From Anodontia alba (taxonomy: Eukaryota > Mollusca > Bivalvia > Lucinida > Lucinidae): a stretch of DNA of 64,000 nt. Where the stretch lies: contig OZ024827.1 in NCBI GenBank assembly GCA_964016985.1, positions 23,577,275-23,641,274 of the forward strand. Direction: 5' to 3'. Numbering within the stretch: the stretch's first letter is position 1; every line of letters begins with the position of its first letter. The notes below the pieces were generated by a model, which did no database searches, was not told the origin of the DNA, and saw nothing but the letters and a program-made list of their open reading frames with translations. Both the position numbers and the translations under genes were made by a program. Shown here piece by piece: positions 1 to 64,000 of the stretch.

Positions 1-165
1 AACTCGAGATATTCTAAAAAATCCTACCTGATATAGAGCTAGAAATAGTAACAAACATGTGCACCTAGTTATTTGGTCACGTGGATTCCCCACACTGCTA
101 TCATATATTACATATTTTACGCTTTTTGTTTGACCCGTTTACAGTGTTTATATAGCCGCTCGCAT

Positions 166-251
166 CCCAGCAGGCACACAACGTAGAAATAACGTTGATT
201 CAACGTCAGGACGTTGAATCGACGTTGTTTCAACGTTATGTGCCTGCTGGG
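166..251. mobile_element. Palindromic MITE-like hairpin
   Basis: Terminal inverted repeats CCCAGCAGGCACA (166-178) and its complement (239-251) enclose head-to-head copies of an AACGTTGA/TCAACGT-type motif, so nearly the whole 86 bp folds on itself. No coding capacity. It resembles the short palindromic MITEs common in marine invertebrate genomes. A second element with CCCAG...CTGGG ends lies at 14,078-14,184, but its interior is unrelated. Confidence 0.7.
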
Positions 252-1340
252 CTGGCTCCTGTGAGTATGGATTAGAGATTTTGATAATCAACTGTCGATT
301 CTACCCCCACTTACCACAAAGCATTCAAGCAAATGCAAAAGATAATGGCTTCAAATGATTATGTTTTATTAGTGTTTCGACATGTATAAAACTAATTGAC
401 TTCAAACATGACTTTAAATATTTTTGACCACGAACATAGCCCAACGTACTTGTGGCTCATTTTTTCAGTGCCAGGGGGTAAAATTATGAGGGTCACTGAA
501 GGTTTTTGCTACTTCTGTCATACATTTTCTTACAACATGGGCCGCGTCAAGCGAAACGATGCCTTCAAGCATGCACAAAATGGACAGATGCAAATCATCC
601 TGCATATGTGCATAGTATCATCCGGGCATTTGCTCTCAATTCATACATTCTGTTTGCGGATAGTGAAGATCCTGCTCTGGGGCTACTGATATGCATATAT
701 CCAAAGACACGTTTTCGCATGACACGGCCAATATGTGCACTTCATCTTAGTGCTGTTTCTATTTTCATTTTCTTTGAAAAGAATGAGCCCATTCTGATAA
801 TTTGGAAAATCGAGTTCCACTAAATTCGTTCCTAGGGGGAGGGTGGGGGAATGTGTGTGTGTGAGTGTGGTTGGGGGGCGGGGGCGGAAAACCAACGGTT
901 TCTACTGAAATAATTTGGAAATCAAATTTATCCTTGTCATTAAAACAGTAGAAGGTCAACCCAGGACTTTTCTAGAAAAAGGCCTGTAGATCTCGAATCC
1001 ACGATGATCTATACCAAGACTCCGCATCGAAGCGTATTTGATTCTGAAAAAAAGATTTTTTAAATTGTTTTCATCATCGACTGGTATGGCGGCCATCTTT
1101 GTTTTTAAGCATGATCATTAAATTAAATTTCCAGTTCCCTTCTGAGAGAAGGAGAATGAAATTTGTTGAAAACTGGCCCTCTGAGTTCAGAGAAAAATGC
1201 TTTTAAATTTTATGAGTTGATACAGGTATACAGCCCATGAGCAAGGGAAGATAAAGTTACCCAGGGAATAAAATGTTTTATTATAGCTGAGCAATTTTGA
1301 TACTTTGATCATATATATGTATAAGGAAGCAAATTTGTTA
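252..1340. other. No gene recognised; short G/T-rich patch
   Basis: Only short open frames occur here (97 and 105 codons, overlapping in different frames, without recognisable motifs). Positions 833-890 are G/T-rich (runs of G and GTGTGT). I see nothing else I can support. Confidence 0.5.
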
Positions 1341-1600
1341 TCGCTGTAAAAATATCAAAAGTCAATCTGAAATCATCATTTGAACCAATTTTGTAGATAT
1401 CACAATCCCAATGATATACCAAGGCTTGGTCTTAAAGCTTTCTTGGTTCTGGAAAAGAAAATTTTTAAGTGCTTTAACATACATATAAATGAGCATGTTA
1501 GCCATTTTGGCCAACAGAGGGTGACCATTTGAACAAAATATCAGTCCTCCATTGACAACAAGAAGGCCAAGATGGTCCTGTATCACTCATCTGAGTAAAA
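1341..1600 (-). repeat. Dispersed repeat fragment (family D, reverse orientation)
   Basis: On the minus strand this resembles 27,120-27,340, 27,590-27,850 and 48,250-48,470. Shared landmarks are a CTTGGTATAT box, a TCCAGAACC-like box and TTCAAATGATGA. These copies carry unrelated short frames, so the family is non-coding as far as I can see. Confidence 0.55.
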
Positions 1601-2695
1601 TGCAAATTTCGAGTCAACTAGCCTTTCGGTTCATGAGAACAATTTCAAAATAGATTTTTAAGAGGGCGGTCGTGGCATCACGTTGGATTTTCGATGGAAG
1701 CAAATAATGACTATTTTTATTTACAAGTCGCCCCGATATTTCCTACCACGTTTCCAGTCAATGTGCTTTCGGTTTAGGAGAAGAAGTTCAAAGACTGATC
1801 TTCAAGATGGCGGCCATCTTGGATTGTTGATCGAAACATTTTAGCTATTTTGGATCTACAAGTAGCTCTGATGCTTTCTACCAGCTTTTGAGTCAGTTCG
1901 CCTTTCCAGTCAAGAGAAGAAGTTCAAAACACATTTTCAAGATGATACCCAACGCGGCTATCTTGGATTTTCGATCCGAATGATTTTAACTATTTATGAA
2001 ATACAAGCGACCCCGATACTTCCTATAAAGTTTCAAGTCAATTGGCCTTACGGTTCATGAGTCAAGTTCAAAATATATTTTCAAGATAGCAGCAAAAGCG
2101 GCCATCTTGGATTTCTGACGAGCAATTTTAGCTATTTTAGTCAAGTCACCCTGTTACTTCCTACCAAGTTTCGAGTCAATTGGCATTTCAGTTAATGAGA
2201 CATATTACAAAATAGGATTTCCTGATGGCGGCTTTCTTGGATCTCTGATCTGAACAATTTTAGCCATTTTTGATTTGCAAGTCACCTCAATACTTCCATT
2301 GAATTTTCAAGTCAACTGGCCGTCCGGTTAAGGAGAAAAAAATCGAAACAGATTTTCGTGCTGGCGGTCGTATCAGCCATCTTGGATTTCCGATCGGAAT
2401 GATTTTAGCTTTATTTTTTTTTATCTACAGGTCACCCAGTATTTCATACCAATTTTCGAGTCATTTGGTCTTTCAGTTCAGGAGAAGAAGTTCAAAAAAG
2501 TCTATCACGATGGACGCGGCCATCTTCTATTTCCAATCGGAACAATTTTAGCTATTTTGATCTACAAGTCATCCCAATACTTCCTACCAAGTTTCGAGTC
2601 AACTGGCCATTTTGTTCAGGAGAAGTTTAAAATAAATTTTCAAGATGGAGGTTATAGCAACGCAACAAGTTTAGCTATTTAGACAGAGAGTCAAC
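1600..2695 (+). repeat. Degenerate ~130-150 bp tandem repeats
   Basis: About seven diverged units share the landmarks TTTCGAGTCAATTGGCC, GTTCAGGAGAAGAAGTTC, AAGATGGCGGCCATCTTGGA and ATTTTAGCTATTTTGATC. The GGCGGCCATCTTGG core is itself close to palindromic. Units are too diverged for a recent array. No frame is conserved between units. Confidence 0.75.
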
Positions 2696-3597
2696 TAGAC
2701 AACAATCCTGGGAAGTTTGCTGATCTATATTGTTTGTCAATGTCCCTTTTATATTGGACACTGGACATAAACGGGAATGGCAAAATAGATGCAAAACCCT
2801 CATCTACATAAAATTTCACGCGCAAGAAAAAGAAATATTATTTTCAAAATTAGAATATTCATGAAGATGTACATAGATAGAGTATTATCTGAGCTTTCGA
2901 AACTGTCGTTACAAACATTACTTAATACGTTTCATTATTTCTGTTTCTACGGATAATGTTAACGTAAACAATGGCAAATAGTTACCCTCTCAATTAACAA
3001 CTGTGAAACCGGTAGAGGAAATAAATTATACCTTGTGCATTGGCTAGTATATCTTTCTGCCATTGTTCACAAACAATAATGGAGATAAGTACCATCATTT
3101 AAACAAAAGTAGAACCTTGTAAACGTCCTGGTCGCTTAAATTGTTTGTTCTCTTTATGATGTATTTGTCAGAAATTCAGAGATAATAGATGTTAGGGAAT
3201 ACACCAAGTTAATGGCAACTAGTGGACTTTTCAAATATTGGGTAGATAAATGGTTTTGGTATAAAAGTCTGGGCACAGCATTTCAATCAACATTGCATGT
3301 AGTCTCTCAACCGATGTAGAAATTCAGTATGTTAAATCTAATGTTGGTTGATGTGGTAACATCAGCCCTCCCTCTCCCCTTCAACAAAAGTGAATGAGCT
3401 AGATAAGACAGAAGTAGCAAAGGAACAATGCACTAAACAATGTGGAACAAAACTCCGTAATCAGAGCCCACAAATAATACAATGAGTAAACAATGCATCT
3501 GACATATGTAAACTGCAATAAAAATAGGCAAATCAATATGTGTGTCCGCATTGTATTGATACTGGAGACTAACTACACATGCAATGGCCATGAACAA
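2696..3597. other. Nothing recognised
   Basis: AT-rich, no open frame above 63 codons, no repeat family identified by eye. Confidence 0.4.
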
Positions 3598-3927
3598 AGC
3601 GTCGAACCTCAAAAGCTCGAACACGTTTTTGAGTCCCTATGAAATTCTTCCGATAGCTCAAGAAAACAAATATTTAGCGATTTTTTTTTATCATGAAATT
3701 TTATGCTAAGTGTACTCATTAGAATCGCCTCGATGAGGCGATTCTAACTGATACACACAACATACAAGAATTGTGAAGAAAATAGAAAAAAAAAGAACAA
3801 ATCTCTAAATTATCGCTTTTTGCTTCCTGACCTGGCACCATGATTAACCCTCATTGGCTCGAACTATCTATGTCTCGAACAGTTTTTATGGTCCCAAAGT
3901 TGTTCAAGCCATTGAAGTTCGACTGTA
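3598..3927 (-). mobile_element. ~330-bp TIR MITE (pogo/Tigger-like ends), copy 1
   Basis: The ends are TCGAACCTC... on the left and the complementary GAAGTTCGACTGTA on the right. The reverse complement aligns end to end with 62,637-62,966, including the boxes GGGTTAATCATGGTGCCA and TTTTCTTGAGCTAT. CAGT(T/C)GAACCTC termini flanked by TA recall pogo/Tigger-type nonautonomous elements; that assignment is inference. Internally this copy has a complete palindrome at 3,723-3,747 (GAATCGCCTC / GAGGCGATTC), of which copy 2 retains only one arm. Confidence 0.75.
3723..3747. repeat. Short palindrome inside MITE
   Basis: GAATCGCCTC and its complement around a 3-5 nt centre. The flanking ACTCATTAGAA / TTCTAACTGATAC echoes the larger palindromes at 12,306-12,383 and 16,450-16,510. 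It looks like a truncated member of that palindrome family nested in the MITE. Confidence 0.7.
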
Positions 3928-4450
3928 TTGTGTTGATGCTGCTGCTGAGCTAGAACTTTGCTGTTCGCATGCTTCAATGACCATTACTTCATGTTGCAGA
4001 ATTAATTGTATCTTTCATCTCTCAAGTCGGCCCGGCTCTCATTTCCGTTAAAGGAGACAACTTGTGTGGCTTTCTGTTTGTATTCTACAACAGCAAGACC
4101 CTTCTTTAAAGATGTGTATTTAAAACTGGTGCATATCATTTCCTTTAAGAGTAGACATCTTTTAAGAATGGAGACAAGACAACTGTGAAATAATTACTTG
4201 CTTTCCCCTTAAGCCATTTAACCAACATTCAGATCACAACATTCGTCTTTTCTAAATCCTTTACCAAACTAGTACACTATGCATGTCGTTTTCATGTACT
4301 CATACATACTAACAGTATGTAACAGTATGGTACGAAACTTTTTGTCAATATATGTTTCTCAAACATTTAAAATGAATAGATACACATTCAGAGGAGACAA
4401 CTGTGTCAATATAGCTTTTTGTCCCCTTCTTAAAAAACGGGGATGTAATC
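3928..4450. other. Nothing recognised
   Basis: Short overlapping frames only (65 and 60 codons). No motif or repeat identified. Confidence 0.4.
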
Positions 4451-5165
4451 TATAAGGAAAGTATTTGCTCCCTCTAGGAGCAAATACTTTCCTTATAAGA
4501 GGGAGCAAATACTTTCCTTATAGAGTAGACCCCTCTGGAAAATTCTTTCCTTTTAGAGTAGACCCCTCTGGAAAATACTTTCCTTATAGAGTAGACCCCA
4601 CTGAAAAATACTTTCTTGATCGAGTAGACCCTCTGGAAAATACTTTCCATATAGAGTAAACCCCTTTGAAAACATTTTCCTGATAGAGTAGACCCCTCTG
4701 GAAAATATTTTCCTTATAGAGTAGACCCCGCTGGAAACTACTTTCCTTATAGAGTAGACCCTTCTGGAAAATACTTTCCTTATAGAGTTGACGCCTCTAG
4801 ATAATACTTTCCTTATAGAATAGACCCCTCTGGAAAATACTTTCCTTATAGAGTAGACCCTTCTAGAAAATATTTTCCTAATAGAGTAGTAGACCCCTCT
4901 AGAAAATACTCTCCTCATAGACTAGACCCCTGTAGAAAATATTTTCCTTATAGAGTAGACACCTCTGGAAAATACTTTCCTTATACAGTAGACCCCTCTA
5001 GAAAATATTTTCCTTATAAAGTAGACGCCTCTGGTAAATACTTTGCTTATAGAGTTGACCCTCTCTGGAAAATACTTTCCTTGTAGAGTAGACACCTCTG
5101 GTAAATACTTTCCCTTAAAGAGTAGACCCTTCTGGAAAATACTCTCCTGATAGAGTAGACCGCTC
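4451..5165 (+). repeat. 33-bp minisatellite array, part 1
   Basis: About twenty units of the type TAGAGTAGACCCCTCTGG + AAAATACTTTCCTTA, with small indels. The left edge is a head-to-head inversion: 4,451-4,471 and 4,477-4,497 are perfect 21-bp complementary arms. Because 33 is a multiple of three, the minus strand has long spurious open frames encoding an 11-residue SIRKVFSRGVY-type repeat. These are not evidence of a gene. Confidence 0.9.
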
Positions 5166-5170
5166 AGAAG

Positions 5171-5204
<34 letters not shown>

Positions 5205-5531
5205 TAAGAGAAAAGTCCAGGGAGTGCCAAAATCACAAACCGCAGCCCTTCCAAGACACCAAGAGGAAGAGGAAACCGACAAATCCAAATAACCACAAAT
5301 CGAACAAACGTACGAAAAGCACTAAGATTAGCTCTGTCTTTCCCCAAACAAGGTAATCAGAAAGCTAAAAGGACTGAAAAACACAAGAACAAAATGACAC
5401 AAGGTAAGACATAAAACAAATCGCTTCGTAGAATAAACCACAAAGTAACAAAGAGTAAGACTAACACCGGGACCACCACCTTAGAACCGTCAGTAGAGTA
5501 AAGCACTTTTACAGCTGGCCAACTTCACCAA
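5166..5531 (-). mobile_element. Retroelement 3' tail inserted in the minisatellite
   Basis: The minus strand reads the same sequence as 15,060-15,432. It starts near GAAGTTGGCCAGCTG at 5,530 and ends in CTCTTACC followed by a pure T-run of about 35 nt (plus-strand A-run 5,169-5,203). Minisatellite units lie on both sides, so the tail landed inside a pre-existing array. The 5' truncation fits target-primed reverse transcription. Confidence 0.85.
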
Positions 5532-5700
5532 CTTCGTAAAACACTTTCCTTATAGAGAAGACCCCGTTAGAAAATACTTTTCTTGAAGAGTAGACCCCTC
5601 TAGAAAATACTCTCTTGATAGAGCAGAACCCTTTGGTAAATACTTTCCTTAAAGAGTAAATCCCTCTAGAAAATACTCTCCTTATAAAACAGACCCCTTT
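5532..5700 (+). repeat. 33-bp minisatellite array, part 2
   Basis: About five more diverged units of the 4,451-5,165 array, resuming immediately after the retroelement tail. Confidence 0.85.
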
Positions 5701-6143
5701 TCAGAAGTGGCTTGGTGTGCAGTACAGCAAAAAGCCACAAATGTTTTCTTTGTTTGCTGGAAAGGGCGAAATTGTACCAAAAAATCCAGTTCCCTTAGTA
5801 TTTTAGGAGCATTAAAACAAACAGGCAGCACTATGTGAAAGTATACTTCTGGGAACGTGTGGAGAGCAAAGGTACAGATCAGACTGCACATGATCTGCGC
5901 TGTGTACTTACATATTTTTTGTATACTGTAGTGTGCATGTATAGTAAACGCCTTTATCAGACTATGCGGCTTTGCTAACTCATGTAAATCTTCAGTGTTT
6001 ATATGAGCCCTAATGTATTTTCTCGTTGTGCAGATCAGACAATAACAGCCAGTAGCTAAGCCAAATGCCTTATGACATGTGCGACCAAATCTGCATATTG
6101 AGAATAGGTTTGGCGATTCAGTTACACTACCCGGGCATATTAT
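5701..6143. other. Unassigned; contains most of a 175-codon minus frame
   Basis: A minus-strand frame (5,682-6,209) is open for 175 codons with many Cys and His residues. It runs through a hairpin repeat at its start and into the minisatellite at its end, and shows no domain I recognise. I treat it as non-coding. Confidence 0.3.
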
Positions 6144-6202
6144 CAAAACATGGTTGTGCTGACATCTTGTATAAAACAAGATGTCAGCACAATCATGTTT
6201 TG
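6144..6202. repeat. 27-bp near-perfect hairpin with 5-nt loop
   Basis: Arms 6,144-6,170 and 6,176-6,202 are complementary at 26 of 27 positions, and the one exception would be a G-U wobble in RNA. The loop is ATAAA. There is no obvious TIR or target duplication. It could be a minimal MITE or, if transcribed, a dsRNA/small-RNA precursor. Confidence 0.85.
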
Positions 6203-6535
6203 TAGTCAACTATTTTCGGTTTCGTACAATTGTTTGCACGTCATGATATATACGTGGCCTAGTTCAAACGTGTACAAATTATTTATCTATCCTTGGGCGC
6301 CTTTCTGGATCCTAGAATTCTGCCTTTGAAGACTGTGCTGCTCGAAGAAATATGTGTGACTATATTTAATTTAAAAAAAATCGCTCATGTTTACGAGATG
6401 ATTCGAAAGAACAACAACTCATTCACAATTGCTAAATATGTTCTTCAGTCTTGTATTAGGCCACTTCTGAAAGGTAGTCGGAAAAGGAGCACTGCTACGG
6501 GATTCATGAATATTTAAGAGGTCCGCCCTTCTTGT
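6203..6535. other. Nothing recognised
   Basis: Short open frames without motifs; no repeat identified. Confidence 0.4.
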
Positions 6536-6870
6536 TTCGGATATGTTCGGACAGAGAAGCTCTTTTACAGGTTGAAGAGCAGCGGTAGGGGTATATCTTG
6601 TCTTTACTATATACCAGCACTTCAGAGGAGCTCCTTTACAGGTTGAAGAGCACCAGAAGGGATATGTCTTTTTTATATATAACAGCACTTCAGAGAAGCT
6701 ATTTTACAAGTTGAAGAGCACCGGCGGGGGTATATCTAGTCTTTAGTGTAAAACACCACTTAAGAGGAGCTCTTGTACAGGTTGAAGAGCACCAGTAGGG
6801 GTATATCTTATTTTGACTGTAAAACGGCACTTCAGAGGAGCTCTTGTACAGGTTAAAGAGGACCAGAAGG
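6536..6870 (+). repeat. ~72-bp tandem repeat, small array
   Basis: Four to five units built from GAGGAGCTCTTTTACAGG, TTGAAGAGCACCAG and GGGGTATATCTTGTCTTT. This is the same unit as the larger array at 7,340-8,400. Confidence 0.85.
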
Positions 6871-7122
6871 AGTACAGTTCCACCTGTGTTCAAGACCACC
6901 TTTGAACAGACAACCTGTCTACTAAGACCACTTCAGATTCCTCCCATCAAGAAATACTGTATAAATTAACTTTGAACAGAGACCACCTGTGTAGTGAGAC
7001 CAGAGGACAGTCAAATTGTTCCTTAATTCTCATTTTCACCATCACTTAATTGCAGTGACTCAAATTGATAAATTGGGCAAATAATGGCTTGAATGAGATT
7101 AATTAATTAAAATTAATTACTA
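6871..7122. repeat. Degenerate GACCACCT-GAACAGA repeats
   Basis: Two or three copies of a motif like AGACCACCTTTGAACAGA occur at 6,890-7,010. The same motif recurs at the inner ends of the foldback arms (7,255-7,330 and 8,398-8,430). Confidence 0.5.
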
Positions 7123-8575
7123 AAGCCTTATATAGATTATTGCTCTAACCACTTCACTTATTAAGTGTAAGTAGACATGATCTAAATAATGCTGCTGAAT
7201 CCTTGCATTCTGTACTTTGTATTCATTTTACTGCTTAATCAGTAAATAAACCCACCCTCTGAATAGACCACCTGTGAGCAAAGAAATTCTTTGCTTCTTC
7301 CCGTGAGTGGTCTTTGTAAACAGGTTGGACTGTATATCTTGTCTTTGTATAGGATAGCACTACAGAGGAGCTCTGTTGCAGGTTGAAGAACACCAGTATG
7401 GGTATGGTATATCTTGTCTTTGTTGTATGACAGCTTTACAGAGGAGCTGTATTACAGGTTGAAGAGCACCAACAGGGGTATATCTTGTCTTTGCTGTATG
7501 ATAGCTCTACAGGGGAGCTTCTTTGTTTTACAGGTTGAAGAGCACCAGTTGGGATATATCTTATCTTTGCCGTATAAAGCACAACAGATGAGCTCTTTTA
7601 TACGTTGAAGAACACCAGTATGGGTTTATCTTGTCTTTGCTGTATGTTAGCACTCCAGAGGAGCTCTCTTACAAATTGAATAGCACCAGTGGGGGTATAT
7701 ATTGCCTTTGGTTTAGGATAGCACTACAGAGGAGCTCTTTTACAGATTTAAGACACCAGTAAGGGTTTATCTTCTCTTTGCTGTATGATAGCTCTATAGA
7801 GGAGCTCTTTTACAGATGGAAGAGCACCAGTAGGATAGCACTACAGAGGAACTTTTTTGCAGGTTGAAGAGCACCAGTAGGGGTATATCTTGTCTTTGTT
7901 GTATGATAGCTCTACAGAGGAGGTGTATTACAGATTGAAGAGCACCAGTAGGGGTATATCTTGTCTTTGCTGTATGATAGCACTACAGGGAGCTTTTTTT
8001 AAGAGTAAAGAGCACAAGTTGGAGTACATCTTATCTTTGCTGTATGATAGCACTACAGAGGAGCTCTTTTATATCCTTACTGGTGCTCTTCAACCTGTAA
8101 GAGCTCCTCTGTAGTGCTTTTATACAGCAGAGACAACATGTACCCCTACTGGTGCTCTTCAATCTGAAAAAAGGGCTCTTGTGTAGTGCTATCCTAAACC
8201 AAAGACAATATATACCCTTATTGGTGCTCTTCAACCTGTACCAGAGCTCCTCTGGAGTGCAACCATAAAGCAAAGACAAGATAAACCCTTACTGATATTT
8301 TTCAACTTATAAAAGAGTCCTCTGTAGTGCTATCCTACGGCAAAGATAAGATGTACTCCAACTTGTGCTCTTTAACCTTAAAAAAGCTCCTTTTTCTTTG
8401 TTCAAAAGTGGTCTTTATTCAGAGCGTGGGTTCATTTACTGATTAAGCAGAAAAATGAATACATAGAACAGAATGCAAGGATTCAGCAGCATTATTTAGA
8501 CATTGATTGGTAATGTCTACCTACACTTAATCAGTGATGTAGTTAGAGCTTTCAAGAGCAATAATCTTTATCCGT
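7123..8575. mobile_element. Foldback-type element with internal inverted array
   Basis: The outer arms 7,123-7,330 and about 8,400-8,575 are inverted copies; both carry AATAATGCTGCTGAATCC and its neighbours. Between them ~72-bp units run forward (7,340-8,075) and then reverse (about 8,085-8,400), so the whole 1.45 kb is a large imperfect palindrome. There is no coding capacity beyond repeat artefacts. Foldback (FB-like) elements have long TIRs built of tandem subrepeats, which fits. I see no transposase. Confidence 0.75.
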
Positions 8576-8738
8576 TTTTTTTCCCTTTTTTAATTAGCGT
8601 ATGCCAGTAAAAGAAAATCGCTGTAACATGTATTATATTAGTTATTTATATATTAATATTGCAAAGATTATGCAAAAATGATATAAACTTGATTCTGTTG
8701 AATAATTAACTCATTCCAAAATGGTCATAAGCAAAAAT

Positions 8739-8774
<36 letters not shown>

Positions 8775-9889
8775 CAATTTTGTTTTGTTTTAACGGTTTT
8801 ATATATGTACATTGCGCAATTATCCATTTCAAGGTTGTTTGGCTTATTTTGTATGGATGTTACAATGCATCATTGATACCGAAATAAATAAATAATACAA
8901 ATGCTTGAAATTGTAGCCAAGAACAATAACTTTATTTAATATGGCATAATTTTGCAGATTTTCCTCAGACATATACGCCTAAAACCAATTGTTTTGGTTT
9001 TTTTTACATATGTTACCTTGTGTCAAATGTTTTGTAAAATGCGCAAACAGTATTTGAAACATTGGATTAGCATTATTTATTTACAGCAGGTGCTGCCAGA
9101 ATTAAACACAAATCTAATGGCTTTGATGAATTGATAAGCAACTATGTTATGAAAACATCTTCTTCTCTTTGTTGTTGATAACTGTTTGTTAACTTCATAA
9201 ACAGAATATTACGGCCATACTAAAGCAAGTAGGATTATTTATTTTATGTGAAAAAGAAACATGAAAACATGTTTAAATGCTTTAAATGCTGCCCAAGGAA
9301 GGCCTAAGATCTATGCACAATTGCTATATTTGAGTAAGATGAATACTTCTTTTTAGATCGCAAACTGTTACTCTTCTTTCATTGAATTTAGTGGGGGTAA
9401 CGTACGTAACAGACTATTACACACAAATGTCACCAGACAGGGTGCAAACACCTTTAAGTTTAATAAACATTACCCTTTAAGATAGGCCATGTCTGCAAAG
9501 TTCTCTAGGGTTGAGAGTTAATCACTATCTGTCCAGGAGTCTAATAGGTACGAAATTCTATGATGATTTCGCACGAAAAGGTAATGTAGAGGCTGATCAG
9601 TATTTATTAACTTACGACGAAATTTTTCCCATGAAAATACGCAATACAAGTACTTCCTAGTTGAATATGATTGGTCACATGACCAAGGTATTCAAATTAA
9701 TTTATTGCGAGGGTAAACTATGTATTTATTGATTAGAAACATTGTTCATATACAGTTTACAGCCATTTGTGTATTATGGACTCAAATGTGACTGGTAAGT
9801 CTGTTTAGTCTGAGGACTAAAGGAGAGGGTTGGGAGTCCGTAAAAACACAGTTAAACTTATTTGTGCCTAGCGTCCGATATAAGGAACA
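8576..9889. other. Unassigned AT-rich sequence with T-tract
   Basis: A homopolymer T-tract lies at 8,741-8,774. No open frame above 60 codons and no repeat family identified. Confidence 0.4.
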
Positions 9890-10060
9890 TTGACAAGCAG
9901 TGTAGACCTAGACCAGACGCCGCAGAACGCGGCGTCTGATAAGATCTACATTGTTTGCGTTAAAAATAGAATTTCTAACAAACAGTAATAATGAAAACTG
10001 ACCAGACACCTTTCTAATGGAAATTGACCGGTCCAAAGAATGGATTGCGCCCCCAACAAT
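9890..10060 (+). repeat. Dispersed repeat (family G: GTAGACC...CAGACGCCGC hairpin)
   Basis: AGTGTAGACC is followed by a GC-rich hairpin (CAGACGCCGC / GCGGCGTCTG, 9,916-9,940), then GATCTACATTGTTTGC and a tail with CAGACACC and GACCGGTCCA. Related copies are at 12,124-12,560, 14,345-14,430 and 15,545-15,680. In each the hairpin stem is kept while its bases differ. Confidence 0.7.
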
Positions 10061-10682
10061 TCTGGTGGTGACCGTTTTCAAATTGTATATCTGGCAGTTA
10101 CTTTTCATTTATTTGTTGCTTTTCATTTCTTTGTTCTGTTCGAGATGTCCTCGCTCTGGTCTTTAGTAAGTGGCGTTTTGTGTTGTCATTTCTTAACATT
10201 AATTTTTTTACCTCTGCCTGGCGCTTGCTAGGCCGCAGCCTGGCGCTTGGTAGGTGGTTGGGGTGAGGGCGGGGGGGGGGGGTGGAAGAGGGCGGGAGGC
10301 CGTGTTTGACCTTTTCGGGGGAGAGGGGAGGGTGCGGGAGGCGGGAGGCCGTGTATCACCTTTTTCGGGATATCTAGAATTTGTGTTATTTATGTTTAAA
10401 AATAACGTGGAAAACGGCACTTATGCGATCTGAAAACAGTGAAGGCTAAGGAGCCTGCGCATCCGTGCAGGCGGATCTGAGCATTCTCTCTTCGGTTATA
10501 GAAACTAAAGACATACAGTTTATCTTCGATAAGGGAATTTTCGAAATTATTATTGTTATAACTACTAATATTGTTGTTGTTGTCGTCGTTGTTGTTGTTG
10601 AATTAGCTTAAACCCTTTAAACCGGTTTACTTTGACGTAACATTTCCAAAGTGCTCCGTAGTACCACATCTATGTTCCTTAG
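10061..10682. other. Unassigned; G-rich patch
   Basis: 10,255-10,360 is strongly G-rich, including a run of ten or more G. Trinucleotide GTT/GTC repeats lie at 10,572-10,600. The frames here are compositional artefacts. Confidence 0.45.
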
Positions 10683-10811
10683 CCTTTTAGCGCCAAACAC
10701 AAACACAGCAGACGACATTCTGATTTTTGTATTGTTCAGGATAAAGAAGGTTTAAATTTCATATGAATCCGCAGACGATTCACATGAAATGTTAAGTCTT
10801 CTTTTTTTCCG

Positions 10812-10845
<34 letters not shown>

Positions 10846-10890
10846 CAGAGAATGTCGTCTGCTACAAATTTGCTTGGCGCTTTAAGACAT
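10683..10890. mobile_element. ~205-bp foldback repeat
   Basis: Inverted ends AGCGCCAA...GCAGACGACATTC (10,686-10,724) and GAATGTCGTCTGC...TTGGCGCTTTAA (10,851-10,886) enclose an inner hairpin (ATTTCATATGAATC / GATTCACATGAAAT) and an A-tract at 10,815-10,843. A decayed fragment of the same motif is at 11,218-11,262. Confidence 0.65.
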
Positions 10891-12120
10891 TAACGAATTA
10901 TCATTAAATATTTTATGTTTTATATCTATCTATGACACTATCGAATATTCCTTATATATGAAATTGCATAGCTCACACAGAACCCTTCTGTCCGAGCGTC
11001 TACCATTGTTAATAAGACAGTAGCTTTTACTACTGGCGTTCCAAGGCGGTTCCTCTGTTGCAGTTTTTTTGTTTGTGCGTCTGTATTTCCATGTGTGGCG
11101 TTAACTTTGTGTTTTGTTATTATTTGTATCTCATCTCTGTTACTTTTGGTGTCTTTTGTTTTCTGCGATTGTGGCATTTTCTACTGTGCTTTCGAGATTC
11201 TTCGGAAAGACGTCTTTAACTCTTTCGGTGCCAAATTTCAGACGAAATTTGTCGTCTGCTTTTTTGTTTTAACAAACTATCACTTGGAAAAACGTTTATA
11301 TGTAAAGTTGAAAGACTGAATGTCAAACAGCGTAGATCCAGATGAGACGGCTCAATAAGTTATCATCGCCTGTGTCAGTGTAAGAGTTAACTCAGCATGA
11401 TAGTTTTAAATGAACATATATCTATCGGTGATTGACAATAGCGTTTCTCTTCTTGTGCTTTGTTTTTAAATATTTACCGCAGAATTAATTTTATGGCCAA
11501 AAATTGGTCTGACCTCTGCAAATTCTATAGGATTTTTTTAAAGAAATATTAGAAAATATCTTTTTCTTTCTACACTTATTTTAAACTATTGATGTTCCAA
11601 ACCAATACTGTGAAATGTGAACATTTCAAAAATTTTGATCAAGTTGAATTTGTTGAAAACTTGTATCCAAACTACCTACACTGAAGAGTTTTGCATTTTT
11701 ACAGCCATTTTTACTATGGGAAAATGAAAATATTCGATTCTTTTAAAACCAACGACTAGAATAAAACCTTTGTGTATAGGTACTTGGTTTTGCATTAAGT
11801 CGTGCTTTAAGTTTGCAAAGTTTCTTCTTCCGTGTAAAGTTTCAGGCAAAAAATGACTTTCCGAAAGATGTCGAAAGGAGAGTAGATATTTTCACTCATA
11901 CTTTAACACCCTGTTTGACTTTTGACTGGCGGAAATATCGGTCGCCATGTTGAGGAACTATTTTTATCGCTTAAACTTAAACATGAAAATGAATGCTTTC
12001 GTTACAAATTGATAATATTACACAATATTACACAATGTCAGTGATGAAATAAAATCTTGAAAAAGGTCTTATCTAGAAACTAAAAGTACCATTCAGGCCC
12101 TATAACCCACTTTAGTGAAA
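10891..12120. other. Unassigned; decayed repeat scraps
   Basis: Contains the CGAAATTTGTCGTCTGC scrap at 11,240-11,260 and a weak family-G match near 11,328-11,350. No coding sequence recognised. Confidence 0.4.
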
Positions 12121-12123
12121 GGG

Positions 12124-12560
12124 TTAATTGGTAAGCAGTGCGAACCCAGATCAGGGTCTATACTATTTGCATTAAATAGAGGAATTTCTTAAAAAAATAG
12201 AGTAGCATTACGAAAACACGCCTATTCAAATATACAGAAAATTTCACCTCCAAAAAACTGAAAAATTTCAAATAAAAAACTCTGATATTTTTCATGTTTC
12301 TGCACAAAACATAGATTGTGGGTACTCGTTAGAACCGCCTCGGCGAGGCGGTTCTTACGAGTACCCACAATCTGTGTTTTTGAGCAGAAATGAGAAAAAT
12401 AATGTATACCCCTGTAAATCGCAGTTTTATTATATAAAAGTGGGGTTAAGAGGATCAAAATTATATAGGCATGTTCTCGTGATGTAATAAAAAACTAATC
12501 AGACACCCTGCAATTGGAAATAGGCCGGTCCAGAGAGTTGTGTTAGAAGAGTCCACCCGA
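12124..12560 (+). mobile_element. Family G repeat carrying a long palindrome element
   Basis: Begins with GCAGTGCGAACCCAGATC and ends with AATCAGACACC...GGCCGGTCCAGA, as in the 9,890-10,060 copy. Its middle is expanded by a palindrome-centred segment (12,180-12,490) that also occurs at 43,240-43,535. Shared boxes are ACGAAAACACGCCT on the left and TATATAAAAGTGGGGTTAAG on the right. Confidence 0.7.
12306..12383. repeat. Long near-perfect palindrome
   Basis: Arms of about 37 bp with two mismatches meet at CCTCGGCGAGG. Weaker complementarity continues outward to about 12,282-12,402. Degenerate relatives are at 16,440-16,512 and 43,370-43,440, and a short one at 3,723-3,747. Confidence 0.9.
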
Positions 12561-12833
12561 CGTAAAAAGGAAAATATATACGAATGAGTGTTCTCGATCT
12601 TCGATTTTAAATTTCATGTTTCTATATTATTTTAGGATAGGAGATATAGTATTGATAATGATGTACAGAACTGCGGAGCAAAATCTGAGTATCGCTGTTG
12701 TTGTGGTTGCATTCTGTTTTGCAACAATCTGCAGGTGAGCATTGTTTTTGTTTCTATCATTAAAATAAAAAGCAAATCCAATAATAAATACAGCGGAAAA
12801 TAAAGAGCCGGTAACACTGAGAAGTTTTACGAC

Positions 12834-12876
<43 letters not shown>

Positions 12877-13655
12877 AGAAAAACGAAAATCAGATCAGCT
12901 GAGAACAATATTTTATTGCTATATACCTGTAAATGTATATTCATTGGCATATATACTATCAAGTAGCTCATATAAGCAGCTTGTCCTGCCAAATGGCAGT
13001 TTTTTATTTGTGAATTACAAACAAAATAAATATCTAAATAAACAATCAAATTTGCGGCGTTCATACTCACAATAATAAAGTAAACTATACGAGTATAAAC
13101 CTTCACAAAAATGCTTGTCCTACGCTTCGCACACAATAAATATTGAATAAATATTAAAGCTGATTTTGATACGGAATAGTCTTTTTACATGAAATTTTTG
13201 GCTAAATCGGCTTAATTCCATCATGTAAAAAAGGAAATCGAGAGGCCTAAAACAGATCTGGTTCCGTTGGTTCACCATAATGTTTGTCAGCTTTTATGAA
13301 AAGCTACTTCTTTGTAGAATATCACGTTTGTCATGCTGTTCCGGGAGTTATCAATTGCATTGATCAGTACCAATGCATCAACCTACTTTATAGTGAAATT
13401 GTCAAGATTAATGTATATCCCATAGCCTTTAATAAAGTGCTGCAATGATAACCTTTCAGATTATCTTCATAAGTGCAGTGTGCCGTAAAAGTGCCGAAAG
13501 GAGAACACCTGTTCAAACTAGTGTTCCAATAAATTTTATGCTATTCTATTCAGTGCTATATCTTTAGTCAAGAGTTTTACTTGTTGACAACACGCAAACA
13601 GTCAATGGTGCATTGTAGGAAAAAAATCATTTACTTCCGTCTCCGAATGGGCGTA
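12561..13655. other. Unassigned; A-tract
   Basis: An A-tract lies at 12,834-12,862 followed by GAAAG repeats. The 169-codon minus frame (12,627-13,136) runs through this tract as a Phe/Leu homopolymer and is not credible as a gene. Confidence 0.4.
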
Positions 13656-13662
13656 TACAACT

Positions 13663-13980
13663 AGCTTTTTATGAAAGCGAATACTTGGATTTCTGAATCT
13701 GTTAGACACTCCAAACACCTCAAATGAGTATTGAATGGAATGCTAATAATCACATTTAGCAGATGATGGATTAACTTCAATCAGCATTAACATTTATTGT
13801 ATGCTAAGCGTAGACCAAGCTTTTTGTGAAAGCGAATACTTGGTTTTCTGAATACACCTCAAATGAGTATTACCTGGAGTGCTAAAAATTAATATGCAGC
13901 TGATGGATTAACTTTAATCAGCTTTGACATTTATTTTATGCTAAGCGTAGACCAAACTTTTTGTTAAAGTTAATACCCAC
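13663..13980 (+). repeat. ~145-bp tandem repeat
   Basis: About two and a quarter units share TTTTTGTGAAAGCGAATACTT, CACCTCAAATGAGTATT, GATGGATTAACTT and GCTAAGCGTAGACCAA. A reverse-oriented fragment (GCTTGGTCTACGCTT...AAAGCTGATTAAA) is at 19,075-19,135, directly after the Penelope-like remnant. Confidence 0.75.
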
Positions 13981-14077
13981 AAAATGTGCTTTTAAATGCG
14001 ACCAGAAAATCATAAAACAAAATCGATTAGGTGCGTGCACTGTATTTTACTATCCTCCAGTGATTTTTAAAAGCCTA

Positions 14078-14184
14078 CCCAGCTAGCATTCTTTATAAAT
14101 GTACAGCGGGCCGTTATCGACCCGTCAGCTACTTTGACGGGCCGATAACAGCCCGCTATAGATTTATGTAGATTGCTTACTGGG
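14078..14184. mobile_element. Palindromic MITE with GC-rich core stem
   Basis: CCCAG...CTGGG ends flanked by TA enclose AGCGGGC and CGTTATCG arms paired with CCGATAAC and GCCCGCT around a TGACGGG-type stem. Essentially the whole 107 bp is self-complementary with small mismatches. Confidence 0.75.
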
Positions 14185-14344
14185 TAAGTTCTGAGTGAAA
14201 TAAAAGTCAAAGATAGTATCATTTCAAAGGCCATAGTAGCTACTATATTTACCTGAAATATTGGGACACCTTAAAATTCTTACCGCTCTTGCTCTAAATT
14301 TGAACACGTCTGTTATAGTACCTGTTGATATGTCTAAAAATACT

Positions 14345-14430
14345 GAGTGAGTGGCAAAGGGTGTAGACCCTGATCAGACGCTGCGTTCTGGGGCGTCTGA
14401 TCTGGATCTGCTCTGTTTGCTCAGGTGTGT
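14345..14430 (+). repeat. Family G repeat fragment
   Basis: GTGTAGACCCTGATCAGACG, hairpin (CAGACGCTGC / GGGCGTCTG) and GATCTGCTCTGTTTGC, collinear with 9,895-9,960. Confidence 0.7.
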
Positions 14431-14866
14431 CTGTCCCACCTTACCTTTATTACGGTGTATTATATATTTAATTTCCTGGTCTGAACTGTAAAGTCATGTC
14501 TCTGCTTTAAATTTCATTGGTATGCAGATATATTTATTGTTTAAAGAAAGATAAAAATGTGCTTTTTCTCGCAAGAATGTACCTTTTGTCAACCGACATA
14601 GACAGAATGTACTAATCCCGTACTAAAAGGGATCAGTGGCGATCTGAAGCCAGAAAACAAGAAAATCAGAAACAGGACCACGAAGGGCCCGACCTAGACA
14701 TTGATTTTCAGGCACCAACCATCTAAACATATTCAGGAGGGAGCTATCATTTAGTCTGACGGTATGGTTTTCTTATACATAAGTCTGCTCATTAAGGCTT
14801 TTTTTACAACGGTTAATTCGTTTTAATGGCAACATCTATGAGAACAAATATTATCTTTGCAACGAG
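14431..14866. other. Nothing recognised
   Basis: No repeat or frame that I can support. Confidence 0.4.
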
Positions 14867-15432
14867 GCTTGACGATATGTCTTTGGCTTGGCCCCCCGTG
14901 GTTCAACTATTGGTTTTCATTTACTCTGGCATACAGTAGAATTAGCCATGAGTACTCGTCTTTGTTTATTATAGTGATTAATTTGATTTTTATGTTTTCG
15001 CTTTGATGCATGGACTGAGTTGGGAGCCTTTATGCGAACCGAATTTTTATGTATTTCTGTATTAAGAGTAGTATCGGGACCCAGGGTGAAGTTAGCTAGC
15101 TGTAAAAGTGCTTTAAACCCCCCGGTGGTTTGCTCTACCGACCGTTCTAAGGCGGTGGTCCCGGTGTTAGTCTTACTCTTTGTTGCTTTGTGGTTTATTC
15201 TACGAGGCGATTTGTTGTATGTCTTTCCGTGTGTCATTTTGTTCTTGTGTTTTTCAGTCCTTTTAGTATTGCGATTACCTCGCTTGGGGAAGAGAGAGCT
15301 AATCTTAGTGCTTTTCGTACGTTTGTTCGATTTGTGCTTGTTTAGATTTGTCGGTTTCCTCTTCCTCTTGGGGTCTGGGAAGGGCTGCGGTTTGTGATTG
15401 TGGCACTCCCTGGACTTTTCTCTTACCTTTTT
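14867..15432 (+). mobile_element. Retroelement 3' tail, most complete copy
   Basis: Begins GGCTTGACGATATGTCT, the same sequence that follows the stop codon of the RT at 46,891-47,850 (minus), and ends CTCTTACC plus a T-run. It is therefore best read as the 3' untranslated region of that retroelement, about 565 bp, with the coding part lost by 5' truncation. Its 106-125-codon frames are fortuitous. Other copies: 5,204-5,531(-), 16,569-16,917, 16,963-17,243, 20,622-20,808, 48,645-48,722, 48,723-48,984. Confidence 0.85.
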
Positions 15433-15540
15433 TTCACTGTATCAACAATAATCAATAGTTGAGTCATACAAAAAGACATGGGTTTATAATCCTTATCTTA
15501 TTTGCTTAACCCATTTTAGTCTGGAGGCTACCAAAATGGT
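15433..15540. other. Short unassigned spacer
   Basis: Lies between the retroelement tail and the family G repeat. No feature seen. Confidence 0.4.
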
Positions 15541-15544
15541 AATT

Positions 15545-15680
15545 GGCAAATATAGCGGAGACACAGGTCGGACGCCGCATTGCGCGAAGTCTGATCTCCA
15601 CTGTTTGCAAATAACTTTGCCAGTTTTTTCTAGGAATATCTAAATCACAAAACCTGACAAACTAAAACCGAAATTGGACT
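15545..15680 (+). repeat. Family G repeat fragment
   Basis: GGAGACACAGGTCGGACGCC, a decayed hairpin, CTGATCTCCACTGTTTGC and a tail with ACCTGACAAACT. Same order as 9,890-10,060. Confidence 0.6.
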
Positions 15681-16420
15681 CGTCTATTACATGGTGCGGC
15701 GATTTTATTCAGTGTAAAATGCTGAAAAATATACAAGTGCCGTCACGTTGAATAAAAGTATTTGGTAGATGTAATTGCCCGAGAACTGTTTAGTTTAAAC
15801 TTAGCCATATCATTTAAGAAAGTTAAACATCAATTTACGTCGATGTTAGTTGTAGTAGCCATATAAGAATCACAACGGAACTGCTTTCAGCATTATTTAA
15901 TTTCTTTGTACCTTCAAGAAAATGGTAATGAACAGCATTAATGTTACATTTCAAGTACAGTTTCTGGATGAAAAGTTAGAATTAATTTCAGGACGGAAAG
16001 AAGGATATTCTCCATGAATTCAATAACTGGCTTTATGCACATCATGGTTTTATTCTAATGCCTGCAACGGACTATCTATATAATTCTTTTCAGTTTTAGG
16101 ATGTGTTTACTTTTTAACAGTCTTAATAGCTCAAATTTTGTAAAATTTTGCATATTTTGAATTGGACAAGTATCATCTGGTCCTCCATGGAACCATGAGC
16201 GTTTAAATCCAAATGCATTTCTTGCATATCTGCTTTAAAGTGGTTTTATATAAAACAGTGTAAAACTTTAATTACAAACTAGCCGATTATCTTTCAGATT
16301 CCATGGTGAAATTGACCCACGGATTCCTCGACTAATATGCACAAAATGACGATAAAGTTGCAATAAGCATAGATCCAACTAAGTTTTTTTTTCTTTTTTT
16401 TTTTCACTGAAAAGTATTGA
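15681..16420. other. Nothing recognised
   Basis: AT-rich; no open frame above 60 codons; T-rich patch at 16,386-16,404. Confidence 0.4.
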
Positions 16421-16439
16421 TATTTTTCTTACATCTCCA

Positions 16440-16512
16440 CAAAAGCATATGTTGTGGCACTCATTAAAAGCACCTCGCCGAGACGCTTCTAATTAGTACC
16501 TACACATTATAT
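16440..16512. repeat. Degenerate palindrome (relative of 12,306-12,383)
   Basis: TCTCCACAAAAGCATATG and CATTATATGTTTTCGTGGAG arms around GCACCTCGCCGAGACGC. The same layout as the 12.3 kb palindrome but with many mismatches. Confidence 0.65.
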
Positions 16513-16568
16513 GTTTTCGTGGAGAAATAAGAACACTATTGTGAAGATATCCCCTCCTATCTGGAGCT

Positions 16569-16917
16569 ATGAATAGAGAAGGGTGAAGTTGGCTAGCTGT
16601 AAAAGTAATTTAACCCCCCCCCTCCCCACACCCCTTACTCTACTGTCCGATCTAAGGAGGTGGTCCCGGTGTTAGTCTTACTCTTTGTTGCTTTGTGGTT
16701 TATTCTTACCTTGTGTCATATTGTTCTTGTGTTTTTCAGTCCTTTTAGTATTGCGATTACCTCGCTTGGGGAAGAGAGAGCAAATCTTAGTGCTTTTCGT
16801 ACGTTTGTTCGATTTGTGTTTGTTTGGATTTGTCGGTTTCCTCTTCCTCTTGGGGTCTGGGAAGGGCTGCGGTTTGTGATTGTGGCACTCCCTGGACTTT
16901 TCTCTTACCTTTTTTTG
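16569..16917 (+). mobile_element. Retroelement 3' tail, tandem copy A
   Basis: Matches 15,080-15,430 from GGGTGAAGTT onward with an expanded C-run (16,612-16,625) and a small internal deletion (TACGAGGCGATTTG missing). Ends CTTACC plus T-run. A second copy follows 46 bp later in the same direction. Confidence 0.85.
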
Positions 16918-16962
16918 ATATTAAACGTGGCTCTCATTTATTCGGCTCATATACGTAACTTG

Positions 16963-17243
16963 TAGTCCCGGTGTTAGTCTTACTCCTTGTTGCTTTGTGG
17001 TTTATTCTACGAGGCGATTTGTTGTGTGTCTTTCTGTGTGTCATTTTGTTCTTGTGTTTTTCGGTCCTTTTGGTATTGCGATTACCTCGCATGGGGATAA
17101 GAGAGCTAACCTTAGTGCTTTTCGTACGTTTGTTCGGTTTGTGCTTGTTTAGATTAGTCGGTTTCCTCTTCCTCTTGGGGTCTGGGAAGGGCTGCGGTTT
17201 GTGATTGTGGCACTCCCTGGACTTTTCTCTTATCTTTTTTTGT
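16963..17243 (+). mobile_element. Retroelement 3' tail, tandem copy B
   Basis: Begins at GTCCCGGTGTTAGTC and ends CTTATC plus T-run. Head-to-tail partial duplication of this kind is described for Penelope-like elements (pseudo-LTR arrangement). The same arrangement recurs at 48,645-48,984. Confidence 0.85.
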
Positions 17244-17540
17244 AAATAGTATATATTGCTTATATTTCTGGAAAGTATAATATCTTAACAGCATAATGGC
17301 ATGCAGTGCAGTTTCTTCATTCTTATATAATAAACGAAATGGGGAATATTTCAGATGTACCCAGTTTTAGATTTCTTTGATAGTGCTTTTTTCTTGCAGC
17401 AATATATCTCGCATTATAGAAGTCGAAACCAATATGTTTTTTACCAAAGTTTCAGAAAAATACAACAAAAATCTTCAATATAGATAACAGAGATAGAAAA
17501 GTGACCAAACACTTTGATTCTCTCATTCCGATGACCTGAA
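17244..17540. other. Nothing recognised
   Basis: May contain the eroded N-terminal part of the adjacent Penelope-like element, but I could not read it. Confidence 0.35.
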
Positions 17541-19078
17541 ACAGTACATAACACCACGGTATATGCAAAAGGAAAAGTTGAGGGGAAATCCAAAGTTACA
17601 CAAGCCAAATGCTCCATACCGTACAATTGTCAGTGGCATAAATATACCAACAAATAGACTGGCAGAGTTGTCAGAACATGAGCTTAACGAGTATGTGGAA
17701 AAATCCCCACAACATCATACATCCGAGATATTACAGATTTTATTTCCAAGCTAAAGGAAATCAAGGAGCTTCTGCCAGAAAAGGCCACATTATTCTGTTT
17801 TGATTTTAGCTTTACCCGTCAGTTTCAAGGAAGGAAGGACTTGAGGCATGTGAAGAGGCCCCCTGATGATAAGATCCAGACCACTAATGATAAAAAAGGA
17901 GTAATAGAGATGATAAAGATGATTCTGGATAAGAACGCTTTTGGGTTTGGAGAATTGCATTCAGAAAGAAGGTGTTGACATAGGGTCTAGTCTAGGGAAG
18001 AATTTTGCATGCACATACATGAGAAAAAGGGATAAGTCACTTCTCCAGCCAGAGGTTGCCGCATATTTCTACAAGAGATTCATCGATGATAGTCTTGGCA
18101 TCTGGACAAGTGGTATAACAGCAGTGGAGCGCTTCACGGATTTCGCAAACAACATACATGACAACATCAGTGTCGAGCTTCGGTATCAACGGAAGCAGAT
18201 TGAATGTCTGGACATCCTGATAAAATTAGAGAAGGGCCACATTTACACCGACCTCTATGTCAAACCAACCGTCAAGCAGCTCTATCTCATCAATTTGTCA
18301 TGCCATCCCTCCATTAGAAAGAAGGGACTTGCATATGGACCTGGCTTATGCATCAGGAGGATCTGTGAGAAAGAGTCATATTACCAGAGGCACAGACAGG
18401 AGTTGGACAGGTTCATTGAAAGTGGAAAACTCTACAGGTCCTCTTTTGCTTACTGCAAGTAGAAAGACAAATAAGTCTACACGACGGAAGCCATTGGTAG
18501 TAACCTATTCTAGCCTCATATCTGGTGTTCATTAGATTGTAAGGAAGCACACGGATGTCCTGTACCGGTCAAGCAAAATTCGACATGTATTTCAGGATCT
18601 ACCTATATTGGCCTTCAGATAGTATAAAAACTTGTGTGACGTGCTTGTACATGGAAAGACAATAGGGCAATAAAATGAACTTGTTTAAGCTGTAAAGCAG
18701 GTTGTGATAAACGTGACAGATTGTCTCGAAATGATGTTGCTTGCTGATACATCTTCACAGAATGTGTACACCCCTGCTGTGGACATCAACTGTCGAAAAC
18801 GGTATTTTGTGTACGGGATAGTATACGTGAAATGTAAATCCACAGTTTATGTAGGAAAGATGGAACGTGAACAGAGAGAAAGGATGATAGAGCAATCTTG
18901 GAGAGAGCCAAGTCGATTAATTTTCACTTTGGGGAAGGAGAACACTTACAGAGTAATTTATCATTTGTGGTTCTTTAGAAGCTGTATGGTGCTAAAGCAC
19001 TTTATGAAAGATCACGAACTGGTCCACTCCTATTTTCCATGGACTGCTCAACGTCTGAATACTACCTTTCACTGAACG
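17541..19078 (+). pseudogene. Broken Penelope-like element (RT plus GIY-YIG endonuclease)
   Basis: Several frames in order give a Penelope-like RT: GNPKLHKPNAPYRTIVSG (RT fingers, about 17,585-17,635), LFCFDFSF (aspartate motif, about 17,790), then after a frameshift near 17,940 IQKEGVDIGSSLGKNFACTY, FYKRFIDDSLGIW (catalytic DD), IECLDILIKL and TDLYVKPT. Downstream frames read LVHGKT and end in a GIY-YIG-like block, YGIVYVKC with VYVGK and RERM (about 18,810-18,880). Such elements copy themselves by RNA-mediated retrotransposition, with the GIY-YIG domain as nickase. At least two frameshifts and several stops make it inactive. The N-terminus is not readable. Its RT differs from the 46.9 kb one (GSSLGKNF versus GTNFAPFFADLF), so two families are present. 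Confidence 0.85.
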
Positions 19079-19140
19079 CTTGGTCTACGCTTATACCACA
19101 CAATAGATGTTAAAGCTGATTAAAAATTACATTAAAATGC
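19079..19140 (-). repeat. Fragment of the 13.7 kb tandem repeat
   Basis: The reverse complement of CTTGGTCTACGCTT...AAAGCTGATTAAA matches units at 13,790-13,960. Confidence 0.6.
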
Positions 19141-20203
19141 TAGTTTTCACCTCTCAAGTATGGGTCAATGTGATTTATATTTCACGGTCCAGGTCCAGTG
19201 ATTTGTCATTATATTTTTGGAGACTATTTTTGTGGATTATCAGAGAGACAATTAAGAGAAGGAATTGGATTACCGCTTGCAACATTTCGACCAGATGGAT
19301 GTAATGTGAAGGACAGCAGTATTTTGGTGACATTTTGGCAGAACAAGAAAAAAGTACGGGAATGACGTCGCAACAGCATGGCGTGACGTTATGACGTCAT
19401 GTTGTGCATACCATGCTGATGTTATGTCATAGTTGTTTATAAACAGTAATGGTGAACTGTCAAAATGTAATTTCACTTAAAGTTAAATGTCTTTTCTTGA
19501 TAAAGGCCTCTGGCCAAAGTATTGAAGAAGAGTTATCGTACAGTCAGTCAAGTACTTAGAGACTGAATGTGTTTTACAATTATTTTATTATATTGATTTT
19601 ACCCCAACCGCCCCTTCTTGAATGGGTCAAATAATTTGGCTTTAACTTAACACAATAATTATAGTTGTCTGTGCCTGAAATGTGTTTTTATGAACAATAT
19701 ATCACACAAATATTTTGAAAGATGTCAAGTTATATGCAAAAAGTGTAAACTAGAAGGTTAAATTAGCCTGGTTGACATGACAGTTGCTCGGTGTGTTTCA
19801 AATATCAGCTTAAAGCGACCGATAGTAAACCTTTATTTGGGCTTTCTGAAGAATAGCAAATAAGAAGAGATTTAAAATGAAAATGGATAAGACTAAAGGT
19901 CAAGGTCACACAAGGTCAAGTTCACGGTCACTAAAACAGTGAAAAGCATAGTTCTGTTACATGTTTCTAGGTATACTTCCAGAATGTTTAGGAAGAGGTA
20001 ATCCAAGTTAAAGTCACGTGACTGTTAAAAATAGAAGCACTTTTGTTTGACTGATCAAGTTTCAGTACCTGTAGATGTGCATTCTAAAAAAGGCACTTAT
20101 AGTTCATGCCGTTATAAGAAACTTTGTACTGTACCACTTTTCAAGTGATACATATCACCTCATTTTATATATATCTGTATATTACTAAGTATATTTCATT
20201 CAG

Positions 20204-20204
<1 letters not shown>
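19141..20204. other. Nothing recognised
   Basis: No open frame or repeat family supported. Some AAGGTCAAGG/CAAGGTCA motifs occur at 19,895-19,925. Confidence 0.4.

Positions 20205-20269
<65 letters not shown>
20205..20269. repeat. (AT)n microsatellite
   Basis: An uninterrupted AT dinucleotide run of about 55 bp, ending in ATGTATATA. Confidence 0.95.
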
Positions 20270-20621
20270 ACAAAATGAAGAAAATTATCTAATCTGATGT
20301 TTAATTCAAGGCATAAACAGTTATATCTGAAAGTCAAGGTCACAGAAACAGTTCATTTTCCATTTAAAAGCATTACTTCTTTACTTTCTCTTTTTCCTGT
20401 GTAGACTTCCAAATCATGGAAATCAGAAGTAAAAAATTCAGAGGTCACACTCATTTTTAAGGCAACTGAAGTAAGCACTTTTATTTGACTTGTTCGGTTG
20501 ACTTGTTCGGTTTCAGTGCCCAATGTTGCAACTCCTAATAAGGCGCTGGTAAAACTCAACAAACCTGCGAGCGCTCGAGATAAGTCACTTAACCACTCAA
20601 ATGTTACTGCACGAAAAACTG
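20270..20621. other. Nothing recognised
   Basis: Short frames only; contains a small duplication GACTTGTTCGGTT at 20,487-20,512. Confidence 0.4.
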
Positions 20622-20808
20622 CAGTGTTTTTCAGTCCTTTTAGTATTGCGATTACCTCGCTTGGGGAAGAGAGAGCTAATCTTAGTGCTTTTCGTACGTT
20701 TGTTCGGTTTGTGCTTGTTTAGATTTGTCGGTTTCCTCTTCCTCTTGGGGTCTGGGAAGGGCTGCGGTTTGTGATTGTGGCACTCCCTGGACTTTTCTCT
20801 TACCTTTT
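20622..20808 (+). mobile_element. Retroelement 3' tail, strongly truncated
   Basis: Starts at GTGTTTTTCAGTCC and ends CTCTTACC plus TTTT; last ~187 bp of the family. Confidence 0.85.
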
Positions 20809-22402
20809 CTGCTTCAGGATTGAAAAAAGACACATTTTGCCAATTTTTGACAGTTATCTGCCAGAAACACGTATTTTAGTTTCAGGACAATAACAAGTAA
20901 ATTTCAATATATTTTCACTAAATTTTGATATGTGCATTGATATTGTGGAGATCTGGTTTCGGATTGCTCATTGGCAAATTCCGTCGATTTTTGACAGAGT
21001 TATGTGCCCGTGACATGAAGGTGGCGGGTATTATCGTTCTACGTTTTTAATGTTAAATGTTCTGTAGAGTTTTACTTATAAATGTTTTTTTCTTTTAAGT
21101 TTGGGTAATAGAGTTGCCACCCTTTTGGGGAAGGGCTGCCAACTATGCTAACCATCTGTTCTTTATGTAACTGTTGAGACCCTGATATGAATCAGATTCT
21201 ATCAGTTCCCTGCTCACTTATTTTTTACCGTCGTTTTTATGCAAATTGTCTCCTTATGATACATTTTTAAGGAAACAATTTGCCTGAAAGATCAAAGCCT
21301 ATTTTCTTGGATAACATCAATGTGTCGTCGGCTGAATGTACCAAAAGTGTGGTATAGGTCAAGCGGCTGTGTTTCACTCGATGATGTTGCCTCGATTTGA
21401 TATTATTCAGATGTGCAACAACCGTGTTTTTAAATAATTCATCTCACCATTTTATCAGTTTCATTAGATTGACTAAACTAAAGGTAGAAAACGAGTTTGG
21501 TAGCATCATGATATGTCTACATAGATTTATTTTCCTTGCAGATGTGATGTCTGCTATTACACTGCCTATCGCCAAACATCAAATGTAACAAAGTGTGGAT
21601 TTCTTGGATGGAGAAAATGCACTGTTTATGAGTAAGATATTTATTTTTATCATTATTTGTTAAATATTTATTTTATGTATCCACTATAACTTGTGAACGA
21701 ATATTGTATTGATAGGCATTTCCACAACAGTCAAAGATGAATTGTCGATTTCAAACGTTGTACGTCGAGGGTGGAGCGCCAAAGATTTGCTGATAGCCTC
21801 ATAGTATTCGTTTTTAGTTTGGTTTTGCATTATCTGTTGGGCTAAGGTTTAAGGCGATTGCGATACACTGGGGATTCTCCGTCTTTATTCACAAGGAGAC
21901 AAGTTTTGTGACTTCTTGTTTACTCTCCTGTGCACCCATCCCTTCTGAAAGAGGCCTTTTCTAAAAGAAAATACGTTCTGTCATCTTAGAGTGGATTTCT
22001 TTTCACAAAATGTCACGATGACAGAAAAAAAAAAATGTCAAGAGTTGCGAGCCGAACAATCATTTTGTAGTTTCACTTTGTTTGAACTTAGAGTAAAGAT
22101 ATGGTACCAGTAAAATGAATATAAAGCTCGGGGCCCAGTTGTTTAAAGGTTTAAAGCATCGTTAGCTTAACGAGCTCGTTAGTGGTCAAAATGTTAACTG
22201 TTCTAGTAAGTACAATATCTAATTCAAAGGTGTTTTTGCTGAAAAAATGCGAATAACTTTTCCAAATGCAAATGGTACTTACTTTTGTTTTCAACAAATA
22301 TATTAGCGTATATGCCATATTTAATGATTAAAGTTTTAACGATAAGTTAATTAAAGACATCGTTAGTTTTGAACAACTGGGTCCAGTAGTTTTGATTACC
22401 GA
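20809..22402. other. Unassigned; contains dispersed repeat at 21,095-21,225
   Basis: 21,095-21,225 (AAGTTTGGGTAA, CCATCTGTT, TATCAGTTCC, CTCACTTATTT) resembles 56,390-56,540. The rest is unrecognised. Confidence 0.5.
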
Positions 22403-22492
22403 CCACAAATCCACATGAAGAACAACCAACATCTGAACCGCCGCATTAATGCGGCGGTTCAGATGTTGGTTGTTCTTCATGTGGATTTGTGG
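22403..22492. repeat. Perfect 90-bp palindrome
   Basis: Positions 22,403-22,447 and 22,448-22,492 are exact reverse complements with no spacer. The centre reads CCGCATTAATGCGG. The arms begin CCACAAATCCACATG. Spacer-free palindromes of this length are usually unstable in replication, so exact symmetry implies recent origin or active maintenance. Confidence 0.95.
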
Positions 22493-23110
22493 CTGTTCAC
22501 TGCAGAGCTCTTTTTTCATATGTTGTCCTGTTCGTTGTCTTCTTCGTGTGATTAGTGGATCCTGTCTAACATTGTGATCCCCTTGCTTGGAGTTATTTGC
22601 TTTGCTTGTGTTTGGTATATGGCTAGTGTACTGTCTGTCATGGTTTGTTTGCTCTTCCTCTTGGTGTCATTGGTAGCCTGTGGTACCTGTAATCATGCCT
22701 ATTCCTGCACAGCTTCTATACTATTTGCTTAACCTAACGTGTATTAACCCATGCCAAATCTACTGTATTAAACACACGTATGTTTATGTATTTAACTTCT
22801 TCAGCGGTGAAGGTTTATAAGGAAAGCCTGGTTAAAAACTAAACTTTAATGTCAACAAACACTCCTTGTCCAATACACCACACCCACCGTATTGCACTTT
22901 ATTGTTAGTCCCGGTGTAACTGGACAGACTCGGCATCCACAGTACGCAAAACTAGGAAAAGCCTACCGCCAGCGGTTTCCGTGGAGTCTAAAACGAAAAC
23001 AAAAACTTTGTGATGATGGGATGATCAGCTAAGTTTTAAAGACATTACAATTGAAGGGAATGACTACGCCTAGTAGATTTTCCGACATTTCTATAAGGGA
23101 TAACATTTAT
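22493..23110. other. Nothing recognised
   Basis: No supported feature. Confidence 0.4.
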
Positions 23111-26100
23111 GTCTTCCTGTTTACTTTACATATAAAATAGACCCTTTTGCAGAAGAGAGCAAAACCAGTTTTGTAAGAACTGTCTCCCATTTTTATATTG
23201 GTTAGGCAGTGTCTGTCTGTCCATCTGTGCGTTACGCTTTAAGGTGCTCGTAAAACCAGAGAATGGCTTTTGATAAGAACTTAAAATTTTATACATGGCA
23301 TGAGCACAAAGACGAAAACCCGTATTTTTTTTCGTCGGACCTAGTATAATAGAGTTATGCCCGTTTTTTTGACTGTTATATTCTATTGCCATTATAGGAA
23401 TAGGAAAATCATGTCAAAACGATATCTAGAGAACCTCTTCAGTTGGGCTCCTTATATTTGGCTTACAGTTTAGGGTCAGTGTGTAGTCGACATTTACCTT
23501 TGAGCGAATTCCGTAAAATGTTGACAGAGGTATACCCCTTTTCGGACTTGGCTATGGTAACAACAGGAAACTTTGTCAACACGATAACTAGAGAACCGTT
23601 TGAGCTAGGATCCCAATATTTTGCGTACTGTTTAGGATCAATGTTTAAATGACCTGATTGACTTTTGAGCGAAATTCGTAAAGCATTGACAAAAGTATGC
23701 CACTTTCGACGTTACGTCTATTACAATGGGATAACGTTGTCAACAAGATATCTATAAAGCCGCGTGAGGTAGGATTTTGATATTTGGCTTAAAGTTTAGG
23801 ATTAGTGTGTAAATGACCTGATTATCTTTTGGGTGACTTTCGTAAAATATTGATGGAGTTATGCGGACTCTGCTATTATAACAATAGGAAACATTGGCAG
23901 GTAGGATAAAAATATTTTGCATTCTGTTTAAGATCAATGTTTAGATGGCCTAATTAAATTTTGAGAGAAATTTGTAAAACATTGGCAGGTAATGCCCATT
24001 TCGACTGCCTTATTACAGTGTAAAAGCGTTGTCAACAAGATATCTAGAAAACCGCATGGGCTATGATTCTGATATATGGCATACAGTTTAGGATCAGGGT
24101 GTAGATGGCCTGATTATTCTGTCTAACATTGACGGAGTTATGCGGACTTCACTATTATAACGATAGAAAAACCTTGTCAACATGATATCTAGAATATCGT
24201 TTCAGCTAGAATCCTGATTTTTCGCATTCTTTTAAGGGTTCAAGTTTACAATTGAACTGATTTACTTTTCAGCAAACTTCGTACAACATTGGCAGAGTTA
24301 TACCTCTTTCAACCTTTCCTTTATAACAATCATATCGTGTTGTCTACACAATATCTAGAAAACCACACAAGCTATGATTCTGGCGTTTGGCGTACGGTTT
24401 AGAATTAGTATGAAGACTATTTGATTAACTTTTGATCAAATTCCGTAAAACAGTGACGGAGGTATGTGGCTTTTTGTACTCTGCTATTATAACAATAGGA
24501 AAACCACAATAGGAAAACCGTGTCAACACGATATCAAGAGAGCCGCTCAAGCTAGGATCCTGATATTTTGCATATCATTTAGGATCAAAGTTTAAATAAT
24601 CTGGTTAACTTTTGGGCGAAATTCATAAAAAAGTGAGTTATGCCCGTTTCGACTTTGCCTGTATATTACAGTGGGAAAACGTTGTCAACAAAATATCTAG
24701 AAAACTACATGAACTAGGATTCTGATATTTTCACACAGTTTAGAATCAGTGTTTAGATGACCTGATGTTCTTTTTGAACAATTCTTTAAAAATACACGCA
24801 ATTATGCCCTCTGTTTATGATCCTAACTTCGGAGAAGTTGATGGTGCATATTGGTTTGGCCTTAACCGTCTGTCCGTCTGTCTGTCTGCGCGTTACGCTT
24901 AAAGATGCTTGTGAAACTAGAAAATGGCTTGTGCTAGGAATTTGAAATTTTACACATTACGTATGCACAAAAAACTAGCGAACCCCATAGTATAGCAGAG
25001 TTATGCCCCTTTTTCGACTGCAATGATAGCAATAGAAAAACAGAAACAGAACCGCTTCAGCTAGGATTCTTATATTAAGTATACAGTTTAGAATCAGTGT
25101 GTAGACGACCTGATCAATGTTTGAGCGAATCCCGTAAAATATTGACGGAGTTATGCCCCTTGATGGACTTTGCTGTTATAACAATAGGAAAACCTTGTCA
25201 GCACAACTTCTAGAGAACCACTTGAGCTAGGATCCTAATATATATTTGGATAATGTTTAGGATCAATAGTAAAATGACCTAATTAATTTTTGAGCGAAAT
25301 TCGTAAACAATTGGCAGAGTTATGCGGTTATACCGATTTGACTTTACCTGTATTACTATTGGAAAACGTCAACACGCTATCTAGAATACAACATGAACTA
25401 GGATTCTGATAGTTTACACACAGTTTAGGATCAATGTTTATATGACCTGATAATCTTTGAGCAAATTCCGTAAAATATTGACTCAGTTGTGCCTTTTTTT
25501 GGACCATGATAGTATCTGGAAATCCTTGTCAAGGCAATATCCGGAGAACGCTTTAAGTAGGATCCTGATAGTTTATCAACTATTTGGAATCAATATTTAT
25601 ATGACCTGATTCACTTTTGAGTACATTTCGTAAAAAAAATGGCGGAGTTCTGCCCCTTTCGTCTATGATTTTATTACAGTGGGAAAACCTTGTCAACACG
25701 ATGTCTAGTAAACCGCATGGGCCAGAATCTTGATATTTTGCACACAGTTTAGAATCAATGTTAATGTGACCCGATTATGTTCTAACTGATTTCCGTAAAC
25801 AAATGGCAGAGTTTTGGTCCTTTCAACATTGCCTGTATTACAATGTTAAAACATTGCCAACACGATATCGAGAAAAACTGCTTGAGCTATGATTCTGATA
25901 TTTTGCATACATCCTAGAATCAACGTTAGATGACTTGAATAATTTTTTATCATATTCCATAAAATATTGACTGAGTTATGCTAATTTTCGGACTTTGCCA
26001 TGATACATGATAGCAGCTGGAAAACCTTGTCAACACGATGGAAGTAGGATCCTAATATTTTGCCAATTATTTGGGATCAATATTTAGATGACATGGTAAT

Positions 26101-26885
26101 GCCTCCAACTTCGAAGAACATGAGATGAGGGAGACAGTTTGGTTAGGGCCTGTCCGTCTCTCCGTCTGACTATGCTTTACGCTTGAAAACGGCTAGAAAT
26201 GAGTAAGGCTAGGATACTAATATTTTATATAAAGCATCGGCATGAAAAATAAGCGGACTGTATTTATTTATTTTACTTATTTATTTCTTTTTCATTTTTT
26301 CGTCGGGGTTTTCCTTGCGGAGTTATTCCCCTTTTTCGACAGGCATTTGATTTGATACGAGACGGTGAGTACCATGTTTGTGCAACTTTTCATACAGTTT
26401 TATACCGATCAATTTGAAACTTTGCAGGCTTTTTTGTCATGGTCCGTATATACGTATGCATGTGATTTTGGCATTGTCGGCAATTCAATTTTTGTCACTT
26501 TTTAGACCTTTGATTTAGCCATTTTTGGTGCTTAGATACTATTAAAATGCATTACAATAGATACCTAGTGTGCAAAAATCCTCCTCCTACAGTTCGATGC
26601 CGATCAGTTGAAAACTTTGCAGACCATTTTGTCATGGTATGTAGACGTGCATGTGGTATACAGATTATCGTCAATTTAATTTTTGTTATTTATTACGACT
26701 TATGAACTTAGCCATTTCTGTCTGTCTATCCGGCAGAGCTAGGATCCTGACATTTTATATACAGTATCAGCGTGAAAAATAAGCGAGCCTGTATTTTTTT
26801 CGTTTTTCCGTCGGAAGAGTTGCGGCGAGTAGTGCACATAATGTCTATTCTGGCTCGCAATGAAATCATGCCAAAAAATTCTTAC
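23111..26885 (+). repeat. ~165-bp tandem array with unique 3' module (family T)
   Basis: About fifteen diverged units of 145-176 bp share CTAGGATCCTGATATTTTGC, ACAGTTTAGGATCAATG, GACCTGATTA, TTTTGAGCGAAATTCGTAAA, GAGTTATGCCC and CTTGTCAACACGATATCTAG. Breaks with GTCCGTCTGTCTG at 23,205, 24,875 and 26,150 mark a different module. 26,140-26,885 is a non-tandem tail ending GGCGAGTAGTGCACATAATG. The segment 25,640-26,885 is collinear with 45,335-46,525. Confidence 0.85.
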
Positions 26886-26989
26886 CATCCACTGAGCAAA
26901 TACCTGGGCTACTTAGTCAATTCCGGAGCATCCTCTTCCAAATGATCTATGCGATTTTTGTTCTTTTATTATTATTTTCGCGATTTTTT

Positions 26990-27440
26990 TTATTTCCGCG
27001 ATTTTTTGCTCCCCTGAGCAAGGCTCAGCTATAGTGATCGCTTGCCGTCCGTCGTCGTCCTTCCGTCGTTCGTTCGTTCGTCCGTCCATACCTTTGAACG
27101 ACTTCTCCTCTGTAACCCCTGGACCAATTTTCTTCAAACTTCATTTAGAGCCTTGTGTTAAAGGGGGATTGAAAATTTATACGGATGATTATGGTCCGTT
27201 AATCAAAATGGGCGTCATGCTATATATGGTAAAACACTTCAAAATCGTCTTCTCCAGAACCCAGAAAGCTTTGGGGTTGAATCTTGGTATATAGCATCAA
27301 GGACTCCAGATCTACCAAGTTTGTTCAAATGATGACTGTAAACGGACCTTGGACTTTTTTTACGGCAAGGTCAAGTTAGCGTCCCCGTGCATTTATATTG
27401 GGAAAATGTCATTTTGTCAAAATGAATCAAAGAAGAGTAA
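26990..27440 (+). repeat. Dispersed repeat family D, copy
   Basis: CTCCCCTGAGCAAGGCTC, GTCCGTCC runs, then CCTGGACCAATTTTCTTCAA, TCTCCAGAACCCAGAAAGC, CTTGGTATATAGCATC and TTCAAATGATGACTG. The same boxes occur at 27,545-27,860 and 48,225-48,475, and reversed at 1,341-1,600. Confidence 0.75.
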
Positions 27441-27544
27441 TTGTTGAAACTTACAATGAGTGATTAAATTAGTAAAACATTTTAGTTATAATCCAAATTT
27501 TATCTCCTGGGGGTTATCTGCCCTTGCCCCTGAGCAATATACAT

Positions 27545-27870
27545 CTATAAAATTGTGTAATTTTTAAATGTCATCTCTTAAACTGCTTGACGAATTTTCA
27601 CCAGATTTCACATGTGGCCTTCTGTCAAAATGGTATTGCCAATTTGTTAAAATGGTTCCGCGCCATCAAACAAGATGGCCACCATGCCCATATATGGTAA
27701 AAAAAAAACAAAAAAAAACAAAAAAAAAAAAAAACAAAAAAAAAAAAACACTTAAAATCTTCTCCAGAACCAAGAAAGGGTTTAGGCTGAATCTTGGTAT
27801 ATAGCATATGAGGACTTAAGGTTTACTAAGTTTGTTCAAATGATGACCGTAGGTTGCCTCTTTGATCTTT
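27545..27870 (+). repeat. Dispersed repeat family D, copy with A-rich tract
   Basis: Repeats the 27.1 kb copy but with an AAAC-interrupted A-tract at 27,701-27,750 between ATATGGTAAAA and TCTCCAGAACC. Open frames through the tract are artefacts. Confidence 0.75.
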
Positions 27871-29942
27871 TTACGGATAGGTCGAACTTAAACGATTTTT
27901 CAAATGAAAATTTTCTTTTTTAAGTTTGTTGTTGGAAACAATCCTTTTCGGGTTCCAATTTAAGAAACAAACAATATTTTAATTTCTTCTGTGGATTTGC
28001 CCATAGGCTTGATCAAAGTTTGCATACATGGAAAATTGCCCTAAGTGACCCTTAAACTACTTTGTTGAGTATATATACTTTTTCAAATGTTCTTTTTTGC
28101 TTTACAGCAGTCCTTTAAAAAAAAGTCACCTCCCGATCCCTACGCACACAAAACACCCAAAAACTAACAGACTACGGCTTGTAATCAGTTTCTGCCTCTT
28201 CGAAGATACTAAACAGATCTTGTAGGCGGTTACGGCAAGTGTAAAATAATTGTTACCCCAGATTATCTTCTACTTTTCTAGTCAAAGCAACAACCTAAAA
28301 TGTGCAGAATTAGCTGAATTGTACATTTCACCCTTCTGGCATCAAAGCGGACAAAAGGCACTTTAATAACGAGCAAAAAATTAAACTATATATGTAATAT
28401 GGGACTATCATCCCATGGAACTAATCCGGTGCTCTGTAAATTTTTAGCAGCCCGTGACCAAAAGATAGCCGATTCGGTTTAAGTGTGTCTTACTCGGGTT
28501 TCTCAATTCCTGTACCCTGCAAAAAAAAGTAACCTACAATCGGAAACATATACGGCTGAGTTTTTGTAACTATTTAGCCTGGATATTGGCTCATGTAAAA
28601 TAAACGTCACAAAGATTGCCTTTGGAAACAAAAAACACACTACAGATAAGAAAATGGGAGTCTCCGTCTTATTGAGATTCCTCATAAGCAGTAATGAAGT
28701 TTGCAACACTGCTTACGCCCTCTAGCAAATAAATGAGCAGAACTCTATTTTCAAAGATTCTTCAATGGGCCCAATGATCCCAAAGGAAATGAAATATAAT
28801 CGCTGTATAGGAATGCGAAACTAATTGCATTTTGGAAAAATGCTTGCATTTTTTCGAGATACTGGTTGAGAGTTTGTCCAAGCAACTGTCTTTTAAGCGT
28901 ATAGTACACATGTAAAATCGTGTCACGTGAACGGACGAGCGTTGGGCCGGTGACGATGGACTAGACGCAATCGCAAGCAATCAGAGGATAAATACAACAC
29001 TTTGTAGAATAAAAACAAGCATGTATTTAGAATAGTTCAAATAAAAACTATAATTAAAGTTCAAATTTCATGTTCCGAAGCTTCCATAATCTACAGGTAC
29101 TGTTAAACTTCATAATCCGAAAATACTGATAATTTCCATAATTAAATATACTATAAATTTGAAGTAAATACATATCTTAAGATGAAGTCCACGGATGTAT
29201 CCTCCATGATATTTCTGGTTATCACTAACACTTGTTTCTATAGAACGTTGAACAAAACTTGCCGGAAAACATTTGATGGTCAATCATAGTGACGATAACT
29301 ATAGGACACAATCACAGTGGCGAAACAGATACATATACGGATACGGGACCTGAAAATAAGTATCATGTCCTAGAACTCTCGATATCAAACATGACAAGAT
29401 ATTGCCTTATTAATTTCCACTTGATATACAGAGTGTGCACGCCAAATGTTATAAATGCGACATGTCCGTTGCAATTGATTATTATATAGCAAAATCAGAT
29501 CCTAAAAACCACATGGACGCTGTTAATGACATATAATATTGTACAAAAATCCAACACAGGCAGACACACAGTCAGAATATATCCGACAACCATATTAACT
29601 AATCGGAGGAATGGCATCTCGACGATTACACATTCTTACAGGAAGAACCCATGCGCCTTCCACTATAAGAATCCCTTTAGAACGCTAAAGGCTAAAATAA
29701 ATTATAACTGCCATTATACCACAATTATTACACGATCACACATCGTCCCCACGTAATCATTGGGTACAATATCAACATGCCATCGTCATAGCCTCAAACA
29801 TGACTCCTCGCTGCTTGAGCCATTTTATAATATAAAACTCTAGTGAACAGACTTACTTGTGATTAAAATAAAAAGGACCTCTGTATATGTGTTTAAGGTG
29901 AATATAGTATGTGTCATTTGTGTAAATCGCGCTAACTACTGA
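27871..29942. other. Nothing recognised
   Basis: About 2 kb without open frames above 76 codons or repeats I can identify. Confidence 0.4.
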
Positions 29943-30070
29943 ATGTGTATGCAGTTAACATAACGCCTTACGGTAGCGTACGTTTACGCGTAGATGTACG
30001 GTGTGTGCGGTTAACATAACGACATAACGCCTAACTGTGTCATACATTTAAGCGTATATGTCTGGTATGT
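29943..30070 (+). repeat. Two-copy ~65-bp direct repeat
   Basis: GCAGTTAACATAACGCC...TACGGTGTGT is followed by GCGGTTAACATAACGAC...CTGGTATGT; the second copy has a small insertion. Confidence 0.65.
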
Positions 30071-30169
30071 ACATGTCAGATGAGAATATGTAATATCAAA
30101 GTACGGTAGTGCTATCATTGCGCTGATCCATTTACTTTATTCAAATAAAAATATTAATGATTGCATTCT

Positions 30170-30340
30170 GATCAGGGTCTACAGAACCTATCAGACTCAC
30201 CAGACTGACCAGGATCCATAGAATCGATCAAGCTTAACCTCCCTATTCGGTTTATAGTTTACACACCCGACACGGCTTATTCGTCTGATCAGGGTCTACA
30301 CATATAACCAAAGTATACACATCTGATCAGGGCTTATCTA
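30170..30340 (+). repeat. CTGATCAGGGTCTACA repeats
   Basis: The motif TCTGATCAGGG(T/C)(C/T)TA occurs three times (30,168, 30,283, 30,321). It resembles the head of family G (GTAGACCCTGATCAGAC) in reverse. Confidence 0.6.
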
Positions 30341-31249
30341 CTTATCATGCCGGGTTTGTAAGTACGAATGATACATAAAATCGCAACATAGTAAAGCAAA
30401 AAATTTACTTACTCGAATTTTAGCTGCGGTAAAGACGAGCAAGAATATCGCAAGAATAAAATTAAATAAATTATTGACTTACCATGGTCAGATTCCCCAG
30501 ATACAGCACAACATGAAGATTAGAAAAAGGAAGACAAGGATCAGTCTTCGATGAAATAAAATTTTGTAGTGTGTAGCGTTCTATTCAACCAGGGAACTTT
30601 TATAGTAATGTGGCACGTTTTGAAACATTGTGTCCACAAGAAATCCGTGAAATTCAAGATCTAAAAATAATATTCACAAGAATACCGTGATAGTCAAGAT
30701 TTAAAATAACCTGTTCGATTGTCCGAACGGTGCAAAGTTTCACACAGCAACTGCTCAAACTATGAAGTATAAAACATTTTTCTCTCGGAACGCTACAAAA
30801 CTGCAAAATTACGACAGAAAATTGTCTCCCCTTTCAAAAGATAGCCTTGAGACGAAAATCAATCCCAGAACAGTGAAGATATTGATCACCGAACCTAGGT
30901 TCACTCGGAATATATAGTGTTCTGGTAACCGCTCAAGTATATAGACGTAAATAATCAAATACACCCTCAGCATAACTATCTCGTGATTACCGTAATACCG
31001 TAACTTGAAAGCTGAAGTGTACCTACTTGCTTAAAAAGTAAAACTATCATAATCAGCGCTCCAGTTACAAATGCAATAATCTAACCTGGTTAATAAAAAT
31101 CGATACAAACTTCTTTTTATACTATGTACATGTAAAAATATATTCAAGATAAAACAGAGACGTGACAAATCAGTCATTCTCTCCCTTCCGCTGATTCAAG
31201 AAGGGCAGTTGTCAGCTTCTGGCGGAAGAATGTGCACAATACTGGTTAA
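30341..31249. other. Nothing recognised
   Basis: No supported feature. Confidence 0.4.
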
Positions 31250-31375
31250 CCGCTTACAGAACTAAGCCTGCCCAGTAAACGTGTGGTTAGGTAAACTGAC
31301 CGCGCTCGACATGACCCTATTAGGTTGACTGGGCCGTAAAACCTCAACACAAACAAACAAACACAGGTAAAATAC
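31250..31375 (-). mobile_element. SINE-like mollusc repeat fragment
   Basis: On the minus strand: GTTTGTTTGTTTGTGTTGAG, GTTTTACGGCCCAGTCAACC, ATAGGGTCATGTCGAGCG. The GTTTGTTT...GTTTTACGGC layout resembles a bivalve interspersed repeat I know only from memory. I could not identify A and B boxes with confidence. Confidence 0.45.
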
Positions 31376-31909
31376 ACATCCGCCTCGCAATAAATAAATC
31401 TGTACAGTTGATTTGGTTTAAACATATTTATTTCAAAGTTACAAAGATTATACAAACAGATATGACATATACACAAAAGATAGGATTAAAACGAAAGCAT
31501 AAGCTTATTTAGTTCTTCTCCTAATACACATACATGAATTGTATTACATCATGGCAGTTTATCATTATTACAAGGATAATTACAAGGATATTTAACGTAG
31601 ACAATACGATATATGAACAGAAACTCAACCTATCATTATAGCAGAATGAAATTAAAACAACTATGCAGTAACAGGATATAACATAATACCACAATGATGG
31701 TTTGAGCGGCAATGAAAAAAGAAACAAAGAAAAAGAAAAATAAGACAATAGAAAAAAACGTTTAAAAAGGTAATCCGGAGCGAGAAGAGGTGGAAGGTTT
31801 CACTTGATAATTTCCAATAATATCGTAGGCAAAAATATACTGACCTCATATATCACCAGCTCTGATTTAATCTGATTAGATGATACTAGTATCACCTACA
31901 GGTAAGTGC
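31376..31909 (-). other. Probable 3' flank of the LINE
   Basis: Downstream (minus) of the LINE stop codon. A/T-rich, with A-rich patches at 31,710-31,765. I cannot place the element's 3' end. Confidence 0.4.
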
Positions 31910-34900
31910 TTAAAATCTTTTGCTGTTCTGTATGTACTTGTAAACAGCTTCAAAAATGACTTGATTTGTCTCATAAGGAAGTGACTCATCACCATGTAGA
32001 AATACATGTAGAGACGCATTACAGTATTGAGACACTATCCGAAAAAGTTCGATTCGATTATCTCGATAGAAGTTACAAGAGAAGAGAAAATGTTCCGCGT
32101 TTTCAACATCACCACTTCTACAAGAACAGAGTGGGGTGTCTGAAATTGATTTTACAAATAAGTCATGATTTAAAGAGCTACAACCTGTGCGTAGCCTAGT
32201 ATGCAAAATTTGTAACTTTCTGCTTCCAGTATAAAAATATTTTGGAACTGTAGTTTTGTTTCGGCTTATCTGTGGTTTAAAAGAATCAATTGAATCTACA
32301 TATTTATCATTGTCTGATAAAGTGTTCCATTCTCGTATGACAGACGGTAGGAATGAACTGAAGTACAAAGCAGTTCTCGCGTTAATAGTTTGGACATCAT
32401 TTGCGTTTCTCAAATTGTAACGTGATCCTTCGTTAACTGAAGAAGGAACAAGTGATGAAAGATAATCAGGAGTTAAGTTATTATACATCTTGTAGAACAG
32501 AATCAGCTTATGATTAATTCTTCTGTTTTCGAGAGTTTCCCAACCAATCTCTTTGTACAGATTTTGAATTGATATAAGTTTAGTAGTACCAGATGCTATT
32601 CTAGCTGCTTCTATCTGTATTTTTTTGAGTTCCTGTTTTTCATAATCGCAGCAGTTATCCCAAATAACGTCCGCATATTCTAAAATAGGTCGTATAAATG
32701 TTGTATAAATTATTTCTAAAGATTTCCTGTCTAGTTCATATTTTAATCTACGCATAATATTAATTCTTGTCCAAGCTTTTTCTTTAATATAGTCAATATG
32801 TTTATGCCAAGAGCCATCATTTGAAAAATATATTCCTAAGTGTTTGTGAAATTCAACTTCTTTGATTTGCTGCCCTAACATGATTAAGGAGGGGTGTACA
32901 GGTTTGTTGATTTTCCTGGATATCAGAAGTGTTTCCGTTTTTAAGGGATTGAATTTTACCAACCAAGCTTCAGCCCATTTAACTATTTTTTTCAAGATCT
33001 GCATGAAGAATTTCTGCCGCAACATCTGGATTATCGACAATTATGAAAAGACTGGTATCGTCAGCAAAAAGACGTATGCTAGATCCAATTTCAGTCACTA
33101 TATCATTTATGAAAATTAAGAAAAGAAGTGGTCCTAGGACTGATCCTTGAGGAACGTCTGCCTTGATATAGTTCCATTTTGATTCTACTCCCTGTAAGAC
33201 AACACGTTGTTTTCTACCATCAAGAAGACCGGCATGCCAAACACGGTCAAAGGCTTTACTTATGTCACAAAAAACAGCCCGAACTTCTTTGCCAGCATCA
33301 AGTGCCTGGCAAAATGTATTATACAAGAAAGTGAGTTGGTTAGTAGTAGAGTCTCCAGGTATGAAACCAGATTAAAAAGATGTAAGAATGTTTTTATCAC
33401 AGAGATGATTAAACAGATGTTTAAATACAAGTCTTTCGAAGACTTTGTCTAGATTACTCAATAAAGATATAGGTCGATAATTACAGATGTTAGAAGCATC
33501 ATCTCCGCCTTTAGGTACAGGACAGACGTGAGCTATTTTAAAACTTATTGGAATTTCTCCTTGATGTACGGACTGATTAAATAAAGTAGCTAGTGGTGTT
33601 GACAGTTCACTAGCTAGTTCACGAAGAATGCGGTTACTTATTCCATCAGGACCAACGGCTATACCCGCTGGAAGCGTTCTTAGTATTGCTTTGACCTCAT
33701 CAATAGTAAACACAAGAGAACTTAATGGTTCATTCACAATGTAAGTGTGACATTATCTTCATCTAATAAAGTTTGATCTCTAAAATAATCATTAAAAATA
33801 TTTGCTTTTTCAACTTCGTCGGAATATATCAAGCCATTTCTTTCCAATGGGGGAATAGCAGAAATAGAATTGGGAGAAGTAAATGTTTTTAAAACAGTCC
33901 ACCATTGTTTTGAAGATAGGGTTTCAGATTTTAGCTTATTTGAGAGGGAGTCTACGTACGATTTTTCTGAGTTACGAATCATTGTAGTAATTACATTACG
34001 AAGATGTCTAAACCTTTCCCAGTTAGCTTGTGTATTTGTCCGTTTTGCTTTTTTATACGCTCTTTTACGTATACGTATATGTTTTTTAATTAAAGTAGTT
34101 ATCCACGGTGGCTCAGTCGGTCGTATTGTGACGTGTCTGTTAGGAATACAAGAATCGGTAATTTCAGTTAAAAGATTATAGAAGTTCTTAGTGTATATAT
34201 TTATATCAGAGTTTTGAAGAGAATTCCAATCAGAAGAAGATGCTTTCTGTCTTAATAGATCATAATCGCCCCGGTCGTATTGCCATACACGACGCTTAAA
34301 ACATTTAATTTTAGGTTTTGAGAAATTGAATACTCCAAATACAGGACAGTGATAGCGAATGTCTTGATGTAGGAAGGGATCGCCAACTCCACTAATTATT
34401 ATTCTATCTTTGTTGCTTACTAGTAATAAGTCAATGAGAGAGGACAAATTTTCCGTAAAGTGGGTAGGCTCACTGATAGACTGGAATAAGGAAAACTGTT
34501 GACATAGTGAATTAATTTTACGTGCATATTGCGAATTTAACATATTAAGGTTAAAGTCACCAGTTATGATAATATCATCTATGCCTGTATCGACTGCAAG
34601 ATGGATAGAATCTTCGAGCGAGGAATAGTAAGTCATATCTGAGTTCGGTGGTCTGTAAAATAAACCGAATAAGATACGTTTGTGTTTGATCGTTAAATCT
34701 ATTCAAATAAATTCTACGCCTCTCGGCTCTAATTCACACCTTCTCCGATAGTGAATATTTTCCTTAACATATAGAGTTACTCCGCCATGGCTGTCACCGA
34801 CTCTGTCCATTTCGTTCGGGTTGTCTAAATGTCTGAATGTGCAAATCTTGCGAATGGACAGAAGGATTTAGCCAAGTTTCACTGAAAGCTAGAATATCAA

Positions 34901-35127
34901 ACTCAAAAAGCTCCGTGCTTAGGATATCAAGTTTCGGTACTAGACTCTGTACATTATAATGAACAAAAGAAAGATGATTCGAAAGGTTTGAAAGATAAAA
35001 AAACTGAAGAGTGAGTCCAGGAAGTGTCTGGGATACTGCTATTTGATGAGGTCGAGAGAGGACCTGGATTAGGGTGTATGTCCCCAGCCAGTAATAACAG
35101 GATAGAAAGCCAAGTTATTGTAACCAT
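31910..35127 (-). pseudogene. Broken APE-type LINE ORF2 (endonuclease and reverse transcriptase)
   Basis: Reading right to left: a 2A-like N-terminus; endonuclease with VHYNVQSLVPKLD, FSETWLNP (catalytic Glu), GGVTLYVKENIHY and IITGDFNLNML (catalytic Asp); RT with NYRPISLLSNLDKVFERLV, FCDISKAFDRVWHAGLL, PQGSVLGPLLFLIFINDIV and LFADDTSLF (33,057-33,068); and a C-terminal region with a CSCRSGD...EHFLFSC cysteine motif. The protein would nick target DNA and copy its own RNA. Breaks: frameshifts near 35,000 (T-run), 34,810, 33,737 and 33,010; in-frame stops at 34,703-34,705 (TGA) and 33,372 (TAA where Gln is expected); and a short deletion between HAGLL and DGRKQ. Probably CR1/L2/Jockey side of the tree; exact clade unsure. 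Not mobile by itself. Confidence 0.95.
35059..35127 (-). other. 2A-like N-terminal peptide of the LINE ORF2
   Basis: The first plausible Met of ORF2 (35,125-35,127) starts a 23-codon segment: a hydrophobic stretch (WLSILLLLAG) directly followed by GDIHPNPGP. The NPG-P ending is the hallmark of 2A-type ribosome-skipping peptides, known from the N-termini of several APE-type LINE proteins. Here His replaces the usual Glu, so activity is uncertain. The hydrophobic run could instead or also act as a targeting signal. Confidence 0.7.
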
Positions 35128-36804
35128 GGTAAATATATAAAATGTTACTTTGTACGTAAACAGCTGATTTGCAAAAAATACCTGTCCTTTTATTATGCGT
35201 TTACAAGAATGCCTGTATATAATGTTTTCTGCCAAATATGAATCACCTTGTATAGAGGATATGAATGCAAATGCTAGAGCTGGTCTAAAGTAAATATACA
35301 TTACCAAGAGAAATTGGCAAGTAATAGGAATTGAGTACGTATCGAAATAAAAGCACGCATGCAGACCAGCAATTGAACTTTTATCGCGGTACATTATGAT
35401 ACTGTTGACTGAAGAAACAAGAAAAAAACAATCGCTAGTCTACATACGTGCATCATATGGTCGGTGAAGACAAGCTTAACAGAAGATATGCAATCCAATT
35501 CCATTCTACACATCCCCGTTTCACCACCCATCCCATCTCCGGAATAAGATATAAGGAAAAGAAAAAAGTCAATAAATAAAAAGAATCGAGGGCTCATTTC
35601 AAAAGAGCAAGAAATAAGAAAAAAATATTTGAAAAAGGTTCCTTTGGGAATTTCATTTCTTGATAGAAACTGCGAATCAACGAAGGCTCAGATCGGTTCA
35701 CGTGAACAGACCAGGGCTCCCGCTATTCGCAAATAGGGCTTTGATGTATCATCTGTTACATGTGTATGAACTGAGCACTTTATAAATATTTCAAGAATAA
35801 AACACGCAAAGCATATCTGCCACACATATGATAAGACATGATTCATGGAAGACATGACCCTATGAATAAACCGTGCAACGGAAAACCTGACGTAATCATC
35901 GTGAAACTCTACATAAACTAGCAATCTTCGGCAATTAAATTCTAGATCTGCACAAAGCACCGTAATCACAACATCGCCAAGTACAAACTACCTTCATGAG
36001 GCATGCTCCATACATGCTTGATTTCAATAAGTTACTTATTTAAAAAATAAGAACTCAATCGGGTCAGAACCCTCACTGTTCGCCGGTCAGATTCCGATTC
36101 TGCAAAGTATTATGTCAAATACACAGGTATAATGATATTCTCACAACATAACCTGATCTCCAGTGATCTTTAAAAAAGAATAAAAAAAGAAAATCTGCCA
36201 TAAACAGCAATAACCAGACCTGTCAGTGATATAGCTGTATACTAGTATACATTCATAAACAAACGTGTATATGAACATATACATAATAAGCTGGCCAGAT
36301 TATGCAGCATCATTACTTTATTAACCGTCCGCTTTATTTTGTACATGAATCAATCTTAGACAAAGTACACAATCCCGTGCTAACAGCAACAGCCCCGACA
36401 TGACCCAGCCGACAAGAAAAAAAAAAAAAAAAAAACAATAAAAAAACAAAAAAAAAAAACATGCTCACTGGACAGTTCTGCAGACACTAATTTAAGCGAT
36501 CGCAGCGAACAAATACAGATAAAGTGACCTCATTCAATATTACAAATATTAACATCAGCGAACGTATGCCATCACCACAGTGTATACGACATGGTTTACA
36601 AATTACAACACAGCCCAAGTCAACTTACGCAAGCTGATTAACGGTCATGTGTTTACTTCTAAGACCCTGTGATCGACATGCGCTATAATCAGTCATTCAT
36701 ATCTACCCGAAGCACCCAGTCAGATAACCTGAGACAACAGCCTCTGGTCAGGGTTCGCACTGTTGTCTCAATATCCAGCAGTTTATACATATATCAACAG
36801 ACAG
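35128..36804. other. Unassigned between LINE and inverted-repeat element
   Basis: May include LINE 5' sequence. An A-tract lies at 36,415-36,460. Frames up to 93 codons, none recognisable. Confidence 0.4.
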
Positions 36805-37135
36805 TAAAATGAAGTTTTTTAAAAGTAAAACATATTTTAACGAGTAATACTTAACCTATAGATAATGTGCTATTCTCTTCTGTTTTCACACCTTCCACAG
36901 AAAAAACGACCTTTCAGTCGTTAATTAAAGTCTTAAACCAGAAGGTCCCTTAGGCAGTTACCTGTGTGACGTAACTCTTCCCGCTCAATTGACCACGTGT
37001 CAGTTTCTCTTATGTGTAAAACAATAGACACAATTAGGAGAGATAAGCGAGGGTGGTCGGAGGGAGATAATTGATTATCTATAGGTTAAGTATTACTCGT
37101 TAAAATATGTTTTACTTTTAAAAAACTTCATTTTA
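36805..37135. repeat. Left-end hairpin unit with ~62-bp arms
   Basis: 36,805-36,866 is the reverse complement of 37,073-37,135, including TTAACCTATAGATAA on the left and its complement on the right (TTAA at 36,851-36,854 and 37,086-37,089). The loop holds the long segment (36,867-37,012) shared with the right end of the element. A perfect small hairpin AACGAC / GTCGTT lies at 36,906-36,924. Confidence 0.85.
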
Positions 37136-37168
37136 ACTTCATAATACATTAACCTATAGATAATGTGC

Positions 37169-38210
37169 TAGAATTTGCAGAATAGGAGGGAGGTGCTCTC
37201 CTAATTCTAACACCAATAATATCTCACCACTTCTGGTTAAGACTCAGGAAACTCAAAGAAATCAGATACATTCTAATTCTATATTTAATAGAAAGAATGA
37301 TCTAGATTCACAAAATAGCATATCTTTAAGGTGTTATGATCTAACAACCTTATATATATATTAGTAGACTCTAGAGGAAGCCAGTTCTTAAGTCTCAGAG
37401 ACCTAACATTGGCCCCCCCACCCCCCCCCCCCTCTTTTTTCTTTTTGGGAAACAACAATTTGCTTCAAAAAGAAAAGGGAGTCATTGAGACATAACATAA
37501 ATATTCCATCGCAAAGTAAGCTAGGAATATAGAAATATTTTCAAAACAAAATTTGTAAAACCAAAAGCCAAGACCATACACTGTAAGTAATCTATGTAGG
37601 GTCTTGAATAAATAAGGAAATGTCTACTCGGTGGAGTTTCCTATAGATAACTGACATATGTAGATATTTTGGATAAAATTCTAGATATGTGAAGCTATGT
37701 AATTGTAATAGTCTAAGCTATTAGAATTATAAACTAATTAGATTCTGTTAATTGGAGCGACAGGACAGTTTCCGATGAACAGACACAGACTTAAAATAAC
37801 CATAATATGTAATTATTTCCCTTTGATCAAATTAAAGAAGGGGAGATAATAAAAGTAGATGGAGTTAACTTAACTATAACTAAGTTATCCATCAAAGAAA
37901 AAGGTATAGACAAACATAATGGTTAAAACTATTGCTAGACTAATTGTATTACGAATTTTTTAGTCAAGCAATAAAATAATACAGAGTTTGCATATAACTG
38001 CTGGGAAGAAAAAACAACCTAAACCATTGATAATTAGTTTTGTCATAGACATATAAAAGCGTTTGATGTCCTGACAAAAAAATAAAGAATAAACTGTCAA
38101 CATCATAACTTAAGAGTTTGACAGAGAATAAGAGAGATAAGAATAAGGTTGATCGCAGCAAACTGTATGACGGTCATAGTTTGGCTAAATCTTACCGTAT
38201 TGATAAGATT
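37169..38210. repeat. Stem-loop series 1
   Basis: Paired arms read by eye: 37,169-175/37,203-209 with inner 37,184-188/37,198-202; 37,264-273/37,295-303 with inner 37,277-282/37,288-293; 37,328-335/37,343-351; 37,437-446/37,467-476 (low complexity); 37,501-507/37,524-530; 37,570-575/37,600-605; 37,700-711/37,718-729 (12 bp, one mismatch); 37,744-749/37,778-783; 37,812-821/37,841-850 (10 bp, one G-T); 37,858-871/37,882-893 (12 bp, 2-nt bulge); 37,930-942/37,961-973 (13 bp, one mismatch); 38,038-044/38,073-079 with inner 38,048-052/38,066-070; 38,094-100/38,118-124; 38,188-194/38,204-210. Hairpins follow each other with few gaps. Confidence 0.75.
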
Positions 38211-38235
38211 AAGCAATAATAAATAAGCTGGATAG

Positions 38236-38904
38236 AATCTTTTTATACCAGAAGATTGCCATGAAAAGTACTCCTGAGTAAATAATCATGGAAATCAAGA
38301 AATGTTAAAAAATCCACTTTGATACGAATCAAAATGTTCATAAAAAGAGAAGGACTCAGAGAAAAAGTAATAGTGTGATAATCTCTGAAGAAAGATTATA
38401 CAATAATACTGATTAATAATCTCAAAAACACTTAATTTATAAGTTAAGAGATAGTATTACTATTCTATACGCATATTTAAGAATAGTAAGAAATATATTA
38501 ATACTAAATTAAAATTATATTACTGAACAAAATTCCCGCTATAAATAATAGGTTAAGCATAACTATTTATTAAGCAAGGAATTATTAAACATATAACTCT
38601 CTATAAAATTACTGCCCGGAAATTTTATAGATAAACATTCAATCAAATCTTTAGAATTGAATATTAATAGAATAAAATCTATGTCTGCATAATTGGTAAT
38701 TCCTGAAATAGCAAATTACGTACTCGCAAATGAGTTCAGGAAGAAAATACATATATATACTCTCAAGATCTATGTGTAAACCATAGAGAGTAATAATATT
38801 ATTACCGCGATCCCTGACGGAAGGGTAAAAACATGTATATGAAAGAGATAATAATTAATTTAACGTCATATAGGTTTAAGATAAAATTTGTTTAATCTTT
38901 AACC
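38236..38904. repeat. Stem-loop series 2
   Basis: Paired arms: 38,236-241/38,252-257; 38,318-323/38,328-333; 38,405-410/38,453-458 with inner 38,431-435/38,444-448; 38,457-466/38,480-489 (10 bp perfect); 38,531-536/38,578-583; 38,600-610/38,621-631 (11 bp perfect, loop ACTGCCCGGA); 38,637-643/38,656-662; 38,700-707/38,735-742 (8 bp perfect); 38,758-763/38,787-792 with inner 38,770-774/38,782-786; 38,836-841/38,867-872; 38,873-882/38,895-904 (10 bp, one mismatch). Confidence 0.75.
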
Positions 38905-39062
38905 AATATGCAGCAACAGTGACTCGATATTCTGTATTCGTACGTAGAAAAGGAGTACTTATTCATTAGAATTTTGTATGATTGAAATAGAGATAATGGG
39001 ATCTAAAAGGATGTATCTCCATGAACTGAATCGAAGGATAATATCCATTCTAAAAAACTAGG

Positions 39063-39970
39063 GCTTGTTTTAGGCTTAGTTTAACAAGCGTAGAATTGAA
39101 TTATTTCCAAGTATTCATGAAGTCGTTATGCTCTGAATACTGAGAAAAATGTTAAAATATTGTTTAGGAAATAAAAAAGTGACTGTTCCACAATGTTAGC
39201 TAGATTTAAACCTGGAACGTAGCGAGAAGGTCAATCTAATTTAAAAGTAAGATGAGAAAGATAAATAATGAAGATAGATATATAAATATCGGAATAATAT
39301 ATTATCTCCAACAATTATCAAATAATCTGAATGTTTAAAAGCATAAATACTACTCGAAAGTTTATTTACCGAATGTATAATCGGAGAAAACTTTCAGTAT
39401 GTTCAAAAAAGTATCACAAAAGTAAGATCTGACCAGGAACGTAGGTGCAGCACTTACTAAGTTGTGAAGTTAATATAAACATATTTTATATTATAAATTG
39501 AAGCAGTGCATTTCAAAATCATCGACGTCTTGAAATGACTTATTGTGTGGAAAAATAAATAAATATCCAGTTTCGGAAAAGATATTTATCTATATATATA
39601 GAGAATTTTTGATGCGGACTGGAAATCAAGATATTAATCTTTGCATTATTCGCAAACTGAACTTGAACTCTTAGCGAGAATTCCTATGATCCCTTTAACG
39701 AATGTAAACATAAAGGAGGGGTAAAGAGATAATTAAGAGTGTCTTAATTCTTTACCGGCTCGTAATTAAGGATGTTTTCCCTTTTGTCTAAGCCTAGACT
39801 ATAGATTGATTAATATAAATATAATAATATCTGCTATTATGAGGTAAACTTTCGTTAATTAACCTCTAAGCATATATCAAAAATATATATCAACATAATC
39901 TAGAGCTTCGGTAAGTTTAGAGGAAGGAAATGATTGACTTTGGCAGTTTCTGAATAGTTACAAAGTCAAT
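39063..39970. repeat. Stem-loop series 3
   Basis: Paired arms: 39,063-069/39,083-089; 39,101-108/39,167-174 enclosing 39,110-116/39,135-141; 39,201-206/39,233-238 with inner ACCT/AGGT; 39,347-351 plus 39,356-363 with 39,388-400 (13 bp, asymmetric bulge) and inner CCGA/TCGG (39,369-372/39,381-384); 39,421-426/39,453-458; 39,509-516/39,530-537; 39,559-567/39,581-589 (9 bp perfect); 39,640-644/39,652-656; 39,692-697/39,711-716; 39,720-726 plus 39,731-737 with 39,743-756 (14 bp, 4-nt bulge); 39,933-941/39,962-970 (9 bp perfect). The loops at 39,214 and 39,436 share GGAACGTAG. Confidence 0.75.
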
Positions 39971-40015
39971 AAAACAAAATATCAAAAGGAAAGTATTGTA
40001 TATAATATCTAATTT

Positions 40016-40587
40016 AGGCAATAATAATCTGTCACGTACTGAATAATTAATGCCTTTACTAAATATGTATCCATTGTCAATACCAAAGTGCAAGAAAATT
40101 TTGATTGACATGGACTCTAGTTATAAATAAAATATTAGAGGTATAGAGCTAGTAGAAGCAAAACTATTCCTCAATAAGATAAAGTAGACCTATAATATAC
40201 GAGGATTAATTGGGTCTAGAAATTATAATCATAATAAAATTATTATTCCAATATGAAGAATCTTCGGCGTAATAGATTCTTACTGAGGCAAAAATATCTG
40301 GTATATTGCTATCGTAGTCTTAAATGATCCAGAAGAAAAAATAAAACAGGCAAAGTAAAGAACGTATCGAATTAAATCTATGCCTAAATATAAGATTTTT
40401 TTCTTATTTATTATTTTATAGCAGAGTTTAGACAGAGCACGACTGACCTAGACTCTTATATAATCAATCAAAAGATAGTATAAAATAGAATAATAGCTTA
40501 TCGGATCAACTATTTTCCATGTAGAAAAGGCAAAAGGAAAATATGTACCTCAACTAGAATTTTAAATCGTAGTAATCTAGAGAGGTA
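40016..40587. repeat. Stem-loop series 4 with apparent three-way junction
   Basis: Paired arms: 40,016-020/40,051-055; 40,071-081/40,104-113 (10 bp, one bulge); 40,115-119/40,136-140; 40,169-173/40,284-288 closing a loop that contains two more hairpins, 40,185-190/40,213-218 and 40,256-262/40,275-281 (a three-way junction layout); 40,423-430/40,449-456 (8 bp with G-T); 40,511-518/40,536-543 (8 bp perfect); 40,546-551 plus 40,554-558 with 40,576-580 plus 40,582-587 (11 bp, small bulges). Confidence 0.7.
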
Positions 40588-40719
40588 GCGAATAAAGAAA
40601 TAAACTGTTAACTGGACAGAATTCAAGAATATAAATGGCTACTAGGTATTAGAACCCATCGCTGTCATTCAATAACCTATAATCCAAGACTATACATAAT
40701 ACTATATATAATAGTGGTT

Positions 40720-40805
40720 ATTAAATAAATATATCTTGAGCAAGTACTAGTGACTACTACTCATTAAATAAATATATCTTGAGCGAGTACTACTGACTAC
40801 TACTC
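40720..40805 (+). repeat. 43-bp tandem duplication
   Basis: 40,720-40,762 and 40,763-40,805 differ at two positions. One change (A to G at 40,785) creates a longer CGAGTA/TACTCG stem in the second copy. Confidence 0.9.
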
Positions 40806-41640
40806 GGACACTAGTAATCCGACACAAAGTCTACGAAACTACTGCTCGGTGGAATTTCGTTAGAATGACCTGGCACTACTCTACGAAGTGCCTCCCGATG
40901 AAATTTTTGTTAGAGCCGGAATTTAACCGCTTTCTAGCGAATTAAAGAGATAAAACATCATTTGAATAACCTGGCACTAGTCTACGAACTGCTGCCCGGT
41001 AAGAATTTTGTTATAGTCGGAAGTTTAACTCTTTCTAGCGGATAAAAGAGATAAAACATAAGTTAATTTAAAATATTAATGGAATTACACACCTATAATA
41101 AGTCAATGGAATATTAAAGATTCTAGTCTGATTCGGGAAAGACTGTACAGAATTTTTTGTATAAAAAGTTATTATGTATTTCACTTAATAACCTATATCC
41201 ATTGACTTAAACGTGAATGGAGCTCTATGAACGATAATAGATTGTTCGGGAATTAGTGATCATTATTTTGACACTAGTTACCCGACACAATGACCGGACA
41301 CTAGTATTCGTAACTGTTGCCCGGTAAAGTTACAAGTAATTTGACAAATTGATCGGATAGTAGTATTCGTAACTCTAGTCCGATGAAAAAGGGAGATTAT
41401 ATATGAAAACTTAGCGGGCACAAGTATTCGAAACTTTTTCCCGAAGATAATTAATTATTAGGCAAAAATTGACCAGACACTTTCTGTAAAAGTTTGCCTG
41501 GTGAAAAATCAGAAATAATATAATAATATGACCGGGTATAAGTATTAGAAATATTAATGATACTTTGCCCAGTGAAAATTTTTTTTAATAATTAGACATA
41601 ATGACCGGAAGTTAGTATACGTGACTATTTTGTCCGGTGA
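40804..41640. repeat. Array of ~60-100 bp hairpin repeats with co-varying arms
   Basis: Nine related hairpins. Outer arms: 40,819-822/40,846-849 (CCGA/TCGG); 40,872-877/40,887-892 (GGCACT/AGTGCC); 40,969-976/40,993-41,000 (ACCTGGCA/TGCCCGGT); 41,247-250/41,281-284 (CGGG/CCCG); 41,293-297/41,321-325 (ACCGG/CCGGT); 41,352-357/41,379-384 (ATCGGA/TCCGAT); 41,415-418/41,440-443 (CGGG/CCCG); 41,472-476/41,498-502 (ACCAG/CTGGT); 41,604-609/41,633-638 (ACCGGA/TCCGGT). A tenth, weaker one at 41,531-573 keeps AC.GGG/CCC.GT. Most loops contain AGT-ATTCGTA-ACT; unit 41,472 instead has ACTTT/AAAGT, the swapped pair. Arms change in concert between units. Confidence 0.8.
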
Positions 41641-41656
41641 AATATGTCAAAAACTA

Positions 41657-41683
41657 AGTCTTTCCAGAAAATAATTAAAGACT
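41657..41683. repeat. Perfect 7-bp stem-loop
   Basis: AGTCTTT (41,657-663) and AAAGACT (41,677-683), the last hairpin before the minisatellite. Confidence 0.7.
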
Positions 41684-41908
41684 GAAGACTAGTTGACTGG
41701 TGCCTGGTTGATCGGTGGCTGGTGACTGGTGACTGGGTGACTGGTGACTGGTGACTGGTGCCTGGTTGACTGGCACCTGGATGACTGGTGACTGGTGCCT
41801 GGTTGACTGGCACCTGATTGACTGGTGACTGGTGAAGCTGATTGACTGGTGCCTGGTTGACTGGTGACTGGTGACTGGTGACTGGATGACTGGTGACTGG
41901 TGGACTTA
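41684..41908 (+). repeat. GTGACTGGTGACTGGT(G/T) minisatellite
   Basis: About 25 units of 7-9 bp (GACTGGT with variants GCCTGGTT, GCACCTGG, GATGACTGGT). A 62-codon minus frame rich in SHQSPVT repeats is a by-product. Confidence 0.9.
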
Positions 41909-41942
41909 GACTTAATCGGATACTAAGTACCCAAAGATGCCA

Positions 41943-42040
41943 CCTTGATGGGTCTTACCCCGGCAGTATAGCCATATGGGGTGGGGCTCCCATCAGTAAA
42001 GAATTGTCTTATAACCCATCAAGGGTTGACAAGTTCTTTA
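41943..42040. repeat. Two overlapping long stems (mutually exclusive or pseudoknotted)
   Basis: CCTTGATGGGT (41,943-953) pairs perfectly with 42,014-024. AAAGAATTGTC (41,998-42,008) pairs with 42,028-039 (11 bp, one bulge). The two pairings interleave, so they would form alternative folds or a pseudoknot. An inner ACCCC/GGGGT stem (41,957-961/41,978-982 approximately) also exists. Confidence 0.65.
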
Positions 42041-42420
42041 CAATCAGCTTCTCCACCATGAGAATCTTTAGCCAACTGAAGATCTCTGCAAACAAAAGTC
42101 CAGGAAAAACATATCGTAATTGCTGAATAACCTGGAACGAAAAGAACAAAAATATTCTGCATATATAAACACGACTATCGAACCGATCGCGCACGAGCGT
42201 TGTGCCGAATAGCGAGAGTCGCGAAAACGCATGTGGAAAAAGACCAGTCAAAAAATACATGAAATCGAAAATTGAAAATTTTAAATAATAACACAGAAAG
42301 TGAAAGGAGTGATAAATAAACAAAAGAAACACAAGGATACATAAATTTATCCGTGAGGAAAGAAATAATCCAAATTTCTATCACAGGTAAATAATCCTTG
42401 TTGAATTTCTTTGTCCACAG

Positions 42421-42600
42421 AAAAGAAACTGACACGTGGTCAATTGAGCGGGAAGAGTTACGTCACACAGGTAACTGCCTAAGGGACCTTCTGGTTTAAG
42501 ACTTTAATTAACGACTGAAAGGTCGTTTTTATTGTGGAAGGTGTGAAAACAGAAGAGAATAGCACATTATCTATAGGTTAATGTATTATGAAGTTAAAAT
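42421..42600. repeat. Right terminal inverted repeat
   Basis: Reverse complement of 36,855-37,012 plus the short outer segment shared with 37,131-37,170. Landmarks are GACACGTGGTCAATTGAG, GTTACGTCACACAGG and AGCACATTATCTATAGG. Confidence 0.85.
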
Positions 42601-43239
42601 GTACTGGTTCAATTTGTTGCACAAAGTTGGTAAGATATCATATCCTGATATTTAGAGCAACTACGTTATTCTGACGTGTGTTATTTTGGAGATGAGATAT
42701 TGCGGGTTAACGCACAGGCTGACCAGTACCATCGCTGTCACAGATGTCAAAACAAAATCTATGTACTCAAGTCAACTATGAGCGTGGTATTGATAGGGCC
42801 GATCCAGACAGAATTCAGAGGGGTTCAATTTGACAAATTTACAACATCTGCTCTATATATTCAGACAGGCAGATCTTTGTAGACAGACCAGACTCAAGTC
42901 AGTCCCCGTCGAACTCAGCGACTGATCAGGGAGAAATTCCCACACACTTGTTGTAAAGAAGTAAAAGATAAAGAGTAAGGGTATGAATAAATAGAGCAAA
43001 TGCGATATTCCTTTAAGTCGAAGTGGGGTCAACTGAACCCCCAAATTCCCTCTGAGTCCGCCTATGATTTACGTCACTGCGTAGCTGGATTGCATCAGTT
43101 CAATACTATGATGTTTTCGATTTAACGTAGCATGAAATTATCATGCTTAGCACAGATACACCGGTACTATTGTAAAACGTATTAGTACACAGTAAATTCA
43201 CCTGTTGATAGTATAGTATACTGTATGCAGTTAAGAAGG
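42601..43239. other. Nothing recognised
   Basis: Frames to 68 codons; no repeat identified. Confidence 0.4.
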
Positions 43240-43535
43240 AGTTTTTTCATAGTACAATCCCAACACTACGAAAACACGCCTTTTCAACAAAATGGAAATG
43301 TAATGGCTTTAAAAATGGAAAGTTTCAGATGGAAAAGAAACAACATTTTCCACATCTCCGCCCGAAACAGAGACCGCAGTTACTCGTTAGAACCGCATCA
43401 TCGAGCACCCACAATCCCAGCCACGAGCAGAAACAAGAAAAGTATTGAGTACCCATGCAAACCCCATTCTATTTATATAAAAGTGGGGTTTAAGTGGGGT
43501 TAAGATTACATAGACATATTTTCATGACGATACAA
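43240..43535 (+). repeat. Palindrome-family interspersed repeat, decayed copy
   Basis: Collinear with 12,190-12,490: CTACGAAAACACGCC at left, TACTCGTTAGAACCGC in the middle and TATATAAAAGTGGGGTTTAAG at right. The palindrome's second arm is partly lost (GAGCACCCACAATC remains). Confidence 0.75.
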
Positions 43536-43559
43536 TCTTAGCGCGCTGCAAAAGAGTGA

Positions 43560-44507
43560 TCAGTGCACCATCCCAGTACCCGCCGAGGTTGGATCAGAAC
43601 CATCGGATCCACCGGAAGACGCCCGGGCTCCAGTAGTAGAAAACTGGTAATCAAGGGATGGCACAGGACCAAACTGAGCCAGGTCATCCTCCGACGTAAT
43701 CCGACGAACATCCTCGTCGCCATTGCGCACCAAGATGGTACCATCACTCGACCAAACACTCTTAATGTACCTCAGTTTTACCATCTTGCGCGCTTTCCTA
43801 ATGAGTTCATTTCTAGATTTGGTAAAGTCTTCATTTATATATACACCCATAAAACCTTTGGCCTTTGTCAGTGTTCTAGCTGAGTAAACTCTCCTTCGTA
43901 CACGATAAGAAACAAACTTTACAATTATGTCACGAGGTCTCCTTCCTGGTGTTTTGGGTCGGCCTACTCGATGACTACGTTCTATATCGTTGACACTTAT
44001 ATCAGCGCCAATTGCTTTGGCCATGTCAACAATATAGTAGTCGGTATTTTCCGAAGAATTTTCCGGCACGCCAGCGACTCTCAGAAAATTCCGACGACTA
44101 TATTGTTCAGCTTCATCAACTTTAGCCTCGAGAGACGCTACCTTTGTTCTTAACAACCAGTTCTCCTTTTCAAGGGAGGAAATGGTGGCCTTTAGCCCAT
44201 CCACAACACCACTTATTATATTGTTTATCATCTGTGTTATATTTGTTTCAAAACTGCTGTGTAGAATTTCAGCAATTGTTTTCAAGTCATTTTCCTTGAG
44301 TGTAATTGATGGGACGGATGTGATGCTGGAGCTCTCAGAGGAGACATTGGCAATTTGTTCACTTTCAGCCACTTTTCCAGTTATCGAACTGTCGAAATTG
44401 GATTCAGAGACAAGCCTATTTTTCTTCAGTTCACTGAGATCCTCAGGCGATGTTAGCTGCCTCTTCTTGCTACCCGATGAAGATACCGGCGTAGATGTAG
44501 TGCTCAT
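43560..44507 (-). CDS. LINE ORF1p-like protein, intact 315 aa
   Basis: A complete frame from ATG (44,505-44,507) to TGA. Residues 1-70 are Ser/Thr-rich and polar. About 70-137 is helical and heptad-like (ISSLEKENWLLRTKVASLEA), a probable coiled coil. EQYSRRNFLRVAGVPE to about 205 has the order of an L1 ORF1p-type RRM (ERSHRVGRP, RPRDIIVKFVSYRVRRRVY). 206-275 resembles the C-terminal domain (KGFMGVYINEDFTKSRNELI). The tail is Gly/Ser-rich. Such proteins bind retrotransposon RNA as trimers. No ORF2 follows within 1 kb on the same strand; the nearest, at 35.1-31.9 kb, lies beyond the 5.8-kb element. It could be the orphaned ORF1 of that LINE, another element's ORF1, or a domesticated gene. Confidence 0.75.
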   Translation of the reverse strand: MSTTSTPVSSSGSKKRQLTSPEDLSELKKNRLVSESNFDSSITGKVAESEQIANVSSESSSITSVPSITLKENDLKTIAEILHSSFETNITQMINNIISGVVDGLKATISSLEKENWLLRTKVASLEAKVDEAEQYSRRNFLRVAGVPENSSENTDYYIVDMAKAIGADISVNDIERSHRVGRPKTPGRRPRDIIVKFVSYRVRRRVYSARTLTKAKGFMGVYINEDFTKSRNELIRKARKMVKLRYIKSVWSSDGTILVRNGDEDVRRITSEDDLAQFGPVPSLDYQFSTTGARASSGGSDGSDPTSAGTGMVH

Positions 44508-45020
44508 ATCAATAATATCAATAGCATATAGATCGGCTGCTACTTTTTTTGAACAGTATACCCGAAAAATTTTTCGGCATGGAGTGTCCTCTGATCACAG
44601 TTCATACCCATTCACAACTTTCATTCATGAAATTTATAACAATTAACTAGTCATGCCCTCACAATTTTTGGGCAGAAAAAAGAAACTTGCTTTCCGCTAG
44701 GACATGAAACTTAAGTAAGCATATTTCACCTCAGTTTGGTTAGCATAACTCCACTAATCCATTACAAAATGACAAAATCCCAAATTCACCAGAATAAACA
44801 CAAATTATTTCATATTTCTAGTTTAATTGTCCGCTCAGAATGAAAACACGACTACCCGCGAAGTTGATCACGTGACGATACAGTTGATTTCTGAATATAA
44901 ATTAACACTGATCCTTTATTAAAATTCTTGTCGCGTTTCGTAAAACGGCATATATTTTATGGAATTTTATGAACATTTTAGTTTGCGGATATTACGTCAC
45001 TTATTATGTTAGGTCTAAAT
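44508..45020. other. Upstream flank of the ORF1-like gene
   Basis: No TATA-initiator arrangement that I would defend. Unassigned. Confidence 0.4.
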
Positions 45021-45024
45021 ACAT

Positions 45025-45215
45025 TCTTACCGAGTATAGTTCGTCAGCGAAGGTTTTGAATTTACAGACATGATGAAATGCGCGGCGATTTCCCTCAACA
45101 TGCATTTTAAAGACTTACGGCTGCATAATACACTGTTCTATACGAATATTTTCTTTTATATGCAGAAAAAACATTAGCACGAACGCTCGAAAGATGTCTG
45201 GTAAAATATAAAATG
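45025..45215 (+). repeat. Dispersed repeat (family H), copy 1
   Basis: ATTCTTACCGAGTATA, GAAATGCGCGGCGATTTCC, ACATGCATTTTAAAGACT, CTATACGAATAT, TAGCACGAACGC; the same order at 48,990-49,162. Confidence 0.75.
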
Positions 45216-45334
45216 TGACATTCAAACTAGTATCTTAAAATTTGCAATCAAACTTTTTCTTACGGGTTAGTCGTAGCAGCCATATTGGACGAAAAATCAA
45301 ACATTTTTGCTGTTAATGTTAATCATTCTAATAT

Positions 45335-46525
45335 TGGCGGAGTTATGCCCCTTTCGTCTTTGCCTTCATTTCAGTGGGTAAACCTTGTCAACACGATGTC
45401 TTACAAACCGCATGAGCTAGAATCTTGATATTTTGCACACAGTTTAGAATCAATGCTAAGGTGACCCGATTAAGTTCTGTCAAATGGCAGAGTTTTGGTC
45501 CTTTCAGCATTGCCTTTATTACAATGTTAAAACATTGTCAACACGATATCCAGAAAAACTGCTTGAGCTATGATTTTGATATTTTGCTCACATTTTAGAA
45601 TCAATGTTAGATGACCTGAATAACTTTTTTATCATATTCCATAAAATATTGACTGAGTTATGCTAATTTTCGGACTTTGCCATGATAGTAGCTGGAAAAC
45701 CTTGTCAACACGATATCTAGAGAACCGCTGGAAGTAGGAGCCTGATATTTTGCAAAATATTTGGGATCAGTTTTTAGATGACATGATTATGCCCCCGACT
45801 TCGAAGAACATGAGGGAGGCATATTGGTTATGGCATGTCCTTCCGTCTGTCTGTTTATCCTTTTCACTTGAAAATGGTCAGAAATGATTGAGGCTAGGAT
45901 ACTGAAATTTTATATAAAGCATCGGCATGAAAAATAAGCGGGCCTGTATTTTTTTCATATTTCATTCGGGGTTTTCTTTGTGGAGTTATTCCCCTTTTCC
46001 GACAGGCATCTGATGGAAGACGGTGAGTACCCTGTTTGAGCAACTTTTCATACAGTTTTATACCGATCGGTTTGAAACTTTGCAGGCTCTTTTGTCTTGG
46101 TCCGTATATATGCATGTGATTTTGGCAGTGTCGGCAATTCAAGATTTGTCACTTTTTGGACTTTCGATTTAGCCGTTTGGGTGCTTAGATACCATTAAAA
46201 TGCACTACAGTAGGTACCTAGTGTGTGAAAATCCTCCTCCTACAGTTTGATACCGATCAGTTGAAAACTTTGCGGCATTGACATTATCGTCAATTTAATA
46301 TTTGTTATTATTACGGTTTATAAACTTAGCCATTTCTGTCCGTCTATCCGTCAGAGCTAGGATCTTGAAATATTATATACAGTATCAGTATGAAAAATAA
46401 GCGAGCAGTGTTTTTTTTTTTTTTTTTTTTTTTTTTCTTTGCTTTTCTGTCGGAAGAGTTGCGGCGAGTAGTGCACATAATGTCTATTCTGGCTAACCAT
46501 GAAAAATCATGTCAAAAATTCTGAG
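45335..46525 (+). repeat. Family T, second copy
   Basis: Collinear with 25,640-26,885: about three ~165-bp units, then the non-tandem module (CCCGACTTCGAAGAACATGAG, TTTTCTTTGTGGAGTTATTCC, GCATCGGCATGAAAAATAAG) ending GGCGAGTAGTGCACATAATG. A T-tract lies at 46,409-46,435 where the other copy has only TTTTTTTCG. Confidence 0.85.
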
Positions 46526-46616
46526 ATTTCACATGGGACCTTCTGTCAAAAGGGTAACCTTCTTAGGTTGAAAAGTTTCCCATCAAAGCGATACCTAATA
46601 GGTTTACCATTGTCGC

Positions 46617-46890
46617 CATGTTAAAGCACTTTTACAGCTAGCTAACTTCACTCTGGGTCCCGCTGCTACTCTTAATACAGAAATACATAAAACTCTGGTT
46701 CGCATAAAGGCTCCCAACTCAGTCAATGCATCAAAGCAAAAACATAAAAATCAAATTAATCACTATAATAAACAAAGACGAGTACTCATGGCTAATTCTA
46801 CTGTATGCCAGAGTAAATGAAAACCAATAGTTGAACCACGGCGGGCCAAGCCAGAGACATATCGTCAAGCCCCAACCCACTGGTTAAGAT
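46617..46890 (-). mobile_element. 3' UTR of the Penelope-type RT element, cut short
   Basis: On the minus strand this runs from the RT stop codon through GGCTTGACGATATGTCT to GCTGTAAAAGTGCTTTA, matching 14,867-15,115, then stops at 46,617 without the last ~320 bp. It ties the tail family to this RT. Confidence 0.85.
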
Positions 46891-47850
46891 TTACGAAGAG
46901 GCCGTCATTGATTCTGAGGCCCGAACCGCCGTCGTGCAATTAAAGAGTGAAGCATAGCCATCAACAATGATTGGGTTGACAACTAGGCATGCAGTCTGCC
47001 GCATAATATCCAGGATATAGCCAATTCTTTTATAACGGTTAATAAATCTTCTGATTTGCTCCGAAAAGTTAGATTTACCTACAATTTTTTTTTTAATTCT
47101 GTACACTAAGTCACCGTAAAATTCTGGTTCCGATATACCTTGTTGTAGAAGTGTTTTCAGACTGACGCTACATTTTTCTAACAAGGCACTGTGTCTGCGA
47201 TAAAATTTCGAAAACGCCTTACGAAGTTTAAAATAACGATAGCCCTGCCTAAGAAGTTTGGCAGTAAGAGCTTTATTACGGTAGTCAAAGTCATTAAGAT
47301 TTGAAGAAGCTCCGGCGAATCTAATAAGTTGAGATATGTATACCCCATATGAGGTACGCCGGGGAACATGGTCATCCAGAAAAGAGAAATTGACTATATC
47401 AAAATCAAAATCGTCCCGTTTATCATAAATTTTGGCGGAAACTGTATCATTAGATATACATAGATTCAAATCCAAAAAAGGTGCCTCGGTATCAGAAGAA
47501 TTTGCTCTATTTAATTGGAGTTCTGTAGGGTATATCCGGTCCACCATTTGGACAAAGTAAATATTGTCAATATTTAATAAATCATCAAGGTATCTTGAAG
47601 TTGAATAGAAAGCTTCAATAATGTCAGCCTGATTTTCACGTGAGAGAGACTTAATGAAATCTCTCTCATAACAAAAAAGAAACAAATCTGCAAAAAAAGG
47701 AGCAAAATTAGTTCCCATCGGTATACCAATAGTTTACCTATAAAGTTTAGTTCCAAATCTAATAAAAATAGTACCCAAAAGACAAACAAGGGCATCACAG
47801 ACTTTTTGACACGACCATAAATTGTGATTATTGTATACATCTGGAGTGAA
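46891..47850 (-). pseudogene. Penelope-type reverse transcriptase, C-terminal part
   Basis: Minus-strand frame 46,891-47,718 gives MGTNFAPFFADLFLF, TSRYLDDLLNI (catalytic DD), APFLDLNLCI, KIYDKRDDFDFDIVNF and YGVYISQLIRFA. The same frame continues upstream through one TAA (where Gln is expected, after GTKLYR) into KVCDALVCLLGTIFIRFGTKLYR to about 47,850. I recognise this RT type (GTN.AP..ADLFL with Y(L/I)DD) from many marine invertebrate genomes and place it with Penelope-like RTs, with some doubt about the exact clade. No endonuclease domain follows. The RT palm N-terminal half is missing, replaced by an RTE fragment. Confidence 0.8.
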
Positions 47851-48180
47851 AAAAGCCTTCTGTTTTTGGTATTTCTCTTCAAGGAGTCCCTGAATTTCTT
47901 TGTCATTCTCATCAAACCAATCTTGGTGTTTGCGAAATACTGTTCCTAGGGAATTCTCTTGCTGAAGAGTGAACGGTGTCTCTGGAGACTGTCCAGCTCT
48001 CATCTACATCTTCTGAATTGTTTTCCAGAGCATCTAAACGGCTGCAGAGATCGTTGACGAATGCTTGCCTCTTGCTGTCTTGTTTCAGCTTGGAGGCATC
48101 TAATTTCTTTGGCACCTTCTTGCCGTGTGGTCGTCGTACAGGCTGAATGCGCAGGTTGAGTTTGCTGACAACAAGCAAAT
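47851..48180 (-). pseudogene. RTE/BovB-like LINE fragment (endonuclease-RT linker)
   Basis: Two overlapping minus frames give VVSKLNLRIQPVRRPHGKK, SKRQAFVNDLCSRLDAL, and after a frameshift near 47,960 FRKHQDWFDENDKEIQGLLE and KYQKQKAFF. This is the region after the endonuclease of RTE-clade elements whose host copies are often misannotated as craniofacial development protein 2-like. It joins the Penelope-type RT within one open frame (KAFFTPDVYNNHNLWSC), so the two make a chimeric frame of about 90 codons. Confidence 0.8.
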
Positions 48181-48224
48181 ATCCTGGTTTGGGCAGCTCC
48201 TGTGCTATATACAGGTATAAAACC

Positions 48225-48480
48225 TTGAATTATGTAAATGTCTTTTCTAAAACCACTTGACCAATTTTCTCTAATTTTACATGGGGCCATCTGTCGAAGG
48301 GATGTTTACGCTTTGTTCAAATGGTTCTGCATCATTGAACAAGATGGCTGCCATGCCCATATATGGTAAAACACTTAAAGTCTTCTTCTCCAGTACTATG
48401 AAAGCTTTGAGGCTGAATCTTGGTATACAACATCGTGGACTCAAAGTCTACCAGGTTTGTTCAAATGATGAGACTAGGAT
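48225..48480 (+). repeat. Dispersed repeat family D, copy
   Basis: TTGACCAATTTTCTCTAATTT, GCCATGCCCATATATGGTAA, TTCTCCAGTACTATGAAAGC, CTTGGTATACAACATCG, TTCAAATGATGA. Same order as 27.1 and 27.6 kb. Confidence 0.75.
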
Positions 48481-48644
48481 GACCTGTAACCGTCTTATGG
48501 TATGGTCAATTTTGTGTCCCAGCTGCTGTGGCAAAACTGGAACACTGTTGCATGGCATGGCATATGCCATATAGCGAATAGTGATCCACGGTTCTATTGT
48601 TTTATTTATTTATTTATTCATTTTGTTTGCTTGTTTGGTTATTT

Positions 48645-48722
48645 CTATTTCCTCTTCCTCTTGGTTTCTGGGAAGGGCTGCGGTTTGTGATTGTAGTACT
48701 CCGTGGACTTTTCTCTTACCTT
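48645..48722 (+). mobile_element. Retroelement 3' tail, terminal ~75 bp
   Basis: TTCCTCTTCCTCTTGG to CTCTTACC plus TTTG, immediately followed by a longer copy in the same orientation. Confidence 0.8.
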
Positions 48723-48984
48723 TGTTTTCTCTTTGTTGCTTTGTGGTTTATTCTACGAGGCGATTTGTTTTAAGTCTTGCCTTGTGTTATTTTGTTCTTG
48801 TATTTTTCAGTCCTTTTAGCATTGCGATTACCTCGCTTGGCGTAGAGAGAGCTAATCTTAGTGCTTTTCGTACGTTTGTTCGATTTGCGCTTGTTTGATT
48901 TTTTTATTTCCTGTTCCTCTTCGCGCATGGGATGGGTTGCTGCTTGTAATTGTGGCACTCCCTGAACTATTCTTTTACCTTTTT
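48723..48984 (+). mobile_element. Retroelement 3' tail, second tandem copy
   Basis: TTCTCTTTGTTGCTTTGTGG to TTTTACC plus T-run, with more divergence than other copies (GGGATGGGTTGCTGCTTG). Head-to-tail with the preceding copy, as at 16.6-17.2 kb. Confidence 0.8.
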
Positions 48985-48989
48985 TTCGT

Positions 48990-49162
48990 TCATATATTCT
49001 TACCCAGTATAATTCTTTAACAAAGGTTTTGCAATTATGGACAGGAAGAAATGCGCGGCGATTCCTCTATACATGCATGTTAAAGACTAATTAGTAAGTA
49101 CAATACAGTATTCTATACGAATATATTTGATTGAAAAATTACTAGCACGAACGCCGGTAAGA
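48990..49162 (+). repeat. Dispersed repeat (family H), copy 2
   Basis: Collinear with 45,025-45,215, starting right after the T-run of the retroelement tail. Confidence 0.7.
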
Positions 49163-51240
49163 TATTGTGGCCAGGGCAGCTTGCCTCCTTCCCCCCATAC
49201 CCGGGAATTGAAGATACCCTGGCGGGCAGTTTGCCCCCGGCCTCAAGAAAACCTGACACAACTTAATTCAGTAAGTGTTTTTTTCTTCTTTTTAATAAAA
49301 ATCCTTATAACAGAAACACGGCAGAACTGATTTTCATGTACATATGCATCATTTACTGGATAGGAGGAAATCGAGAACCTCAAAAGCTTCCACCTAAGCC
49401 AGAAAACCTGACAGACTCCATTCCAAAAGATAATTTATCACTCAATAGACTTTCCTATTGACCAGTCATTTGAATATTCATAATATTGATCATTAACTGT
49501 TTTTCTCTAAACTGGAAGGGTTGGGGGACAATATACCGTGGCCTAAGCAGCCTGCCCCCACCCCTTCTCTAAACTGAAGGTGTGTGTATGTGAGCATGTG
49601 TGTATAGGGGGGGAGGGGGGGGGGAAGAAGGAGATGCCATGGGCTGGGCAGCTTGCCCCACCCCCACCTCTAGAAAACCTGACAGAACTTTATTCAGAAA
49701 GTTTTTTCTTCTTCTTCTTCTTCCTTTTAAATGAATTAGGTGCATATTCATCTTTTACCTGATAGGATACGGTTTTAATTGCTGGATAGTCCTGGAAATT
49801 GAGTGGCACAGATATAGGCTTTAGAAGCTTGCATCTATGCAAGGAAACTTGGCAGACTCAGAAGATAGTTTATCAATTTAAGTAGACTTTCCCATTCAAC
49901 AATCATTTAAATATTCATAATATTTGTACATGTATTGACAATTATCTGATTTTCTCTAAAAGGGAAGGGATGGGGGGAGGGGGTGGCGAAGGGAGGGGGG
50001 AGGGTAAGATATCATTGCCTGGGCAGATTTACTCAGATTTCCTAGTTTTCTGGCATGGGTGCAAACTTCTAAATTTCAATATTCATAGCGACCAAAAGCT
50101 GGCAAACTCCAAATACAGGGGATAGTTTATCACTTAATTAAACTTTCCTGTTGGATATTCATTTCAATATTCATACCGACCATAACCTATTTTTCTCTGA
50201 ATGGAGAAGCGAGGGGATGCGATACAGAAAACAAAATAGATACAGTAGCCTGTGGCGCCAGCTGCTCCTAGGCTGTCCACCCCCACCCACCAGCCCCCAT
50301 CCACCCTCCCATGACGGGCCCTAAGGATGAGGGAAATTGAGGGTCAGATATAGCAGCTTTGGAAGCTTGGCAGAATACCTGCCTGACTTCATTCCAAAAG
50401 TTACTTTAAATAGAATTTGCGGTTGAACAGTCATTTGTCTGTTCATAATATTGACTTTTACCTATTTTTCGTGTTTACAAGATTATTTGAGGCTAGGAGC
50501 AAACTACACGTGCCACAGTATTTTGGCCCCAATCCTTTCCCGTAAAGAGAAAAATAGGTAAAAGCAGGTATTGTTACAGTTGTAATGTCCAGGCATTTAA
50601 AAATTATCTTCAGAATGATTAAAATCTTTTCTGATCCCAGTTTGCCTAGTTTCCATGGTGTGTGTGTGGGGGGTGGGAAGGGGTTGGGGGGTGACGAGAG
50701 AGAGGCGGGGGGGGGGGGGAGTGCGGGGCAAGCTAGCTGCCCAGGCCAGGATATTTTGATTAAATAGATTTTCTGATATGAGTTTACCCATTTTTCCAGG
50801 GGTGCGGGGCAAGCTGCCAAGGCGAGTTTATCTTACTCACCACCCCAGCCTGTCTGAAGAAAGAAAGCTAATGGTAAATAATAGAAATATAAAAATAATC
50901 AAATAACCTGTTAAATGGGAAATGATTTAAAAAAGATAAAAACAATTACCTGAGTTTTGTTTACAAGATTTTCTGAGGCGGGTTGGGTGGGTGGGGTGGG
51001 GGGAAGGGCAAGCTGTCCAGGGTAGGGTATCTAACTTCCCACCCCTTCTTGTCTGAAGAAAGACAGGAAATAGTAATTAGCGGAATTAATCAAATGTCCT
51101 GTTAAATGTGAAATTCAAATAGTTAAGATAAAAATAGTATTCTGAAACTTTATTTACAAGATTTTCTGAGTCTGGGAGCAGACTGTTAGTGCCACAGTAT
51201 TTTGGCCCCAACCCTTCCCATAAAGTGAAAACAATAGTTG
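49163..51240 (+). repeat. G-rich ~350-400 bp repeats, block 1
   Basis: Units share CCACAGTATTTTGGCCCCAA, AGGTAAAAGCAGGTATT, a G-run segment, GGCAAGCTGCCCAGGCCAGG, GTATCTTA and CAAGATTTTCTGAGG. The first part (49,163-50,450) is more diverged and carries GGGAGGGGGGGGG runs (49,609-49,622; 49,965-50,010; 50,670-50,722). The frames here are compositional. Confidence 0.75.
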
Positions 51241-51299
51241 TCAGAAGACAACAAAGCTCGCCGGAAAGGTCTAATCGGATAAGCAAACAATCTTTATCA

Positions 51300-52460
51300 A
51301 ATATTAGAGATTAAATGCAGAACTTAAACTTATATGACAGAGTATGACCTGACTTTGATGTCTGAAGAATGTCAAAACTGAGGGTTGAGATATATGCCAT
51401 TGAAATATCTTCCCTTAGGTTGGTGTGGACAAAATATGAAAGCTGCATCTTACATGCTGAATCCCATAGGTTGGTGTGGATGAAATATGAAAGCTATTTC
51501 TTACATATTCAGCAGACATGTACTTTTCAAAACTTAAACACAGCTGTTAATGACAAAGTATGACTTGACCTTGATCTAGGCAAAAGATCAAACTGAGGAA
51601 GAGATGTGTACTATTGAAAGGTCTTACCCTAAGGTAGGTGTCAGACAAATATTAAAGCAGTATCTTGAATACTTCAGCAGTTACGAACACTTTTCAAAAC
51701 TTAAACGCAGAGCTCAAACATGGGTTTAAATGACAAAGTATGACCTGACCTTGACCTAGGCAGAAGGTCAAATCGAGAAAGAGTTGTGTTATATTGAAAG
51801 GTCTAATCCTAATGTTGGTGTGGGCCAAATATTAAAGAAGTATCTTGAATACTTCAGCAGTTAAAAACACTTTTCAAAACTTAAACGCAGAACTCAAACA
51901 TGGGTTTAAATGACAAATTATGATCTGCCCTTGACCTAGGCAGAAGGTCAAACTGAGGACGGGATGTGTGCTATTGAAAGATCTTACCCTAAGGTAGTTG
52001 TGAGCCAAATGTTAATGTGTTACCTTGAATACTTCAGCAGTTACAAACACTTATCAAAACTTAAACGCAGAATTCCAACATGGGTTTAAATGACAAAGTA
52101 TGACCTGACCTTGACCCGGGCAAAAGGTCAAACTGAAAAAGGGGTGTGTTCTATTAAAAGGTCTTACACTTATGTTGGTGTGGGCCAAATATTAAAGGGG
52201 TATCTTGAATACTTCAGCAGTTACAAACATTCTCAAAACTTAAACGCTTAAGGAGTGTGTGCTATTGAACGGTCTAACCCTAAGGTTGGTGTGGGCCACC
52301 TATTAAATCTCTATCTTGAATACTTCAGTAGTAACAAACACTTTTCAAAACTTAAACGCAAAACTTAAACATGGGTGTAAATGACGCGGACGCGGACGCC
52401 GACAGACGCCGACGCCAATGACTGGGTGACAACATGAGCTCTTCAGGGACGTAGTCCCGG
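51300..52460 (+). repeat. 180-bp satellite array inside the G-rich block
   Basis: TCTTGAATACTTCAGCAG recurs at exactly 180-bp spacing (51,664, 51,844, 52,024, 52,204), with AAACTTAAACGCAGAACTCA, ATGACAAAGTATGACCTGAC and AGGTCTTACCCTAAGG. The array ends in GACGCGGACGCGGACGCCG and GGCGAGCTAAAA, then the G-rich repeat resumes where it had stopped at about 51,240. Confidence 0.9.
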
Positions 52461-52464
52461 CGAG

Positions 52465-54165
52465 CTAAAAATAGGTAAAAGCAGGTACTGCTACCATTCA
52501 AATGTCTGTGCATTAGAATTTTCAGTTGAAAATGATTAAATTGCATTCTGATCTAAATTTGCAAGTTTTAAGGGTTCAGGTAGGGGGGGGGGGGGGCGGA
52601 GGGGTGGGGGAGGGGGTGGTGGGGCGGTGCAAGCTGCCTAGGTTAGGGTATCTTATCCCATCCCAGCCTGTCTGAAGAAAGTTAGATTATATTAAATCAC
52701 AGAACTATTCAAATGACCTGTTCAATGTAAAATTATTTAAAAAAGATCAGATTAGTATTCTGCTGTTTAAATTTTGTTTACAAGATTTTCTGAGTTTGGA
52801 AACAAACGTCTTTGGCCACAGTATTTTGGCCCCGTCTAGCATTTTCCCATAAAGTAAAAAAGAAGGTGAAAGCAGGAACAACTGCCGTTCTAATGTCGGT
52901 GCATTACAAATTTAATTTGTAAATGATTAAATAGCTTTTCTGATCTGAGTTTTGCAAGTTCCCAGGGGTATGGGGCAAGCTGCCCAGGCCAGGGTATCTT
53001 CACCCCTGGGGTGGTGGGGATCAAGCTGCCCAGGCCAGGGTATCTTACGCCCACTATTTCCTGTGTGAAAAAAGATAGATAAAAATAAATAATATATATA
53101 TATTTAAATGACTTGTTAAATTGGAAATTCTTTTAAAAAGGACAAAAATAATTTTCTGAACATTGTTTACAAGATATTCTGAGGTTAGGAACAAATTTCT
53201 CGGGCCACAGTTTTTTTTTACCATTACATCTATCCGTAAAGAGAAAATTTGGTAAAAGCAGGTATTACTACAATTCTAATGACCATGATTTAGAAATTCA
53301 TGTTTAAAATGATGTAAAAACTTTTCTGATCCGAGCTTGTCGAGTTTCTATGTGTGTGAGGCAAGCTGCCCAGGTCAAGGTGTCTCATCCCCCATCCTTT
53401 CCTATGTGAAGAAAGATAGAACAAAAGTAAATAATAGAAATATTCAAATGGCCTGTTAAATGGGCAATTGTTTAAAAAAAAAGAAAAAAAATATTTTCTT
53501 AACTTTGTTTGCAAGATTTTCTGAGACTGGAAGCAAACACCTAGTGCCACAATACTTTAGCCTAACACCTTCCCGTAAAGAAAAAATAGGTAAAAGCAGG
53601 TTTTACTTACTTCTTATGTCTATGCGTTAGAAAATTATGTTTAAAGTGATCTAATAAGCTTCCTGATCTAAGTTTGCCCAGGCCAGGGTATCTTCAACCC
53701 CGGGGGATGGGGTGCAAGCTGCCCAGGCCAGTGTATCTTAACCCTCCCCCTTCCTGTATGAAGAAAGATAGGTAATATCAAATCCTGGAGTTTCTCTAAT
53801 GACCCGTTCAATGGAAAATTTTACTAAAAGAGATAAACTGTCTTTCTAAACTGTGTCTGCAAGGACTTCTGAGTTTAAGAGGGAATGCTTAGGCCACAGT
53901 ATCTTAGCCCCATCCTCCTCCCATAAAGAGAGAGAGAGAAAAAAAAAAATAATGAAAACATACATTAATATTGTTATGATAATTGTGCGTTAGAAATTTG
54001 TTATAAAAAATATTGTTTTGTTTGCCAGGTTTTCCTGGGTGGGGGTGGGGGCAAGCTGCACAGGGGGGATGGGGGCAAGATTCCCCGGTGTATCTTGCTC
54101 CCCACCCCCCCACGGGGGACAAGCTGTCCGGGTGCGGGGGGGGGGGGGGGGGGGGCAAGATATAA
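52465..54165 (+). repeat. G-rich ~350-400 bp repeats, block 2
   Basis: Continues block 1 with units starting near 52,780, 53,165, 53,515 and 53,825. G-runs lie at 52,583-52,620, 54,040-54,075 and 54,136-54,152. The opposite strand shows Pro-rich artefactual frames. Confidence 0.75.
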
Positions 54166-54944
54166 GCTTTTACACCGGCAAAACCTTGATATTGACAAAG
54201 CGACAACCATTAACCGAGCCACAACAAATGTACCGCAGTAGTTGAGCGCTTAAATTACTTGGGGTATTTTGGACACTTGAAGAATTTTCTCGCCGATAGT
54301 AAGCATTCGGTCCTCCTGGTAGCCTCTTTTGACTAACAAATGATGCCAGTGTTCCGCTTGTGATTTTTGATCGTGCGTATGGCGATAAAACAATACAGAT
54401 ATCAAGATCTTTAACTTCAGTTCCGCAAAAAGCATAGTGTTGTTTCGTAAAACATATGTTGTAATGTGCAGTACAAAATAATCAAACAATACAGCTTACC
54501 ACATAATGTTGTCGTTTTATATCATAACGAGAATATCTATATCGAAATGAAATTAAAATGAAATAATGAACACGTGAAAACATTGGTTTTATCTACGTAA
54601 CTATTATGAAAAACAGTTTATAGTAAAAACTCGATCTTTTTGCATTTTTATGACAAAAATGTTGTCACGAGCAAAAAATAAATTGGGGGTGGGGGGGGGG
54701 GGGGGGGTACCAATACGCTTCCATACTCCCAAGGCACCAAAAGAAGGACAAATGAGGAAAAAATAAGAACAAAACAAATATCACATATTAAACAACAGAT
54801 AGCACAAACAAAGAAAAACTACAACAGAGGAACCACCTAGAAACGATAAAAAAAAAATACATAGCAAACTAACCGATATATACGATTCCTTGTATATCAT
54901 AAGCTCGAATAAATTCCTGGGTTGGCGAGTTCAAACGAGGTTCA
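54166..54944. other. Unassigned; G-run
   Basis: A G-run lies at 54,685-54,708. No coding sequence recognised. Confidence 0.4.
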
Positions 54945-55285
54945 ACTTCCTTAGTTTAAAACGTCATGGAAAACTCTCTAAAGGAGTTTTTCTTCAGCAT
55001 GACTTTGCAGGCATCCGCAGTTGCAAGGACGGCGTAGAGAGAAACGGGTATGAGATATTACCAAACCCCGCTTTTTTGCCTGATTGGTACCTAGTGATTA
55101 CATTTTGTTCCCAAACCTACGAAAAGATCCATGGAAGCCCATTCCGGTCCGATGAAGAAGTCACGGTGGTTGAGCAAAGGGCCCAGAGTCCGTCAGTTCT
55201 GAAAAGACTGAACTGGAAAACAATTTGTCTAAACGCATCAAGCTGGAAGGTAATTACAGGACGATCTCGGCCGGATGTAAGGTAG
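54945..55285 (+). pseudogene. mariner-like transposase, C-terminal fragment
   Basis: The frame reads KRHGKLSKGVFLQHDFAG (second catalytic Asp region), VERNGYEILPNPAFLPDW (degraded YSPDLAPSD motif), then FRSDEEVTVVEQRAQS and LNWKTICLNASSW. This is the order of the C-terminal half of mariner transposases, which cut and paste DNA at TA sites. The segment after PDW has lost the APSDY motif, the N-terminal half is absent and no TIRs are visible, so it is a dead fragment. Confidence 0.75.
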
Positions 55286-56388
55286 ACTTATTATTTACCG
55301 GCTTGCTGTTGTATTTTACAGGTTAGCCGGATGCGCGCGCATGAATTAATATTAACGTTGTATTTCCTTGATTCACTAATAAATTTGATGTAGATATAAT
55401 AAATTTATAATGGACTTTGAATTGAATTTATCGCAAATTTTACGGTTTAAGTGGTCATTTGTAAACCCGTTTGTATAATAAACCAATATTATTACTCTGT
55501 TACTACTTCAACACTGGAAACTGCTTTTTCCGTATTACCTTACATACCGTGACATATATAAATATTAAAACAAAAGTAACAAGCTTTTAAAATACCACAT
55601 GGCAAGATAAAGTCACTTTTATAGTAAAAATGCAGTAGTTATCTAGCAAATGTTCCTTTCTATTAATATGTTATAGTTAGCCAGGTCCAGTTCGATAAAT
55701 TATGTTTCCAAATAAAAAGTAGGTCAGACACGTAATAATTGTCTTTTTTATGCTTAGTGCTTACTGTATTATTCGTTGCTTTGATTTGTGTTGAAAGAAA
55801 AGGTACATAATATTCAAACCGGCTTATGGTATATGGCAATTAAAGCTTAAACAGTCTGCTTAGCGGTTGACCCAATTACGGCTGACCACTTTGCTTACCT
55901 TTTGAAATGCAAGCCAGTCGGTCGTGGCTTAGACTCTTATGATGGTCCCGACTTAAAAGCTATTCATAAGATTATCTGGATTGGAACTTTTATGCCCACC
56001 GGGTTTTTTTTTGTTTTCTTTTGCTCCAGTATTCCACTGGTGTTTGACATCGCACGGATCTCCCGGTATCTCAACACTTTGTTTCTGTTGATCCCTTATC
56101 AATGCCTCATTATCTTATTATAGGCTTTATCTGTGATTTATTTGTTGCCCGTAATGATTCATGGATGTGTAAAAGACTGCCAAGCTGTCCTAACAAATAT
56201 ATGTTTTACCACAATGGAAGTAAGTTGCAGAATTGGGATCCCGTAATGTTTAACGTAAGCCCTTCAGTAATTTATTACTGACCGTTCGTGGCGGTACTTT
56301 CATTGTGGCACTTTTTGTTAAATATTCTGTAGCATTTCACTTCCAAATATTATCTTTTAACAATAATTTAAGTTAAATATATATTTAG
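55286..56388. other. Nothing recognised
   Basis: A 73-codon frame at 55,902-56,123 starts with KCKPVGRGLDSYDGPDLKAI, which I do not recognise. Otherwise empty. Confidence 0.4.
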
Positions 56389-56389
56389 T

Positions 56390-56540
56390 TAAGTTTGGGT
56401 AACAGAGCCGACAACTCTGCTTGCCATCTGTTTTGTTTTTGTGGCTGTTTAATTGTATTTTTCTGCATTCCCCTTTGAGGTTAAGAAATTGCTGTGGATC
56501 CGATTGTATCAGTTCCTGAGTTCACTTATTTAACTGCTTT
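56390..56540 (+). repeat. Dispersed repeat shared with 21.1 kb
   Basis: AAGTTTGGGTAACAGAG, CCATCTGTT, GATCCGATTGTATCAGTTCC and CACTTATTT, in the same order as 21,095-21,225. Confidence 0.55.
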
Positions 56541-56938
56541 ACAGTCGAGCAAAGCGATATTCACTGTTTCTGACAAGCTAATACACGATGTGGCGCTTGA
56601 TAACGGTCAGAACATATATGACATCCGCGCAGTTTAGATGGCGCTTTATCTGTTCGCATATAACCAGATAAGGGACATGAGGATATCTGCTTTTATTAGA
56701 TAACTGTGCATGTTAATTCGAAAGATGCCTGTGAGATGGAGGGGTTAACGTTCCTTTATCATGGTGCGGCTCATATGTGTGTGCAACTGAAACTATGTAC
56801 CGCTCGCCCAAAGAGTTGGTACGACCTAGCCATAATAGTGCTTATCAGCCTTTTTAACAAATGAATGTGCTGATCTTTGGGGAGCGGTATATATGCGATC
56901 AATTAATATGGTATCGAGATAATCGATAACTGACCTGG
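56541..56938. other. Nothing recognised
   Basis: No supported feature. Confidence 0.4.
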
Positions 56939-58140
56939 ATGTTTAAAAGAAATATTTATCTTATTAAATATTCTGCAGCACTTGTTATGCACGTACTTAC
57001 AAATATGCTAACAGATCAAGATCACTTGTTAATTCTATCTGCTTGGGCTAAACAATGGCTTATATCTTTCAATGCTTTGAAAACTGAAGATGTCCTGTTT
57101 ACTATAAAGCATTTTGCTAACTTGACCGTATAATTCTTGCTGGCATTCCAATCAACTTTGTCTCGGATCACAAACATTTAAGTTTAACTCTAAGCAACAA
57201 AGGTCAGTGGCACAAACACGTAGAAAACAATTTTTTTACCAATTTTGAAACACTCTGCAGAAGTTTGGGATAGCTGCACAATACAATACTCCAATACCCT
57301 GGAAAAACTTCGAAATGAAGCAGCTAGGATACAGAGTTTCATTCGTTCAGTATCTTTAGTACACTTATATAGAGACTGTGGCTGAGTTCCATTAGATACT
57401 AGGCACAAAGAACAAAATCTGGCGTTCGTGTATAAAGAAGTTGAAGTTTACTAGATTTCTGATTACACATTCGATTTCATTTCTCATTTTGTAAGAGACA
57501 CAACAACTTATCCTCTTCGCAGCTTTTATAATCTCGCAGTTGCATTTACCAGAACTGAAATTTCACGCATTCCTGTTTTCATCATCCATTTCTCTATAAA
57601 ACTCAAATGACGAATATATTTGTACCTCCAGTAGTCTGTCATGCTACAAAATATATTAAAGAATATCTTCGTATCGATTGTAATGTAAATAACAAAATCT
57701 GGTATTCATGTATAAAGAAATTAATGACTTGATTTCTGATTACATATTCGCAAATTACCCTCTTCGCAGCATTAATAATCTCGCAGTTCCATTTACCAGA
57801 ACTAAAATTTCACGCAAGTCCTTCTTTCCATCATCTGTTTCTCTATAAAACTGGCATGACGGATATATTTGTACCTCAAGTACAAAATATATTAAAAAAT
57901 CTTCGCATCCAGTGTAATAACGTTTCACAATTCTTTTTATGTGCGGAACGGTATTGGTCAGTTTTGCAGTCAAGAATCAGAAACATTCGTAGCAATTTAA
58001 ACAATGACTTTTACCTTTATCACCTATATGATGGGTCTACCTTTAGATGTAGTTTTATAAAAGAAGATGCTTTTTTCTCTTTCTCAAGAGTTCAGTCAAT
58101 TGCTATTATTTTGTATACATGCAGTATATCCCTTTTCCCA
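56939..58140 (+). pseudogene. Decayed LINE C-terminal region with internal duplication
   Basis: Frames in order give AWAKQWLISFNALKTEDVLF (RT thumb), FVSDHKHLSLTLSNKGQWHK, LEKLRNEAARIQSFIRSVS, RDCG and VPLDTRHKEQNLAFVYKEV, and finally QCNNVSQFFLCAERYWSV and NLNNDFYLYHLYDGSTFRC. This is the same region as residues after FADD in the 32-33 kb LINE but a different, older element. 57,409-57,620 and 57,690-57,895 are direct duplicates (CAAAATCTGG, ATTCGTGTATAAAGAA). Many stops and frameshifts; no EN or RT core seen. Confidence 0.8.
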
Positions 58141-60115
58141 ATTTGAAAATTGAATATTATATTGTATATTGCTATTGTCACGTGAATTATACATGCTATG
58201 TTTTCCAGTGTAGGGATAGGACCGTAACTGATGTTTTGATAACTTGTAGCCCGACCCCTTCCATTATAAAGTTGCAATAAATATGATTAAACTTAAACTT
58301 AAATGACTACTTACTCTGTTAAACAATTTGGACTCTCAAATTAGGCAGTTCTGTTAAAAGGGGTCCTTTGAGAGTATGGAACACATCAATTAACTGAAAG
58401 TAGTAGACAAAGTTTTTCCAAATTTATTCCTGAATAGTAATGTAAAATGGAAGACTCCTTATGCCATTCCATTACATCAACGTGTTGAGTAGAGCTCTTT
58501 TTTTCACAATTATACAAAATGGGCTTGATGATACTAGTGGACCAGAAAATATATTTTGTACCTTGTACACCTTGGGCCGGCCATAGACCCCCTCCGCGCC
58601 CTACAGGGGGGAATTTTGTACACTATAATTTTCTAAAATTACATTATATTAGAAACAGAAAAACACATGTTAGCTCTCTGGCGATGGGGGCGTTAACGTG
58701 TAATAGCCATGTTACCAACGTTACCCTCAAAACAATAGAAATACTTTAGTGTAAATACTAAATCATTCATATTCTTACTTACTAGCATACTATTTGCTAC
58801 CAATGCATGTGGTTTTATAAAGACAAGTATCTTGATATTTTGGACTCTCAAAAACTTGTGATATAACTGTTACATACGTCACTAAAAGTCAAAAACGTCT
58901 TATATAAGTTTCCTGATACACGTTTTGGCTGACTATGACCAATCAGTGGCTAGAAATTTAATCTAATGCTGTTTTACAATAGATGAACACTATATAACCT
59001 CCTTTGTACATCAAGAAATGAAAACAAGTCGGCTTGACTAAGCAAATGACATAGGAAAGATAGTTTCTTTAAAACAGCCAAATTTTTTGCTGAACAGTAT
59101 CGTTATTTTAAACTTCTTAACATTTATAATTGGCTGTGGTTGCAATTAGTTTGGTATATTTAATAATCATGATTGGTCTCATGCATTATAGGCTTTGAAT
59201 AAATGCTTTATACACTTCTTAATGTTATTTATGTTACTTTATGTGTGATACTTTATCTATATTATATAAATGGCTGTTGACACTTTGTACATAAAGGTGA
59301 AGGGACATCAGTTTAAAATTCTTTTAATAACAAACAAAGTAAATTATTTCTCAGATACCTTTATACTTTTGTGAAGTAAGCGAAAGAAACAAGGAACCCT
59401 GGCAAGTCCTCTGCTGATTGATAATTGTATTCTCAAAATATATAGCAAAATGTACCCTATAACAAATGCAGAAATATCCCCTCTTCATGCATACTTACAT
59501 GATATTAGCTCTTCATTGCTTATCTTCTATGTATAAAGCTGATATTCTAAAACTTAAATTCATCTAGACTGCCAGAAATATTTCACACTTAATACTGTTA
59601 CACATGTTATATGTCAGTTTAAGTGCTGTGATATCAGAACGTTGTTTTCTATCGACAGTGTTTGCAGGAGAAAGCTCTCCATTAATAAAAAATCTGTATA
59701 CTTTTCTAATCTCAACTCAAAAGCATGAATAAAGCGAAAATAAACATTCTGTGGGCATAAATTATTCAAATCGAACTACTTTATAATTAAAGTTTACATA
59801 AAAATGCAGCGGTAATCACAATGTTTATAATATCACACATATATCAACACTATACTGCATTTTTAAGTCATCTCTATAATGCAGCCAAATACATAGCATA
59901 CACACTGTGGTACTTCTCTGTTGCCACAGTGTATAAAATAAAACATTTTATGCTGCTTAGAAGACAGTTTGCTAAAACAAATCTGCTTTCTTATGAAATA
60001 CCTTGTAAAAAAACCCACACATTTAGGTCAGCCATACGTTATATAATACAAAGACATTAAAAATGATTACCATATTGTCATCTATTTAGTGATATGAAAA
60101 CCTTTATAGATTTAA
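58141..60115. other. AT-rich, nothing recognised
   Basis: No open frame above 79 codons and no repeat identified. By eye it is comparably AT-rich to 37-41.6 kb but lacks that dense hairpin pattern, so it serves as an informal control. Confidence 0.45.
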
Positions 60116-60521
60116 ACTTATACAAGAGTTTTGTTATTTCTATTAGTGATATTTATAATAACACACAACAACATTAATATTAACGATTTCCATTCTCTCT
60201 GTTACTTTATAATGGACCTCGAAATGTGTAATTGATAATGAAAATGGTGATAGTATGAAATAACTAATATGATTGGTCTTGTCTCTGAGCCTTATATAAA
60301 TGGGGATAATATAACCTAACTTATACAAGAGTTTTGTTATTTCTATTAGTGATATTAATAATAACACACAACGACATTAATATTAACGATTTCCATTCAC
60401 TCTGTTACTTTATAATGGACCTCCGAAATGTGTAATTGATAATGAAAATGGTGATAGTATGAAATAACTAATATGATTGGTCTTGTCTCTGAGCCTTATA
60501 TAAATGGGGATAATATAACCT
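60116..60521 (+). repeat. 203-bp tandem duplication
   Basis: 60,116-60,318 and 60,319-60,521 are almost identical (a few substitutions and small indels). A third partial start (CTGGTTGTGTCTCTGGGCCTTATA) follows at 60,530. Recent duplication. Confidence 0.95.
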
Positions 60522-62636
60522 AACTGAAAGGACTGGTTGTGTCTCTGGGCCTTATATGCCTTACGACAGAGTCTGAATTAGATTTAGCTGCCAAGAAACT
60601 ATAATGAGGTATAAAAGAAAATGAAAAATAAAACCTTTTTCGGTCCCTTCCTCTGATAAACTATCTATTACTAGATTTTTTTAATGCCAAGATGATAAGG
60701 TATTTAATTCTCATCTTTTATTTATATTGAAATTTCAGACATGAAAATGACCTAGTGCTTGCTGATTGTCAATGATTCTGTTAAGGTGAATTGTTTATTA
60801 CCAAATTTTTTTATGTACCTTACATGTCTGATAATGTGTGTTACACAACTGTAACTGCTACTCTTAATCAGACTCCCTGCAAATTTTCACTTTGACTGTT
60901 AAAACTTTTAATCTGATCCTAAAGACAGACCCTACCAAAATAATACAATGCTTTTCATTACTTTTATTAAAGGCCCATGTTCTTTGAGGCCTTTCCTTTT
61001 GTCCAGACCCGATCATATTTATGATATACTTTGATGCTTAGACTACAACTTCTGCTGCTCAGAATGTATATTCTGACACTTGAGAATACTTTTTCTAGAT
61101 CCTCTCATAGAGGTAAAACCAAAGTCATATGTAAGTACGTAATGCTTACTATAACTAATTATATCCAACAATATTGATCTGGTTTTTAATCATGAGTTTC
61201 AGCTAGGTACCTATAGTTTATGTTATAATAGAAAATGAACAAATATATACATGAAACAGATGAAAATCAGGTTGCATACCACTTTTGTTTTCAACATAAG
61301 AGTGGGGTTAATCTCTAGAGGTGCTAAAGTCGCTGAATTGCTCTGGTATATACTTAATTTTATTGTGCTATGTATGTTTATAGATTGGCTAATGTTACAC
61401 ACTTATCTTTACGGATAGTTGTTTTCTGTATATTTAAACAATAAAGTAACACTGTTTGTTTTGGGAAAATCATATTACGGTAAGGCAAAGTGTTATATAT
61501 GTGCAATGTTTTACTATATAGATTTGAGTGTCATAAACAAAAATCATAAACAAAAAACAGTGTAGCAAGCTATAATATGGATCTTCTGAATATACCAATA
61601 AAATTCTTGATTTGCATAGGTTAGTTAGATTGCAAATAAATGCTTTACCTACATAAACACCTGATAATGTAACAGAATAAATAAAGCGAAAGTGCCATTT
61701 TTATTTTCTTGTTCTGAAAATAAGAAGCTGCAGAACTTTATTATTCTAAAACTGAGTATTAATTCAAATGATAAAGGTATAGATAAAGACCTTTACAGAG
61801 ACAAAAAATTCCCTCAAAATTAAGACATATAGGTGTTACATATGTGACCATTGATAGATAATTAAGCAAAGTCATGTGAGGGTCTGACATATAATTCATC
61901 TGTATATATTTTAGTTAGGCATGAAGAAATTATAAGCATTTGCCATACATTAAAAACTTCAGGACGGTATTCAGTATTTTATGCAAAAATGGCCATAATG
62001 CAGAAAGCAACTTTACTGTCAACACTACTGAGTGTATGTAACCGACGAATGTATATAACTAACAAAAACTTGCTGCATTAAATTTGGAGTTTTCAAAATG
62101 TTTACAAAAACTTCAAAAAGATACAAAACAGAGGCATTAAAAACCGATGCAGAATACCAAAGCCCACAATATGTAGATATTTTAGATGTTACATACGTTA
62201 CTATGGGCAGAATAATATGACAGAGACAGGTTTTATTGCACCTTTGTATCTCATATTACTAAAATATAATGCTACAAATAAAAATTCACTTTATTGATAC
62301 AATTTCTAGGCTGCATTTGATGTGATAATATGTAAAAATTATTTTTGAATGTTACATTTTACAGTGGGGTGACATTGCTTAACACCCAATAACTTACAAA
62401 GTATAAAAGCTAGGGAAATTATTTCTGTAGCTTTGGAAAGGGAATTAAATACCTTATAATAAATTACAAAATTAAGGTCAAAGGGGCAATGCACAATCTA
62501 CGAAAATGAACTGTACGAGTTAAAATACTCATTTTTAAAGGGTACCGTAGAAAACATAACGTGTAATACCATGTAAGGCCAAATATAATTTTCAAACATC
62601 ACATTTAGTAGCTTATGGACTGTTCTGTAACTGCAT
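60522..62636. other. AT-rich, nothing recognised
   Basis: No open frame above 60 codons; no repeat identified. Confidence 0.4.
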
Positions 62637-62966
62637 ATACAGTTCGAACCTCAATGGCTTGAACATCTTTGGGACCATAGAAAATAGCTCGAGACATGGG
62701 TGGTTCGAGCCACTGAGGGTTAATTATGGTGCCAAGTCAGGAAGCAAATGGCGATAATTTAGAGATTTTTTTTCAATTTTCTACACAATATTTGTATGAG
62801 GCGATTCTAATTAGTACACACAACATACAATTCCATGCTAAAATAAGAAAAAAAAAATTGTTTTCTTGAGCTATTGGAAGAACTTTGTAGAGACTGAAAA
62901 AAAAGAGTTCGAATCATCCATGGTAAACGAGCCATCCGTATTCGAGCCATTGAGGTTATACTGTAT
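62637..62966 (+). mobile_element. ~330-bp TIR MITE, copy 2
   Basis: ACAGTTCGAACCTCAATGGC at left and CATTGAGGTTATACTGTA at right form TIRs flanked by TA. Collinear with the reverse complement of 3,598-3,927. The internal palindrome has collapsed to one arm (GAGGCGATTCTAATTAG). Confidence 0.8.
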
Positions 62967-63635
62967 CTATTTGGATCACATAATTACTTTTGCTCCAGTT
63001 CTCATAGGTTTAAGAGTTTCCTGTTGTATTATAATTTTTGTAGGGATAACGAATATAACAGGCTGTTACTGGGTAACGCTCCCATCACCAGGTGGCTGAC
63101 ATGCTGCAAAATACTTGCAAAATAATTGGCTATAAGTAAAACATGGTCTGCAAAATTACCCCTGTGGGTGGGGGAGGTAAACCATAGCTGGCCAGGAGCC
63201 TATTGATGAAGTGCGGGAAAACGTTTTACGCCCACCAGTCGGCACTGTAGTGAGTTCAAAATGTTCTGTTTGTGAAGTTCTGGAACAAGAACAAATCCAG
63301 AAACTGAAAACAGCAGACTCGATTTTATTGAGTTTGTTAATCAACATGCGAGTTATACATTATGTCACATTTTAGGTTTATGAGTTCTAGAAGTAATCTT
63401 TAAGTGAGTAGTATAATCATATTTCATGGCATATATTTCCTCTTTTCAGAAGGGAAGCTTACACGGTAAACAAGTGTTGTCATGGTTGGACGGGTGACCC
63501 CAACTGTAGTATTCGTAAGTGTCTTGTTTGGTACTGCAATAAATCGCATTGTAAAGCAACAAAGCCATACTGTCATTCTGACGTGTCAAAATTTACGAAA
63601 TGACACTGTGATATGTCTTATAATGCGTTATTGTT
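62967..63635. other. Nothing recognised
   Basis: Frames to 77 codons, no motif. Positions 63,465-63,600 look Cys-codon rich in one frame (CCHGWTGDPN, CYCHSD-like scraps), too short to call. Confidence 0.35.
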
Positions 63636-63639
63636 AGCT

Positions 63640-64000
63640 CCCTGAGCCAAGGGCTCCGGGGGAGCTTATAGGATAATAGCCTCCGGCATCCGGCGTCCGG
63701 CGTCGTCAGTCAACATTTTCATTTTCAAAGGGTTTTTCTTCTGAAACTATTATGTCAATTGAAATGAAATTTCATAGGCAGCCTCCGCGGGGGTGGGGGA
63801 GGGGGAGGGGAAGACAGTATATATATTTATATATACCAAATTACATGACTAATATAGCCGCCATGCCAATATATAATAAAACCCTTTAACAATCTTCTCT
63901 GGAACCACTGGCCGATTGCCTTGAAACTCGGATTATAGCATTTAGGACTCTAGTACTACAAAGTTTGAATGTGATGGCCCTTCATATACTTTACGACAAG
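63640..64000 (+). repeat. Dispersed repeat family D-like, running off the window
   Basis: AGCTCCCTGAGCCAAGGGCT, GGCATCCGGCGTCCGGCGTC, GCCATGCCAATATATAATAA, TCTTCTCTGGAACCACTGG. The same general order as the 27.0 kb copy (GAGCAAGGCTC, GTCCGTC, ATATGG, TCTCCAGAACC). Confidence 0.6.

What the first reader, a model, noticed from the sequence alone, without database searches (positions are those of the whole stretch)
37169..42060. A 5-kb non-coding sequence made of back-to-back stem-loops
Reading this block by eye, almost every 60-80 nt can be folded into its own hairpin. I list about 45 arm pairs in the feature table. They include perfect stems of 9-11 bp (38,457/38,480; 38,600/38,621; 39,559/39,581; 39,933/39,962) and interrupted ones of 10-14 bp (37,700; 37,858; 37,930; 39,347; 39,720; 40,546), with nested stems and a three-way junction layout (40,169-40,288). 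A rough hand estimate for ~70% AT predicts about two perfect stems of 9 bp or more with short loops in 4.5 kb. The excess of long and nested ones, and the near-continuous tiling, look non-random. No protein frame competes. Possible readings: a long structured RNA, a DNA element maintained by hairpin-mediated repair, or repeated snap-back duplication. I know no described eukaryotic element with this design.
Basis: partly seen in the sequence, partly recalled or inferred. Interest (0 to 1): 0.9.

Follow-up and report, generated by a model that had tools for sequence, protein, structure and literature searches.

The report
Noncoding DIRS retroelement tiled with hairpins
The hairpin-rich block is the inside of a young, protein-free jumping element of the DIRS type, present in many near-identical copies in this genome, and its short hairpins are real and appear to be preserved by evolution, although what they do is still unknown.

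Summary
It is the interior of a mobile element spanning 36806-42599. The element has inverted terminal repeats, a 29-nt one-sided extension, no visible target-site duplication, and an internal segment (37074-37170) that reverse-complements the joined ends, 97 of 97 nt in this copy. That combination defines DIRS1-like tyrosine-recombinase retrotransposons. It has no ORF of 120 aa or more, so it must be moved in trans. Coding DIRS families exist in the same genome; the matching partner was not found. Of 21 copies examined, 18 have both ends; each 200-column block averages 97.2-99.5% identity to the majority. Genome search gave 1795 first-look candidates, 40 scored. The interior carries 58 local hairpins against 23.4±3.8 in shuffles, with CG enriched in loops. 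In one diverged relative, arms of five hairpins are 95% identical against 75% for loops and linkers; 0 of 394 shifted masks reach that (the reciprocal test is weaker). So the stems look constrained. Whether they act as RNA or single-stranded cDNA is unresolved. My best guess is a folded genome body standing in for the coding region.

The parts
36806..42599 (-). whole element (noncoding, non-autonomous DIRS1-like retroelement), AAAA core at each end included; its sense strand, judged by where the ICR lies, is the minus strand; this copy lacks about 412 bp (after 40611) present in fetched copies such as L010
   Evidence: 18 of 21 copies examined have both ends; copies break off at these ends; AAAA at both ends next to unrelated host flanks
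36806..36834 (-). right extension (rE): terminal 29 nt found at this end and in the ICR but not at the other end
   Evidence: ITR alignment starts at 36835
36835..37016 (-). right (3') inverted terminal repeat
   Evidence: 36845-37016 is 97% identical to the reverse complement of 42416-42588; tip aligned
37074..37170 (-). internal complementary region: exact reverse complement of the circle junction (5' end joined to 3' end), junction TTTT at 37131-37134
   Evidence: 97 of 97 nt here; 95-97 matches in each of the 18 copies with both ends
37183..41690 (.). hairpin array: 58 hairpins scoring 7.5 or more, arms mostly 6-13 nt, span 21-62 nt, CG in 27 of 58 loops
40818..41643 (.). part of the array with ten recognisably related CCGG-stem hairpin units
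   Evidence: alignments A1 and A2, pair counts; the covariance model finds these ten units and nothing else below E 0.58 in the window
41694..41902 (+). TGACTGG minisatellite inside the element (not part of the hairpin excess)
42416..42599 (-). left (5') inverted terminal repeat

Best explanation
The block is the interior of a noncoding, non-autonomous DIRS1-like retroelement that has recently spread to many copies. Shown: the terminal architecture, the exact circle-junction copy (ICR), integration at AAAA without visible target-site duplication, absence of coding capacity, similarity of the copies, and an even array of short hairpins whose arms are better conserved than loops and linkers in one diverged relative. 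Inferred: the element is transcribed, reverse-transcribed and circularised by proteins of a coding DIRS element acting in trans, using its own ICR as the splint, and is inserted by the partner's tyrosine recombinase. Inferred with much less certainty (about 0.35 for this step): the hairpins are a cis-acting folded body that replaces the coding region in the RNA or in the single-stranded cDNA, for example by binding the partner's Gag or compacting the molecule, while the total length (about 6.1-6.2 kb in most copies with both ends) stays within the range of coding DIRS elements.
For: Inverted terminal repeats 36835-37016 and 42416-42599. ICR equal to the reverse complement of the joined ends, 97 of 97 nt here and 95-97 matches in each of 18 copies. 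Sizes (rE 29, conserved ITR about 165, ICR 40+57) fall in the published table of DIRS1-like elements (for example AcDIRS1: rE 26, conserved ITR 140, ICR 40-58; passages of PMC3266345); an ICR at the 3' side of the interior and no duplication are also the curation criteria in PMC8969392 (passages). AAAA at both ends in 18 of 18 copies; G at -2 in 17, T at -1 in 16, T or C at +1 in 17 of 18. One empty site: a copy of the host repeat around L025 reads ATGAAAACATATG uninterrupted. Coding DIRS families in the same genome have a tyrosine recombinase ORF, overlapping an ORF with a weak Dam-like match, followed by an inverted-repeat 3' structure of the same kind, which supports the polarity. Copies are alike; many first-look candidates. 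Hairpin excess. Hold-out: of 7 hairpins in or straddling the 412-bp block absent from the window, 6 have CG in the loop. Arm conservation 82/86 against 53/71 loops and 176/235 linkers, 0 of 394 shifted masks. In ten related units 4 of 6 pairs changed on both sides.
Against: No partner with matching ITRs was found: at E up to 0.01 none of 30 recombinase loci (about 1.5 kb on each side of the hit) matches the ITR, nor does L060. No evidence of transcription or of circles was available. A 4-bp AAAA duplication would leave the same sites. For the hairpin function: in 17 young copies stems are not clearly less variable than the rest (0.061 singletons per site against 0.073 in linkers and 0.061 in loops), and none of the 4 pairs that vary on both sides shows a compensated double change. 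Dropping G-U raises the folding signal, unlike the rRNA control. In the reciprocal test arms are 86% against 75-77%, 7 of 394 shifts are as high, and 9 of the 13 changed pairs are plain mismatches. With 14 units counted on the minus strand the shuffle control is weak (14, 71, 73 and 173 of 500 for cells changed on both sides, pairs changed, score and percentage paired). Host flanks themselves have a mild hairpin excess (172 against 133.9±10.8).
Confidence: 0.78

Rival explanations
1. The element is DIRS-like, but the hairpins are a mutational by-product: a noncoding passenger copied repeatedly by reverse transcriptase accumulates short reverse-complement copies by template switching, and the same process repairs stems, with no function.
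For: Watson-Crick-only pairing, about equal on both strands; compensated pairs in related units without wobble on the plus strand; one local change in the window copy near 40.7 kb raised the hairpin score from 7.0 to 9.5. Template switching in DNA replication is proposed to create and repair such stems (PMC8794818, abstract and opening read).
Against: Arms are 95% conserved in a relative while loops are 75%; arm-to-arm copying alone should give compensated double changes, and only 0 of 43 pairs (reciprocal: 1 of 58) shows one. CG enrichment in loops is not predicted. Apart from the one change named, the scan of 17 copies for clusters of substitutions found none inside the array that raised hairpin score.
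Confidence: 0.2
2. The hairpins act as DNA: in the single-stranded cDNA circle they are recognised by structure, for example by the partner's tyrosine recombinase, as attC hairpins are by integron integrase.
For: No wobble preference and about equal signal on both strands; variable stems with CG near the dyad centre; the element type is thought to pass through cDNA that is circularised and inserted by a tyrosine recombinase (PMC3266345 and PMC5633606, passages).
Against: Recombination between hairpins was not looked for. Pairs changed between relatives are G-T 3, A-C 0 (reciprocal 2 and 1), a small lean to RNA of the plus strand. The attC comparison is recalled, not tested.
Confidence: 0.15
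3. Chance pairing in AT-rich DNA.
For: Single windows are only moderately significant; at 7 bp or more and at 11 bp or more one control region has as many perfect stems; the named three-way junction is ordinary.
Against: Maximum of 200 shuffles is 32 hairpins against 58; the AT-matched control is near its shuffles; arms conserved.
Confidence: 0.02
4. A DNA transposon (TIR type, Helitron or Crypton) rather than a DIRS retroelement.
For: Inverted repeats and no coding region.
Against: Exact internal copy of the joined ends, one-sided extension, no visible duplication, integration at a core shared with the junction; coding elements of the same plan in the same genome carry a tyrosine recombinase and a weak Dam-like match.
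Confidence: 0.03

Closest known systems
DIRS1-like retrotransposons (order DIRS; PMC3266345, passages read)
   Same: Inverted terminal repeats, ICR complementary to both ends, right extension, no target-site duplication, A/T-rich junction, similar sizes
   Different: No ORF of 120 aa or more, so none of the gag, RT, RNase H, methyltransferase or recombinase genes; the interior is a hairpin array
LARD and TRIM non-autonomous LTR retroelements of plants (PMC7215508, passages read)
   Same: Noncoding retroelements thought to be moved in trans, described there as having well-conserved RNA secondary structures
   Different: LTR type, no inverted ends and ICR; local hairpin tiling is not described in the passages I read
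Ngaro/PAT-type tyrosine-recombinase retroelements
   Same: Tyrosine-recombinase retroelements
   Different: Split direct repeats (PMC3266345, PMC9210276 and PMC8969392, passages), not inverted repeats with an ICR
Integron attC arrays (recalled)
   Same: Tandem hairpins with variable stems in an element handled by a tyrosine recombinase
   Different: Bacterial gene cassettes; attC boxes were not tested
Retroviral packaging and dimerisation stem-loops (recalled)
   Same: Series of short hairpins with loop motifs used for genome recognition
   Different: A handful of hairpins in a leader, not about 60 over 4.5-4.9 kb

Membership tests
DIRS1-like retrotransposon | inverted terminal repeats, partly divergent near the tips | tested here: met
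   36835-37016 with 42416-42599, about 165 nt near-identical plus a divergent tip
DIRS1-like retrotransposon | internal complementary region equal to the reverse complement of the joined ends, beside one ITR | tested here: met
   97 of 97 nt in the window; 95-97 matches in each of 18 copies
DIRS1-like retrotransposon | left or right extension | tested here: met
   29 nt at 36806-36834
DIRS1-like retrotransposon | integration at a sequence shared with the circle junction, no target-site duplication | tested here: met
   AAAA at both ends in 18 of 18; flanks otherwise unrelated; one empty site among 18 joined-flank queries against the sequence in hand. A 4-bp AAAA duplication would look the same
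DIRS1-like retrotransposon | encodes RT, RNase H, methyltransferase and tyrosine recombinase | tested here: not met
   no ORF of 120 aa or more within 36806-42599; longest stop-to-stop run 104 aa in the L010 interior, within the shuffled range 63-115. Hence filed as non-autonomous, not as a coding member
DIRS1-like retrotransposon | circular DNA intermediate and RNA intermediate | not testable with these tools
   no reads available
non-autonomous partner of a particular coding DIRS family | shares ITR/ICR sequence with a coding element | tested here: inconclusive
   no ITR match at E up to 0.01 in 30 PF00589 loci, nor in L060; 150 of 518 candidates were scored and 30 became loci
LARD | direct long terminal repeats with primer site | tested here: not met
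   ends are inverted repeats; primer site not looked for
known structured RNA family | match to an Rfam model | tested here: not met
   no match at gathering score in the window nor at E up to 1 in 36750-42700
constrained hairpin array | arms slower to change than loops and linkers | tested here: met
   between two relatives: 95% against 75%, 0 of 394 shifts; reciprocal 86% against 75-77%, 7 of 394; not visible among young copies. One pair of sequences, 395 aligned positions, five and six hairpins

The most novel reading that the evidence does not exclude
A retroelement whose genome is in essence a string of about 60 short hairpins with CG-centred loops, held by selection: a protein-free parasite of DIRS elements that spreads by offering its partner's proteins (Gag or recombinase) an array of folded recognition sites in RNA or in single-stranded cDNA, at the same total length as a coding element.
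Probability: 0.3. Interest if true: 0.82.

Novelty: new variant of a known kind. Interest (0 to 1): 0.62.

Why it matters
In four literature searches no listed title or abstract start described an abundant noncoding DIRS family; I opened passages of four of the listed papers only (PMC3266345, PMC5633606, PMC8969392, PMC9210276), and the library holds open-licence papers only. If the hairpins are needed for spread, this is a natural experiment on what a DIRS element needs in cis, an open point since the proposed DIRS-1 replication route is described as not fully proven (PMC5633606, passages). Many similar copies make the questions testable with ordinary long-read RNA and circle sequencing. In my judgement, several kilobases of short hairpins that look constrained without coding would surprise a specialist.

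Tried and rejected
Ordinary TIR transposon or palindromic MITE at the left end: rejected once 37074-37170 proved to be the reverse complement of the joined ends. The YR-bearing locus L040 as the autonomous partner: rejected, it is a coding DIRS family nested inside a copy of this element, and no ITR match was found. The 380-aa recombinase family (L060): no ITR match. All hairpins as one eroded satellite: a covariance model of 14 units recovers the ten units at 40.8-41.6 kb, and the next best hit has E 0.58 in the window and 0.23 in L010. UNCG or GNA mini-loops (recalled types): A at +3 of the CG occurs in 26 of 35 CG-bearing loops and 54 of 97 CGs of the whole interior, but the neighbouring positions do not show the closing pair such loops need. 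RNA-strand call from wobble pairs: inconclusive (G-T 14, A-C 8; 12 and 9 in the window and 7 and 11 in L010; A-C 4, G-T 0 in the ten aligned units by my own reading of A1; G-T 3, A-C 0 between relatives). Letting G-T, A-C, A-G or C-T count as pairs gave z 5.0, 6.7, 5.4 and 11.2 in the window against 10.4 for Watson-Crick only, and 5.0, 7.7, 5.0 and 6.9 against 10.6 in L010; the C-T value shows how noisy such z are. The rRNA control also showed that my hairpin caller finds nothing beyond shuffles in rRNA (z about 0), so only its G-U comparison is used. Before I narrowed the aligned blocks, one search gave 46 of 53 pairs unchanged, 4 G-T, 2 mismatches, 1 compensated. Rows dropped: L027 (has both ends, large internal deletion); L009, L013, L021 (one end not found) from the alignment. 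The 20 fetched copies were the best-scoring ones, so they lean to high identity.
Full report
OBSERVATION. The excess is beyond chance in aggregate. Folding z of 150-nt windows is -1.45 (+) and -1.60 (-) in 37169-41650, against -0.22 and -0.18 in the AT-matched control at 58-62 kb; left of 36500 it is -0.45 and -0.59, right of 42700 -0.39 and -0.23, with single 2-kb blocks down to -1.26. With 80-nt windows it is -0.98 (+) and -1.16 (-) against -0.06 to -0.46 in three control regions. The window holds 58 non-overlapping hairpins against 23.4±3.8 in 200 shuffles (maximum 32) and 24-27 in three control regions. Inverted 6-mers stand two- to threefold above the baseline at separations of 15-37 nt, more than in the controls, of which two also show some rise; direct 6-mers show no rise there. 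Perfect stems of 8-10 bp are in excess, while at 7 and at 11 bp or more one control region has as many. In a full copy (L010) density is even, 5-9 hairpins per 500 nt against shuffled means of 1.7-3.1, and 2.53 times the shuffle in total against 1.28 times for 25.2 kb of host flanks.

WHAT IT IS. The block lies inside a repeat unit, 36806-42599. The query 36700-37170 gave 259 first-look candidates, of which 40 were scored; all 40 match over the right part of the query at 98-100%, and the 39 other than the window itself begin between query positions 92 and 107, that is 36791-36806. The interior query 38600-39400 gave 1795 first-look candidates, 40 scored, all 40 at 99-100% over the whole query. 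These are not copy numbers; the tool scores only the best. The 20 best after the window were fetched. With the window, 18 of 21 have both ends, one of them (L027) with a large internal deletion. Lengths between the end anchors are 6124-6203 in 15, 5998 in L026, 5791 in the window and 4286 in L027. The window copy lacks about 412 bp that L010 has.

ENDS. The two ends are inverted repeats (36835-37016 and 42416-42599). One end has 29 extra nt. Segment 37074-37170 is the reverse complement of the two ends joined at AAAA: 97 of 97 nt in the window and 95-97 matches in each of the 18 copies (coordinates checked). AAAA stands at both ends in all 18; the flanks are otherwise unrelated, with G at -2 in 17, T at -1 in 16 and T or C at +1 in 17. 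One copy (L025) sits in a host repeat; another copy of that repeat, in L015, reads through the site with a single AAAA. These are the features that passages of PMC3266345 give for DIRS1-like elements: ITRs, ICRs overlapping at a short circular junction, right extension, recombination with an identical genomic sequence, no duplication; passages of PMC8969392 use the ICR at the 3' side of the interior and the lack of duplication as the marks of this type. A 4-bp AAAA duplication cannot be told apart from recombination at AAAA by the sites alone; the ICR makes the latter much more likely.

POLARITY AND PARTNER. A PF00589 search of the genome scored 150 of 518 candidates; 30 became loci. In the six loci I checked for end structure, the recombinase match is followed by inverted repeats within the last 420 nt of the element, 80-82 nt at 99-100% in the three loci of one family and about 270 nt at 78-79% in the other three. 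Two recombinase ORFs given to Pfam match PF00589, and three overlapping upstream ORFs give weak Dam-methyltransferase matches below Pfam's cut-off. So in this genome, as in the literature, the ICR side is the 3' side, and the sense strand of the element studied here is the minus strand. At E up to 0.01 none of the 30 loci matches its ITR, nor does L060; two of the 30 carry its interior because a coding DIRS is nested in, or lies near, a copy or relative. The element has no ORF of 120 aa or more; the longest stop-to-stop run in the L010 interior is 104 aa, within the shuffled range of 63-115. I therefore file it as a non-autonomous DIRS1-like element, partner unknown.

THE HAIRPINS. In L010 there are 65, arms 6-13 nt in 59 of them, spans 20-60 nt. 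In the window CG occurs at 3.73 per 100 dinucleotides in loops, 1.51 in linkers and 1.26 in stems; three control regions show no such contrast. The loop-to-linker ratio of 2.47 exceeds all 200 shuffles (1.04±0.38, maximum 2.16); host flanks show 1.80 and 1.27. CG sits near the dyad centre; 35 of 65 loops hold one in L010 and 27 of 58 in the window. As a hold-out, of seven hairpins in or straddling the 412-bp block missing from the window, six have CG in the loop. Ten units at 40.8-41.6 kb are related; 4 of 6 pairs changed on both sides, with 0 of 500 shuffles as high for cells paired, cells changed and covariation score, 16 of 500 for pairs changed, and 474 of 500 for further pair types. With four more units from the relative, one more pair, and counting on the minus strand, the shuffle control weakens (173, 14, 73, 71 and 485 of 500), though sliding the helix still destroys the pairing.

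CONSTRAINT. Among 17 young copies stems are not clearly less variable than the rest, and no compensated double change is seen; they may be too young to tell. A diverged relative (L062 plus L034, 79% identical over 395 aligned positions) tells more. Arms of the five hairpins called in L010 in that stretch are 82/86 identical there, loops 53/71, linkers 176/235; no circular shift of the arm mask among 394 reaches the observed value. With the six hairpins called in the relative, arms are 102/118, loops 70/93, linkers 127/164, and 7 of 394 shifts are as high; of 58 pairs 45 are unchanged, 9 are plain mismatches, 3 are wobble-type (2 G-T, 1 A-C) and 1 is compensated.

RNA OR DNA. Forbidding G-U pairs makes the signal stronger in the element (plus strand -0.98 to -1.26, minus strand -1.16 to -1.39), whereas in E. 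coli rRNA it makes it weaker (-0.49 to -0.37). Allowing G-T or A-C as pairs does not help either. That looks like DNA-level complementarity, or template-switch repair of stems as proposed in PMC8794818 (abstract and opening read). Against that, the few pairs changed between relatives lean to G-T (3 against 0; reciprocal 2 against 1). I leave the level open. Pure arm-to-arm copying would give compensated double changes and, by my reasoning, leave arms as fast as loops; neither is seen.

MECHANISM. By the accepted model of DIRS (PMC3266345 and PMC5633606, passages; the latter says it is not fully proven), RNA is copied to cDNA, the ICR serves to restore and bridge the ends, a circle forms, and a tyrosine recombinase inserts it at a sequence equal to the junction. 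The element keeps the terminal cis parts of that cycle and no gene, so it should depend on a coding DIRS. That the hairpins serve this parasitic life, as recognition sites or as a compacting body, is inference; I put it at about one in three.

NOVELTY. In the listings I saw no paper on an abundant noncoding DIRS family. I opened passages only: PMC9210276 speaks of degenerate families, PMC5633606 uses 'non-autonomous' for non-LTR elements, PMC8969392 does not describe noncoding DIRS in the passages shown; the two papers were not opened. LARDs are the nearest functional analogue (PMC7215508, passages). The kind is known; the noncoding, hairpin-tiled variant appears new within those searches.

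Noticed in passing
L040 (C10:19841695) and L034 (C12:47485746): A coding DIRS family (L040 has a 405-aa recombinase ORF; 97-98% between copies) ends at TTTT inside a copy of the hairpin element in L040; in L034 another copy lies a few hundred bases from a diverged relative of it.
   Followed up: partly
G000, e.g. C2:117433954 (L060): Roughly the last 110 of the 150 rows have nearly the same score over profile positions 73-77 to 161, most with a 380-aa open frame, which suggests another recently active tyrosine-recombinase element; 1.7 kb at one copy shows no similarity to the hairpin element's ends.
   Followed up: partly
window 4507-8378: Long tandem arrays with 33-nt and about 71-nt periods (up to about 20 copies).
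   Followed up: no
window 33734-34636 and 43560-44507: ORFs that look like parts of LINE-type elements: a weak endonuclease match (below Pfam's cut-off) and a baculovirus FP domain match; five other ORFs tested gave no Pfam match.
   Followed up: partly
L062, 1971-2064: A long palindrome made of GGTTGTCAATAGCGAAATCGCTATAGACAACC-like units, left of the diverged array.
   Followed up: no
L030 and L047 (contig C240): The strongest PF00589 match of the genome search lies on a contig stretch dense in ORFs on both strands; possibly bacterial contamination or a symbiont.
   Followed up: no
L025, L015, L014, L020 and window 12275-12401, 16399-16569: A host repeat with a palindromic GAAGCGCCTC...GAGGCGCTTC core occurs near several copies of the element and in the window, and supplied the empty site.
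   Followed up: partly
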